A stretch of 64,000 nucleotides of DNA from the NCBI RefSeq assembly GCF_000835495.1, contig NW_015622542.1, forward strand, positions 890,485 to 954,484, read 5' to 3'. The DNA is from Cladophialophora immunda (Eukaryota > Ascomycota > Eurotiomycetes > Chaetothyriales > Herpotrichiellaceae). Both the position numbers and the translations under genes were made by a program. The notes beneath the pieces were generated by a model that was not told where the DNA came from, searched no databases, and saw nothing but the letters and a program-made list of their open reading frames with translations. Positions 1 to 64,000 of this stretch are shown piece after piece. How positions within the stretch are numbered: the stretch's first letter is position 1; every line of letters begins with the position of its first letter.

Positions 1-1035
1 CACCTACCGCCGCCTCCCATCCATCGTGACTTGAACCGGTCACTCGATGTGGTGGAAACGGCGCCGGCAAAACCAAAGCCAGGTCTACCCCCAAGGCTGC
101 CTTCCCGACAGAACACGGGGAGCACACCCACTCCGCCGCCCGTCGTGAATTCACCTCTTCCGACCACCGCTCCGCCGGCCTACGATGCTGTCCCTGCACC
201 TGCCCCTAGTGCACAAGGAAGCGCGAGTTACGGAATCAATCAAGCTGCCGTCAACAGGTTGGGAAATGCAGGTATTTCAGTGCCAGCTCTAGGTATTGGG
301 TCTGATCAGAATTCAAATCCCTGGCACAACGAGCCAAGCCAAGCAAACGTCCCAAAGAGCCCACCTGTAGCCTCTCCACCACCCGTAAACCAGCTATCAG
401 AACTTCAAGCCCGCTTCGCCCGAATGAATTCGAACTCCAGCGCCGGACAGCAGTCAAACACCACACCTCCATTCGTCACGCCCGCTCAATCTCCCCCACC
501 TGTCACCGCCAATGCACCGCCCGTCCAACAATCTCACGCACTACAGCCGCAGCCGCAACCGCAAAGCCAGGCACAAGGGACGACTTGGGCCGAGAAGCAA
601 GCGGCCATGCGTACAGCGCAAAATGCGTACAAGGATCCAGCATCCGTTTCTGCTGCGGACGCCGGATCCGCTGTGCGCACGGCCAACACCTTCCGAGAGC
701 GGCATCAAGACAGCATCAGTGCAGCAGGCCTCAAAGCAAACCAGTGGAACAAGAAATATAACGTGACAGGGCGCCTCAACTCTTTTCTCGAGAAGCACAG
801 TTCATCGTCACCGACCCCGGAGGATGCCCAATCGCCTAATGGTACCAATGCAGGCGGAAATGCTCCCCTGCAGGCCTCTCCGCCGAACCAGACTGCAGAG
901 ATGGCCGCGTCGATATCGCGCAAGCCCCCGCCGCCTCCCCCGCCGAAGAAGCCGGCAAATATGCATGGTAGCGTTGGATCGATGGGAGTGGCTCCGCCGC
1001 CGGTGCCACTGGGGACGAAGCCGAGTTACTCATGA
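1..1035 (+). CDS. Proline-rich protein, C-terminal part (5' end off window)
   Basis: The reading frame is already open at base 1 (HLPPPP...) and runs to a stop at 1033-1035, so this is the 3' part of a gene entering from the left. The first in-frame start-like codon is a TTG at 31, which a fungus would not use. The visible 344 residues are low in hydrophobics and rich in Pro, Ser, Gln and Asn, with repeated SH3-ligand-like PxxP stretches and a poly-proline run before KKP near the end. The best-ordered part lies between them: a segment with TWAEKQAAMRTAQNAYKDP followed by RERH and a KANQWNKKYNVTGR helix-like stretch. Such proteins often bind SH3 proteins of the cortical actin machinery (an Aim3-like role is one possibility), but I do not recognise the family with certainty. 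No intron is visible in this part. Confidence 0.7.
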   Translation, partial: HLPPPPIHRDLNRSLDVVETAPAKPKPGLPPRLPSRQNTGSTPTPPPVVNSPLPTTAPPAYDAVPAPAPSAQGSASYGINQAAVNRLGNAGISVPALGIGSDQNSNPWHNEPSQANVPKSPPVASPPPVNQLSELQARFARMNSNSSAGQQSNTTPPFVTPAQSPPPVTANAPPVQQSHALQPQPQPQSQAQGTTWAEKQAAMRTAQNAYKDPASVSAADAGSAVRTANTFRERHQDSISAAGLKANQWNKKYNVTGRLNSFLEKHSSSSPTPEDAQSPNGTNAGGNAPLQASPPNQTAEMAASISRKPPPPPPPKKPANMHGSVGSMGVAPPPVPLGTKPSYS

Positions 1036-4000
1036 TTTGGGGAATGAGGTGAGGTGCCCCCGGTGTTATGAGTTCCAGCGTGTAGATTTCGTAGCACAGA
1101 TAAGGGGCGATCACATATTTACGTAGCAGATTAATAATGGATCTTCCAGAATAAACTAGATGTATGGATTGGACTTTAATACATACAGGAGTGAGTCCGT
1201 GGCCGCGGTTGGCATTGGTTGGTTACTGTCAGATCTATACTACGGATACAAGAATGGGAGCAAGTAGGGAGGACGGCCAGCCATGTGGGCGGCGCCCATG
1301 GATCAAGCTATCTAGCCATCCAGCCAGCCAGCCAGTGGGTGCAAACCGGTCCAGGGCGAGAATGAATTTCGCCTTCTCTTTTGCCATCTCCTCCTCTTTG
1401 CTTCCTCGTGGTACTCGTGCAATGACCTGCTTTTGTCGCGGTGCCTTTTGATCGCCCGTGCCGAGGAGTCGTTCTACTATCCATCCATCCACCCACCCAC
1501 CTTAGGTACCTTCCCAGTGTTCAAAGAAGCCTTGTTAAGGTTCAAATAGATGTATTTACCTGTGAGATTAGCTCGTGCCTCACACCTCGCGCCTCATGGC
1601 TGTACCGGCAGCAGGTATGTCCGACGGGAATTGGCCTGTTCTTGAAAGTACCAGCCATGAATCCCGAAGCGATGGATTTCCCGGTCGCTGGGCTGCTGCT
1701 GTACACCTTATTCCCCCTTGATGTTTCTTCCATTCTTTTCATTGGTGGTCGGGGAATGGACGGTCAGGGAGAAGAGAGAAAGGGGGTGCCGAATTCAGGG
1801 AGATAGGTAGCTTGCGTGTTCGCTGCGGTCACTTGGGAAAGTCGGACGCGAGACACGACGAAAGACCACCTACATATAATTAGTTGTGTTAGGGCGTGTC
1901 GTGATGGTTACCAGGCCCTGCTTGGGACGAAGTGTAGACATATGGCCGCTTAGATGTAAATTAGGATCTGCCCATCGTGTCTGTATGATCGGCTCCAACG
2001 GAGACGAGTTTATATATCTCTCTGGAGCGGGGGACGTCGAAGCAAAAGGAGTCATCCCATCGTTGAGAAATGTCAACTTCCAGCTGCAACTGATTGTTCG
2101 GCTTGCTCCCACACGTGAGGCTCAGAGCCCGTGCTTGTCAATTGTCGGTGATCAAGGGAGGACTTGACCTCGAGTTCGTTCGTACAAATGACTTCGTGTT
2201 GGATAGAGAATAAGAGCAACGGAGGTACTCCGTCCAACCGAGTCCAAATTGGACTCTGCCCAGAAGCATGTACAGAGTACTCCGTAGCGTTGTTGATATC
2301 ACTCACTCCAGGCCGTACTTCTGACTCGTTGGGGTCTTCCCTGCTCGTCCTGCTTTGTATCATGACAGATACCTGTAACGCTGAGCGAGGGTGTTCTCAA
2401 TCCGAGGCGCTGGCAGCCAGAAGGGGCCAGACGTGGGTTGAGGTTGGTGTAAGGGGGGCTGGGAGCGGGTCAAGAGAGATGCTGTTACTCACAGCGGAGC
2501 ATAAGAATAGTATTTCCCCAGTGACGCAACGGCAATTAGCCGGAATCTTGAATGCAGCATTAAGGTAAACCGTACCGTTTGATAGTCGTTTTGATACTGC
2601 ATCGGCCTAGATCCACACACATGGCTAGACCTGTGGAAATTTGTGATGCCTCGTAATTCTGCAGGAGACATCATGGTGGCCAGCAATGGACGAGAGTTGT
2701 CCGAGGTCAACGTCCGAAATCGCGAGGATGTGGAGAGAGTTTCGCACGCACCCACGGAGTTGGCCAGCCGCATGGACTGGACAAGCCTCCTCAATAAGCC
2801 GCCACCATCGACTGAATGACCTGGAGTCAACGCCCGTGTGCGGAAGATGACCAGCGACCCAAATAAACCCATGCGGCTGAGGCTGCTCCTACAGTAGTAA
2901 ATGGGATTTCTGCACGGGAAGGCGCAGATGCAGGCGCCTCGAACCGCAGCTTGCACATAAGTGGCATGCCGACGCCGTACGACGTGACCTCCTACAGGGA
3001 CCGAAAAAAGCCACGGGGCCAATGGTTATAGCCGTTGGGTGAAGTTCTGGGTAGCACACCTTGGGACGAATTTCTGATGCCATCCCATTACTCCAAGGCT
3101 GAGGCTGGAGTGGTTGCCGTGTGCCCTGATAGGCAACTCCGCTGCATGCAGCCCTTCCTGCCACGCAATATTCTTTCAACGGCTGAACTGAAAACGGAGA
3201 GTGTCGGAGTGGGGGCTTCTGCTCGTGGACAAGGCGTTTTAATTGTTATTGGGCGTTGCCCTGCCACTCTTTTTGACCTCCAGTTGCTTTCACGTGGATT
3301 CGAGTTCTGAATAAATGCCCAATGAATCTACAGGGAAGACAGCAAGCTTGGGTGTCGCCGTCTCAGAGCGCTGATCGTCTCGTAAAAGTTTCGTATCCAG
3401 AAGCAGCTGGAAAAATCAAGGACATGGAGGCGGCTAGGACGTCATGGTTTCGGCCAAAGCCAGACCAGGGAATGAGGGGGCGCACCCAACCGCACAGCAG
3501 AACGGCCAGAACGAGTTGTCTTCCTGAGTCAAGACGGCTGCATTGGGTTAACGTGGGATTCAAAGAACAGACAGGTGTTGGTGGTTGTTGCAGCTTGTCT
3601 CAGCCGGCACTCCCTGGCCATGTCGGAGGTCGGCAAGTCGCAGTCTACAAGTTCCGTGTCATGTGACCTCGCGCCAATCATGGGCCTCACATGTGTTTTC
3701 GGGTGGGGCTTCGGACATCTAGATTTGACGCCATCTGCAGCTTTTAATAGACACTGTATCGCGGCATTGCAATGGTTCGCCAGAAGGCTGGCCATGGCAC
3801 CGTGCAGATAGGTAGGTATGCCAGTTGCAGCTCCCAGTTTTAGAGGGCGACCGTCCAAGTGCAGGGTCGTGGTCCGACTTATCAAGCCCCGTGGATAGCA
3901 CCCTGGAGACGGAGGAAGCGCGCACGGAGTTCCTGCTCAGGAGATATGGCCATGGAGATGCATCACTACTATGAAACTCTCAGCACCACAGTATCACAGA

Positions 4001-5279
4001 GATTGACGTACCCGAAATGACCTCCAAGAAAAGGGACGTCTGTGGCTGTCGGGGCCAGGGCTAGTTTATAATAGATGGAGGCTGCAGTCAGAGTACCAGG
4101 ACTGGTAGCAGAATACTCGGTTCCCACGGTACAGCCCAGGCTGAGTCGGCAGTCGGGGCTTGGGGCTGAATGTTCGGTCACTGGCATGAGTCGATAGGCG
4201 AGACTGTGGTCTTGGAAGGGAGGAAGAATGAGGTCAAGGGGAGCAAAATAAGATGGCGTTCGGATGTCCGTTGGCCTGAGAAGGAATAGTGAAGCGTGCA
4301 AGCTGAGGGAGCCAACTGGGAAGCTAATCTGCACGCCTTGGCCAAATGGGTGCTGGATGGGATGCGGTTAGAGCCCCTAAAACTCACAAAGGGATTAGCG
4401 CACGTGGTCTAATCGCCGGAGAGCCAATCCTCCTCTCCTTCGTTCCCGCGCCAAGGACTAAGGGGTTGTTAGGCTGCGGAGCGTTTATCCTGGTGGGCGT
4501 CAAGAGGGGAGAGAAGGGGCCCGCCGGGCGGGCATGGCACTGGCGGTTCTGGTTAAGCCCCAGCTTGGCCGACAGCGCCTAGAGCCCCAGGGAGTGCCGC
4601 TAGCCCTAGTACCTGCGTGAGGGCGGGCGTCCATGGACCCCCCCATTAGCCCTTTTCATCCACTCCCTGCCTGGGCCGCCCTGCTTTGGCCTCGTTAAAA
4701 GAAATCCCAGGCCATCCTTCGCTTTTCCGCCTGGCCCTGGTGCTGGCGAGCTGCCATCTTTTTTCTTGTGCGAGACCCGATAACTGCGCCTCGCTGATCC
4801 CGGACTTTTCGTATTCATCATTCCCATCCTCGTCACCGGCCAGCTCCTGGCAATTATAATCCTCACGAGCTACTGGCCGCTGCTACGGATTCCTCTCGTC
4901 TCTCTCTGTGCTGACGCTGAGCCTGCGACGAGCCTGAAAATACACTTTTCGCCAATTCTCCCCTTGCCTGGCTCGCTCCTCCACCACCACTCCCCAGCCC
5001 GGCTTCCAGACCGCAGATTGGGCCTGACAGTCTGCTGACCCGCGACAATCCTGGGCGCTGTCCTGCCCCCTTTGCCCCCGATCCTCTCTCCCTTTACATG
5101 TCGTACTCCTACCCTCTCGCGGGGTCGATATCACTCTGGATCTTGCAACAGTCTTCCGTCTCTTCCTCACGGGGCCTCGTGTAGCCCGTCGAGACTTGCC
5201 AGCACTCTCGTCGCCCTCACCTTCGTTTACCCCGTCGCTCTCTCAATCGTTCACCCCGACCTTTTCTCCGTCCTTCAGC
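1036..5279. other. Long gene-free stretch
   Basis: I see no convincing gene in these 4.2 kb. Open frames are short, start mostly at non-ATG codons, and have no recognisable protein character. Short CCAG/CCAT tetranucleotide runs occur near 1316-1335 and 1479-1500. The last few hundred bases before 5280 are C/T-rich, as in a fungal 5' leader, and are probably promoter and 5'UTR of the next gene. Confidence 0.5.
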
Positions 5280-6437
5280 ATGCCTTTCTCAGAAAGCCCA
5301 ACTCCTCAGAACGCCGGCTTCACAGGCGCCGGCACGCAAGACATCAACACTTCCTCTCTTGCCAGCGTTGCCTCGTCTCTAGCGAGCGAGTTCTCGCAGA
5401 CCACCAACACTCATTTCACACGCACCAGCAGCGGTGCATCTCAGACAGGGGCGGCCAGCTCAGACAGCTCGAGCGCCAGCAACTCTGCTCCCGCAAGCGC
5501 CTCCCAGACAGCTTCCACGACCTTTGCTACATCCGTCACCGGCTCCGGCGGAGCTTCACAGTCCCCGAACTCCAGCGTGGGCAGCTATGCTACCTCCGCA
5601 ACCAATGCCGCAAGCAGCACCACAGGCGGCGCGGTGACCGTCTCGGAAAAATCCTCATGCAACAGTCTTTCATGTTCGTCTGCTCTCAAAGCAGCCGTCG
5701 CTGTTCCCATTGTCGTTGCGGCAATTGCGGGTATTCTTCTGTTTTTCTTTTGTGCGAGGAGGAGGAAGAGACGCGGTGGTGCTGTCATGTCGGAGAAGGC
5801 ACCTAAAAAGAAGGGCAAGAAATGGACACGACACCTACGAGCCTTTTCCTTTGACGCCGAACTGCTCATGGGCGGGCGATTCTCCAGTTCCAATAGCATC
5901 CGCAGCCGAGACCCCAGCGTTCGAAGTGGCCCGGGTACGCTGTCTCGTGGAAGCGCCCACAGCGGGGAGCCCAGTTTGCACAGCATTGAAGAAGTGGCTC
6001 CTCCCTACCGAGATGCTGTGACCCATGTGACACCACCAAGTCCAGCTCGCTCCATCCCTCACGTCACCACGATCGCGGCCGATCCTATTCCTCGGCCGTC
6101 CTCGACAGCCACAGCACCACCTCCATACCGATCCATCGTTGGTGGCACAGGTGCAGAACCGTCTTCTCCTGCCACGGTTCGAAACCCGTTTGCAGACTCG
6201 GCCCCAGTTAGTCCTATTGAAGGCTCACCGTTCAATGACCCTCCTGAAGGCGAGGAAGCGTCTGGTGCGCTGCGACCTACCTTGAGCCGTGGTTCATCCA
6301 TGTATCGCAGCGTGATGACAGACGATGACGCTACCCCCACCGCGTCAGAAGCTGGAAGCATACGGCAAGCCATGGTGGGCAGACGGGTGTCAGTGAGGAA
6401 TGGCGAGGGAACCAGTGGCAGCGGTGGCAGTAGCTAA
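5280..6437 (+). CDS. Serine/threonine-rich single-span membrane protein
   Basis: The ATG at 5280 opens a 385-residue protein. Residues 1-135 are almost entirely Ser, Thr, Ala and Gly, as in O-mannosylated cell-wall ectodomains. A single hydrophobic segment follows at about residues 138-158, closed by the basic stop-transfer run RRRKRR. The remaining 225 residues are cytoplasmic-type: Ser/Pro-rich with a PPPY motif that could bind a Rsp5-type ubiquitin ligase, and RNPFAD/SPFNDPP repeats. The layout resembles fungal Mid2/Wsc-like surface sensors, but there is no WSC domain and no signal peptide at this start. The same frame stays open upstream of 5280 without an ATG, so an upstream exon carrying a signal peptide is possible. 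Function is inferred from layout only. Confidence 0.75.
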   Translation: MPFSESPTPQNAGFTGAGTQDINTSSLASVASSLASEFSQTTNTHFTRTSSGASQTGAASSDSSSASNSAPASASQTASTTFATSVTGSGGASQSPNSSVGSYATSATNAASSTTGGAVTVSEKSSCNSLSCSSALKAAVAVPIVVAAIAGILLFFFCARRRKRRGGAVMSEKAPKKKGKKWTRHLRAFSFDAELLMGGRFSSSNSIRSRDPSVRSGPGTLSRGSAHSGEPSLHSIEEVAPPYRDAVTHVTPPSPARSIPHVTTIAADPIPRPSSTATAPPPYRSIVGGTGAEPSSPATVRNPFADSAPVSPIEGSPFNDPPEGEEASGALRPTLSRGSSMYRSVMTDDDATPTASEAGSIRQAMVGRRVSVRNGEGTSGSGGSS

Positions 6438-8070
6438 TAATGTGTGATTTTCTTATGTTCTTTAATTCATGGCGTGGCGTTTGGGGACTGGTGACACCGA
6501 AAACTGCTGGACGGCTCTAGAATCACCTAGAGCCTTTGTTTTGGTGGGATGTTGACGCAGAATGTTTTGAGATGTCCGACATATACTGTACATGAGCGAA
6601 GCCAATGCCGAGAAGCAAAAATTCACTTAGATTGACGGAAAATCTGACACGTCCAACATGGTCTGGGAACTCGTGTGATCACGAAGAGGTCTGGGGGGTT
6701 TATATCATGCTAAACATTCACTGCGCCTTGTTTTCTTTTGTCCTCTCTTTCGCTTCTTCTCCATGCCACCGTCGCACAATGCAGGAACGGACGATTCGCC
6801 GAACGTGGTGTTCTTGTATTCCCTGCTGCTACCAAACATTTTGAGCTCTCCAAAGCCCGGCCACAGGGGCGCCGGCCTGATTCTTTGGTGTACAGGTGCA
6901 ACAACACAGCCAGCCGAGCAGCAATTCGAGCTGCATACTGTAGCAGCCATCATGTTGTTCAAGTGGTTAGTGTGACCAGCTCTGCTTTCATCCTTTTCTC
7001 ACGACAGACAATAGAGCATTCCGCAACAACCTGCCCATTGATCGACGCCCCGCAGGACAGAGAAGATCAAGCTCGAGATCGACTGGCGCTCATGTCTTCT
7101 GGTTTCTACCGTCCCTGTGTCCGAGTCTTTTGCCTAATCTGCAACCGATATGGCGAGCTCTGGGTTGGAGTAACACTGAGTGGGTGAGAGCTGCAGGTCG
7201 ATTGAGTGAATGAGACCACCAGAGCCTTTTCGCGGTCTCGGGAGGTTCGGTCTCAGGTCGAGAGTCGGTCGAGAGGACAGCAACGGCTAGCACTTTACGA
7301 GAGTCAGACAAGGCTATCGTGCTCAACGCGAGCGAGCCAGTGAGAGAGAGCCAGTCAGTGAGAGGCTTGATCGGAATCTTTGCATCGAGTCGAAGCTTCC
7401 CTTGGCTTCATGCATCTCGCCACGAAAGAAGAAAAAAAGAACAAGCAAGGAAACACGTTTTGCAATTGATGCAACGTTGAGCTGCACACTTCGTCTCAGC
7501 GATCGTCTTCTGCAAGGTCGACTTTCACCCTCTCCGTCCACACAAATTCCGCTTCCGCCACCTCAGTCTGAAGCTGTTATCGTGGCCAATCCCCCCGGCC
7601 GTGGGGTGCCGGTCATCCCCCCATGCTCCTCTGTGTGCGAGGAATATCCGGAGACGGAGAGAGCCACCCAGATCGCCGCAGTTTTAAGCAATCTACCCGC
7701 CTCGTATTTAGCCGGGCAGGTCCTTATTGGCGATTATGGATCTTCGGTGGACACTCTGGAACGACTCGAGAATTTCACTTCATCCACATGTCCGTGGGAA
7801 ATATGGAGAAGAGGGCGACTTTGACGTCGTTTGAGGCCCTTTGCAGTGGAGTGCTGGAGTTACATGAGGATGTCGCTGCTCAACGTGATCTCAACGCGGT
7901 GGCCATGTGGATTCTGGCCACATGAAAGGTGAGGAAATGTATAAGGGGGCTTCTATCCTGCCTGCTCCGCATGCGCCCTCGTCTTGCCCTTGTCGTTCGC
8001 CCGGCACAAAAGTTGAGATACAAGACCTCGCCGTGAACTCTCATCATTCTCACCGCCGGTGGCCTCCAAA
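6438..8070. other. Intergenic, 3' flank and permease promoter
   Basis: Between two genes on the same strand. I find no open frame with protein character. A pyrimidine-rich tract around 8030-8060 just before the permease ATG fits a 5' leader. Confidence 0.5.
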
Positions 8071-9849
8071 ATGGCTGCTCACGAGGTCCCTCAGGACTAC
8101 ATCCACGACTCTGACCAGAGTTCTTCGATCGGTGTCAAGGTCGACGCTACAGAATTTCAAGAAGACATTGGAAATGCCAGGACCTTGAGACGGGAGCCAC
8201 CTCCGTACGTGAAGTCGCTCAGTCCAGAGGAGCGAAACATCGCAGAGCGGGCCCTGGTTCGAAAGATTGACTTACGACTGATTCCTATGATTGTGATCAT
8301 GTTCGTCCATCAACTCACCCTATTGTTAAGAGTGCTCGCAAGACTGACAGACATTCAGGTATATTCTCAACTACCTCGATCGCAACAACATTGCTGCAGC
8401 TAGACTGGCTGGTCTCGAGGATGAGTTGAACCTTCATGGCACTCAATACCAGACAGCTGGTAAGTCTCGCCGCCCAAGACGAATTCCCACTTACTGACAA
8501 TCTTATTCTTTTAGTTAGTATTCTGTTCGTCGGCTATCTCCTTATGCAAATTCCGTCCAACTTGTTCCTCAACAAAATCGGTAAACCACGTCTCTATCTG
8601 CCCACAGCCATGATTATCTGGGGTACTATTTCCGCCGCCACAGCTGCAGTCCAATCCTTTGGAGGTCTAATTGCCGTTCGATTCTTTCTTGGTTTCGTCG
8701 AGGCGTGCTACTTTCCTGGCTGTTTATACTTTCTCAGTGCGTGGTATACTAGAAAGGAGCTAGGTTTTAGGACCGCGATGTTATATTCAGGATCCCTTAT
8801 CTCTGGTGCCTTCTCTGGACTCATCGCAGCAGGGATCACGAAGAACATGGATGGCACCGCGGGCTTAAGAGCCTGGAGATGGCTGTTTATCATTGAAGGC
8901 TGCGTCACCATTGTGGTTGCATTCGTGGCAATCTTTATCCTGCCAAACTTTCCTCGAACAACGCCTTGGCTGAATGCACAAGAGAAGGAGCTGGCTGTGT
9001 GGCGTCTTGAGGAGGATATTGGGGAGGACGATTGGGTCGGTGTCGAAGAGCAGACCTTCTGGCATGGATTCAAGCTTGCGGTCAAAGATATCAAGATGTG
9101 GATCATGGTGAGTTATCCTGTGTGTCCCCCTGTGTCTGATCGGATCCTCTAACTCGGTTGTTCAGATGCTCATGCTCTTCTGCATTGTGGCGTCCGGCTC
9201 CGTGACAAACTTCTTCCCGACTGTTGTCCAGACGCTCGGATACGGCGACATCGCCTCCCTGCTGCTCACCGCACCACCCTACGTCCTCTGCGTCATCACG
9301 GCGTTTTTCAACGCCTGGCACGCCGACCGCACGGGCGAGCGCTTCTTCCACGTCACGTTGCCGCTCTATGTGGCCGTCGGGTCGTTCATCCTCGCCGCCG
9401 CAACGACCGCAACCGCTCCGCGCTATCTTGCCATGATGCTCATGGTCCCCGGCGTGTATACGGGCTACGTCGTGGCGCTGGGCTGGATCAGCAACACGAT
9501 GCCTCGACCGCCGGCCAAGCGCGCGGCCGCCCTCGCGGCGATCAATGCCGTCAGCAACACCTCGTCCATCTACGCGAGCTACATGTTCCCCAAGAGCGAC
9601 GGGCCGCGGTACGTGCTGGCCATGAGCGTCTGCTCCGCGACGGCCTTCATCGCCATCTGCGCCGCGACCGTGCTGAGGCTCATCCTGGCCCGGCTGAACC
9701 GCAAGCTGGACCGCGGCGAGTGGGTCGAGGGCGCCATCAATTCTCCCGCCGCCGCCAGGGATGGCAAAGCCGTGGGCAACAATGTGCTCGTCCAGGAAGG
9801 GGCGGTGCCGGCGGAGGCGGCCGCCAGAGGGTTCCGGTTCTTGTTGTAG
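8071..9849 (+). CDS. MFS permease, Dal5/anion:cation symporter type
   Basis: Exons 8071-8300, 8359-8459, 8515-9107 and 9166-9849 join in frame to 535 residues, the usual length for fungal Dal5/Tna1-type permeases. These import allantoate, nicotinate, pantothenate or related organic anions at the plasma membrane. A charged cytoplasmic N terminus (about 70 residues) is followed by the family signature around the first membrane segment, ILNYLDRNNIAAARLAG, then FVGYLLMQIPSNLFL and RFFLGFVEACYFPG. About twelve hydrophobic segments are visible. The ATG follows CCAAA and precedes MAAHEVPQ. All three introns (55-58 nt) have good GT and AG ends, and the protein is continuous across each joint. The substrate cannot be read from sequence. 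Confidence 0.93.
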
Positions 9850-11318
9850 GCCTTGTATGAACTCTCTCTGGTGCTGTCCTAGTGCCCGGTTCATGGACTG
9901 GGTTCGGAATCATGACCTATTGCGGATAGAATGACAGACGGCACGAGCCATCTAGACATAGACATAGTGGACTATCACAATGATCGACGAACGTTTCAAC
10001 TATGATCGCAATGACGATAGCGGTGACCCATGTCAAAGGTGCCAGGCCGGCCGTAGCAAGACGGTCTAACCACACAGAAAAGTCAACAACGTTCCATGCA
10101 CGCCCTGTCTCTCTGTACAGCGTTCTTATATATCGCCGCCATAGTGGGATAAGAGATGGCGGATTACCATAATATCCCTGCTTGGTATGGCAGCTTGATC
10201 TCAATAGCAGAGCTAGCTCTGATCTTGACCTTGACGTTGGCGTTGACTTTGGGTACAAGTGTGAATACGGCCACAGCCGCAGTTAGTGAGAAAGAGAGTG
10301 TTCGTGAGAGTCGCTGGCTTAGATATGCCGTGCAAGTTACTACTGTATACACGTACACAGTATCCATGTCCTCGGCCTCGTCTGTCGGGGCGGAGCGGGG
10401 AGCGGAAACAAGTCAAAAAGGGGAGCGCCCCGGAGCGGAGGATTATTCTTCCAGGTTTCCCGCTCTCTGTCTTCCCTCGCCGCCTCCATCAGCAACAGGC
10501 ATGAACGTCCGAGTGTAGATACTTGGTATGTACTTGGCCCATGCTCTCTTTCTTGTACGTACAAGTACGTGCGTGTGTTGCGAAGCCCACAAGAAGGACC
10601 GCTCGGAGAGCCCGAGTAGGATTCGCGAAAATCGCGACAAGGTCGTGAATCACTCTGAACGTCCTTTCTTTCTCCCGCGGACAGCTCCGTACTCCGTGCG
10701 TAGCGGCAGCGGAAGTCCTCGATGTAACATCGCGAACTTTGCTTCACACATGAGAACAGAGCGCAAGCCTTGTGCACTCACGCAATCGCTCTGGAAGGTT
10801 TCCTGAAACAGTGGTACTTCCGTGTCATCCATCTGTTTGTCTGATGTCGCCTACCTTCTGGTTCCCTAACGGTAGTCGCCGCGTCCCTATCTGGCCGCTT
10901 GCTTTGCGCCCTCTCGCCCATGTAACTGTCTCTCCCACAAAATAGCTCAGTGTGGCGTGACGTACCCGACTTGGGAACAAGACTGAGACATGTGTTCCAG
11001 GAGAGACCTTGGAGTGGGCACAGCAGTTCAAGACAGTGCGAGGCGTGACAGACTGCGATAAGATACGTGCACGACACTTCGAATACGTTTTCGGTGGTCG
11101 GAGTTCTCCTTCGATACCCCCTTGCAAGGACTTCTGTCAAGATCGTTACATCGGATGGAGGCAACCGGCGGAAGTCCAGTGGATTTAACGTCAGCCACCT
11201 AAGCTGTGGCATCTCGTGATTGTGTGATCGGCCATCTCTGGGTCGAGAGTGATCTCCGCTTGGTTGATTTCCACGACCGCGAAAAGACGTTTTGCCTTGG
11301 CGCCAAAAAGTAACAGTT
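9850..11318. other. Intergenic between convergent genes
   Basis: The permease and VPS28 converge here. Open frames on both strands are short or non-ATG. The longest minus-strand frame (10778-11344) runs into the end of VPS28 and has no recognisable domain. I see nothing I can name. Confidence 0.45.
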
Positions 11319-12047
11319 TCACTGTATGATCGACTTGAATCCATTATAGGCTTGCTCCATGTCGAACGCCAAATCCCTCGCCTGCTCCTCGCTTAACTCC
11401 TCGGATGTCTTCATCTGATTGAGCGTGATCAGCCATTGGATGATCTTACCGCGATGGTCAAAATCCTGGTCGGTGACCTTGTTTACCGATTGGATTACGT
11501 CTGACAGAAGTGGATGCAAAGCGCTTTTGGAGACCATGTTCAATCGTAAGGCATCAAGGAACGTGATGAAATTCTCGGTCGCGACCAAGATCAAGCTGCC
11601 CGAAAGATTGCCTTGCGGTGCTGCAGACCCAGGAGTAGCTTTTGCCACGGTGATGGTTTCCACACTGGATAGGCCGACTTTTAGACGTTCTTTGGCGCGG
11701 GGACACTCAATATCCCATTTCTGTGTGAATGTATCCAGGTCTCCAAACTCTCGTGCAACGTTCTCATCGTTCAATATCGATCGATACTGCTTCAGCAGTT
11801 TCGAACACATGTCCGAGTACTCCGTTTCTGGTAGCGCATCCTTTATGTATGCTTTTTCCAGTCCATCGAGGGTGCGGATGATGCTGTAGATCTCGGCGAG
11901 AGAGTCGATCAGATCACGTTCGGCGGAGGAGTCGGCGAGTTTGACCTCTTCGTCAAGGTTGATCCGGGCGGAGAGAATGTTTGTTGCTGGGTATGCATAG
12001 GGAGTGGGTGCATAAGCTAAATTTCGGCTCGGGGGATTGCTGTACAT
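11319..12047 (-). CDS. vps28: ESCRT-I subunit Vps28
   Basis: A single exon of 242 residues, the normal length for Vps28. After a short proline/tyrosine-rich lead, the N-terminal ESCRT-I core region begins with ARINLDEEVKLADSSAERDLIDSLAEIYSIIRTLD. This family region binds Vps23. The C-terminal four-helix domain (about residues 145-242) carries LDALRLNMVSKSALHPLLSDV and ends in ARDLAFDMEQAYNGF, the part that in yeast recruits ESCRT-II. ESCRT-I sorts ubiquitinated membrane cargo into endosomal vesicles. The gene is divergent from NOC2 across only 265 bp. No truncation or missing motif is seen. Confidence 0.95.
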   Translation of the reverse strand: MYSNPPSRNLAYAPTPYAYPATNILSARINLDEEVKLADSSAERDLIDSLAEIYSIIRTLDGLEKAYIKDALPETEYSDMCSKLLKQYRSILNDENVAREFGDLDTFTQKWDIECPRAKERLKVGLSSVETITVAKATPGSAAPQGNLSGSLILVATENFITFLDALRLNMVSKSALHPLLSDVIQSVNKVTDQDFDHRGKIIQWLITLNQMKTSEELSEEQARDLAFDMEQAYNGFKSIIQ

Positions 12048-12312
12048 CGTTGATGTCGCTCTAGTAGTAAAGTAACGACGCAGATAACATGAACACGGAT
12101 GAAGACGACAAGGCTGAGTTTAGGATGCGACTTGACATCAAAGAGGCTGTGAGGGGGGCTCGGGGGATTGGCGCGTGCGGGGAAACACCGGGAAAACTTC
12201 GGCTTGGCTTAATTTTTTCTCGACTTTGCAATTCCTCTGCCGATTTTGAAGGCCTCACCCTTGCGCCGGACTGCCTAAGCTTCTGCCCAACATTGTGCCT
12301 ATAGCCGACACC
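12048..12312. promoter_or_regulatory. Shared divergent promoter of VPS28 and NOC2
   Basis: Only 265 bp separate the two start codons, which point away from each other, so both promoters must lie here. I see no clear TATA element, which fits two housekeeping genes. Confidence 0.7.
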
Positions 12313-14436
12313 ATGGGCAAACAGACGAAAGCCACGAAAAAGTTCGAGAAGAACCGCCTCAAAGATACGATCGAACGGCGGAAAGAGTTTGCCAAGGTCA
12401 AGCAGCGACACCAGCTGAAAGCGAAAAAGAAACAAAGAGCGGCACAGAGATCAAAAGAGGAGGATGATGATGCTCAGTCAGACGAGGAGGCTGATGACAA
12501 TGGAGCCGAAGCTATGAATCAGGACGAGTTCTTTCGGGACGCTGTGGATATACCAGGGCCTGAGACGAAGACACTGAAGAACAAGAGCGTGAAGCGAAAG
12601 AGGGAGGAGAATGTCGCTGATCAACCAGAGGATGCTGAGAGTAATGGTTCAGAAGATGAAATCGAGGGCCACAAGACTCAATTGGCAGCATTGGCCGAGA
12701 AGGACCCTGAATTCTACAAGTACCTACAGGAAAACGACGCGGAGCTGCTAGAATTCGACGAAGACGACGATCTCGCAGCAGTTGACGACTTGAGTGAGGA
12801 GGAACCTCCTCCAAAGAAACAAAAGACAAGGGATGCGCAAAAGGATGACCCTGAGACACCCGATGACGTTACGCTCTCAATGGTAAAGAAGTGGAAGACC
12901 TCCTTGACCGAACAATTCTCCATACGAGCTCTTAGACAAGTGGTGCTGGCTTTCCGCGCTGCAGCACATGCGGATGACGAAGAGGACAAGGTCTTCAAGT
13001 ACAACATTGCAAGTCCAGAGGTCTACCACGAGGTTCTCATAACAGCACTCAAACAGGTACCTCTGGTGCTGTCGCATCATCTTCCAGTCAAGGAGTCGGC
13101 CGGCGGCAAACTGCGCATACCGACAGATTCACCCAAGTTCAAGACTCTGGCACCGTTGATCAAATCGCACGCCTCCTCTTTACATTACTTGCTCAAGCAT
13201 TTGGCCGATACGAAGACACTGAGGTTGACACTCGAGTCCTTCGAGCCGTTACTTCCGTATCTGCTTCAGTTTCGCAAGTTTCTGAAAGTCCTGACGAAAG
13301 CTGTTGCGTCCGTATGGTCTGACAATTCTTCCGACGAAGCAACGAGGATCACTGCTTTCTTGGTCATTCGCCGACTAATGGTTATTGGTGATGCTGGAAT
13401 CCGCGAAGCTGTCCTGAAGGCGACATATGAGGGCGTTGTCAAGGGTAGCCGAAACACGACAGTCCATACTCTTGCAGGGATCAACCTAATGAAAAACTCA
13501 GCAGCAGAGATCTGGGGCATTGATCAAAACGTCAGCTACACAGCAGGCTTCACATTCATCCGCCAACTTGCCATTCACCTCCGTGGCAACATCACCAAAC
13601 CGACCAAAGATTCATACAAGACGGTGTACAATTGGCAGTTTGTTCACTCCCTTGACTTCTGGTCTCGCGTGTTGTCTAGTCACTGCAACTCGCTCCTGGA
13701 AGTACAGAACGGCAAGCCTTCACAGCTACGTCCGCTCATCTACCCCGTCGTACAAGTCACAATTGGCGCAATGAGGCTGATCCCAACATCGACATACTTC
13801 CCTCTTCGTTTTCAACTGATGCGGTCCCTTTTGCGTATTTCGCAAGCAACTGAGACATATATACCTCTGTCAGCCGCACTGTTGGAGGTGTTGAACTCGG
13901 CTGAGATGAAGAAGCCTGCGAAGGCGTCAACACTGCGGCCTTTGGATTTCGCTTCGAATATCAGAGCCCCTTCATCATATCTGAAAACAAAAGTCTACCA
14001 AGATGGTGTCGGCGAACAGGTAGTAGAATTATTTTCTGAGTTCTTTGTGCTGTGGACGAAGAGCATCGCGTATCCGGAGCTTCAACTACCGGTTGTCATC
14101 ATGCTGAAGCGGTGGTTGAAGACAGCGTCCAAGACGACCGGAAACAAGAATGGCAAGCTCAATCAAGCCCTTCTTGTGCTCGTGCAAAAGTCGGAAGCCA
14201 ATGCTAAATGGATCGAGGAAAGGAGGAACAGTATCAACTTTTCACCCAAGGACCGGACCGAGGTCGAAGCATTCCTCAAAGATGTGCAGTGGCAAGACAC
14301 TCCTCTCGGGGCATTTGTTGTCTCGCAAAGAAGGTTGCGGGAAGAAAGGAGGAAAGTGCTGGAGCAAGGCAGAAAGGAGCAAGAACGACGAAAGGCCGCG
14401 GAAGAAGATGCTGAGAGTGATATTGAGATTGCTTGA
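12313..14436 (+). CDS. noc2: Nucleolar complex protein 2 (60S ribosome assembly)
   Basis: The ATG at 12313 (MGKQTKATKKFEK) gives a 707-residue single-exon protein, matching Noc2/Rix3. The N terminus is basic (RRKEFAKVKQRHQLKAKKKQR), typical of a nucleolar targeting region. It is followed by acidic tracts and a KKQK basic patch. The large helical NOC2 domain occupies about residues 190-640, with the well conserved HLADTKTLRLTLESFEPLLPYL, GSRNTTVHTLAGINLMKNSA and FIRQLAIHLRGNI blocks. The C terminus is a charged coiled coil (QRRLREERRKVLEQGRKEQE). Noc2 pairs with Noc1 and Noc3 to carry pre-60S particles from nucleolus to nucleoplasm. Confidence 0.96.
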   Translation: MGKQTKATKKFEKNRLKDTIERRKEFAKVKQRHQLKAKKKQRAAQRSKEEDDDAQSDEEADDNGAEAMNQDEFFRDAVDIPGPETKTLKNKSVKRKREENVADQPEDAESNGSEDEIEGHKTQLAALAEKDPEFYKYLQENDAELLEFDEDDDLAAVDDLSEEEPPPKKQKTRDAQKDDPETPDDVTLSMVKKWKTSLTEQFSIRALRQVVLAFRAAAHADDEEDKVFKYNIASPEVYHEVLITALKQVPLVLSHHLPVKESAGGKLRIPTDSPKFKTLAPLIKSHASSLHYLLKHLADTKTLRLTLESFEPLLPYLLQFRKFLKVLTKAVASVWSDNSSDEATRITAFLVIRRLMVIGDAGIREAVLKATYEGVVKGSRNTTVHTLAGINLMKNSAAEIWGIDQNVSYTAGFTFIRQLAIHLRGNITKPTKDSYKTVYNWQFVHSLDFWSRVLSSHCNSLLEVQNGKPSQLRPLIYPVVQVTIGAMRLIPTSTYFPLRFQLMRSLLRISQATETYIPLSAALLEVLNSAEMKKPAKASTLRPLDFASNIRAPSSYLKTKVYQDGVGEQVVELFSEFFVLWTKSIAYPELQLPVVIMLKRWLKTASKTTGNKNGKLNQALLVLVQKSEANAKWIEERRNSINFSPKDRTEVEAFLKDVQWQDTPLGAFVVSQRRLREERRKVLEQGRKEQERRKAAEEDAESDIEIA

Positions 14437-16006
14437 TCGGCACAAGGCGAACAGGCTGCAAGAGGGGATATAGGTATGGGGGACACGAGATTCATATCGG
14501 CGCTGATCGCTAGCTATCAGCAATGTCACAGAATGAAATCCTCGAAGATGAGCAAGGCTCTCCCTTTGATACAGGGCTTTGGCGTCGAGATCGGTGGGTT
14601 ATGCTCTTCAACGCATGATGAGCTGAAGCTTTCCGATCGTGCAGCATGTAGACTGTCATTCGGAGACTCGAGTGTATGGCGTAGACAAGGCCCGACGGAT
14701 ACTTTTGTATGTTTACGACTGACTCTCATTTGTTCAATCACTCTGGCAGTCCTCACTTATCTGCAGGATCCAAGGGCTTCTGTTCTTGCTTGTCAACCTC
14801 ATGTCTCTTCTGCTCTGCAGGCTTATTGCGGTCTCTCTTGACGGGATCGGAACCTTGGACTTTGTCTTGAGCACCTTCTGTACTGCAGACTAGGGGTTGT
14901 CCTTTGCTACGTTCGAGGCATTGGGGGCATCGCCTTTTCATTGTAGTAGCGGATCGAGTCAGTGTAGGGGGTTGTATTGAGCATGGGCGTCGGGCGTCGA
15001 ATGAGCAGCTCAACTCTCCAACGACAGTCGCAGTTTCAAGTAACGGCACTCGCTGACATTGTTGAACCAAGAATCGGAGCCTTCATGTTAGCGACTGAAT
15101 AGAAGTAACTTGTGTGCGAGCAATACCAACGACTTGACCTCAGGTAGTCCCAGCAAGATTGCATGCTGAGCTGCGCTTTTCTTACAAGCCAAGATGAAGA
15201 GGTCCTGTCGTCACATGTACCCATGGAGCTGCCACAATGCATCCATGCTCCGGTATTGGCTGCATGCTGTATCCAGATGAGATCATGAAGCGCCAGGCAC
15301 GGGAGATTAGTAGTAGATCCGGGGAGGCGACGAAGTTGAGCGGAGCACAAGAGCCGAATACGATTGGGACGTTTGAGCAGGCGCCTCGTCGATCCTTGTG
15401 ACCGACTGCACCGCCTTGGTAGTCTGCTGTCGTTGAATGTTGTTGGCCGAGGCGCACCACGCTGAGGCAGCATGCTTGACCTGTAGGCATCATCTCAGCA
15501 AACACGAGCTCTCCACGTAGGCGACACGAGCTCTAAGCCTGAGCTGCCAGCTCCCAGCAGCGCCCCCTTTGACCAAAGCGGAAATGAGTTGGGCCTGCGC
15601 CGTTGAAACATCAGGTGATGGTTACCGACCACGGCCATTTTTCTCGCATAAGCTCGCCTCGCCCGCTTGGAAAGTCTCAGGTGCATTGCCGAGGGCGGGT
15701 GACAAGGATCCCGTCCGTATCTCGCAGCTCACAACCCAGTGGCTCATCCAGTGGCTGATCCTGGTGGTGACTGGCTCATGACTTTGATGCGACGTCACTG
15801 CCAGCCGTCGACGCTTCGTTGTTCCTTTTTTTCTCATTTTCGCTCACAGTCCAGCACCAGTCGAGACATAGTGTTGACGATTCGTTGCTTCACCGTAACC
15901 CAACAACTGGATATAAACCGAGACCATGCCCCGTGGCTGATTGTGTCTCTACCAAACCATCACAGAACAAACAACGACACCCCCCCCATAAGCAGGCTCC
16001 TACACC
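14437..16006. other. Intergenic, trehalose synthase promoter
   Basis: No credible gene is seen. The stretch just before 16007 has a TATA-like element, C/A-rich leader sequence and a GACGTCA motif near 15790, which resembles a CRE half-site. Confidence 0.5.
15911..15917 (+). promoter_or_regulatory. TATA-like element of trehalose synthase gene
   Basis: ATATAAA lies about 90 bp before the ATG at 16007, a plausible spacing for a fungal promoter with a short 5' leader. Called from sequence only. Confidence 0.4.
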
Positions 16007-18429
16007 ATGGGCGATCCAGGCAGGAGCTTTAGCACCCAGGTTCACCACGAGTTCCAAGGCAAATGGGCCCTCAACCGCCGCCGGACCCGATCACTGAGCA
16101 TCAAACTCCCTGACCGCTTCGACATTGGAACCACCCTCAGTGTAAGTCCATTCCTAACATCGACAGAAACCCCCGTGAAAGACGTCCTACGTCCATTTGC
16201 TGTGGATCTCGGCTCGCTGGTCCATTACTCAAAACCGCTTTTAACTTTGCCTTCTCACTCACAGGAGTACTGGGCTGGCCTTGCCATCGAAGAAGAAAGC
16301 GACAGAGCACTCAAGATTGGGATTGCGATCCATGATGGAACGTATGGCATTGACTTCGCGGTTCATCGCATCTCCCTGGACGAAGAGGAAGAGCGCGAGA
16401 GGAGTGGAGATGGCGACTGGGTGGCAGACCACATCATTGAGGAGCTGTCCCACTACAGGAGGCAACATGTGTGCAAGATTCTCGGTGCCGGAGTCATTGC
16501 GAGCGTTCACGAAAAGAGCCCAAACTTATGCTCGAGGCTTTGGTCCGAGCTGGACATTGTACCTATGTTGGTCACGTCCAACCCGCTTGTACAGGCTGGC
16601 AGCAGAGGAGTGAGATCTCAACGGGTGGATGAAATTGCCGATTCAGCAGCCAGGAAGTGTCTCGCGTAAGTTGTGACCCTACCCAATACCCGCGACTTAG
16701 TTGTAACTTTTGTCAGCCTATATGCTCCTACGAAGCAACCGCGTTTGTCGATCAGCTTCCAGAACCAAGTCGAAGTCGATTTGGGAGGTACTATTCAGCT
16801 GACCACCATCGACGACTACAAGGCATCCGTCCGAGAGCCAACCTGGCGGGCGGTGCAGAAACACATCCAAGACGTTGTCGACCGCAAGCTCAGAGTTGTC
16901 TTTTTCAGCGCAACACCCCAGGGAGGCGGAGTGGCTCTGATGCGACACGCTCTGCTTCGATTCCTGCGACTCTACAACGTGAACGTCGAGTGGTATGTCT
17001 AGTTTCTTTCTGATCGACATGCCTCGTACTTATCTTTCATGTTCTCTAGGTTTGTGCCCAAACCCAGACCCGACGTTTTCCGAATCACCAAAACAAATCA
17101 CAATATCTTGCAGGGAGCCGTTCCTCCCGAAATTCGAGCATCAGACGAGCAGCTAGGCAAAATCAAAGAGTGGATTGTCGACAATGCCGATCGGTACTGG
17201 CTCGGCGAGGGAGGGCCACTTCTTGCTCCCGAGGACGGCGGTGCCGACGTCATCATCATCGACGACCCTCAGATGCCAGAGCTCATTCCCATTGCGAAGA
17301 AGCTGGCACCAGAGCGGCCGATCATTTTCCGATGCCATATTGAAGTCCGCGACGACCTGGTCCTCGAGGACGGCAGCGCCGCTCAGCATGTTTGGCGCAA
17401 TATGTGGTCTAGCATCAAACAGGCCGACATCTTCCTCAGCCATCCGGTGCGGTCCTTCGTCCCACCTGATGTTCGCAAGGAGACTCTAGGCTGGCTTCCA
17501 GCAACCACCGACTGGTAAGTTCATAAGCAGAACCGAGCGTTGTGAGGGGTCTGACTGAACGTGTAGGCTTGACGGTCTTAACAAGACCATGGATGACTGG
17601 GATCTGCAGTATTACTTGCATATTCTCAGGCAGGTTTGTCAGGCGCAAAGTCTCCCGCAGCTTGCATACCCGGACCGCGGCTACTTCACACAAATCGCGC
17701 GGTTTGATCCCTCAAAGGGGATTCCCGACGTTATCAGGAGCTACGCCAAGTTCCGAGAGATGGTGAAAGACAAACCCAAGGAGAAGATCCACCAGTTGGT
17801 GCTCTGTGGGCACGGGTCGGTGGACGATCCTGATGCGACGCTGATCTATGAAGAGACCATGAGTTTGATTCTAACAGAGTTCCCCGACTTGGTCGAGGAC
17901 ATCATTGTCGTTCGACTGGGCCCGAGCGATCAGATCTTGAACGCCATCATGTCGCTTTGCACCGTCGCTCTGCAGCTATCAACACGAGAGGGATTCGAAG
18001 TCAAGGTCTCGGAAGCTTTGCATAAGGTAAATGTAGGTTATATTCCATTTTGATGAGTCGTTGCTAAGAGTTTACTAGGGCAAACCAATCATTGCGACCC
18101 TCGCCGGTGGTATTCCGCTTCAGGTGGAGGACGGCAAGAGCGGTTACCTTGTCCAACGTGGCGATCACGAGACTGTTGCGAAGCATCTATACAACCTGGT
18201 CAACGACAAGGACCTGTACACCCGCATGAGCGAATATGCAAGGACACATGTCAGTGACGAAGTGCACACCGTTGGGAACGCCCTCAGTTGGATGTACCTT
18301 GCCTCCAGCGTGGCAGGCGGAAAGTCACTGAAACCGAACGAGAGATGGATCAACGACCTGGCCCGAGAGGCTGCCGGAGAACCATATAAAGATGACGAGC
18401 CACGGTTACCGCGGCACCTCTCCACTTGA
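16007..18429 (+). CDS. ccg-9: Trehalose synthase/phosphorylase, Ccg-9 type (GT4 fold)
   Basis: Six exons (16007-16141, 16265-16665, 16717-16992, 17050-17514, 17567-18026, 18079-18429) join in frame to 695 residues, close to the length of Neurospora clock-controlled gene 9. The N-terminal third is the family-specific part. The C-terminal half has a GT-B glycosyltransferase fold. There PERPIIFRCHIEVR and the phosphate/nucleotide-binding region IARFDPSKGIPDVIRSY are visible. The active-site EX7E-type segment is STREGFEVKVSEALHKGKPII followed by ATLAGGIPLQVEDG. Known family members make or cleave trehalose with glucose and a glucose-1-phosphate or nucleotide sugar donor in the cytosol and support stress tolerance. 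All introns are short with canonical ends. The exact direction of the reaction cannot be read from sequence. Confidence 0.92.
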
Positions 18430-19107
18430 TGGACGTCTTGTAACTCTATGTGTGGGCGTTGCGGGCGAAACGGCTTCAACCTTTATTCTCCTACTCACTC
18501 ATTCAAACTTCAGGCATCTACAACAGACTGCAACACATGGGTCAACAATTTCCTAATTCCCGCCGACCGGGCTGTGGCTGGAGGCGACTAGACTGGGAAT
18601 ACTGGATCCCTCAGAAGAGGGATAGAGAGAACAAACAACAAGAGAAAGAGTAGAAGCAAGAGCAAGAGAACACGAGGACTTGGGAGCGGCGGCAGACTTG
18701 TTGATATACATGCCGCATGCAAGCCAGTCTCCGACTCTGTACATCCGAGTCAACATGGCGGATGGATGGGCCACGGCGGTTTCGTTTTCTTCACAAACTC
18801 GAGTAACGGCCAATGACACAATCATGTACAAACACGTGGCTATTGTTGTAATTGCTCAGAAATCAGATGCGCGGCCCATGCTGACTGTGGAGGTGCATGT
18901 GAGGCTGTATCTTGGGTGAAATCGTCCCTCTGCTTCCCGGCACTGCCGAGCCTTGATATGCTCCGCGCCTTCGCCTGATGGACCAACATGCCCCGCGTTT
19001 CCTCCGTTTCGTTGTGTCTCGCGCACTGAACTTGCTCCGTCCGCAGACCATACGCTACCATATCGACTAAGTCTTGGGCCTGTAGCGTAGAATCCTCCCA
19101 GAGCAAC
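18430..19107. other. Intergenic
   Basis: Holds the 3' flank of trehalose synthase and the promoter of the next gene. No open frame of interest is seen. Confidence 0.5.
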
Positions 19108-19830
19108 ATGTATCGCAAGCGCAACGGTTCCCTTGGCTTCTCCTTCACCCGCTTCGCGCATGCCGCCGTCCCAAACTTCTTCGCCGACGAAACCCCCTCC
19201 CGCACACTCGACCTGACGGGCTACCGCCGGGACATGTGCTACATGCATCAAATCGCCTCCGCCGACCCCTATACACTTGACGAGCGATCGTTCTATGTCG
19301 CGGGCGTTGTCGACTCGGAGGGCGTGAGCAAGAGGGTCTACGCAAAGCTGAAAAAGAACGAGATATTAAGAGAAGACGGATTGGTGGACACGCACAAAAT
19401 CGGGCCCAGGTTCCCCCATCAGCTGGCCCTGCTGAACATCTATCGGCAGAAGGAGCTGGTCGGGATGCTGTTCTGGTGGGAGGAAGAGTGCCAGCGCCTG
19501 CGCAAGTTGGGCGCCGAGGAGAAAGACCTCGACGCGTTGATCGCCGAGTCGGACACCAAGCTCACCCAGACCGACGAGGATGGCGCGGAGAGACAGGCTG
19601 TCAAGGAAACACTGGACCAGCTGAAGTTCGCCAGGGAGCGGGTACGGATGAAGAGGAGACAGAGACCCAGCCAGCGGGATCCAGATGTCGAAGCGGACAA
19701 GGATGATATCATGATGGCGTTCCACGGACGGAGTAAGAGCGTACCTAATGTGGGTGCCAGTGGAGTGGCAGTTGGTCCGGATAGACCGATGCAACAGGGG
19801 CAGCCGCCACAGTACTTTCCAGCTGCGTGA
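19108..19830 (+). CDS. Conserved-looking protein of unknown function
   Basis: A single-exon frame of 240 residues from an ATG in good context (AACATG). I do not recognise the family. The N terminus MYRKRNGSLGFSFTRFAHA is basic and amphipathic, which could act as a mitochondrial presequence but is not proof. The middle is mixed alpha/beta with VAGVVDSEGVSKRVYAKLKK. A long charged helix or coiled coil follows (ELVGMLFWWEEECQRLRKLG up to KFARERVRMKRRQRP). The tail is disordered, Gly/Pro/Gln-rich. Frame length, start and amino acid balance are those of a real gene rather than chance. It stands alone on the plus strand and shows no operon-like link. Confidence 0.65.
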   Translation: MYRKRNGSLGFSFTRFAHAAVPNFFADETPSRTLDLTGYRRDMCYMHQIASADPYTLDERSFYVAGVVDSEGVSKRVYAKLKKNEILREDGLVDTHKIGPRFPHQLALLNIYRQKELVGMLFWWEEECQRLRKLGAEEKDLDALIAESDTKLTQTDEDGAERQAVKETLDQLKFARERVRMKRRQRPSQRDPDVEADKDDIMMAFHGRSKSVPNVGASGVAVGPDRPMQQGQPPQYFPAA

Positions 19831-21446
19831 AGACGGCATCGAAGAGACCGACTATGACATCCTTTAGACTGGTGCGGCACGCCTTCACTTCACCTGTACG
19901 GAGAGGAAGGGTTATGGAATTGCAACCGGATCCAACCCTCACCCCGATCGATGCTTCAGCATTGGATATAGATCTAGGAAGCTGAAGGGATCCTACAAGC
20001 TCATTGGACTACCTGTTCCTGAGCTGCACATCAACTAATCTTGAGTTCAACAGTGAAGCCGCCGACTTTCTGGAAGTGGTTCCTCACGAGCCCGCCATGA
20101 TCGAGCTCCCTTTGAAGATATCAGGAAACCAACACTGGACACGATTGGTGTGCTTCAATCCTGATTCTGATGGTGGCAGGAGGCGGGTGGCTTCGCGGCT
20201 GGACGACCAAAATCCAGCACATGCTTCTACGACTACTTTCACGCTTCAATCCACTCAGTCGCCAAAAGGCGGAGTGGCGTGATGGTCAGCAGCTACCCAA
20301 GATTGATGTTGTCGCGCATGGCTTTTAGTTTGGGTGCAAGAATCTCAACAGACGACCGTCTCCAGCACGCAGAAGTATCGTGGTGGCGTTCATTATGTGC
20401 GTCGACTTGGCGTGAAGCGACCGATCTCACTCGGGGTCGATGGCACCAAAGGCGTGCGATGCGACTGGGTCTCTATCGCTGTCTCCGACCATCTTGAATC
20501 TCGACGCATGTCCGAGTCCAAAATTTGTTCACAGACTCCTTCAAGCTTGCCAACCTCTTCTCGCCTCCATCCATGGTTGTCACTCGCACACGAATTCAGG
20601 CAGCAATCAGCACACCATTACCAGTGAATCCGCTGGACACGCTCTGATTTTCTCACACCTCTTGCCCTTGACGTACCGCAGATGACTACAACCCTGTCGG
20701 ACGTCTAGGGCCTTCGAGGTAGGAGATGAAACAAGAGCCCGGGCTACGTCAAGATAGTGCATCCCACCTACGTCAATCCTCGATCCTATGTGCTGGGCAG
20801 CACGGAGCGACGAAGAGCGTAATACAACAGTATTTCTTTCCCTTCCCTGTTGTTTCTCTGACTCTCGCGCTCCACTGGACTGTGCCTACGCTTTGCCTGG
20901 GGCTGCCACTAAGGTAAAGTAAACAACTGGGTGGGAACCGCAGCCAAACATCCTCAACTACATGGCATAGCACATGGACTTCTGATGGAAAGAAGCGTCA
21001 GAATTGAAGCAAGGAAAGAGCCCTCCCATCGAGACCCCGTGGCTTGAACTGTCAATGTGTTATTCTGCAAATGTGCCCGTCGTGACAAAGATAGGGTCCG
21101 CACAAACGAACAGAGACTCTGATGGAGGAAGAGCACGAATCGCTGGCCACGACAGTTGTGCCTTTTTTCTGCTAGGCTTTCCCCAAGTGCAAGCAGCGTT
21201 TATCAAGTCGCTGCATTGCTCCTCGCGAAAACTTCCCTGTACAGCAGCGGAGCTGCTTATCGACTCTAAGGCGAACAAGACTCCACCCAAGGAGCGTCAG
21301 AACTTCCATGGCAAAAGCGAGATCGAGGATAGACGAATCAAAATTTTGTAGAGAGACACTGCTATTGCAAACACGGACGACAATATCAGATCTATCCGCC
21401 TCTATGACTATGTGAGACACCCTTCCCCTTGCCTTGACCGCGAGCT
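19831..21446. other. Intergenic
   Basis: No credible gene on either strand. Open frames are short, overlapping and without recognisable motifs. This stretch separates the housekeeping left side from the peptide locus. Confidence 0.45.
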
Positions 21447-22487
21447 CTAGGGTGGCAACTTCGTGGTGGGATTGAGATACGGTCCGAGATAGATATGGTC
21501 GTCGGCCCAATCCATCAACTTGTCCCAGTCGCCGCAGACGTGGGTGTTGTTGGCGCTGAAGGGCCCCAGGATGCCCTCGAAGCGCCTCTCCAGCGTCGGG
21601 TCCGCGTAGCACATGACCGACTGGCGCAGGTACTCGGTGCAGTGGAACATGTGGTCGGCGGTCAACTCGTCGGGCACGATGCCGCGGACCGAGTAGTCGA
21701 CGGCCCACTGGAGGAGCCACTGTGTATCACCGCGTTAGCAAACGGCCAGGAACAAAAGACAAGATTCTGGAAAGGAAGAAAAGCAACATACCACGCAGTG
21801 CAGCTGATGGTATCCGGCAACGCCGTAGAACTCGCCGGGCATGCTGTCAAATGCCACGCGGCCGTGGCGTGCACGATGCAGGATTTCGTGCCATGCAGGG
21901 TACGCCTTGTCCTTGAAGCCCATGAACGACTCGTTACGTTGGAAGAGCACCGTCTTTTTCGTGACTGGTCGGTTTGGCAAGTGTCAGCTCAAGCACATGT
22001 ACACGCCCACAGTTGTGTCAAAAGCACCGAGGGAAGCAGGGAAAGATGGATGGATGGAGTGGTCGATCGACAACATACATTCGGGCCCCAGGATCGGGGG
22101 CATCACGCCGGGCGTGTGGATCACTTCAGCCCTGGCCTCGGGGACGTGGCGGAAGACGTCGTTGGGCGTGACGCTGAGTTTCACCACGGCGACGGTGAGC
22201 GCCGCGCACAGGATCGAGAGCACCCCGATGCACCCGAGCAGCAGCTTCTGGATCCGGTGGGCGCGCGGGTCGCGCATCAGGTACCCTGCGCCGGCGTCCT
22301 CGTCATCTTCGTCCGGGTCCCTGCGCCGGAGCAGGTTAGCCAAGGTCGAAGACGCAGGGTGGAGACGGAGGCCGTGGCGGCGTGGCTTCTCGTCAGTGGG
22401 CGAAGTGGAAGACTGCGATGAGGAGGGGGAGTGGTGCCTGACGAGGGTGTCGTCTGAGGATCTGGGCGAGGACTCCGAAGAGGACAT
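21447..22487 (-). CDS. UstYa-like oxidase (DUF3328 family)
   Basis: Exons in transcript order are 22487-22079, 21964-21792 and 21719-21447, joining in frame to 284 residues. Residues 1-76 are a charged, serine-rich cytoplasmic tail. A single membrane anchor (KLLLGCIGVLSILCAALTVAVV) spans about 81-103. The lumenal domain carries both family-defining metal-site motifs: GYHQLHCVWLLQW and HMFHCTEYLRQSVMC (two HxxHC motifs). In known dikaritin pathways UstYa and UstYb relatives install the oxidative macrocycle on Kex2-released peptides, and DUF3328 proteins are otherwise found in several fungal metabolite clusters. The gene lies on the same strand as, and 0.9 kb from, a repeat-peptide precursor (23399-23812), which strongly suggests the substrate. 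It is the only DUF3328 gene I see in the window. Confidence 0.93.
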
Positions 22488-23398
22488 CTGGATTGACGAT
22501 TGACGACAGCGCGAAAGAAAATCAGGAAAGCGGCTCGTCGGCTACGAAGGGGAAGAGAGAGAAGGAACAGGAAAGATGGACTCTCGCTCTAGAGAGAAAT
22601 ATATGTATGTGTGTGTGTATGTGTGCTGACACAACGTGGCGGGCGAGGGACAAGTGGGGGAACACAGAACGCCCCGGGGCAAGGAAGTCGACCTGGATCT
22701 ATACGAATCACTCAATGTCTGACGTGGACGGAATGGCTGGCCGGTATAGTCTGGGTGGGATGATGCGCGTCGAACGGGCGAGCCTTGGATGCCCATCTAC
22801 GATCCAAGGAGAATGGGTGGGACGAAACTAGAATGGCTTCTATAGCTACTACGTCGCCTGGTGCTTCTCCTCCTCCTCCTCCTCCTCCTCCTCCCTTACG
22901 GATTACGAGCTCAAACCCGACTTAGGGGGCGGCAATTAGCTACAGAATGCCACGTCTTGATGCTACCAGAAGGTCACTCTACGCCGGTTTATTAGAGGAG
23001 ACTTAGAGACATGGTCTTCCACCATATGCTAGAGACTCTCCAAAGAGTGCCTCGAACTCTACCACCGAAGAAGATTCTTCTACTTTTTTTTTCTGGGTTC
23101 GTTTGAAGGCTCGCGAGAGTGCTGAATAGCATCTATTGGGCAACTTCCATCCCGCCGCCGAGGGGCGACGTCCGTGTTAAGCTCTTGCTGGAAAATTCCC
23201 CTTCCCCCCTTCCGTCCTCCCAAAGATGTAATAGTGAACGACTGACACTCGTCCCCGTTTCTCACGCCTAGCTGCGGAAAAGTGCCTTTTTTTTTTCTTG
23301 GTCAGCAGAGGAATCTGGATGGAGTATGGATAGATGGCATAGCGCAAACTCACTCGGTACTTCCCCCGTACTTGTTAGTCCGTAGATCAGGGCGTTGT
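22488..23398. other. Promoter region of the UstYa-like gene
   Basis: Lies between the stop of the peptide precursor and the ATG of the UstYa gene, both on the minus strand. It contains an A/T-rich TATA-like stretch near 22596-22605 (about 110 bp before the start), a GT-rich run near 22602-22625 and a TCC microsatellite. No gene is seen. Confidence 0.5.
22868..22894 (+). repeat. (TCC)9 microsatellite
   Basis: Nine perfect TCC units in the upstream region of the UstYa-like gene. Confidence 0.95.
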
Positions 23399-23812
23399 CT
23401 AGCGCTTGATCGTAGCGTGGTAGATGTCGGTCTCTGGAGAGCGTTTGGCAGTTGCATGATAGATGTCGGTCTCTGGGGAACGCTTGATTGTAGCATGGTA
23501 GATATCGGTCTCAGGCTCGGGCGAGCGCTTGATCGTGGCGTGGTAGATGTCGGTCTCGGGAGAGCGCTTCGCTGTCGCGTGGTAGATGTCGGTCTCTGGA
23601 GAACGCTTGATCGTAGCGTGGTAGATGTCCGTTTCACGCTTCGCGGCTCCCATCAACGCCGCAGTGCGAGCCTCTGATACTGTCGTCAGCATGGTCATCC
23701 GCCATCAGCTTCCAAAACACTCACTCAAAGCGTCGATCGCAGGGGCGGTCGGCAAGGCTGAGGCCGATGCCGCAAGCAGCGTAAGGAGAGAAGTCACTTG
23801 CAAGAACTTCAT
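23399..23812 (-). CDS. Secreted Kex2-type repeat precursor, candidate RiPP (dikaritin class)
   Basis: The ATG at 23812 starts exon 1 (23812-23725), and exon 2 runs 23673-23399 after a 51-nt intron with donor GTGAGT. An in-frame alternative acceptor 6 nt earlier would add two residues. The product is 120 residues. Residues 1-19 (MKFLQVTSLLTLLAASASA) form a textbook signal peptide with an ASA cleavage site, followed by a short leader ending in GAAKR. The rest is six repeats containing TDIYHAT, then I or A, each followed by Lys-Arg. The stop codon comes directly after the last KR. This is the layout of UstA/PhomA-type precursors, which Kex2 cuts in the Golgi before peptidases and UstY enzymes trim and cyclise the core. 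A UstYa gene is next door on the same strand. The core sequence is not one I recognise. A non-RiPP Kex2-processed secreted peptide (pheromone- or hydrophobin-like repellent type) is the main alternative. Confidence 0.9.
23402..23635 (-). repeat. Six tandem core-peptide units
   Basis: 234 nt encode six units of 11, 13, 13, 15, 13 and 13 residues, all ending in Lys-Arg. Units 2, 3, 5 and 6 begin SPE, unit 4 begins SPEPE, and unit 1 begins directly with E after the leader KR. The residue before KR runs I, A, I, I, A, I. Codons for the shared residues differ between units (for example CAC/CAT, GCT/GCG/GCC/GCA, ACG/ACA/ACT). Confidence 0.97.
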
Positions 23813-23900
23813 GTTTGCTGACGATGTGGTTCCAAACGCGACCGGTGAGATTGAAAGGAGAAGATTAAAAGTCAGGAGGCATCGAAGAGAGATTCGTCGT

Positions 23901-23907
23901 ATATATA
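23901..23907 (-). promoter_or_regulatory. TATA element of the peptide precursor gene
   Basis: TATATA-type core about 90 bp upstream of the precursor ATG on the minus strand. A canonical TATA box suits a strongly inducible small secreted-peptide gene. Confidence 0.55.
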
Positions 23908-23910
23908 CTC

Positions 23911-24486
23911 TCAGCACCCGCCACCGTTGACGGAAAGCCTGACGGGCTTGGTGTCTTTCAGAGAGGACCATCGTCGATGGTTCGTCAGATCCACTCCGTC
24001 AGCCTGGAGAGCGCCTGGGCTGTAGGCTATGACGAAGTTCATCCTTTGAATGCTCCCCTGCCCATGGCAGAGTGTCATCGCGCCGTACATTCGGGCGACA
24101 GCATTAGCTCGACGGTGTAAGTCCAGGTGGGCCGACCAAGCTGAGTTCTTTGTGACACCCATCCGCGAGAGGGCTGCATATGCTCTGGAGAGAGCCGGAT
24201 CATGGATGCTGAGCAGAGTGCGAAGAGATTCCGAGGCAAACGTCGACTTCATGCGTCCATGCCTGGGAGCAGCACCGAGTGCTTGCCGATTGCGGTCAAG
24301 TTGAATCCAAGAGGCCATGTCGTCTGAGGTTGAAAACGTACGGCCGAAGTCAAAAGGGCTCTTTGCGCCAATGAAACCCGCGGTTTCACGCTCTATTCCA
24401 TAACCATCAGCCAGGGAGTGGGACGTTCTGGAATAGCGCCACTGCGCAAGTACTCGGATGACATGGCATTGGGTGACCTCGGCAAT
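23911..24486 (-). other. Unassigned open frame upstream of the precursor
   Basis: A minus-strand frame is open for 191 codons, ending about 100 bp before the precursor ATG. It starts right after an intron-like acceptor (CTGCTAG) with a branch-point-like TGCTGAT. The first ATG is at 24318. The translation has normal protein character (for example RETAGFIGAKSPFDFGRTF and SLRTLLSIHDPALSRAYAAL), so it may be the last exon of a gene or of a decayed one. I do not recognise a family and cannot build a complete start-to-stop model, so I leave it as an open frame rather than a gene. Confidence 0.3.
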
Positions 24487-25740
24487 CTAGCAGGTATGAT
24501 CAGCAGAAACGAACGTCGCTAAGGTCGGTCGCACAGGGCTTGCTTCTCCACACAGAATGTAAGCAAAGAGGCTGCCTCCCCCTGGTGGATGGCACAAAAA
24601 GACCGGAGTCGCTCCAAGTCGATCACAGAATGGCGGGCGCAAAGGTCTATCCAAGATAGGCTAGCTGGATGCACTCTGGCGCTATGGTCTGTACATTGCA
24701 TCAGCTCACGCAGTTGAGAAGACCTGTTGTCTGTCGGATGTGGACCTCGTTCACGATTCTAGACCTCTAACGCTGTGTCACCTCGGTTGAGCTCCAAGTT
24801 GGCGCCACCGAGACTCAGTACACGGTCTGCGTGGGACTTGAGGTGGCGACGAGCTCGACAAGGTCTCGATGAGGGCACACAGCCTAGTTTCCTCTATATT
24901 CACAGTCAAGGTCGGCTCACAGTTTTGAAGATTCGAGTATCCTGTGATGCCGTTTGTAACCCATTCTGCCCCCAATGCGTCTCCACCAAAAGGATTCAAG
25001 GCAGCTCCAACGAAATCAAGGCCATTGGGCCAAGCTCAGACAACAGCTTATGCATCGAATCAACCATGACGGATCAAAGAAGCCACTAGGCAAGCGAGAA
25101 AATGTATTGGATGTGGTATTATGTAGAAGTATCTGCGAATATAGCTCTATGTCGTGTGAGAAAAGGGGCCACAGCCCTTTCCGTGACACGCTAGGCCGCG
25201 CTGGGAAGGACCAGAGGCGTCGGGCCCCCGGCCACTCCCGAGGTCTTGTCCACCGGGTATATACGGGGATGTGACTGTATTAGGAAAAAGGGCACGCGAA
25301 AGCCGAGCGAGCAGGGCGGTGTAAGGCGTCGTCGAGATGTTCTTTCGACTGCCGACGTAGTCTGTTGTCGCTCAGAGCTCCTTTGGGGGTGTGGTTATGC
25401 AGCGATATCTCGTCCTACCTCGCTATCTCGCTCCTGAAAGCCCTTGTGAACAGCCTGGTGGTTGCAGAGAAGACCTCCTCGGCGCGGATACCCGCATTGA
25501 GGGCCTGAAAACGCCTCCACAAAGGATTCTTGGGGCCGTGAGCATTCCAAAACGGCGAGGATGTGCGAAGCTGACCTGTCACCGGCGCGCCGACGAGATC
25601 CATAGCGGTGGAGACGCAGGACAGCAAGCAGCAATGCGGGAATCCGGTTCAGCAGGTCGACTCGTACATATGGACTCCTCGCCCAATATTAGCTTATCAC
25701 CCATTCCCTCAGAACCATGGTCGCTACCAGCTGACCGATC
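24487..25740. other. Intergenic or decayed coding region
   Basis: On the minus strand between about 25068 and 24500, fragments with coding character occur in different frames. One is an ATG at 25068 (MVDSMHKLLSELGP) that stops after 23 codons. Another is a frame reading NPFGGDALGAEWVTNGITGY. They do not join into one protein by convincing splicing. A TATA-like GTATATAC lies near 25256-25263. This could be an unspliced gene I cannot resolve or a pseudogene. Confidence 0.35.
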
Positions 25741-26775
25741 ATGAGCAGACATTCCCGGATCGTGCTCTTCCTCGCCCTGGTCCTGGTCGACTTCATTTGC
25801 TGCTCAGCAAGCCCCACCTCCCGATGCTGGCTTGACTACTCCCAGATTCCTTACACCGCACTCCCGCGCGACCTGGAGTTGGACTATGGGACTACAGCGA
25901 GAGAACTTGGTTCTGGCACATCGGGCTCTGTGCTTCTGCTTCTGCGGCACGCCGACAATGCGACGGTAGCGGTCAAGCGGTTCCACAACGCCGCCGAAGA
26001 TGAAGATCGACATGACCTTTTGACTCAAAGAATCAAGCTTGAGTATCATCTCGGAACTCTCCTGAACGGCCATCCTGGCATCTCAGAGTCTTTTGACCTC
26101 CTCCTGGAAGAAGGTTCCTTGACCTGGTTTCTGGTGACGGAGTTCTGTCCCCGGAGCCTGGCAAAGGAGCATCGATCAATCGGCGCGCAGTCGCTCACAG
26201 AGATATTCCGCAGCGTTGTCGAAGCCGTCGAGCATATGCATGCTCTGGGCATCGCACATGGAGATCTCAAGCTAGAGAACGTCCTTTTGACGGCCGACGG
26301 ACGACCCAAGCTGATCGACTTTGGTGCCGCCACCTTCTCCGGCTGTCCCACAGAAACCCCAGGCTCGGCAGACGCGGTCAACGTCGTCCCTGGAGACTAC
26401 GGCACCACGGCTTACATGCCGCCTGACGTCTTCACGCAGCTCGAGTTCGACAAGGCGAAAGCCGATGTGTGGGCCCTCGGGGTTTTGTTCTTTGCCATGA
26501 TGACGGGATCGGTTCCATGGTCGTCTGCTTCAATCGACGACCCCCGCTACCAAGCCTACGTGACACCGCAGCCCCTCGATGACGGGTTCAGCTCACACCA
26601 TTGTCCTAACTGGGACAAATCAACGGTTCGATTTCACACTTGTTCCACTGGAGCCATGCACCTCCTACAACGACTGCCGGCTAACGCAAGGGACATGGTT
26701 GCCTCGATGCTAGTGCCTGAACCACAGGATCGGCCGTCTGTCCAGACTTTATTGGCGTCTTTGTCCCAGAGATAA
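25741..26775 (+). CDS. Protein kinase with signal-peptide-like N terminus
   Basis: A single-exon frame of 344 residues from an ATG preceded by an in-frame stop 9 bp upstream. Residues 1-24 (basic SRHSR, then IVLFLALVLVDFICC, then SASP) look like a signal peptide or membrane anchor. A complete Ser/Thr kinase domain follows: glycine loop LGSGTSGSV, VAVKR with Lys79, HGDLKLENV with Asp175 (HGD instead of HRD), DFGAA at 193-195, a PPDV replacement of APE, and the KADVWALGVLFFAMMTGSVPW block. The catalytic residues are all present, so it should be active. The overall style is that of the fungal Hal4/Npr group. If the N terminus is real, the kinase would act in the secretory pathway. An upstream exon ending at an AG near 25749 is an alternative start model. 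It converges with the kinase-like gene at 27542-28780. Confidence 0.82.
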   Translation: MSRHSRIVLFLALVLVDFICCSASPTSRCWLDYSQIPYTALPRDLELDYGTTARELGSGTSGSVLLLLRHADNATVAVKRFHNAAEDEDRHDLLTQRIKLEYHLGTLLNGHPGISESFDLLLEEGSLTWFLVTEFCPRSLAKEHRSIGAQSLTEIFRSVVEAVEHMHALGIAHGDLKLENVLLTADGRPKLIDFGAATFSGCPTETPGSADAVNVVPGDYGTTAYMPPDVFTQLEFDKAKADVWALGVLFFAMMTGSVPWSSASIDDPRYQAYVTPQPLDDGFSSHHCPNWDKSTVRFHTCSTGAMHLLQRLPANARDMVASMLVPEPQDRPSVQTLLASLSQR

Positions 26776-27541
26776 AGATCTTTGGGTTGCACTCGGCAAC
26801 CGTGGACACGAGGACGTTGAACTACGGGTGTAGTAACGGTGAAGTAGCAATGGCATATTTGTCAAGTACTGGTCCAAAAACCGTCCACATGAGCGAAACG
26901 GTGCTTATGGCATCTCAAGGGACTGATAGTAGCACACGCTGCATAATGATTCGCTCCTATATCCGACACAGAGCCACCCGCCCATTCGTTCTCGGACGCG
27001 GTGGCAACAAGCATTTTGGGCCACTACAAGCATTTTCTAGACTGCGGAGGCAGGACCCGCAGTGAGAGTCAAGGTCTATGCCCTGGTACGGTAGCAAAAG
27101 AGCCATGGCTGGATACATGTGGAGTCCTCGCGTGATTCCCTTTCCAGAGGCAGAGTTTGGATACAGCCGGATGGCCGAGGAGGGAGGCTGTAATGCATTC
27201 AGCAGTTCATGTTGAGGCATTTGGACCTGCTTTTGAGGACTTGTTTCTAGTTCTCCGACTCTTTCGTGCTGCCTCAACATTTACGGATCACTCTCAAGCG
27301 AACCGAAAACCAAGGCTTGAATATTCTTGAATCTTAGCATATTGACGCTGCCCCCTCCCCCGAAAAATTTACCATTTCATCTGAGTGTGTCTGACCTTCT
27401 GACCATCCTTCACTTGAGACACGTCTTCTGGGGCTGACTAGAAATCGCCAGAGCCACAGCTTCCCAGATTGCCATCCCTGCCTGCACGCGAGTATGTTTT
27501 GCCTGCTTAGGAGCGGCATCCACCGACCCTTCTCGTACCGA
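26776..27541. other. Intergenic between convergent kinase and kinase-like genes
   Basis: 3' flanks of two converging genes. No gene is seen. Confidence 0.5.
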
Positions 27542-28780
27542 TCAGAATTGAAATACCTTCTCTAGAGCGGTCCAGTCCATGGCTTTCTCTTCCTCGAATT
27601 TCAGATCGTCGAATGCTTCCTGCTCCGGAGAGGGATGTACTGTGCAGCCTCCTTCCAGCATCAACCAAGCGTCTGCGTCTTTGAGCTCCATTCCGGGAAC
27701 GCTGTCGGACTTGTCGGCACCGCCAATGTTCGCAATGTAAACGGTATGTTGGTTGATCAAGTACCATGGTCTCGGATCAGACCGACCCCCGACGGTGATG
27801 CGGTGAGCATGCAGATGTCGGATCCCGGCCGCAATTTGCTCTTTCCACTTCTCTTTATACTCCGAGAGGTCGGTTGTCTGCTCCGGGTGGTTGAAGAGCT
27901 TCGTCACATCTGCCAGGGACTTCGCACCTGACACATAGGTCAAGACGATCCCCGCGCAACGCGGCTGGTCGTCTGCTTGCCTGGCTTGTCCATCGCCTGA
28001 CGCCGAAGGCAGAGAACTTTCTCCTGGCTCTGCATTGGCGTGGCTGATGACAATGCCCCGTAGCTTTGGAATATTAACTGCTTCGGCTGACCCAGCGGGC
28101 AAGACCTCAGTCGACTCCGAATGCAACCGTGAGTACGCGTTGATGATGTCGAGGGAGTTGTTGGTGATCCGCCCGGTGTTGACATGCCTCGCCGCGTTAT
28201 TGCAAGGCCGGAAGTAAAAGACATCCCCGTTCGGCGCGCGGACATTGTGTGGCGGGCGGCGCCAGTTCTTTTCTTGGCCGAGGACGAGAAGTTCTTCTGC
28301 CTGGTACTGGGGGACATTCGTAGGCAGTAAGCTGATTTCCGAGAACTTGAACAGACTGTGTTCGTAGGACGGCCGATCCACCGGTCCACTGGTGATTTCC
28401 GGCACGACCTCCGCCGTCTGGTCGTCGGCGACCAGCTTCAACTCATAGCTCGGCGTGTGCAGGTAGTCGTGCAAGGTGACCCATTGATGGGAGCTGGGGG
28501 CCAAGGTTGCCAGCAAGGGCAAGCAGGGCGTGATGACACAATCACACAACGACTCCCATCGGCGAACCCAACTCTTGGTTCTATCGTGCACATCCACCGG
28601 CTTGATCAGCTCGAGCCACGTCTCGGAGAAAGAGGTCCCGGAGACATCTTCGCTCGAGACGTGGACTTTGAAGCGGACGCCGTTGCGGTAGAAGAGCGTC
28701 CACGACTTGCCCGTTTTGTCGTCGTGCATGCCATAGCGCACAATGTGGGGGATGGAGTCGAAGTAGCGGACGGTCGACAT
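27542..28780 (-). CDS. Kinase-like protein with degenerate catalytic motifs
   Basis: From the ATG at 28780 (MSTVRYFDSIPHIVRYG) the single-exon product is 412 residues. The N-terminal half is a fungal-specific region (FYRNGVRFKVHVSS, WVTLHDYLHTPSYELKLV). The C-terminal part is laid out like a kinase C-lobe: GIVLTYVSGAKSLADV, then KEQIAAGIRHLHAHRITVGG where HRD is replaced by HRI, then a YIANIGG segment where DFG is expected. No catalytic Asp is visible at either position, so it is probably a pseudokinase. The same frame is open to an ATG at 28996, adding a hydrophobic segment. I chose 28780 because a TATA element at 29001-29010 would place transcription start downstream of 28996. Confidence 0.75.
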   Translation of the reverse strand: MSTVRYFDSIPHIVRYGMHDDKTGKSWTLFYRNGVRFKVHVSSEDVSGTSFSETWLELIKPVDVHDRTKSWVRRWESLCDCVITPCLPLLATLAPSSHQWVTLHDYLHTPSYELKLVADDQTAEVVPEITSGPVDRPSYEHSLFKFSEISLLPTNVPQYQAEELLVLGQEKNWRRPPHNVRAPNGDVFYFRPCNNAARHVNTGRITNNSLDIINAYSRLHSESTEVLPAGSAEAVNIPKLRGIVISHANAEPGESSLPSASGDGQARQADDQPRCAGIVLTYVSGAKSLADVTKLFNHPEQTTDLSEYKEKWKEQIAAGIRHLHAHRITVGGRSDPRPWYLINQHTVYIANIGGADKSDSVPGMELKDADAWLMLEGGCTVHPSPEQEAFDDLKFEEEKAMDWTALEKVFQF

Positions 28781-29408
28781 GGCGAAATGTCCAGATAGAT
28801 AAGAGATACGCGTTCTGGGTGTTGGCGCCGCGTACCTGAAAAGGACGACAACCAGAAGGGAATAATAGAAAACACAAGTATATACGAGGAAAAGCGGGAC
28901 GACGCTGCCACGAATACTCGCTACAAAATTAGGCACCAGCGCGTCTCCACATGACAACCATGGCGCAGCTCCACCACATCCGTCGATATGGAACATTGCC
29001 GCTTTTATAGGGCAATGAGGGTTATGAGGTCAATAGGAGGGGGATCCTCAATCGATTCCGGGTACCTTTTTGACGTAGACCTCGACTATTTGATCATCGT
29101 CTGAATCATCTGGAGGCCCGTTCGACTGTGTCTTCGTCGCCTTGGTCATCGCACCAGGTGAACATGATTTGTTTCATTTAACCATTCTGGTGTCTTAGCT
29201 GTACGGCATACGATTCTCCGCACTGTATGTGTGTCGCCTGGAGTACAGCAGTCTTATCTTTGGCATCGTCGTGGCATGCGACATGGTCAAGATTATTGTG
29301 ATCATACTGGCTTTGAAAGGGAGGTGGCTTTTGTGACAGCTTTCCATATTTCGTGCTGTTGACCGGCGCGGCAGCACCTTCCACCTGTAACTTCTGCCAG
29401 GAATGGCA
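28781..29408. other. Promoter of kinase-like gene and 3' flank of SDR
   Basis: Contains the TATA element at 29001-29010 and an in-frame extension of the kinase-like gene (28781-28996) that I consider 5' leader. No separate gene is seen. Confidence 0.5.
29001..29010 (-). promoter_or_regulatory. TATA box of the kinase-like gene
   Basis: CTATAAAAGC on the minus strand. Transcription would begin roughly 30 bp further on, between the two candidate ATGs, supporting the start at 28780. Confidence 0.5.
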
Positions 29409-30440
29409 CTACAGAACAAGGCGCACTTTTAACTTGTCACCCTCCTCTATCTCTTTCTGCCTCGAAAGCAGCTCCTCCATGTCCCACGTACAGCTTAGAT
29501 ACCTCCCGGCGAGCCATTCCCGTCTTTCGCAAGTGAGAAAGGCGATAGTGTCCCCGGCCAATGACGGACTGTCCGTAAAAGCTGAAACGAGGTCAACATC
29601 CCAAATGATCTTGCAATACTGGTTGTGGGCGACTCACTCGCGTGTGTTTGTTTAGGCATTGCTTCGGCCAGCTGCGTCATGACCCCGCCAGGATGCACCG
29701 AGAAAGCGATCAGTCCCTGTTTCCTCTGTTCCACCAGTAGAAACTCGGTGAACTTCAAGGCGGCGAATTTGGAGGTCCCATATGCACTCGCCTCGGGGCG
29801 GAGGTTGTGCGCTGCCACAGAGTTGACATTGACAAGTGTCTTCAGGCCGTCCGGCGTCGAAGTCAAGAGGGGTGTAAAATATTTGCACATGAGGAAGATT
29901 CCTCTTAAATTGACTTCAAACGTCTTCCACCACGAATCGTTGTTGGCTTCCACTATGGGCAGTGCCGGTGTCATGAACCCGGCGTTGTTCACCAAGACGT
30001 CCAGCCTGGGTGAAGACTCGTGCACTTTGGCGGCTGCGGCTGCAACTGACGCATCATCCGTCACGTCCAAATGGAGCAGGAGAACTGTGGGAGGAGGTCT
30101 TCCGTATTTCTTCGCGGCATTTTCGATCTCAATGTTGACAGGAGGATCCCCAAAGCCGTCAGGACATCCTAGCCCAATGAAAGACGCCCCAGATTGAGCA
30201 AATGATATGGCAATCGCTTTCCCGATCCCACGATTGCCTCCAGAAACGAAAACAGCCCTTCCCGTATGATTCGATTTGGCTCTGGAATCAATGAAAGGGT
30301 ACGTGTCGTTGTGGATCGTCTGAGTGAAGTTTGCACCTATTCGTGGTCACCAGTCTATTCGTCGCCGACGGCATCTTATCTTGCAAAGGACCTGTGGCCA
30401 ACTCACCATTTGGAGGCGCGAAAGGTGGGTACGCTGCCAT
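29409..30440 (-). CDS. Short-chain dehydrogenase/reductase (classical SDR)
   Basis: Exons 30440-30407, 30336-29638 and 29581-29409 join in frame to 301 residues, normal for fungal classical SDRs. The tiny first exon encodes MAAYPPFAPPN. The joint restores the fungal SDR lead-in GANFTQTIHNDTYPFID. The cofactor loop is VSGGNRGIG (TGxxxGxG class), NNAG is at LVNNAGF, the catalytic Ser is in NVNSVAAHN, and Tyr/Lys in YGTSK. The C-terminal exon supplies SLAGDTIAFLTCERREWLAG and TWDMEEL, as in fungal relatives, so no segment is missing. The substrate is unknown. It oxidises or reduces an alcohol/ketone with NAD(P)(H), probably in the cytosol. It sits between the kinase-like gene and a Zn2Cys6 regulator. 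Confidence 0.93.
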
Positions 30441-31296
30441 ATCGGGGAGGAAGAGCAACTGCAGGGATACTGATACACTTCGACGAAGCGATGTGGTTGG
30501 ATCCAATTAGCTCCAGGGTAGACCAGATGCGATCGAATACTGGCTCCTGCAAGGGCCTTTATTGTTCTTATCCCTCTTCGGATTTTCCCAGCTGGCAAAT
30601 AAACCCCGTTGACTAGTTACATGCCGAGCACGGGAGTGTCGTAAATACGATTATCTCAGGCTGTTTAAGTTTGGAACCAAGAGGCAGAATCACGAGATTG
30701 CCGAAGTGCCGGTGGAAAGTGACTGAAGCCCCAAGAAAACGGCGGGATAAGTATCAATCAAACCATAGGATATATTACTTTGTCCCATAGCTGGTCAAAC
30801 ACTGCGTCCAGAGGCCTGCCCGGCAGGGCTGAGATTCGAAAGCTGCCGTAATGCTTGATAGCGCTACCTAGGGCTTTTTCTTGAGAGATGGAGACATGGC
30901 CAGCAGTTGCATTGGACCGAACTCGCGCCATACGTTGTCATAAGACCAGAAATCGAAGCCTCGAGGGGAATAGTGTGTCTGTTGAAGTCCTTTTCGATTC
31001 AACGCTGAGGAGAACAGGAGCTTAGGATGATAGACAATGGCTGGAGCCTAGAACGCGGCCGATGGAGCCATCGTCTATCATCCTGGGCTAGCCATAGGCG
31101 AGCAATTGGGCGAGATCGACACCAATTATACGTGGCGCCGTTCTTGCGGAAGCATGTTCCATGGATCTTGGGGAATGCCCCGGCACGCCTGGAACCAGCG
31201 GAAGACCTCCGGTCATCTTACGCCTAATAAGTACAAACCGACAGCGTGTCCAACTGCCACCGTCCATAACAATTCGAAAGATTTCTGCGAAAAGCA
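30441..31296. other. Divergent promoter region, SDR and Zn2Cys6 gene
   Basis: The SDR and the regulator at 31297 start away from each other. The 856 bp hold both promoters. I see no gene and no obvious palindromic operator. Confidence 0.5.
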
Positions 31297-32783
31297 ATGG
31301 TTGGCATCCCAGGGAAGTCACAAGGTTGTAATACCTGCAGACGAAGGAAGGTCAGAGTAAGTACGAGCTCGCTCTGTCGCCTGCAGCCTTCTAAACCGAT
31401 TAGTGTGACCTCCAAAAGCCGCTGTGTCGAAGATGTATCTCATCGCACAGACAGTGCGAAGGCTATGAAAGATACCCGGTCTTCATCAACCGGGGCCAGA
31501 CAGGCCTCCAGAGACGACGACGCCTAGAGGAAGCCAGGTCCACGCCGCCACAGCCTGCCCTACAGAATCAAAACACTATTGTCTTCTCCACGCCCTCCCC
31601 TTCGCAGGTCAACGAAGATCAACTTATATCCTCTTTCTGGGAAGGTTACTCCACTGTTTCACCTCAGTACTCTAGAACGAGGGAACCCGCTTGGCTGTAT
31701 CATTCGATCAATATCTCAGCATCTATAACTCCGTTGAGACTAGCTCTTCTTTCTCTCGCATATACCCGAACGGGCAGACTCCAAAACAACCAAACACTGA
31801 TTCGGAAAGGGCAAGAAATCTACGGTCGAGTTCTTCGATTGACGCAAAATGCTCTGTACGATCCACAGCTGATGCGTCATGATGAACTACTTGCAGCGGC
31901 TCGATGCATGGTCCTGTATGAAGCTTTTGAGTCGACGTCCGAGGACATGGCTGCCTGGCAAAGCCATATCATTGGTATAGCCCGAATTATGCAGCTTCGA
32001 GGCCCTGACCACCACCGTGACCCTTTGCCCAAATCCATCCTCGAATCTATGCGTTACAACGCCATGATAGTCTGTCTCGTCAAGAGGGAATCGTCCTTTT
32101 TCGGCAACCCGGATTGGTTGATGCAGCCCTGGGCCGACACATCCAAAGATCTTGATCAAAGGCTTTACGACTATGGCTTTACGCTATCTAATCTCTTCCA
32201 GAGGGGTGAAGCGGCTTACCATCGTTCGGATCGAACAGAGATCCTTCGCATCCTGGAACGGATCAGAAATAGCTATCTGGGCATGACAACTCTCAACGAG
32301 GAACTGCTGGCCGTGCAAACAGAAGACTACCCCGTGAACGAGCATGCCCTGAATGAACTACACGTCGGAGAAACGACTTTTGCCATTACTTCAGCAATTC
32401 TCCTTGCCCTCGATCTGTCATTTTCCATTTATGCGGCGGCACTGATTGCGAAGTGTCCGGACGACTTTTTCACCGAACACCAGGATCTGCTTGCAGAAAT
32501 TTCTTCGCACACGGACGAGTCACGCAGACGGGACTTGTCAAAGCAGGTCCTCTGGCTTCTTCAACATTCTCTACAGACCCGATTCGAGTATTCGCGACCC
32601 AGAATCATCTTCCCACTGAACGTGGTGAGGTGGGAGCTAAGGGCAATCCCTGAGTACAAGGTCCAAGTACAAGCGCTGTTTGAAACCATTGCTTCGGGAA
32701 ATCAGGTTCGCATTGCCCGCAGTGTGCAGAATGCTGGCTGCTCGACCATGCCTAGCATTATCTCGAAGGAGAGTGAAAGCTGA
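31297..32783 (+). CDS. Zn2Cys6 transcription factor
   Basis: Exons 31297-31356 and 31404-32783 give 479 residues. The 47-nt intron splits the zinc cluster, a common feature in ascomycetes. Exon 1 encodes GCNTCRRRKVR, and exon 2 continues CDLQKPLCRRC and CEGY, giving all six cysteines. The rest is the helical fungal-specific transcription factor region (Fungal_trans_2/DUF3468 type), with LRLALLSLAYTRTGRLQNN and CMVLYEAFESTSEDMAAWQS. It binds DNA in the nucleus. Its position, divergent from the SDR and beside RTA1 and MDR genes, makes it a candidate pathway-specific regulator, which is inference. Confidence 0.92.
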
Positions 32784-33381
32784 GCGCTAGCTTTTTACTC
32801 GTTGTTCGCCTATGGAAACCTCGACGAAAAGGCAACAGAGAGACTACGGGCACACCAAGCCATGATCGATTTGCTCTTCAGCAAGCTCTGTAAATCGATA
32901 GTCTGAAAATATAGTTGCTGAGTCCGACCTTGTTTATTTATTCAGCATTACCAATCAAAGCAGCAACTATTTCCATGGTGCTTGTTCGTGCATCCACGAT
33001 GCTTACTCTTTGCCCTCTAAATAAGTCATGCAGACGATCAATTTTCTTCGAGAACCCTTCTCACTTCGCCCGTAAAAACTGAAAAGGCAGATACGCCCGA
33101 AATCTATACGGAACCCTTCGAAACTAGTCGTGTCATGTAGAGATATGGTCAAGCATAACCTCCCTCACTTGCCCGGGACCTTCCCATTCCTGCCAAAAAT
33201 ACAAATAGATCCTGAATCGCTGGTTCATCTAGTCCGCGAGCGCCGCTCGCCTTCCGAAGTGCCAGACATCATGGTGGGAAGCCCTGCTGCGGCAAGCTTA
33301 CAGGGCGCCACGTTCTCTTCACCACACACTCGCATATGAACCACTAGCCCTTTTTTTTTTCTCTTCTTTTGAACACGCTCT
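32784..33381. other. Intergenic between convergent genes
   Basis: 3' flanks of the regulator and the RTA1-like gene. Nothing else is seen. Confidence 0.5.
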
Positions 33382-34571
33382 TCACAACCTCTCAACGGAT
33401 TCCGGCGAACGGCTGGCCGACCGGACTTTGGAAGAGATGCCTTTCTCGGTGATCGACGGGTCTGAGACCAAATGCTCGTCACCCGTCTTGAAGACGAAGC
33501 CCGGATGGGCGGGTATCAGGCAGAAGGAGGCCAGGATGACCATCCTGCAGAGACGGACGTCAGCAATCGTCGCACCCTGGGTAGAGCCGGACCGGGATCA
33601 CGGGGAGTTGGGGGGGAGGGGGGGATCAGAAATACTCACACCGACTCGAAGACAATGAAGAGCGTCTGGTCCCTCAGCGCGTCGCTGGTGCGCGAGTATC
33701 CGCCGCTCAGCTCGTAGACGCGGTAGCAGCACCGGACCAGGATCAGGAGCGTGGCCGCGAACAGGAAGCCGCTGAAGACGACGAAGCGGGTGGGCAGCCG
33801 GACTGCCATCCACACCACGCGGCTGCGGCGGGCGTAGTCGAGAGCCAGGGCCACGAAGGCGGCGAGCGTGAAGACCTGGAAGCTCAGGCCGGCGAGGGCG
33901 ACGTCGACGCCGGCCTTGGAGCCGCCGTTGGACGACGACGACATGGCCCCGCCGGCGGCCTGGAGGACCAGGCTGACGATGTCGCAGGGGATGAAGAGGT
34001 AGTAGAAGTACTGGGGCGCGAAGCGCGACGACGCGACGGAGATGTACTTGACGCTTAGGACGAGTCAGCCGGGGTATACAGAGGGGCTTAGATGGGGATA
34101 CCACGACTTACATCTGGGCGAGCAGCACGTAGATGGCGGCGGAGAAGAAGACAGGCCCGATGGTGATCAAGACTGCGTTTTTCGTTAGTGAGAGAACCCA
34201 GCGACGCTGCCTGGGTACGGCGGTGTTTTCGGGAAACTGCTCGTACCAATCTGCATGATGAACCCGGGTTGCGCCCATGGATCTTGCCAATACAAGATGC
34301 GGCCCACGTAGCCGATGATCTCGTCCACGCAGCCCAGCAGCATCAGGCTCATGAAGCCCCAGGCCCTGTACCGGAACCCCAGGATCACCTGGGCGACGAT
34401 GCAGAGGCCGTAGAGGGCGATCAGGGCGCCGCTCGCGGCCAGAGACGGGCGGTATCCGTAGACGCTCATCTCGATCGGGCAGACCGAGACGGTGCAGTTG
34501 GCGTTGCTGCCGCCGCCGATGTAGACGGTGCCATTGGGGGTGACGAAGATGGGGACGTTCGAGTTCGTCAT
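33382..34571 (-). CDS. RTA1-like seven-span membrane protein
   Basis: Exons 34571-34247, 34172-34112, 34053-33640 and 33544-33382 join in frame to 320 residues, the usual size of RTA1/Rsb1-type proteins. An N-terminal extracellular segment with Cys and Asn-X-Ser/Thr sites is followed by about seven hydrophobic spans. The family signature is clear: YGYRPSLAASG, FMSLMLLGCVDEIIGYVGRI, GPVFFSAAIYVLLAQI, APQYFYYLFIPCDIVSLVLQ and RCCYRVYELSGGY. The C-terminal tail is short and polar. Relatives give resistance to 7-aminocholesterol or export lipids and sphingoid bases at the plasma membrane. Here it may protect against or export a product of the neighbouring enzymes, which is inference. Confidence 0.94.
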
Positions 34572-36278
34572 TGTGGGAGGAGTACTAAGTAAGGGATGTG
34601 TTGATTCTTTCTGTGCTGTGCAAGAATGCTAGAACTAGGGCTTGAGTTGGGTTGTTGGAGAGAGTGGGAGTGGTTTGGATATGCTCTGAAAAGCTGGCTT
34701 GACCGATCTGTTGGTGCACCTGGGTCGACTTTGGGATCTTCCCTGGTGAGGTTCCTGTGGCGAATATATAGACCAGCAGATTACAAGCCCAGTTCTGACG
34801 GAGGATGCATTGTGATTGACATGGCTGTGGAGTTCAGTCTCGATGGTTGGCATGATGCTCTGCCGTGCTGCGCACTGTATCAGTGTCACCATGACCATGC
34901 CGACCATCCTGAAGCCTATCCTGCTTGCGATAAGGCCGTAGGGTTTAGGCTGTTGACTGGAAACCAATGGACAAGGCACAGAGCCTTCCCAAACAGGGCC
35001 CGAATACGTCGAGCGAGCAGCTCTCCGAATGGCTCAAAAAAGGTGCCTGGCCTGCACCCAGGGTTGGATGAGCAAAAATGGCATGCCGTGCGGAGTCGTG
35101 TTCCATACCAGTTCAAGGTGTTTTGTATGATGCCTAGATAGGAGCTAAACTTGCCAGCTGGAGCGGTACCTGGCGAATCATGGGGCTGGTGTGTGTGTGT
35201 CCCCCCGTTGCACACGCGCAGCTGGGGCCCATGGAAGCGAAGCTCCGCAGATTTTATTATTATGGGATTTCCAACGTGCGTATCTCACGAGGAATAGCTG
35301 ATGCACGAACAAAACCCAGTGAAATGGCGGATGTTTAGGAGGACGTTTCGTGGAAATGGGGTACCTGGGCAATACTTCGAAAAGGGGGCTCATATCAAGC
35401 TGGACGCCAGATCCCCGCCGAAACGTCCGTAAGGCGCTCGCCAGCTCCGTCTCCCGTCGTGTCAGTGTTGCCAGCACCCAATCATCGCTGCTCAGCCATC
35501 CTCCATCGCAAGATGAATCCTGGAAAGGGAAAAGCGCCAGCCTCCGACCTGCTTAAGCGAGAACAACACGTCATGAGCGGGTGATGAGCCTCCGACCCGG
35601 AGATCGAGGAGCTTGACTGCCTGAGATCGCAGAATGAATACTTGAAACGCTATAGCGAGTTCCATAAAATGGCAGGCTGTGTGCAGTCTTTTCCACGATA
35701 GACAAAACCTCCTGCGGCAGCAATGAGTTTCCCATGCACATAATACGGCTCGAATGTCATCACGTACTCCTGGATCAGGCCGCCAACTCCCAAAGTTGCT
35801 TGAACTCCTTTGGCCCTTTGCTCATCTCCTGCAGTCAGTCATTGGGATCATAACAACCCGACGACAGCCAATAATGGCCATGCTCCGGAGAATGCTTGCC
35901 ATTGGGTACTCATAAGCACTCGTCGAAAAGTCATGAGGTCACGCGAAACTGTGCGAGACCCGACCACGAGCGGACCAACGCTAGGCCAGAGCGACTTCTG
36001 TGAGGGCAGCTTGTGTACGAGTATGTCGACAACAAGGAACATATGAAGAGATTGAGCAAGCACCATCCGTCTCGGGTTTGAGCATGTAGGCAAAGGCAGC
36101 CGTGATGACGGCTTGACGGAATCGAGAATTGAACCGAAACACCGACCGTCCGACCGTCCGCCTTCGTATTCGCATTGGAGCGTGGTGAAGTATATCAAGC
36201 ACATATCCGGCGAAAGAGGTTGAAGCATTGCTGTACACCAGCCTGAACTCATTGCGGATTCAGGGAGTCATCTGCAAC
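34572..36278. other. Intergenic with possible small relic
   Basis: Upstream of the RTA1-like gene (TATA-like ATATATA near 34760). At 35513-35701 a plus-strand frame reads as a short charged coiled-coil-like peptide interrupted by two consecutive stops at 35582-35587. It could be a fragment of a decayed gene. Nothing else is seen. Confidence 0.35.
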
Positions 36279-37369
36279 ATGTCACCACCGGCTGTAATGA
36301 GAGCATGGCAGTATTCAAGCACCAAGGGTAGTCTAGAGAAGAACCTCCGCCTCAACACATCTGCTCCGGTCCCCCAGCCTTCTCCCAACCTGCATCTGGT
36401 ACAGGTGCTGGCAACAGCACTCAATCCTGTTGACTACAAGCCTGCTGAGATTCGGCTTCTGAGTCACTTCGCTATTCCCAAGCCAGCAACTCCTGGTATT
36501 GATGTAAGTCCTCCTTTGACCCTGATTTACCCTTGAAAGTGGCGCGGCATGCTAACGGATACCCTCAGTTCGCGGGATATCTGGTCACCCCTGCCACTGG
36601 ATCGGTCCTGAAACCTGGTCAACTTGTCTTCGGCGCGTCGGGAACGTCGTACTTGGCCGGAGGTGCCTTGGCCGAATACGCGGTCACGAAAGAAGATCAA
36701 ATCGTTGCTATTCCAGACGGCTTGGATCCAATTTCGGCATCGACAATCTGTGTGGCGGGACTAACAGCTCACCAATCGATCGTACCATACGTCAAGGCGG
36801 GAGATAAGATATTCATCAACGGCGGCTCAGGCGGGACAGGAGTCTTTGGCATCCAGATTGCGAAAGCCGTCGGGTGCAATGTCACGACCACATGTTCTAG
36901 CGTCAACATTGAACTCTGCAAAAGCCTGGGCGCGGACTCCGTTATCGACTACAAGAAGCAGAACGTGCTCGAAGCGTTGAAGGCCAGCGGACACCAGTTT
37001 GATCACGTCGTCGACAACATCGGCGCGAACTTTGAGCTCTACTGGAAATGCCACGAATACACGCGACCTGGGGCCTTGTTCATGGTCGTCGGGGCGCCGA
37101 TCTCGCGAGCCTTCGTCGTGGACGCCATCCTGAGGAAGTTATGGCCTGCCTTTCTCGGAGGCGGAAAGCGGCAAGCGGTCAGTTTTTTCCCCAAGGCGAA
37201 GCCTGCAGATATAGAAAGCATCGCCCGCTGGATGAAAGAAGGGAAGGTGAGGCCCGTGATTGACGAGCAGTTCACCTTTGAGCACGCTCCTCAGGCGATT
37301 GAGAAACTAAAAACGGGCCGAGCAAGGGGGAAGATTGTGGTTGAGGTGTCCTCGTCTGGTTCAAAATGA
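36279..37369 (+). CDS. Quinone oxidoreductase-like MDR protein
   Basis: Exons 36279-36503 and 36569-37369 give 341 residues, typical for zinc-free medium-chain dehydrogenase/reductases. The N-terminal GroES-like domain has VMRAWQY, ALNPVDYKPAE and PGIDFAGYLV. The Rossmann domain carries the NADPH loop INGGSGGTGVFGIQIAKAVG and the SLGADSVIDYK segment. The C terminus has the usual RARGKIVVEV ending. No structural zinc cysteine set is visible. The family reduces quinones, enones or polyketide double bonds. A second ATG lies 18 bp inside (MRAWQY). The intron is 65 nt with GTAAGT and CTCAG. It may serve the same pathway as the SDR at 29409, which is unproven. Confidence 0.93.
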
Positions 37370-37974
37370 GATTCCAGGACTCCTTTTGGCACAAATATAT
37401 GGCCTCTATCCGTTTTTGCAACCCGTTCTTTGACGGTAGAAGTTTCGTTGCCTTCTGTGCATGAGGTGGAATGGTGTTCGAGATCGTTTGGATGGTATCC
37501 GTCATTGTCCTGATTCTCTCCTTGAACGAGCGTATATAGGCCGGCGTACAAAAACGCCATGTCGTCTTTCCAGCTTCGACGCCTCCTCCTTTGCTCAGAT
37601 GTCCATGGTGTAGACCAAGGGATTTTCCCGCTCACCCCGCGGCAAGTTCGCTGGTGGCTGATCTCCCGCCTACCGAGTAATCGCACGCGAGCTTATGGTG
37701 AGCATAGGGCGGCATCGCCCTCGTCCTAGTTCGGGATGACCCGCGACCAGCTTTTATCACTGGAGAGGAAACTTGATTGAAACTCATCTTCTCGTCCTGA
37801 CCACTGCCACTTCCAAAGCTATCCACTGCAAAGCCACCACACGAATACAAAAGAGCAAAGCGGGAAGACAATGTATGATATTGTTGGCGCCTTCTAATTC
37901 GCTGCACGCCCCGACTTCATGATGTCCGCAGAACTTCAAGCAGATGTCCAGTTCCGGCTCTGCCTCCCTTCAAA
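37370..37974. other. Intergenic
   Basis: 3' flank of the MDR gene and promoter of the nucleotidyltransferase gene. No gene is seen. Confidence 0.5.
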
Positions 37975-38595
37975 ATGAGCGCAGGTCAGCTTCCCCTCCA
38001 CCTTCAGATTCCACGCTTGCGCGAGATCCTTTCATCCAACCCCACTCTTGTGGGTGTGCTCTTTCGCGCGGCGGCCCTCAATTTACCGAATTGGTATCTC
38101 GCGGGTGGCGCTTTATCGCAGACCATCTGGAACAACGTCTCAGAGCTTCCACCTGAAACCGGGATCCGCGACTACGATCTCGTCTATTATGATGCTTCGG
38201 ACTTGTCGTACGAGGCGGAAGACATAGTCATTCAGGTTGGTAAGCATCATTTTGCTGATGTTCCCGTGGAGGTGGAGATCAGAAACCAGGCACGCGTTCA
38301 TTTGTGGTATGAAGAGAAGTATGGTGTGCCATGTCAACCACATGCCAGCGTCGAGGCTGGGATTGACACATGGATATCCACCAGTGCCATGCTAGGTGTG
38401 AGGATAGACGAGATGGGGGAGTGGATCGTGTACGCCCCTCGAGGGTTGTCTGACTTTTTCAATATGGTGGTGAGGCCTAATCCGGTTTTGGGGAAAAGAG
38501 AGGCGTATGATAAGAAGGTCAAGCGGTGGCAAGCAATCTGGCCAAACCTTATAGCCGAACCCTGGCCCCCAGCAGAGGTGTGGCAAACACCCTAG
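37975..38595 (+). CDS. Nucleotidyltransferase-like protein (DUF925/NTP_transf_6)
   Basis: A single-exon frame of 206 residues, the size of bacterial DUF925 proteins and their fungal relatives. The family pattern is present: NWYLAGGALSQTIWN, then GIRDYDLVYYD with the paired acidic residues of a polymerase-beta-type nucleotidyltransferase. EVEIRNQARVHLWYEEKYG, the ATASAMLG-like STSAMLGVR and APRGLSDFFNMVVRPNP follow. The metal-binding acidic residues are intact. Bacterial members are of unknown substrate. No intron and a compact size leave open an origin by transfer, but related proteins are widespread in ascomycetes. Confidence 0.9.
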   Translation: MSAGQLPLHLQIPRLREILSSNPTLVGVLFRAAALNLPNWYLAGGALSQTIWNNVSELPPETGIRDYDLVYYDASDLSYEAEDIVIQVGKHHFADVPVEVEIRNQARVHLWYEEKYGVPCQPHASVEAGIDTWISTSAMLGVRIDEMGEWIVYAPRGLSDFFNMVVRPNPVLGKREAYDKKVKRWQAIWPNLIAEPWPPAEVWQTP

Positions 38596-40079
38596 GGACA
38601 CTGGACGATCGAAGGCACCGCAGAGGACTGGCCCAGGCCGAACCCATCGGATCAGCGTGGGCAAAGGAAGGGCAGGGGAGAGTTAGGCGCCTGGAAAAGA
38701 TCACAACAGGTACATCATGGACACCTCGATGATAGTGGCGTCGGCTCTCGTTGGAGTGTTGACGGGTGAAGAAAGAATGGGGTCTATCAACCCTGGAGGC
38801 ATCTTCAGCCGATGAACCACTATGCACTCTCAACCCAACCAACACCACGTCTTGCTACTGGACCGGAAGAGCTCGGGTGATACCTGGCAGAGGAGCGTTG
38901 ACTTGCAAAATGGGAAAACCAGTCCGAAACACAGAATGTCCGGAGTGGAAGATAGCGCGAGGGGTGGCGATGGTTTACGGGGAAATACCGAAGATGAGAA
39001 GTCTGGCGAATGTGCCCCGGTTGGTGTAGAGGGCCAACCATGGGCGAGGTCGACAAAGCAGATCATGACCTTTGGAGGCTGGACACAAGGGTCTGAGCAT
39101 GCTGCGGCAGAGGCGGATACCCCTTCCCTCAGAAAAGGAGGAATTGGCGACTTGGGGAATGATCGATCGACCGATTGGTACACCGCTTGATGGTCCAGCA
39201 CTATGGTACAAGCCCAGACCAGGCACGTCCGCGGAGTCCCAGTCTCGACGTCTACACAATATGGAGACAGTTGCCCTTGTGGTGTGATAGCCATTGGGCA
39301 TTGTTTCATGGTAGGAAGAGCAGGTTCGTCAGTTGAACACCCTAAAGCCATAACGAGGTATCAAAGACTTGTCATATTGAGCCTGCGAGGGAGGGAATGT
39401 GCATTCTGGACAAGTTCACGATATTGCTACGCCCCAAAGCACAGACAAAGAGATCGGTACGTCGTCGCCTCTCAGGACCAGAGGCGGATTTATAGGTTAC
39501 CGAGGGTAATTACCGCTTTGGGAGTGAGGATCTTGGTCGCCAGCTTCCCCAATACTCTTGCCAACCCCTTTCCCACTCGGTTACTCCACTGCAAATTCGT
39601 TATCAAGGACTGCCTTCAGCGCGAGGCGGTGCCTGGAGAATCAGACCAACCGGGAGTTAGGGGTGTGCACTATATAGGGGCAACTATCCAACGGGACATG
39701 TCCATCAAGGCCCAGGCTCAGACCTCGCTTGTTCAATGTGTGTCCAGACTGGGTCTACCGAGTATCACCGGCCGGCAGCGTCTCGAGGCAACAACTGGAT
39801 ACCCCCGGCCTCCTGCGGCATCCTCCCCACAGTCTCCCTTCTCTCCAGCTTTTACCCCGCGAACCTTGTGGCGTCCAATCAACCTTGGTGGTAACCGAGG
39901 GAGTCCCATAACCTCGGGCTCGTGGGGAAGCACGGAAGTCAGGTAGGAAATATAACTACCAATATATGTACCGTTTTGGAGAACCCTGCAGGTGCTTTGC
40001 TTTCTGCTCCCCAAGCTCGTCTTTCATATCTTGAAGCAAGTCCGTCGACCTGGTTGAGACAGAGACTGCGTGGTGCAAG
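38596..40079. other. Intergenic, sugar-transporter promoter
   Basis: Several long overlapping frames exist on both strands, but none has a recognisable domain or good start. A TATATA motif lies near 39673. I read this as non-coding. Confidence 0.45.
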
Positions 40080-41891
40080 ATGACACACTTCAACAAGTAA
40101 GTGGTGCTCTTGCTGGCCCTCCCTATGAACCAAACTGACCATAAGACAGGCTTAATATATACTCCATCCTCATCCTCTCGTTTGGGGCTTTCTTCTACGG
40201 CTATGACTCCGGCCTCACCACCTCCATCCTGGGATATCCCCAGTTCATATCCTATTTCAACTTCAACTCCAATACCATCGGGGCCCTGGGATCATGCTAC
40301 TACGCGGGTAGCTTCTTCGGTTCGGGCCTGAACTTTTGGCTCCCAGATCGATATGGCCGAAAGCCGACCATCTACATCGCCTGTGTTGTGTTAGAAACCC
40401 GAGTCTCCGTCTGGTGGGCATAGATCACTAACATCCTACAGTGCTATCGTGGGTGCTATCCTCCAGACTGCCGCTCAGAACATCGAGATGCTTTTCGTCG
40501 GTCGTGTCATCGGTGGTATCGCTTCTGGTATCGTCTTTGGTGTCTGCCCGATGTTCATGTCAGAAATCTCTCCACCCGAATTCCGTGGCAGAGTTGGTGG
40601 GCTTTACAACTTGAACATCAATCTGGGTTATACATGTGGGTTCTTTCGCGATTTCCATTCTCAACTCTGCGTGGACTAATACATTTGTGCCAGTGACCGA
40701 ATGGATGGGCCTCGGATTCAGTTATATCAGCTCTGATGTCGCCTGGCGATTGTTCTTGGGCCTGCAACACGTTCCACCGCTTCTGATGGCCGCCTGCACC
40801 CCCTTCCTCCCTGAATCGCCCCGATTCCTCATCATGAGAGGCCGCTACGACGAGGCCCTGGAAGTCATTACGAAACTTCACGGTGGCGCCCCGGGTCAGG
40901 ACGACGACTTCTACATCCGTGAATTCAACCAGATCAAGGCCCAGCACGAGCTCGAGGTCCGCGAACGCGTGGGCCTCCGCACCATCCTGCGCCGGCCGTC
41001 CTACCGAAAGCGAATGTTCATCGTCGTCTTCCAGTTCGCGTTTGCCATGTTCACCGGTATCATCCCGCTCCAGAACTATCAGTTCATCTTGTACACCTAC
41101 CTCGGTGTCACCAACAAGATCGCCCTTGTCATGGTCGGCGTGTGGGGCACTTGCGGCGTCATCTTCTGCACCATCGGTGCCCTGCTATTCGACAAGCTTG
41201 GTCGCAGAGTGTCTCTGCTGATCTCTCTTTGGGTCCAATTCCTGGCGTCCATCGCTATGGTCATCTGTAAGTCCTCACCCGCTGGCCCAGATGTCCATCT
41301 GAGCTGCATCACTAACGGGTTATTAGTCTGGGCACGATTCCAACTTTCAAGCAACACCAACCTGCTACTCGGTCGCTTTACTGTTGGTTTCATGTTCGTC
41401 TACCTGATTGGCTACGCCTTCATCATGAACTCATTTGGTATGTATTATCCCGTTTCATCCTCGATAGTTTGATCTGTTCAGTTCCACTAATATCCGCTGT
41501 AGGATACACCTACCCGTCGGAAATCATGCCCACGCCAATTCGAGCAGCCGGCAACGCGGTGGCCTTCTGCACGTTCAACGCCATCACCATCATGTTGGTC
41601 CAGGTCACACCGATCGCCATCGAGAAGATTGCGTGGAGGTACTTCCTCATCTTCATCATCTGCGACGCCATCTTCATCGTCGTGGTGTACCTGGTCTACC
41701 CCGAGACGGTGGGCAAGACCTTGGAGGAAATCGCCGCCCTGTTCGGCGACGAGGTCGCCGTCGACATCCAGCAGGCACACGATTATCCGGACACCGTCGG
41801 GATCAGGGACGAGAAGGTCGCCACCGAGGTCACCGAGGCTGAGCGAGTCGAGGACGTGGATGGGAAGGGCCACCACGCCCACGCCCTGTAG
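40080..41891 (+). CDS. MFS hexose/sugar transporter
   Basis: Six exons (40080-40096, 40150-40389, 40442-40635, 40694-41266, 41327-41437, 41503-41891) join in frame to 507 residues, normal for the fungal sugar-porter family. The first exon is only 17 nt. Signature blocks in order: GAFFYGYDSG in TM1, DRYGRKPTIY after TM2, FVGRVIGGIASG, PPEFRGRVGG, PESPRFL, DKLGRRVSLL, SEIMPTPIRAAGNAV and PETVGKTLEEI. About twelve hydrophobic spans are visible. It takes up a sugar or related polyol by proton symport at the plasma membrane. The substrate is not readable. One donor (GTTAGA at 40390) is weaker than the others but restores the protein exactly. Confidence 0.93.
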
Positions 41892-43671
41892 AATCGGTGT
41901 AATACCTGCCGGCTTAATATCACCTCTGTGTCGCCCGCAACTGTGCTCTAAATCCCACTGCTCCGCCGGGGACGCCCCCTCAAAAAAACGACGTAGCAAA
42001 AAGCAAATTCTGAGAGGGTTCGCTCCGCCACTCTACCAGAAGTCGAACGAATACCTTCCGTCTGCTGCATTTTAATTCCAGAGCTCCGACGTGCCCGGAA
42101 AAGTGCTGAAGAAACTATGTTTCCACATCGTTTTCCACTATCGTTCGCGTTGAAACTGGTGAGATTCGAGCGGCAGAAAGCCCTGTCTACACGTTCAGAC
42201 AGGTCTATTTGACTGCCTTGACAACACAAAACCGAACAAAACTTCAACGAGCACGTTCGCAACAAAAGCCGCTGCGCCCAGCACAAGGTTTTCGAGACAC
42301 ATTAGTGCAGAACCGAGTTTCGGTCCCCTCTCCTCCTCCCAAAGACCTCGCAACAGCGAGCCTTTGCGCGGGAATTTGATCCCCCACGTGTTGTTGATGT
42401 TGTTGGAAGTCCCACTCAAAGCCCCCAACACCACGAGATTCACACCGCTCCGAATTCGACGCCCTTGTCTCAACATCCGTGGCATCGCATCCACGTGCTA
42501 CTCGGGTAGCCTGAAGTAGAGATGTGTCGGGTATCAATTTTGGTACCCGAGAGTTAAGCAATGACACTGTCGAATTTTACCGAGGGTGTCTGCCCAGAAC
42601 AGATAAGCGAATGCATTGGCTTGCTTGAAGATGTAGGGCTGGTCAGTCGGTACTGACCACAGTAGCGAAGATGCAGTTGCGATTCCTCACATGCAGAGTA
42701 TTGGCGATCGGATTCGGACGGTTTGTGGCTGGCTCCCGCCTGGACTGTCAGGGGTAAGGTACTATTCGTCTAGTAGTTGAGCCTTCAAGCCTCTGGTTGT
42801 GAGGAGAGGTCTCATGTTCCAGTAACCCCGGGGCGAACACATGAGCACTCATAGCCCGCTCCCTGTGTCTCGAGATCCCACCAGTGTGCTGGGCTTGGGG
42901 GCTGTCGTCCACATAGAATTTCTCTCGCTGAAGGGTACTGTCTAGCCATGCACAGTGATTGCCGACAGCAAACGATATTCTGACCCGAATACCCGACCGC
43001 CTGGGAGAAGCATGCTCCTTGAGCCTCTGGACACGAAAGTCGGCTCTTTGTGCTGCTCTCCACTTCGATCGCTCGACACTGGGATCTGTCACGCCCACGG
43101 TGGCCGGACGGCAACAGTACTGGCAAGCTGGAGCCCATGCCCGCGATACCCTTCCCAAGATACGGCGGGCCAGTCATGCGATGAAGCAGCGAACACTGCC
43201 AGGAACATTCATTTTGCCGAGCGTGTTGAGAGAACATCAAGCTACGGGTGGCTGGAGACCCGCGAGACGAAGGTACATATATATAGCCCGAGCCGAAATC
43301 TCGGAGCTCACTGTGCTCGGGAAGTGCATGAGGCATGACCAAAAGAGGCAGTTCTTGGTGGAATCGAGAGAGACTCTCTTTTCCACCGCCCCCAGAGCTA
43401 ATCGGCGGTTGGACGTCCTCTCAACTTAACGGTTATCGAGTACAGAGGTTTGCTTCCCGGTGCAGTGTCAAAGGTCGATGCTTGCCGCGAGCAACGGCTC
43501 AATCGAGACTTTGGACTGGCCAGTGCGATGGTCAGGCACGGAATAGAAACGCACTCAAGAAAATCTATAGGTCGGCGATCGGAGATTAACAGGATTTCAA
43601 CAGGGATATCGTACTAAATTAAAAAAATACTGCGAACGACAGCATAACTAGAACACCTTTCCAACCAGTAG
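41892..43671. other. Intergenic between convergent genes
   Basis: The sugar transporter and FET3 converge here. Frames on both strands from 42.7 to 43.6 kb are short and overlapping, without recognisable content. Confidence 0.45.
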
Positions 43672-45555
43672 CTAGCCCTGAGCCGCCGCTGCGGCCACTT
43701 TCGGCTCGACGCTAGCGCCCGGGACACTGGCATGCAGCGCCTCGTCATCGATCGGATCGATGTCCTTGTGTATAACCTTGGGCTCGGAGAGGCCGTAGAC
43801 GGTGATGAAGGCCATGCCGAGAAAGGCGCTGATGCACGAAAACACCAGGGCCACGATGCCGCGCGCGGTGAAGCCGCTCGGCAGGGCCGGCTCCTGCTTG
43901 TTCTGGCCGTCGAGGTCGAGCGGGTCGGCGTCGTCCGCGGCCGCGTTGCCCTGGATGGGCACGCCGGCGGCGTGGCACACGTCGTAGTGCTGCTGCGGGA
44001 TGTGGTGCGTCTTCTGGATCTCCAGCGGCGCCTCAATCAGCACCATCGCCAGGCCCTGCGACAAGTGCCAGTCGATGTGGCAGTGGAACATCCACACGCC
44101 CGGGTTGTCCGCGACGAAGCGGATCACGTAGTATCCCTGCGGGGGCAGGACGAAGGTGTCGCGGCGCGCCGGGAAGGCCGGGAAGGCCGAGTGGTTGTTG
44201 GGGTCGTAGGGCACCGGGTCGCCGGCGAGGTAGTCGTAGAAATGCGCGCCGTAGCCAGGCGCGCGGTCGATGACCTGGAAGTTGTGGCCGTGCAGGTGGA
44301 AGGGGTGCGAGCCGCTGTCGGCGTTGTTGAGCACCAGCTGGACCACGTCGTCCTTCTTGAGCACCATGGGGTGCGTGTATTCGCCGTAGATCTCCTCGTT
44401 GGTGGCCAGTCCGCCCGAGGACAGGACCGTGTAGAGCGTGGGAACCTTCGGGGCCGTGTAGGTGATGTCGTTCAGGAAGGCGTAGCCGAACCCGTTCCGC
44501 AGATTGTCCATGATGACCGTCACGTTGATCTCGAAGTCGGGATCGGGCAGCAGCGCCATGTGGTCGTACGGCACGAGAGTGATGTCGTCGAAGGGGACGA
44601 GCTCCGACGAGGCATCCACTGTCATGACGGCTTGCGGGTGGGCGGCCTGGGCGTTGTACTGCAGCCAGTTCGTGTTGTTCAGTTGGAGGTCGGGCAAGAT
44701 CACGTCGAGTAAGTCGGAGTCGGCCACCGTCACGATGGGATAGTTCTTGTCCGTGGTGTTCTTGGTCGTGAGGAGGATGGTGTACCGCTGGGCCACGGCG
44801 ATGTACAGTGTCTCGGCCTCGGTGGGCTCGGTGTAGACACCGTCGATCTCGACGATCTTGAAGGTGTGGTCTTCGATGTAGAAGAACTGTCCCACAAAGG
44901 CCCCGATGTTGATCAGCCTGATGAGATACGTCGTGTCGGGCTTGACGGGGAGACTGGAGTTCTGGGTGTCATTGAACAGGAAGGACTTGGGGACGGGTTC
45001 GGCACCCGTGGGGTTGTAAAGCGACAGAAACCGGATATCCTCCACAAAGTCATGATACCAGTCGCTAATGGTGATGGTGAATTCTTCGTCGTAGTCTTCG
45101 TTGAAGAACGCATCCTTGTCGTGGACGATCAAGGCCTGGCGGTAGCCGTCCGGATAGCAGAAGTCGGTGTGGCAGTGATACCAGTAGGTGCCGTTCTGGT
45201 CCACGGTAAAGTTGTAAGTAAAGCTGTACCCGGGAGGAATGGGACACTGGGTCACCATCGACGGGCCGTCCATGTTGCTGGTGTTTGTTTGGAACATGCC
45301 GTGGAAGTGGATGCTGGTGTTCTTGTCGCCGAGGCCATTGAACATGTTGACCACCAGCCGGTCGCCTTTGTCGACCTCGATGACGGGCAGCGGCCACTGC
45401 CCATTGATGCCAATGACTTTTCTCTCGGCCAGGCCATCTGGATTCGCCGTTACCCAGCTGACATTGAAGTCGTATGTGACCGTTTTGGCCGTGGTCCAGC
45501 CGGTGAGCAGCAGAACCGCCAGCGAGACGAACAGAGCCTGGACAAGCTTCGCCAT
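43672..45555 (-). CDS. fet3: Iron transport multicopper ferroxidase (Fet3 type)
   Basis: From the ATG at 45555 the single-exon protein has 627 residues. A signal peptide (MAKLVQALFVSLAVLLLTGWTTA) precedes three cupredoxin domains. Copper motifs are HFHGMFQ, WYHCHTD, HPFHLHGHNF and HCHIDWHLSQGLAMV. Near the C terminus a membrane anchor (GIVALVFSCISAFLGMAFITVYGL) is followed by a cytoplasmic tail. The C-terminal anchor and the divergent FTR1 gene separate it from secreted laccases. It oxidises Fe2+ at the cell surface for import by Ftr1 in reductive high-affinity uptake. The first trinuclear-site segment reads YHCHTDFCYPDG, with Cys where yeast has Ser and an extra Cys, worth noting. The shared promoter has SreA-type sites, so iron repression is expected. 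Confidence 0.94.
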   Translation of the reverse strand: MAKLVQALFVSLAVLLLTGWTTAKTVTYDFNVSWVTANPDGLAERKVIGINGQWPLPVIEVDKGDRLVVNMFNGLGDKNTSIHFHGMFQTNTSNMDGPSMVTQCPIPPGYSFTYNFTVDQNGTYWYHCHTDFCYPDGYRQALIVHDKDAFFNEDYDEEFTITISDWYHDFVEDIRFLSLYNPTGAEPVPKSFLFNDTQNSSLPVKPDTTYLIRLINIGAFVGQFFYIEDHTFKIVEIDGVYTEPTEAETLYIAVAQRYTILLTTKNTTDKNYPIVTVADSDLLDVILPDLQLNNTNWLQYNAQAAHPQAVMTVDASSELVPFDDITLVPYDHMALLPDPDFEINVTVIMDNLRNGFGYAFLNDITYTAPKVPTLYTVLSSGGLATNEEIYGEYTHPMVLKKDDVVQLVLNNADSGSHPFHLHGHNFQVIDRAPGYGAHFYDYLAGDPVPYDPNNHSAFPAFPARRDTFVLPPQGYYVIRFVADNPGVWMFHCHIDWHLSQGLAMVLIEAPLEIQKTHHIPQQHYDVCHAAGVPIQGNAAADDADPLDLDGQNKQEPALPSGFTARGIVALVFSCISAFLGMAFITVYGLSEPKVIHKDIDPIDDEALHASVPGASVEPKVAAAAAQG

Positions 45556-45943
45556 GGCCGTGGGACTCGAAAATCTTGACCGCGACAAGGCGTGCGTGCG
45601 GTAAAGCTTGGGCAGAAGCTTGCCAAGGGCTTTTCAGACGACGAGGTCTTGAAGGATGGACGTTGCCCGACGTCCCCAAGGGAGCCCGTTTGGTTTTGAA
45701 GGTGGGAGTCCGGTTTTCTACATACCAGTCCGGGTTGATCCTAGGGCTCGTAGCTGAAGAGCCTTTCTGGGGCAGCCCGATGCCGGCGAAGCCCCTCCAT
45801 GGCTGGGAAGTACCACCCTTGCTGCGCTGCTCCTTTGCGTTTTTGGGCGAGCTCGCCTAGCCTCCGTGGAAGAAGAGTTTTCTCACCCATGTTCCGGCCC
45901 AAAGGCCGTAGTGGTCACAACAGAAGAGTGTTTGCCCAATCAT

Positions 45944-45952
45944 ATCAGATAG
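45944..45952 (+). promoter_or_regulatory. SreA-like GATA site (near match)
   Basis: ATCAGATAG, one base from the ATCWGATAA consensus. Confidence 0.45.
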
Positions 45953-46001
45953 GGAGGAGTGATTAGATCAATTAGCGAGTGGCCCAGACGTGGCATCAAA
46001 G

Positions 46002-46010
46002 TTATCTGAT
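46002..46010 (-). promoter_or_regulatory. SreA-type site ATCAGATAA
   Basis: Perfect match to ATCWGATAA on the minus strand in the FET3/FTR1 promoter. Confidence 0.65.
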
Positions 46011-46151
46011 GGCGCCTCAGGAGACTGCCCGCCAATGCTTCGCCGCGCTGCTGCCACCGCCCATCCGAAGCATCCACTACCGTCCAACTGCCATCCACAT
46101 GCGCCGCTGATGGCCGTTTTTCATGACAGCTGATTATCTTATCTTTTCTCG

Positions 46152-46160
46152 TTATCAGAT
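46152..46160 (-). promoter_or_regulatory. SreA-type site ATCTGATAA
   Basis: Second perfect match to ATCWGATAA on the minus strand, about 340 bp before the FTR1 start. Confidence 0.65.
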
Positions 46161-46497
46161 GATCAGTTGCCCACCTCGACCAGCTCCGCTAACCCAGGGA
46201 TCCTCTTTCTTGCTGCAGTCCCAATGCGCCGTCCAGTTCCCCTCCCCGAACTTCGGCCAACTCTGCTGCTCCCACGGCTGTAAAATATCTGTGCCAATGC
46301 CCTCCCATTGGGATCGTGTTGGTTGCTTCCTGAGCTCCCCAAGGACATCTTTTTCTTGGTGTGACCTTCCAAGCTCTCCTAAGCTTTTTCTTGTCTCCAG
46401 GGTATACATACCGTAGCCACCTTTCGAGACCTCCATTGCCCTTTGCTCTTGCAACCCCCATCCATAGTCTGAGCATTCTCCTGTCATCTCTTTCACC

Positions 46498-47628
46498 ATG
46501 ACCAACGTCTTCGGCGTCCAGGTCTTCTTCATTGTATTTCGAGAATGTCTCGAAGCCGTCATCATCATCTCGGTGCTGCTTTCCTTCTTGAAGCAGTGCC
46601 TGGGCCAACCCTCCCAAGACCCAGTCATCTATAAACGCCTAAAACGACAAGTATGGGCGGGCTCTTTATTGGGAATTCTCATAGCCCTGATCATCGGGGG
46701 TGCCTTCATCGGCGTCTTCTACGGCTTGGGCCATGATCTCTGGTCGCAATCCGAGGATCTCTGGGAAGGCATCTTCTACCTCATCGCCAGCATCATCATC
46801 ACCATCATGGGCCTGGCCATCCTGCGCATCAACAAGACAAAGGAGAAGTGGAGGGTCAAGATTGCACAAGCCCTCGTGGCAAAGACCAAGCACAAAGACG
46901 CAGCGTCAAGAATGGGCGAATGGGGCCGAAGATATGCCATGTTCATCCTGCCTTTCATCACCACTCTCCGTGAAGGTCTCGAAGCTGTTGTCTTCGTTGG
47001 TGGTGTCTCCCTCGGGTTGCCTGCGACCGCCTTTCCCATCCCGGTCATCACCGGGATCCTTGCTGGCCTTCTTGTCGGCTATCTCATCTACCGCGGCGGC
47101 AACTATATGACCATCCAATACTTCCTGATCGCCTCTACCTGCGTGCTCTACCTCATTGCTGCGGGCATGTTCTCCAAGTCCGTCTGGAGCTTGCAATTCC
47201 ATAAGTTCCAGCAGCAAGTCGGCGGCGATGTTGCCGAAGAGGGGGATGGCCCGGGCTCATACAACATTGACCAGACCGTCTGGCACGTGAACTGCTGCAA
47301 CCCGGAGCGTGATAATGGCTGGGATGTCTTCAATGCCATTCTCGGCTGGCAAAACACTGCGACCTACGGCTCCGTCATCTCATACAATGTCTACTGGATC
47401 TTCATCATGCTGGCCATCTCTTGCATGCTGTATGAGGAGCGCACGGGCGCGCTTCCCCTCGAAAAGGCCTTCCTCCGGTTCCTCTCCAAGATCCCCGGCT
47501 TCAGAAGCTTCGCGACACGCCATCTCACCAGGCTCACCGCGCCTAAGCAAGACGCCGAACATGTCATCGCCCAGGTGCAGAGCCACACATTCACGCAGAG
47601 CCTCCAGAGACCCTTGAGTGCAAAGTAG
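46498..47628 (+). CDS. ftr1: High-affinity iron permease Ftr1
   Basis: A single-exon frame of 376 residues with about seven membrane spans, normal for Ftr1. Both essential REXLE iron-passage motifs are present: FRECLEAVIIISVLL in the first span and LREGLEAVVFVGGVS in the fourth. The ATG is preceded by TTCACC. The C-terminal cytoplasmic tail is basic and short. The permease carries Fe3+ made by the multicopper oxidase across the plasma membrane, and the two assemble as one complex. It is divergent from FET3 with SreA-type sites between them, so both should respond to iron together. Confidence 0.97.
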   Translation: MTNVFGVQVFFIVFRECLEAVIIISVLLSFLKQCLGQPSQDPVIYKRLKRQVWAGSLLGILIALIIGGAFIGVFYGLGHDLWSQSEDLWEGIFYLIASIIITIMGLAILRINKTKEKWRVKIAQALVAKTKHKDAASRMGEWGRRYAMFILPFITTLREGLEAVVFVGGVSLGLPATAFPIPVITGILAGLLVGYLIYRGGNYMTIQYFLIASTCVLYLIAAGMFSKSVWSLQFHKFQQQVGGDVAEEGDGPGSYNIDQTVWHVNCCNPERDNGWDVFNAILGWQNTATYGSVISYNVYWIFIMLAISCMLYEERTGALPLEKAFLRFLSKIPGFRSFATRHLTRLTAPKQDAEHVIAQVQSHTFTQSLQRPLSAK

Positions 47629-50600
47629 AGTGGAGAGAGTGATTGGCCTACCTGTTTGGAATTCACGCGGGTGTGTGGCCGGCAAAGCAACAGAAAACGG
47701 TGTCGAAAATGGAAAGAAGTCTTCCATGATAGTGTAGTAATCCCCGGGTCGAAGTTTGGTGGTTTGGTGTGTGTAGCTTAGGTACAGGCTTTTAGTTCGA
47801 CTTTACCAGACAAAAATGCAAAATCCTGTGCATTCCCAAATCCACAACATGTAGGAGAATAGACACAAAGATCCAACAGACGGAGGAGGAACACATCGCC
47901 GAGGCCGTAGAGGTATTTGGTTGGAGAACCACGTGAAGACAGTCCAGCATCTTTGCGCAGGGGATGTTTTCGAGGAGGTCGGTGGAACTCGGCCTGGAAA
48001 GGGAAAATTACCAGGGCGCCAGGCGCTCTCCCAAGGGTGAGCGTGAGCGGGAAATTTTGATCGCTGTTCAAACAACAAGGGCAGGGAAGAAGTTTGCGCC
48101 CTCACGCCATTCGGTCCAAAGCGTAACTTGAAGCCCCAAGCCATGTGATTTCCACCGTGTCGCCCGTCGCCTGTCGCTGCATCTATCCTGGACACGCTAA
48201 GCAGCCATAAGCTCCCGAACCTGTGAATGAATCCGGCACTTCAGGTCGACAGACAGGAGCGGAGTGGGCCAGGTGTGCCATCTCCTGCTTCCCACCCTCC
48301 TCGCTTGCGAGACCCCTTCTTTCCCGGCCACATGCTCACGCTGGTGGAACCTTGGACATCTCATCAACCCACCTTGCACCCCATGCATCCCCCTGTCACT
48401 CGTCTCAATCACACCCCTTCGAACGGGCCAGACAATCATTATCTTATCTGATCATCGCCCCTTTTCCGCTCAGCCTGCAGGGACTGACTTGGTGGCCAAG
48501 GATGCATTGACCACTCAACGGATAGTCTCTAGTGTTGATCGGTCGATGCTCCAGACATGTGTACCCTGGAATCCGCCACCCTTTCGCCCGTTTGGAGCGG
48601 GGAGGGTCGTGGCAACATCCTACAGAATGCTCTTTCAGTTGAGTACTGCCGGGACCCCCGCTCTCGAACTGGAAAACCAAGAGCGCCCATTTTGTTTGAG
48701 GCGAAACCACTCTCTCGTTCATGGAGATGGCATGCTGGATGAAATGCTTCCTCGAGTCTCAGCCGTCACAGTAGCTAGAGGCGAAGCCTACCTGAGGATT
48801 GTGGGTCTTCTCGAGGTCAGAGCTCTTTGACTTCGGGTAACGGCATCAGCTTCTGATAATCGCTTTGGCCGCTAGAAAAAAAAATTGACAATAAAGCGTG
48901 GGGTGGTTTCGCGAATGGTCGCGTGTTGGATGAGGCCGGCGTCAGAAATCTAAGGATAGACATCTGTTAGTCCCTTTTTGGTTGTCTATTGCCACTCATA
49001 GTCCAACGGTGCCTGAGTCGCCTTCTGCGACGACAAACTCCCTTGAAACCGCTCCGCGCCCAAGTGGCGGACCCTACAACGTTCTGCAAAGCGATTTAGT
49101 AAAGCCATTTTTTCCACAGACCGAAATCGGACCATGATGCGCCTGATCATCTCAGGTCTGTCTCATGACTCTTGACTCTTTTGTATACTCGCAGAGCCCC
49201 ACTCTAGTCATAGAATCGTGGATTCTAGGAAGGGGGTATTAGGCTCTGCTTTTACCATGGTATCTTTTTGCCATGCCGAGCATAGACCGCACGGACCTCT
49301 GGGTCTCAGCAACCGCGTCAACGAGTTCTAGCAATCCATGAAAAATCCGGTTCCAAGCTGGTCATTGTGGTTTGTCGCCCTCTCAATAAGACCGAGCGCA
49401 GAATTACCGACGTCCAAAGCCTCAGCATGGACCGCCAAGCTCTGGATCAAGTTGCCCTCATCGCAAAATTGGTTATCGATTTACCGTAGCAGTTGCGAAC
49501 CCCTTCGAATGTATATTTGCGCAAGCTGGGTGCAAGAGAAGACAGTTTGGCGAATCAACATAAGACGCTCGATGTCTCTGCGGCACTTTGTCGCGCATTC
49601 GCCTTGGAGGACCTTGATCAAGTAGACAGGGAAACATGATGGGCAGGTTGCCTTCCCACCATTGACAGCGACCACTTGTTCTCAGTTTCCATCACTGCAT
49701 CCGCGCGGGGGGGACGGCTTAGTTCAGGTGTTTTGTGTGCCATGAGCCTTGGTTTCTGTTGCACCTCCCCTGAGACTGTCCCGGACCATACGAGCGGCCC
49801 CTTGATCGGGAGACATCCTTAATCCAGGAAATCCGCACATTCGCTCTCCCAGTTGGCTCAATGAGATAAGTCGTTTGCATCAGGTTGCTCAGATTTATTT
49901 GCCTTCGCGCCTGAACCATCGCAGCTGCTGTGACCTACTCATAGTGGCCTTCTGCGCCTAGTCGGTATGCCTCCCCATCTTCTCGAGCCTTGAAGAAGAC
50001 GCGTGGTTCTTTCACTGAAACGAGGATCTTTTCAGAAGGGCTCCAATCGTAGAAGTCTCTTGTACTTACTCAAACTATCTCGAAGGCCACAAGTCGACTT
50101 TCTTGAGGTGGAAATCTGTGCTTCGTTGGTTTCCGCGCCGATTCTGTGCCTTGCAGCGGTTGTAGCCACGCATAGTATTGGGCCAGCAGACCAATATTCG
50201 TCAACCAAGGGCCGCGGTCTGCTCAAGAGCATCCTGGCGTTCGTAGACTACCAGGGGTGGATCCAGGCAGATCAATGCTTCTATCTGTAGCCATGTCCTC
50301 GCTGATGTCTAGTTGCCATACACGTGTTCTCGCTCCCGGGACAGTTGTAGCTGTGATTTCAAGTGAAGCATCTGGTGAAGAGACGACATGGTGAGTTCAT
50401 ACGCGAAAGCCCCAGCCTGTCCCAATAATGTAGAAACGCCTCGATGCGACTATCCCGCTATATTGTCGGCATACATGGTGGTGCTTAAAACTTAGCACCA
50501 AAAAATGCAGCTCGAAGCGGACAGGATGGACTGTTGTGAGAGTGCCCCGGAGAGATACGATGATATGCTACGGCGAAGCAGTCGCCAAAGGCGCGCACAA

Positions 50601-51276
50601 AAGCACGTGCTCAGGAATGCTAGGAAGTCACGTGCTCGGATACTTACATTTATCCGTCTCCGGAGAGCATTTGTTGTTACACCGTAGCCCCGAACTTCCA
50701 CCAAACATTTGCGGAAGATGGATTATATCGAAGTGGACCAGCCGAAGGGGCATATGCTCGATACATGAGCTTTGAAGGATGCAAACGCCAGTGAGCGTCC
50801 TCCCCCACATCTGATACTGTTTCCGGCTTGATAAGCGTTATCTCAAAAGCGCCTGACAACCTCTCAGTAAGAACGTCTTTTGATTCGGCTGGCCTCTCAC
50901 GACCTCGATCAGGTAAAAACTTGCTGTCCGCAGCCCTCTGGCCTATACCAACAGTCCAATAACGCTCCTCCGGGAACCTCGATGGTGCCGATGGCCAACC
51001 CCTACGCGCCGCGACCTGTGTTAAAAAGAGATGACAGCAATGGAACAAATCGCTCTTGGGAATTTCCGCGAAAAGCCAAGGGAAGGGATGCCCACAAAAG
51101 TCTTTGAATACCGAGACGCACAAAGAAGCAGAGGAGTCGAAGCACACAAAGTTAAGTGGGATACCACAGTCATCGGGACCGGATTGCGAAAGCGGAGAAG
51201 GTTGGTATTGAGGTAAAACACCTTGGACACCACGAGCGTTGATCGATGTCGTGTCGTCTGGCCCTCCTACCTAAAG
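47629..51276. other. Long gene-poor stretch
   Basis: 3.6 kb without a gene I can support. On the minus strand between about 49680 and 49340 two short pieces have protein character (CRRDIERLMLIRQTVFSCTQ and, in another frame, IQSLAVHAEALDVGNSALGL). They could be the end of a decayed regulator-type gene. Elsewhere frames are short and random in appearance. Confidence 0.4.
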
Positions 51277-52480
51277 CTAAACTTGCTCAATCTCATTCTT
51301 GGTGATATCGTCGTCTGCAGTGATCGGTCTCATTTCGAACATGGTTCGTCTCATATATCTCATTTGCTTTTCCATCCATCTCTCAAAGTTCTCGATGTCA
51401 ACCACGTCTTTCTTGCAATCTCCCGACCTTCCATGGTCGGTCTCCTCAACTACTTTACGATATGCAGCATCAAGCTTTTGGGCTTCGGCCCGGAATCTTT
51501 CTGCGAGCAAATGCAGACGGTAGCTGGTCCACTGATAATACATCTCCGACAGTCGAGACTTGTTTCGAACATTCATCAGTGAAGAGTCGTCCAGCAGCAC
51601 AGGGTCCCGCGGCCTGAATGAAGCCACGATAGTGATTCTCTCAGGCATATTGTCGACTGGAATCGCCATGTGAGACACGTGCCTGCCTTGGAGAACCACC
51701 GCGCCGCCCTGATGTGGTCACCGAGTTTTGTCAGTGACAAACACCTCAAATGTTGGAGGACTTTGGAAGTGAACTCACCATCTGTGGTGATCGGACTTTG
51801 ACTGTTTTGCCATCACCTCTTTGAATCTCGGTCTCGCCACCTTTCATATACCTTGCGTCTGACAACATCACAACACAGACAAATGGATATGAGTCGCGAT
51901 GCCAAGGGACGATGGATTCCTTGGGAGCCGCTGGAGGCGCTTCAGGCTCTCCCTGAATAGTTGACGTTGTGTCTACCTCAGGAGCCCCGGGGGGAACAAT
52001 TGGGATGTTTTTGACTCCTGCCAGACCGTCAGGTCCCAGTTGGAGGTTGGTGTGGCAAATTTCAAAGTCCATGACAGGTACCAAGTCGACTCCTGCTAGA
52101 TCACTGACTATCTTGAGAACTTCCGGAGAGGTCCAGAACTGATGAATGAAAGGGGCGTATCTGGGAGCCATCCCTCGAAGTTGAACCGACTCCGGTCTTG
52201 TACTATACATGCAGTTATTGAGAACCCCATCAGACAGCAGCTCCCGGCGGTGCTCGAGAAGAGCCTCCTCGGACAGCAAGGGGAATGGATCGGTCGAGGC
52301 AACCTGCGAAATCGGCGAAGGAGGCAGGCAAAGATCTTCCAGCGTATGAATCTTCTTTGGCGGCACATACGCGAGATGTTTCACGGGATCGAACTTCTTG
52401 ATGGGTTGCTTCGTGATGTGCGGCGTCAGAGACTCTGTTGCCATGTCTGCTGCGCAATATTCCAGAATTCCTGGAGCCAT
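51277..52480 (-). CDS. 2-oxoglutarate/Fe(II)-dependent oxygenase-like protein
   Basis: Exons 52480-51779 and 51708-51277 join in frame to 377 residues. The double-stranded beta-helix iron site is visible: WHRDSYPF gives the His-X-Asp pair, RHVSHMAIPV just after the intron gives the distal His, and ERITIVASFRPRDP gives the Arg that binds the 2-oxoglutarate carboxylate. Around it are YAPFIHQFWTSPEVL and VPVMDFEICHTNLQLG, which I associate with a fungal family of phytanoyl-like dioxygenases. A charged helical tail (residues about 275-377) follows the core. The substrate is unknown. I chose the ATG at 52480 (MAPGILEYC). The frame stays open further upstream, but that stretch looks like leader. 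It is divergent from a Zn2Cys6 gene 731 bp away. Confidence 0.85.
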
Positions 52481-53211
52481 GGTGTCTGTTGTGATATGTC
52501 GGCGTGCTTCAAGATCGGAGGAAGTTGGAAAAGTCGAAGAGATAACGGTGAAAGAGATATGGAAGCATATACAACTTGGATTGAGTACAATAACGCCGTG
52601 ATATATGTACCTTTCTGAGCACCAATACCTGAGTACCGGTACCTCCCTATATGGCCACGATACGGAACCAGTTTGTCCTTTGGACGGCAGCGCCCCTTTG
52701 GGAAGTGGAGCTATGCCATTTTGGTGATATACTAGCCGCCGAGAGCCACCAAAGGTATTTGAATCCCTCCCTTGCTTTGTTATACTTTGATTGAGATGCA
52801 TCTGACCAGCTTAGCCGCCTTGCTATCAGCGTTGCCCTCGCCGTGGTCCAGTTATTGATCACACTGATGCCCTATCAGCCTGGCCCAATGCCCAAAAGGG
52901 TTCACCCATCCTCCAAAGATTGAAGATCACGCCCTAGGACGCTGCCTGTCCAGAAAAGGCGAATCCTTGATTGTACGGGACCATATTTCTGGAATCTCTT
53001 CATCATTGAAAGGTGAGCAGCTCAGCACAACTGTTTGCGGCCATCTCCACCTTCACAATAACGGCTTTGTCCGAGAACAGAAATATGAGCCGCAGATAAG
53101 AACCGCACATCAAGATGAAGGATACCGCTATCGTCTACGTGAAACCAAACATGGTTATACAATACAACAAATCCGGTTCCTCGGCGGTTTGACAGAGGCC
53201 GGCCTTTATTT
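52481..53211. promoter_or_regulatory. Divergent promoter, oxygenase and Zn2Cys6 gene
   Basis: Both genes start outward from this 731-bp segment. A TATA-like ATATACA lies near 52566-52572 for the oxygenase, and TTTATTTATGG lies directly at the regulator start. No clear operator palindrome is seen. Confidence 0.5.
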
Positions 53212-54958
53212 ATGGTTCGACCGCAGCGCGAGAGAGGTGCTTGTTTGACGTGTAAGCGGAGGTAGGTGCAGCTGACATGCGATGAACCCGTCCTCGCGTA
53301 CGTACAACAACTGAACTTTTCTGCAATTGGACAGGAAGAAGAAATGTGATCTGGGAAGACCTTCATGCAAGAATTGCGACCGCCTGAACATTTCATGCGG
53401 AGGATATAGGCCACGACTGCTTTGGGAAGATGACCCAGTACGAGAAGGCATACGGCGCCGGGGCCCGGTCTCGTGCCTCCCGGCTTACATATCCCGGAAT
53501 GTCGGTGCACGCGGTGGGCTCGCCCGCGCGCCGGATATTGAGGAGGAATATCCTGGTATAGGTGGTTTGCCTCGGCAGGAAGACTTCGTGGACCGCACAA
53601 CATCAACGGTTCCGCAACTGAAGCAATTTCAACGGCCACATGGCTGGCAGGTTCCTGGTACAATACCGTATCTTCCTTGCGCCGCAACCAGGAACTCTTC
53701 TCTCGAACGTGTCCTTTGGGACCATTACATCAATTGCTTTGCAAGAACATATCCAACGCACTCGGAAACAGACAATCCGTTCCTGTCATGCCTCGCTCCT
53801 GTTGCCGTCGAATATGAACCTGTTCGCTGGATTCTGATGGCTATTGCAGGCCTGCATGCCAGGTCAAGGAATCTGCCTTCTTTGGATCGCGAGGTCTCCC
53901 GTCTGCGACTTCGAGCAATGAGACATTGCCACCAGATCTCCAGCCGCACTCCGAGACCTAATCCCTCAGGGTCAGACTTAGAGAACCACGCGATCACGAA
54001 TGGCAGCTTCTGGTTTCAGATTACAAATGTGGAATCAGATGATCTATGTCTGGTTACCACAGCTGTCTTGATGGCAGTCTTCGGGAAGCTGTCCGGCGAA
54101 GTCTACGCCAATATTCGACCCTATCTGGAATTTGCGCAAGAGTTTTTGCGTCACGAAGGTGTTGCCGATCATAACGAAGAACCTGCTAGAACACCGCTCC
54201 ATCTATTCCTTCACAACCTGGTTTCGTACAATCAACTTTTGGCACTGGTAGCTGACACAAGATTGACCTCAAGGTCCTGTGGTAGCTCTGAGTTTGCATC
54301 CACAAATACGTCGCAGGGGACGAGGCCGAACTTTGCGGCTTTACTCTATCGGATCAGCGATAACGTCCAACACGTTTCATCCTCTGACATCGACTGCTGG
54401 GATGGGAACTTGGATTTTCTCCCAAGTTTCAGTATGAAAAGAAAAGGTGCGCAGCACGTTCGCGGCTCCGACGTTGGCCTCACGCAAGAATCGCCACCCC
54501 GCGAAGCAGGCAGGGGAAACGGTGCCAAGGGGTACGAAAAATTGATTATAGGAGAGATATACCGCATCTCGAGCCGAATTCACTTCTTCAAGCAGCTCAG
54601 AGATCGTGATGGACTATCCGATACCACGACAACCCTTGCATTTCCGCCATTCATGGCACACAAACAGATTAAAAAATATTCAAAATGCGCCATACACCTT
54701 TTCCGCTTGTTGCCTGACGATTCGCGATTTAATACGGCCATACTCCTGCCTCTTGGAATAATTGCTCCCGAACTAAGTTCTGAACCAGATCAGACGTTTG
54801 TCATTGAAAAGCTGAAAATGCTCGAAAAGACGCAGTGCTTTGATGTCTTCCGTATTTTCAGCCAGGATCTTCAACACAGATGGGCTCGTTCCCGCACTAC
54901 TCATTCAGCTCCTCTCCCAACCGCTTCTTCCGAAAGCCCCGTGAGGTTACTCGGTTGA
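53212..54958 (+). CDS. Zn2Cys6 transcription factor
   Basis: Exons 53212-53261 and 53335-54958 give 557 residues. The 73-nt intron lies inside the zinc cluster: exon 1 gives RGACLTCKRR, exon 2 gives KKKCDLGRPSCKNCDRLNISCGGY, with all six cysteines. The remainder is the fungal-specific regulator region, with ERVLWDHYINCFARTYP, FLSCLAPVAVEYEPVRWILMAIAGLHAR and KLKMLEKTQCFDVFRIFSQDL. It binds DNA in the nucleus. The divergent oxygenase is its most likely target, which is inference from position. Confidence 0.92.
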
Positions 54959-55622
54959 ATCCGCTGCCGAATTCACGAAATTTCAAGCACACCAAACGGT
55001 AAATGAGCGATGCAAGAGGGAAACATGTGTTGTTGCTGTGACAAGTGCTCAGAGTTATGCATTGTAGCGGAAGCAGCAGGGTTCGATATCTACCTTCCCG
55101 TTATGTAACGAAAGACGAGCAACAGATTCTTACATAACCGTTGGGATCACCATTGTTGATGCGGCCTGCAAAGGAACGATGCTCGCGATAAGAGCTGAGA
55201 ACAATCCATGGGATACAGCCCTATGTGGCGCATGACAGTCAACTATATTCTCAGTGCTCTCACCGCATCGATACGCCCAGACCTGGTCTTCCTTGCTGCA
55301 TATGCCGACCGACCTTCTGAACATACTACATGGCTACCCAGAATGAGCCGTTAGGCTCAAAGCGTGCCACGATCAGATCTTTGGCATTTAGCGTCTCCGT
55401 GCTGAGTCACGCTCTTGCAAACTGAGGGTGGACACGCAAACGTCCACATAAGCGATCCAATCGCAAGCCGAAGCGTCACAAGTGGTCGATGACAGTTGGC
55501 GACGCCTTACTGGTCATCGAATGCCACATGAACACCTGGTCGAGCGTTCATGTTCCTGGTGCTCTAGAATATGAGTGCCTCCTCGATCAGATAATTCATC
55601 GGCAAGATCACCGTGTTGTATT
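54959..55622. other. Intergenic
   Basis: Promoter region of the deaminase-like gene and 3' flank of the regulator. No gene is seen. Confidence 0.5.
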
Positions 55623-57606
55623 ATGTCTGTTGTAAGAGCAATTCAGACTGCTAAACCGGGAGATTCAATATGGCAGGACGTACCGGAAGATGCATTCCGT
55701 CGAAGGGTCATTGCGCTCTCTGTGGCAACGAAGGGTGTCCCGGGCGACTCGAAACATTCGGGATCACGGTCAAGCAGTACTCAAAACTTGCCTCCATCGA
55801 CCGAGTCTCGATTATTATCCTTCAGGACCGAGCAGCGCCTTGCAGATGATATTGCATTTATCTTGGCAGCCCATGAAGGTAGTGAAAGTGTCACTGCAGT
55901 TTGTGTGGAGGAGATTCCAGAGCCTCCGGGTCTTACCATACGCGTTGGTGCAAATGAAGGATTGCAAGGGAAGGCCAAGACTACATTGCAACAAATATGT
56001 GAATCTCTGATGTCTTGTGCAAAGGGCGGTTAGTATAGACCTCACTGGTTGCATCCTTCGTTCTAACGACCTCGCAGATATGAAGCTCGAGGAGTGTGGT
56101 TCGACACTGTCAAAACTGGTATTGAGTTTCTCGCAGGAGCGCATTCTGTCTCGCATGCGATTATTCCTTGGGGAGCTTCCTTCATCATCTATTTCAAGCA
56201 GGAGGGAATCAACGAGCTCTTCAAGGTCGGGTGCTGAAAAGACGTTACGCCGAATGCAAGCTGCGGCTTGTACACCCGCTGCCAACGATCTTGTCAGAAA
56301 ATTATCGGAGCTGAGGAGGGTGTTTGAGGACGTCCTGGGCTCAGGCGATTCATCGCGCGGATGGGAGCTGCAGGAAGTTGTCAAGGAGAGCTTCGCCATC
56401 ACAACTTCCGAAGGACAAGTGCCTTTCCGCGTTAATCTCGAGAACGCTGGTCTGAATGCCCAAGAATGGTTGAACAACAAGTACATTACGCAGATCGACA
56501 AGCTTGGCGCGTATCACCGAATTCCACAGACCTTGACCAGAGAAGCTCGCAGGAGGAAAACTAGGCATCTGTTCTCGAATATCAAGCCGGCTTTCATCGA
56601 CCCGTATGAACCTCGAATGAGTTCTATATCTCTTACCGGAACGAAGGTCCCTTGTTACGTCCACGCGGAAATACAGTTGATTGTACATTATCTTCTTTCA
56701 ACGACTCCGATACTGCCCCGAGTCATTGGAACCAGTAAGGAGGCATGCTTCCTGTGCCATCTATTCATCAAAAGGCTCGGGAGTTTCGTCATCACGGCTA
56801 CCCACGGGCGGCTATATGACCAGTGGACCATTCCGGACCTTGCAGAGTACTTGCCAGGACAGGTTATAGCGCTGAGGACGGTTATACGGAGAATGAATCG
56901 TGACTGTTCACTCCTGGGAAGGAAAAAACAGCCGCGCCGTGGTCATCATCACCTCACGAGTAGACAGAACCTGTACGAAATGCCGACATTTTCCCCTTTG
57001 TCCACGCTGTTGAGCGCAAGATTCGACACGCAGTCAAGTTTGCTGCCAGCCGCAGATGAAAACAGTGAAGGCATTGAGAGCTCTTCCGCTCGGCGTTCAA
57101 GGACTTCGGCAGCATCGGCAATCCCAATCTCTAGTAACGAGGGGTCTCCGCCACAATCCGACGGGGGAACAACTACAACTACAGATTCTTGGTGGAACTC
57201 GAGTCTAAAGACAGAAACCCGAACCCTCGGCGGCAGCGGCACAGCAACCAAACCAGAGCACCATGATGTAGTCTTGGGCGGTGGTCACTCCGAAAGCACA
57301 GTTACCAGCTCTACTCTGACGTCGAACAGCCGCATCCCAACCGGCGTCAGCCCAGACAGACCATATCTTATCAACCTCCCGGACCTAGAAGTTATGGTGG
57401 AGGTCCAGCCACCGTGCAATGGGACTATAAGCTTCAGCACAGGCGGCCAAATTGACAAGAGCACGGCAAGTCACCTCGTCAAACTTGAGGATCTCTCGGC
57501 AGGAGACGAGGTGGGCTTTCAACGATCTGAGAATGAAACTTCTGTGGTGCTTCGCCTGCAGCAAGGCGGCGGTGATTTGTGCTGCATTACACTGGAGTGG
57601 ACATGA
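55623..57606 (+). CDS. OTT_1508-type deaminase-domain protein
   Basis: Exons 55623-56028 and 56078-57606 give 644 residues from the ATG at MSVVRAIQTAKPG. The N-terminal 330 residues are helical and not recognised. The deaminase core follows: YVHAEIQLIVHYL with His331 and Glu333, then KEACFLCHLFIKRLGSF with the CxxC pair at 359 and 362, then the family ending TATHGRLYDQWTIPDL. These are the zinc and proton-shuttle residues of the cytidine-deaminase-like fold, and this arrangement is the OTT_1508 group known from fungi and Orientia. The C-terminal 230 residues are Ser/Thr-rich and disordered, ending in a small beta-rich piece. The substrate is unknown. The group has been proposed to act on nucleic acids or in conflict systems. 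Confidence 0.88.
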
Positions 57607-57929
57607 ACAATGCCATGTTCTATCGGCGCATCAATGCATGTGGGACTGGGAGGAAATCGAGCATTTGCCGCATCTGAACGACTTCCTATTCGTACATGAA
57701 TTTCACCCCCAATTTTGTTGATATTGCTAAGTGTGATGAAGCCAGTCATGAACCAGAACCAGAACGAGAATTTACTTCACCAGCCAAACCTTTTTACCAA
57801 TAGTACAAGGAACAGATGATCTCGGAGTTTCAGAGTGATCTCGGACACCCCTCAATTGGACCGCGGACAGAGTAGACAGTCAGAATGTTTAAGTTGAGCT
57901 TTGCACGCCAAATGCGGTACCAGGAATTA
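57607..57929. other. Intergenic between convergent genes
   Basis: Short 3' flank shared by the deaminase-like gene and the efflux pump. Nothing else is seen. Confidence 0.5.
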
Positions 57930-60187
57930 CTATGCATCATTCCCTTTTGGTTTCGTTTTGTTCTCTTTCTTGGGCAGCCTCTGAAATCCCATCCCGAAGC
58001 TTGTGAGGAATGCGGCAGAGGAGGCGCCGACGGCGAGATACTGAGCCAAAGTCAGTTCGGATCGCATATAGCAAAAGTCGAGAGTTACAACTTACGAAAG
58101 TCGACACAATGGCGTGGTTATATGCGCGGAGTACACCCTCCAGCTGACCACGGGGCACGCTTGATCGCACCGCAGCAGCCCCGACATCGATGACTGTCTC
58201 AGGGTTAATGCCGGGAGCATAGGTTCTCAGCGATGACCGGAGGGAGTTGGTGAAAATTGTCTCGCTAACGGCAAGGAAGACCGACCCTCCTAGATACTGC
58301 CAGAAGAATACCTGGGAGGTGGCGATGGAGACTTCCTTTGGTGGTAAAAGGTTCTGAATGGCCGTGATGGGCTAAGGAATCAAACACTGCTGTCAGTCAA
58401 AGCACACTAATTGTCGAGAAGGGACTTACCATTTGGACCACAGAGCCCCTTCCTGTCCCAGCAAGTATCTGGTACCCGATCCAAGGTCCAGCGCCAGTGG
58501 AAGGAGTGAATGTGGTCATCAGCCCAGATCCAATGGCGGTTAGGACACAACCGACAAGTGCCCATGGGGTGCAATAGCCAATAACCTGGACTTTACAATA
58601 CTGAGTAACACTCCACCAGATATGAGATACCGCAACCTACCTAATCTCCCTGCCGCTATGCTCCCAATAGCCTGCGCAATGGCGGTCGGAAGGACCATGA
58701 CTCCGCTCATCACTGGACTCGCATCCTTGACGACCTGAAACCATACCGGAAGATAGTAGCTGAGTGACAGCAACGCGCCAATCTGAAGGAACGACGTGAA
58801 ACATCCAAAGATCACAAGTCGGTTCTTGGCAAGAGCGGGAGGAATCATAGCCTTGTCTCCCTTGAAGACCTCCCAACCAGCGAACGTGGCAAAGGCGCCG
58901 AAAGCGCCACAGAAAAGACCGATAATGACGGAAGAGTTCCACCGGTACTGGTTGCCCCCCCAGATCAAAGCGAGCAGGAACATGATGCAAGCTGGTGCGA
59001 ATATGGCGAAACCGACGAGGTCGAGCTCTTTCGTGATAATGGTCTTGAGGTTGCGACGCACTGGTTCCTTCTTGATTTGTTCCGGGATGGGCAACAAGAG
59101 CAGCGCGCTTATAACGAGGCCGCTTGGGGGCAGATTGATGTAGAAGCCTGTGAGTGTCAGCACATCCGAGAGAAATGAGCAGCAAGCAATCACTAACACC
59201 ATCTCCAGGAAACGTTTTGCGTCAGAGCCCCACCGACTAGGGGACCGATTATAGTCCCGATCCTATATTCAGGTCTGAATCAACAGCAGCGCTAGAGGAA
59301 GAGGACTGACTCGCTGTGTGCTCCTGCAGATCTTTGAGCATAGTCGCGGCAAGGGTGGCTTACGAAGTCAGGCTAACAGCGATACCTATGAGCACTAAGG
59401 GCATTGTTAGTTGCAATAACCTTTTATAGCGATATTGATGGACGTGGGCTTACTTGGCCGATCTTCCTTGGAAGCAGCTGCAGCTATCACTGCAAAAGCG
59501 CCGTTGATAACGCCAGCACCACCGCAGCCTTGTACTGCTCTTCCCACAATTAGGGCCTTAGATGACGGAGCTGTGGCACAAACGAGAGCCCCGATCGAAA
59601 AGATGGAAGCAAACATGAGATACGTGTGCTGAGACAATGTTTAGCACTGAGAGATTTTGTCGAAGAACTGTTCCTCCCACCTTTGTAGGGAAGTGCGTGT
59701 AGACCCTGCCAACAAGAGGCTGCATAGCACACCTATAGACCGAGTAAGACGCGGTGTCCAGGCGAAAGAGCAGGCGGGAGTACTCACGTTGCAACGAGAT
59801 AAGCACTTCCGTACCAGCCAATGTCTTTGAGAGAGTTGAAATGCGTTGTAATCTTCGGTATTGCCTGCATCAAACCTCTCAGCATACACCCGATCTCGCT
59901 CAGTCGACATGGATAAGCCTCACTGTTGCAATGATTGAACCGTTCAGGGCTATGAGGAATGTCGAGACAAAGACTGCGGCGAAGAGGGCATAGACTCGAC
60001 GACCTAAAAGATTTTTGGACTCGGATATTTTGTCTTGGTTCTCCTCTGAAACGGGCGATTCATTCGTAGTCGAATCGTCCATTTTTGTTGTCCGCTCGGC
60101 TATGTTTGTGTCTCGCCCAGGGCTGGCGGACTTGCTCTCTAGATCACCGTCCTTGGACGAGATCTCTGAAGCGGTCATAGATGCCAT
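57930..60187 (-). CDS. MFS multidrug/metabolite efflux pump, DHA2 (14-span) type
   Basis: Ten exons join in frame to 572 residues: 60187-59924, 59864-59788, 59732-59681, 59628-59454, 59394-59364, 59262-59198, 59147-58641, 58590-58430, 58371-58096, 58040-57930. Signature blocks are [75 protein letters not shown], LVSS-like GRLVQVIGYCTPWALVG and PRGQLEGVLRAYNHAI. These define the 14-span drug:H+ antiporter family common in toxin clusters. The N terminus is a 60-residue polar cytoplasmic tail. A few joints are judgement calls: the acceptor at 59263 could instead lie 13 nt earlier, and the short exon 59394-59364 rests on frame only. Export substrate unknown. It is divergent from a Zn2Cys6 gene, suggesting an inducible efflux unit. 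Confidence 0.9.
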
Positions 60188-60579
60188 GTCGGATCTTATC
60201 TCATTGATCAATGGGTCTAGAGAGGCAGCGTAAGTCTGCAGTCTGCTTTTATGCTATCGCTGAGTCCATTGGACGACTGCTCCGTGTCCGATGATATCCA
60301 CAGCCTCGACCCACTGAGAGACTTCTCTGATTGGCTGATGAGACGGCGAGGCTGCAATAGCCACCCCGTCTGACGGCCAACTTCTCCCAGTCTAATTTGG
60401 ACTGGACTGTCAGACGAATATTATTTTTGTCCAAGGCTGTCGATCGCTCGGCATCGGAATTTCCGTTTCCTACGTTCTACTTGCTCCCGGCTTCTCCTTT
60501 TCCTCAATTCTTACCTAGTTTTTATTCAGAATGTAGCGTCGGGGAACATTGATTCCTTCTTTCCTTCCGTGCGCCTTAG
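60188..60579. promoter_or_regulatory. Divergent promoter, efflux pump and Zn2Cys6 gene
   Basis: 392 bp between two outward-facing starts. It is A/T- and pyrimidine-rich near 60420-60540. Both genes are likely co-controlled from here. Confidence 0.6.
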
Positions 60580-62641
60580 ATGTCCTTGTTATCACAGATA
60601 GCCGAGTACGAGCGCCACGATATGCCCCAATCACCACGTCAGCTAGATGACTCTAACGGCATCCGTGCTCCGAGAGCCTGCGTACCATGTGCCGCCGCTA
60701 AAGTACGATGCGAGACTGAAACGGGACAAACCTTTTGCAGGCGGTATGGTTCCAGCTACACTTGCACGGAAAATGGCTCACTGATTATTGGTTGGCTTAG
60801 TTGTCTGAGGCTGAAGAAGCCGTGTCGCGCGCAGCCGCCTGGCGCTCACAGGCGCAAGCCCCAACAGAAATCGTGGGTGAAGACTTTACTTGGTGTCATT
60901 TGATCCTCCGTTGACGGACTTGCCTCTGCTAGAGATGTCACGCGGCTCGAGCAGAAGCTCGATGGGGTGGCTGCGATTCTGACTGCCTCCGATCTTGGAG
61001 CCTCGAAAGTCGCAGGCGCCCCGCTACAGCTCCCCACTCAACCTTTCCTTTCGTTGACTTTGTATATCGATCAATTTATCAAGAGCAGTGACGAGGCACG
61101 ACTCATGCTAGATGTGTTCCGGAATGAATTCATGCCTCATTTTCCCTTCGTTATCATTCCGCCGCACATGAGTCTCGAGGAGCTCCGGGGAAAGAAGCCC
61201 TTCTTCTTCATGGTTGTCATGATGATAGCCTGTCGACATGACGTACCCCGACAGACAGCACTAGGGAAGACGCTCAAAGAAATCATAGGCCAGAAGATGA
61301 TGACTCATGGTGAGCAGAGCTTGGACTTGCTGCAAGGGCTTCTCGTTTACTTGGCATGGTACCTTTGTCCATCCCATCTAGCAAGGAGGCTGAACTAATG
61401 TCATAGGTATCATGTCAATCTCCATCTCGGTGGCCAACTCACGGTCGTTGTCCATCTGGTCATGTCGGTGATGATTGATCTCGGCCTAAACAAACACTAT
61501 ACTCCTCGAAAATACGCGAAGCCTCAAAGGGATTATTTTCACCTGGACCGACACGAGACAGCAGCGCGAACGTTGGAAGACCGCCGAACCTATCTCGGCT
61601 GCTTCTACATGACTTCTGTGTATGTATCTCCATGAGAGATTCCGTATGAGAAACTTCATTGCTGATGCTCGAATACCAGGGTATCGATGACCGCCCGAGA
61701 TTTCGAAGCCATCCGATACACCAAGTACACTGAAGAGTGCTATACAATGATATCAGAAGCACTTGAGTATCCTTCAGACAGTTACCTTGTCCAACTAACC
61801 AAGCTGAACTATCTTGGTGACAAAATAAGCCGCACGATAGTCCAGAGAGAGTGGGACTTGTCTTCAGGCATATCCGCACCAATAGGGGCTTACGTAAAGT
61901 CACTCGAGGCCGAGCTACGCAAGTTCAAAGTGTCCATGTCTCTTGAGCTCCCCCAAAGTGGTGAGCTTCCCATTTTTATGAACAGCCCAAAGACATGCTA
62001 ATGATGGGCCAGTGCCACTCCTCATGCACTATTATGCAGTCGAGACATTCCTGTGCGAAATCGCATTGGATGACAACGTTCCTGCTTCACGATATGGGTC
62101 TTTCTCCGTTACACGCCTTGACATGCTGTTCGCTTGTCTCACATCCGCAAAACACTTTTTTGACATATTCCATTCTCTGCCTGCTTCAACACATTTTGAC
62201 CTACCCTACTCCACATTTACCATCGTCAGCCATCTCTACGTGGTCCTGTCGAAACTGTCTCTTTGTATCCACGACGGCTGGGACCAGAACTACGTCGCGT
62301 CATATTTAAACTTCCACGACGTATTGGACCGGTTGTCGAAGAAGGCTGAGGAAGCTAGGGAGCTGATTCTGCAGGCTAACCAATTGGCCGATTCCGCGTC
62401 TTCTTCAAACACCCTGCTACGCAGTGTGCCGCTGGTCTGGATGACGGTGACCGCCAAGGTTCAAGATATCAAGGCGGTGCACGATGCAAGGAAAGCAGAA
62501 CAATCGAGGAGGCCTCAGCCGGAGAATCCAACCTCTGATCTCGGAGCCGAACTGCCGGGACTGCCGAGTGAATGCGCAATGCCAGATACGCTCAGCTTCT
62601 TTGACTTCCTCGACGAACCATTGTGGCAGAACTGGGCGTGA
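60580..62641 (+). CDS. Zn2Cys6 transcription factor (cluster-regulator type)
   Basis: Six exons (60580-60743, 60801-60872, 60933-61358, 61407-61619, 61680-61960, 62013-62641) give 594 residues. The cluster reads RACVPCAAAKVRCETE, TFCRR, then across the first intron CLRLKKPCRAQ, with six cysteines. A coiled coil follows (DVTRLEQKLDGVAAIL), then the middle homology region with FRNEFMPHFPFVIIPPHMSLEELR and DRRTYLGCFYMTSVVSM. This form is typical of regulators beside metabolite or efflux genes. All five introns are 48-60 nt. It is divergent from the DHA2 pump and near an AflY-like gene, so it may control both (inference). Confidence 0.93.
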
Positions 62642-63290
62642 AAATTGGGACCGGGTACTCCCCGCCTTTTGGCCCAGGGACGACGCTATCGCCTTCACTG
62701 TATGTTGGATGTTTCCTGACCCCAATGAAACGTGGACAATGATCGGAAGGCTGGATGCGAAGCCAGAGAACGTCTCCTGAGACGGGGTAAGTCACCTCTC
62801 AAAGCGCCAAACCCGCTTGATATCAGCGGATGGAAATCCAGCAGCTGCGGCTCTAGCTGCGTGGAAGACACTCGATGGCATAAATCGCCTATCTACATCA
62901 ACATACTATTATACTCGTGTCAGTATTAGTGTGAGACAACAACCATGCCATCTTCATTTCTGTCACACGATCAAGCACTCATTCTTGGGCTCTGCAAGTT
63001 CACATTGAGCACAGCAATGGTTCTATCCTTTGCGGTTCGAAGTTAGCTCGAGTGGGATCGAACAGTAAAATAGCAACGTCGCATTTCGATCCGATCCCTG
63101 AACTCACCAGTCGCACAGCTTAGCGTTTTCGACTCCTCTCAGATCAAATCGGCAATCTAATTCTCATCATACGATTGGGCTGGTGAGGATATCAGAGCGA
63201 CCAATTGGCTCGAAGATGTACGCAAGGCAACGTGGGATATTGCTTTGTGGGAGTACCTATGAGAAGCTCACGACCGTGTTCGGCCACAAC
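62642..63290. other. Intergenic between convergent genes
   Basis: 3' flanks of the regulator and the AflY-like gene. No gene is seen. Confidence 0.5.
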
Positions 63291-64000
63291 TTAGGCTGGA
63301 ATATACCCATCGCGACTCGGAAGAAAGCCCATGACGCCCTCCCCAAACCCTTCCCAGCCGTTGAAATCCGTCACGTACTTGGTGGCAGCCTTGAGATAGA
63401 AGCCGTCCTTCTCGCCATACGTCTCGGCAAATGCCTTGATGGCTCGCACGACCTTGAAGAAGTGGTCGTCCAACGCCCACCGGTGTTGGAGCGCGCTCTG
63501 CGTGATCGAGTCCCAGTCCCGGCCGTTGGTTTCGACGGATTCGAGGCGTTCCAGTCCGAAGGAGAGTCTGTTTTGGAGGATGTAGATCAGGATGGTGAAG
63601 AAGGCGTATTGCCGCAGGATCGACACCCTCCTGTCGGCCGGGAAATAGTGGAACAGGATCCGCAGCGCGTGGGCGACGGTCATGATGTGGGCGTAGAAGA
63701 AGTCGTACTTCCCAACGCCATAGTCTGAGGGGCTGATCGCCAACACAACCGAGAGGTCGCAACACTGTTCGAACTGCTGGACGGGATCGGCGACTTCCCA
63801 GGCGTTCCAATGCTCCATAAACGCCTCGAAGCGGTGCTGCAGCACGATGCCAAAGTTTACCGTGCCGGGGAACTCTACGATTCCGTCGAATCGCCGGTCT
63901 TGCTGCACGCGTTTGATGACCTCGGCGAGGCTGCGGGTCTTGTATGGTGGTGGGATTGGCGGGGGGTTGTCAATCAGTCCGTGGCACACGACGTACTCGG
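63291..64000 (-). CDS. Questin oxidase/AflY-like protein, C-terminal part (5' end off window)
   Basis: A minus-strand frame open from the right edge to a TAA at 63291 gives the last 236 residues of a protein whose start lies beyond 64000. Recognisable family blocks are PPYKTRSLAEVIKRVQQD, FDGIVEFPGTVNFG, a long helical segment with HIMTVAHALRILFHYFPADRR, and WDSITQSALQHRWALDDHFFKVVRAIKAF. This matches the questin oxidase-like (DUF4243) family of AflY/HypA and GedK proteins, which carry out Baeyer-Villiger-type ring opening of anthraquinone or xanthone intermediates in polyketide pathways. With the DHA2 pump and regulator alongside, it suggests a biosynthetic locus continuing to the right. No truncation other than the window edge is seen. 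Confidence 0.87.
   Translation of the reverse strand, partial: EYVVCHGLIDNPPPIPPPYKTRSLAEVIKRVQQDRRFDGIVEFPGTVNFGIVLQHRFEAFMEHWNAWEVADPVQQFEQCCDLSVVLAISPSDYGVGKYDFFYAHIMTVAHALRILFHYFPADRRVSILRQYAFFTILIYILQNRLSFGLERLESVETNGRDWDSITQSALQHRWALDDHFFKVVRAIKAFAETYGEKDGFYLKAATKYVTDFNGWEGFGEGVMGFLPSRDGYIPA

Follow-up and report, generated by a model that had tools for sequence, protein, structure and literature searches.

A 64,000-nucleotide stretch of the Cladophialophora immunda genome (hereafter the window) carries, on its minus strand, a real and intact gene for a putatively secreted precursor with six near-identical peptide cores, and the neighboring gene on the same strand, 911 bp downstream, encodes a UstYa-family (DUF3328) oxidase (Table 1). 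In our judgment, the two genes probably form a minimal pathway in which a secreted peptide is made on the ribosome and oxidized; the product would be a dikaritin-like RiPP whose N terminus is trimmed in pheromone style. The pair itself is real; the core family is new and its processing signature unusual, within a kind of system, the UstYa-linked Kex2-repeat precursor, that is known.

Table 1. Features of the precursor-oxidase region, its surroundings in the window, and three further KR-repeat precursors near UstYa matches of the same genome (positions of the latter are those of the extracted regions)
Feature	Position	Strand	Description
Precursor gene	23399..23812	-	Two exons, 120 aa; from sequence and splice test
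Precursor exon 1	23812-23725	-	ATG start, 88 nt
Precursor intron	23724-23674	-	51 nt, GTGAGT...CAG
Precursor exon 2	23673-23399	-	Ends CGC TAG, stop included
Signal peptide MKFLQVTSLLTLLAASASA	23756..23812	-	Judged by eye
TATA-box-like site TATATATA	23900..23907	-	~90 bp upstream of ATG 23812; read from the sequence
Core 1, ETDIYHATI	23609..23635	-	Spacer none
Core 2, ETDIYHATA	23570..23596	-	Spacer SP
Core 3, ETDIYHATI	23531..23557	-	Spacer SP
Core 4, ETDIYHATI	23486..23512	-	Spacer SPEP, two X-Pro dipeptides
Core 5, ETDIYHATA	23447..23473	-	Spacer SP
Core 6, ETDIYHATI	23408..23434	-	Spacer SP; KR and stop follow
UstYa-family (DUF3328) oxidase gene PV07_02663	21447..22487	-	284 aa, three exons
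UstYa exons	22487-22079, 21964-21792, 21719-21447	-	Splice model equals deposited protein P0003
HxxHC motif HQLHC	21795..21809	-	H189, H192, and C193 invariant in 8/8 aligned sequences
Second motif HC...LRQ...C (HCTEYLRQSVMC)	21609..21644	-	HC in 7/8 aligned sequences
Trehalose synthase-like gene	~16.7-18.4 kb		Domain match
Protein kinase	25741-26775	+	Pkinase 144 bits, apparently single-exon
SDR	29495-30070		Domain match
Fungal transcription-factor domain	31734-32783		Domain match
L047 precursor	4763-4101 (G000:C5, ~4.22 Mb)	-	201 residues, ten units; between two UstYa matches
L051 precursor	7599-7997 (G000:C1, ~8.17 Mb)	+	Near UstYa matches; cores ESNLFGWLIAVADYDGED...
L052 precursor	2018-1740 (G000:C3, ~3.81 Mb)	-	EP/DP, then S-x-x-G-x-x-T-A-D-W-L-E

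The original prediction, which had placed the gene at 23399..23812 with an intron and a stop directly after the last Lys-Arg (KR), was correct in coordinates, strand, and layout, and the six near-identical KR-closed peptides that it had described behind a signal peptide and a KR-ended leader were seen as such. By eye, the N terminus looks like a typical signal peptide (K2, a hydrophobic stretch, and an ASA end), and it is alignable with relatives from Aureobasidium pullulans, and the pro-region closes with KR. When in-frame GT-AG introns of 40 to 120 nt were enumerated by script, four options were obtained, of which the 51-nt intron reproduces, residue for residue, the sequence on record for a different C. 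immunda isolate (P0001). This protein, CLAIMM_10348 isoform 2, has the identical 120 residues and the same splice, plus 53 upstream residues that begin at ATG 23971. That upstream start is doubtful and was rejected as the true one, since the TATA-like TATATATA, with a CT-rich stretch 3' of it, lies downstream of ATG 23971 and since A. pullulans P0012 begins at the corresponding methionine of its MKF motif; the second A. pullulans relative, P0011, begins six residues before this methionine.

The protein cluster of P0001 has no second member, from which it appears that no precursor protein is annotated in the window's own assembly; the gene is thus annotated in one C. immunda isolate and apparently unannotated in the other. 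Two isolates have been sequenced according to PMC5595782, in which the CLAIMM tags are those of CBS 110551, and we infer that the window's assembly is isolate CBS 83496. The missing annotation would suit an artefact, i.e., a repetitive open reading frame without a working gene. This reading is extremely improbable and already largely refuted by the pattern of silent sites described below, by the canonical splice signals, by the A. pullulans relatives with the same leader (DALKAR) and core, and by the deposition of the spliced protein for the second isolate, whose gene set was predicted from homology and strand-specific RNA-seq, as stated in PMC5595782; the "TPM >= 0" support mentioned there is uninformative for any single gene.

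Each of the six precursor units follows the formula (X-Pro)0-2-ETDIYHAT[I/A]-Lys-Arg. Tyr is present in all six cores, while Cys, Gly, Pro, and Trp are absent from them, and the computed [M+H]+ values of the linear cores are 1062.510 (ETDIYHATI) and 1020.463 (ETDIYHATA). The tandem array received TRF scores of 375 (period 123) and 222 (period 39). Among the six 33-nt copies of core plus KR, 10 of the 12 variable columns are third codon positions (hypergeometric P = 7e-6, for copies that are not independent) and 10 of the 11 residues are invariant; nearly all differences between the copies are silent, and the peptide has been kept. Moreover, a scan for at least three uninterrupted KR-bounded units sharing a 4-mer in one open frame, a design that misses intron-split precursors, returned the precursor ORF as its only match in the 64-kb window, with zero matches in the 60,000 window bases outside 21001-25000 and zero in 20 mononucleotide shuffles; the array is more than chance. 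As for paralogues, the C. immunda genome yielded three weak matches only (L025 to L027), which were dismissed, one being a tandem repeat and the other two proteins that are Arg-rich or of low complexity. The tandem repeat (L025, 1474-1737) is near-perfect, has a period of ~39 bases, and lies in an AT-rich region whose distance to the end of contig C3 is ~5 kb; it is unrelated to the precursor.

To find relatives, 5.8 billion proteins were searched with the precursor, which returned only P0001 and the environmental sequence P0002 (2 of 2240 candidates, E up to 10), and a two-sequence profile built from both added A. pullulans P0011 (2.4e-23) and P0012 (1.4e-11) (4 of 4339 candidates). P0011 and P0012 align with the precursor at MKF, at DALKAR in the pro-region, and in the core. 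The A. pullulans and metagenomic precursors have the same E-x-D-[I/L]-Y cores, and every complete unit of P0002, P0011, and P0012 fits the Tyr-containing core pattern, in which Tyr is a required letter. A search of plasmids gave only two weak bacterial matches to the precursor (27-29% identity, E 7e-4 and 0.2). Across the 18 units of the four precursors, the residue before Tyr (-1) is Ile in 16 and Leu in 2, and His follows it (+1) in 16, being replaced by Arg or Tyr in two of the four P0002 units; Asp at -2 and Thr at +3 are fixed by the search pattern, yet are present in every complete unit. Position +4, in turn, is Ile, Ala, Tyr, Ser, or a basic residue. The original prediction had pointed to Ile at -1 and +4 as a sign that a different ring or bond is possible; the former is found in all six C. 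immunda copies, whereas the latter is Ile in four and Ala in two. Considering that +4 is not conserved, and is Tyr in most A. pullulans units, Ile+4 is an unlikely ring partner and was dropped, while the largely conserved Ile-1 and His+1 are possible partners of Tyr, judging from the alignment.

The earlier description of the repeats was accurate, but it had overlooked the X-Pro spacers that stand before the cores. In addition to those of C. immunda (Table 1), spacers were SP, TP, PP, and none in P0002 (after one partial unit), EAAP, none, EASP, EAAP, and none in P0011, and EAAP, EAAP, and none in P0012. Thus, in 18 of 18 units the spacer has 0, 2, or 4 residues, each dipeptide ending in Pro or Ala, although the core pattern fixes E, D, I/L, Y, and T, P0011 and P0012 come from the same species, and the units are not independent. 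Five of the 18 units are spacer-free, a core that follows a spacer always begins with Glu, and the residues ahead of the spacer are KR in 15 cases; the other three sites are not dibasic, being ER in the first unit of both P0011 and P0012 and KC in one P0002 unit. The letters vary by lineage (SP and SPEP; SP, TP, and PP; EAAP and EASP), while the dipeptide rule is constant. Such a STE13 signature was described in a 2019 survey (PMC6339444) as generally only dedicated to alpha-pheromones in Ascomycota, was taken there as a mark of peptide hormones, and was reported absent from the ascomycete precursors of toxic cyclic tetrapeptides and epichloecyclins. In PMC7329392, on the other hand, DUF3328 genes are linked to 17 of 76 precursors with homology to basidiomycete precursors of the STE13 type, so the combination of STE13 spacers with UstYa linkage is unusual, not unheard of. 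Domain searches found that the C. immunda genome encodes both kexin-type (P_proprotein) and DPPIV-type domains.

The oxidase gene PV07_02663 was likewise overlooked by the original prediction, whose description of the precursor itself held. It reaches 72.8 bits against the Pfam UstYa model, compared with a cut-off of 25. HxxHC is a hallmark of the UstYa family, and it is conserved here (Table 1). The same motif is also mentioned for the family in PMC12048977. The one aligned sequence without the second HC is P0010 (180 aa), which is divergent there. The structure model of the protein is poor (mean pLDDT 43), with stretches above 80 in helix 74-106 only, which by its place is likely a membrane anchor; a search for solved structural relatives yielded none, with two chance matches (E 0.11 and 0.19), and the literature on UstYa structures held nothing to the point among the matches listed.

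At E up to 0.001, the oxidase search retained 8 of 901 candidates, from C. immunda, Fonsecaea monophora, F. erecta, C. bantiana, A. pullulans, A. subglaciale, and two environmental sources, and viral and prokaryote contigs yielded no confirmed relative. Over residues 108-284, the C. immunda oxidase shares 97-98% identity with its counterparts from F. monophora, F. erecta, and C. bantiana and 72% with that from A. pullulans; in the N-terminal part, identity to the first three is 64-66%. The A. pullulans protein is probably the ortholog of PV07_02663, because the best other matches of the latter within its own genome, which holds 22 UstYa matches in 10 loci by manual grouping, reach no more than 44% identity across 50 residues and 33% across 83. 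C. immunda belongs to the Chaetothyriales, while A. pullulans belongs to another class, the Dothideomycetes; the latter fungus is used in biotechnology and can opportunistically infect people. The oxidase thus occurs in Chaetothyriales (Cladophialophora and Fonsecaea) and in Aureobasidium and not between them, among eight matches of a word-limited search; either an ancient loss or a transfer from one lineage of black yeast-like fungi to another might explain this distribution. The precursor-UstYa linkage is seen in one genome, that of C. immunda, and the A. pullulans precursor and oxidase entries come from different strains (tags D6D01, D6D28, and D6C79). For the oxidase carriers Fonsecaea and C. 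bantiana, no precursor was found in the protein searches, in which small genes may be unannotated; considering the word-based searching and the missing annotation of small genes, absence of relatives elsewhere is weak evidence.

The surroundings of the pair include kinase, SDR, transcription factor, and trehalose synthase-like genes (Table 1), with no evidence linking any of them to it. The kinase ORF opens with a hydrophobic, signal-like stretch, which is odd for a kinase. A tyrosinase domain was found nowhere in the window, as none of the 11 matches in the genome falls there.

Compared with known systems, the precursor is of the KEP type, with several (six) near-identical units in dibasic bounds, all KR. 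It shares with the dikaritins (ustiloxin, phomopsin, and asperipin-2a) an apparent signal peptide, Kex2-bounded cores with Tyr, and an adjacent UstYa-family gene, and the dikaritin-precursor architecture proposed from the first reading is thereby strengthened by an oxidase gene close by. PMC7329392 indicates that UstYa/DUF3328 proteins are needed for cyclization of ustiloxins, asperipin-2a, and phomopsins, that the count of DUF3328 genes is highest right beside the precursor, asperipin-2a having a single one, and that cyclization of ustiloxin and phomopsin requires a tyrosinase. The system differs from the dikaritins in its precursor core, E-[S/T]-D-I-Y-H-A-T, in its X-Pro/X-Ala spacers, and in a window free of tyrosinase. 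It falls outside the ustiloxin/phomopsin group, whose core is given as E-D-Y-X-I in PMC6339444, in agreement with the distinct core claimed originally. PMC7329392 also describes KEP types G-3 and P-3, which occur in Cladophialophora as well as in further genera; 57 of 64 and 4 of 7 of them, respectively, have a DUF3328 gene close by. These are likewise repeat precursors, but G-3 is marked by di-histidine and P-3 by Trp with Pro, and the C. immunda core has neither. A published identical core, named beforehand as a finding that would count against novelty, was not found in the text of 5.39 million open papers; the matches to the core strings were part of a person's name or papers that, by title, do not concern fungal peptides. 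By title or start of abstract, none of the matches listed described a C. immunda RiPP or this precursor. Because supplementary tables lay outside the literature search, the precursor may already sit among the 7878 KEPs of PMC7329392.

Three of the nine other UstYa loci of the genome also hold a KR-repeat precursor (9.9-kb regions around loci, 10 regions in all). As a control, 20 loci totaling 62,104 bases, drawn from pattern, protein, and family matches rather than at random and excluding the UstYa loci and the loci of the window pair (L010, L023, L024, L036, and L037), gave one match, an Arg-rich protein in L027, a locus that had already come up as a weak match to the precursor. The L047 precursor resembles that of the window in its UstYa linkage, in an intron soon after the signal peptide (manual splice choice), and in an X-Pro ladder of whole dipeptides followed by E-T, while its core is unrelated: spacers of EP, EPEP, DPEP, or EPEPEP, i.e., one to three (D/E)-Pro dipeptides, precede ETGY...GN, the cores are ETGYIAVSGN and variants, and nine of the units end in KKR, whereas the tenth runs into the stop. 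In L051, DA or DT follows the KR sites and the cores are preceded by DAI or DTL. The UstYa match near L052 has internal stops, and the ADW stretch of that precursor recalls the -AADW peptides of mushrooms described in PMC9769878.

Because of the STE13-type spacers, a pheromone or hormone reading stays open, namely, that unmodified ETDIYHATI/A is released by Kex2, Kex1, and Ste13 as a linear secreted hormone or mating-type pheromone and that the UstYa gene is coincidental or serves another substrate. The architecture matches that of alpha-pheromone precursors in its apparent signal peptide, pro-region, repeats, and KR followed by a variable number of X-P/X-A dipeptides, the alpha-pheromone signature of PMC6339444; moreover, the core is conserved across two classes, and the genome encodes a STE2-type receptor (44 bits). 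The same genome showed no tandem WCxxxGQxC array (8 scattered matches, versus 2 for a reversed control pattern), so no other pheromone is known for it, although one of other sequence is possible. We nevertheless regard this reading as rather unlikely. According to PMC7329392, a link to UstYa/DUF3328 is missing for 100% of the yeast-type pheromones and for 98.6% of the remaining fungal ones, whereas the C. immunda gene adjoins a UstYa gene, and the core is without known pheromone motifs, having neither the paired Cys nor the PYGXPXG that PMC6339444 shows for Dothideomycete pheromones. Furthermore, a ladder of the same X-Pro kind occurs in L047, which is located between two UstYa matches and has another core; the ladder is therefore no mark of a single pheromone. 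Tandem repeats with Kex2 sites would also suit bulk production of a structural or surface peptide, like the Rep1 repellents of Ustilago, next to a coincidental UstYa gene. This is very improbable, given that Rep1 is without the STE13 signature in what PMC6339444 reports, that the short core hardly differs between classes, and that a gene would fall by chance within 1 kb of any of ~10 UstYa loci in 42.2 Mb with a probability of roughly 0.1% (by our own arithmetic and grouping).

The dikaritin-like RiPP with pheromone-style trimming is, in our view, the probable explanation. It draws support from the array and its silent variation, the second isolate, the UstYa neighbor, the A. pullulans relatives, the uniform spacer rule, the kexin- and DPPIV-type domains, and the other UstYa loci with KR-repeat precursors; against it stand a linkage seen in a single genome, the missing precursor matches in Fonsecaea and C. 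bantiana, the three sites that are not dibasic, the variation at His+1, and the window free of tyrosinase. The RiPP candidacy put forward originally gains support from the KEP architecture and the UstYa neighbor, while the oxidative bond is something that we infer. In this proposed pathway, the precursor would enter the ER/Golgi and meet the oxidase in the secretory pathway, where the UstYa-type enzyme would act on the Tyr of E-x-D-I-Y-H-A-T, most likely to form a crosslink of the Tyr side chain. Since UstYa relatives can also hydroxylate or chlorinate, as mentioned in PMC12048977, UstYa does not imply a ring, and the enzyme may hydroxylate instead. Kex2 would cleave after Lys-Arg, Kex1 would take off the basic residues, and a Ste13-like dipeptidyl aminopeptidase would strip the X-Pro dipeptides, so that all six copies would converge on ETDIYHATI (four) or ETDIYHATA (two). 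Signaling, toxicity, or defense are candidate uses of such a product. One specific version, in our view unlikely, is a crosslinked peptide hormone, i.e., a signal oxidized by UstYa, trimmed like an alpha-pheromone, and retained together with its oxidase by black yeast-like fungi from two classes.

In this system, the core is defined, a single oxidase gene is linked, relatives exist in A. pullulans, and exact masses are available. Together with at least one more precursor in the same genome, it appears to be an exception to the rule given in PMC6339444, as a UstYa-linked precursor that bears the STE13 signature. Should the trimming be real, any product mass calculated with the spacer retained would be wrong. 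If the crosslinked hormone proved true, it would join the cyclic mycotoxin-type RiPPs and the STE13-processed pheromones, two systems that have been treated separately, and would suggest an endogenous signaling role, rather than a toxic one, for some dikaritin-like peptides.
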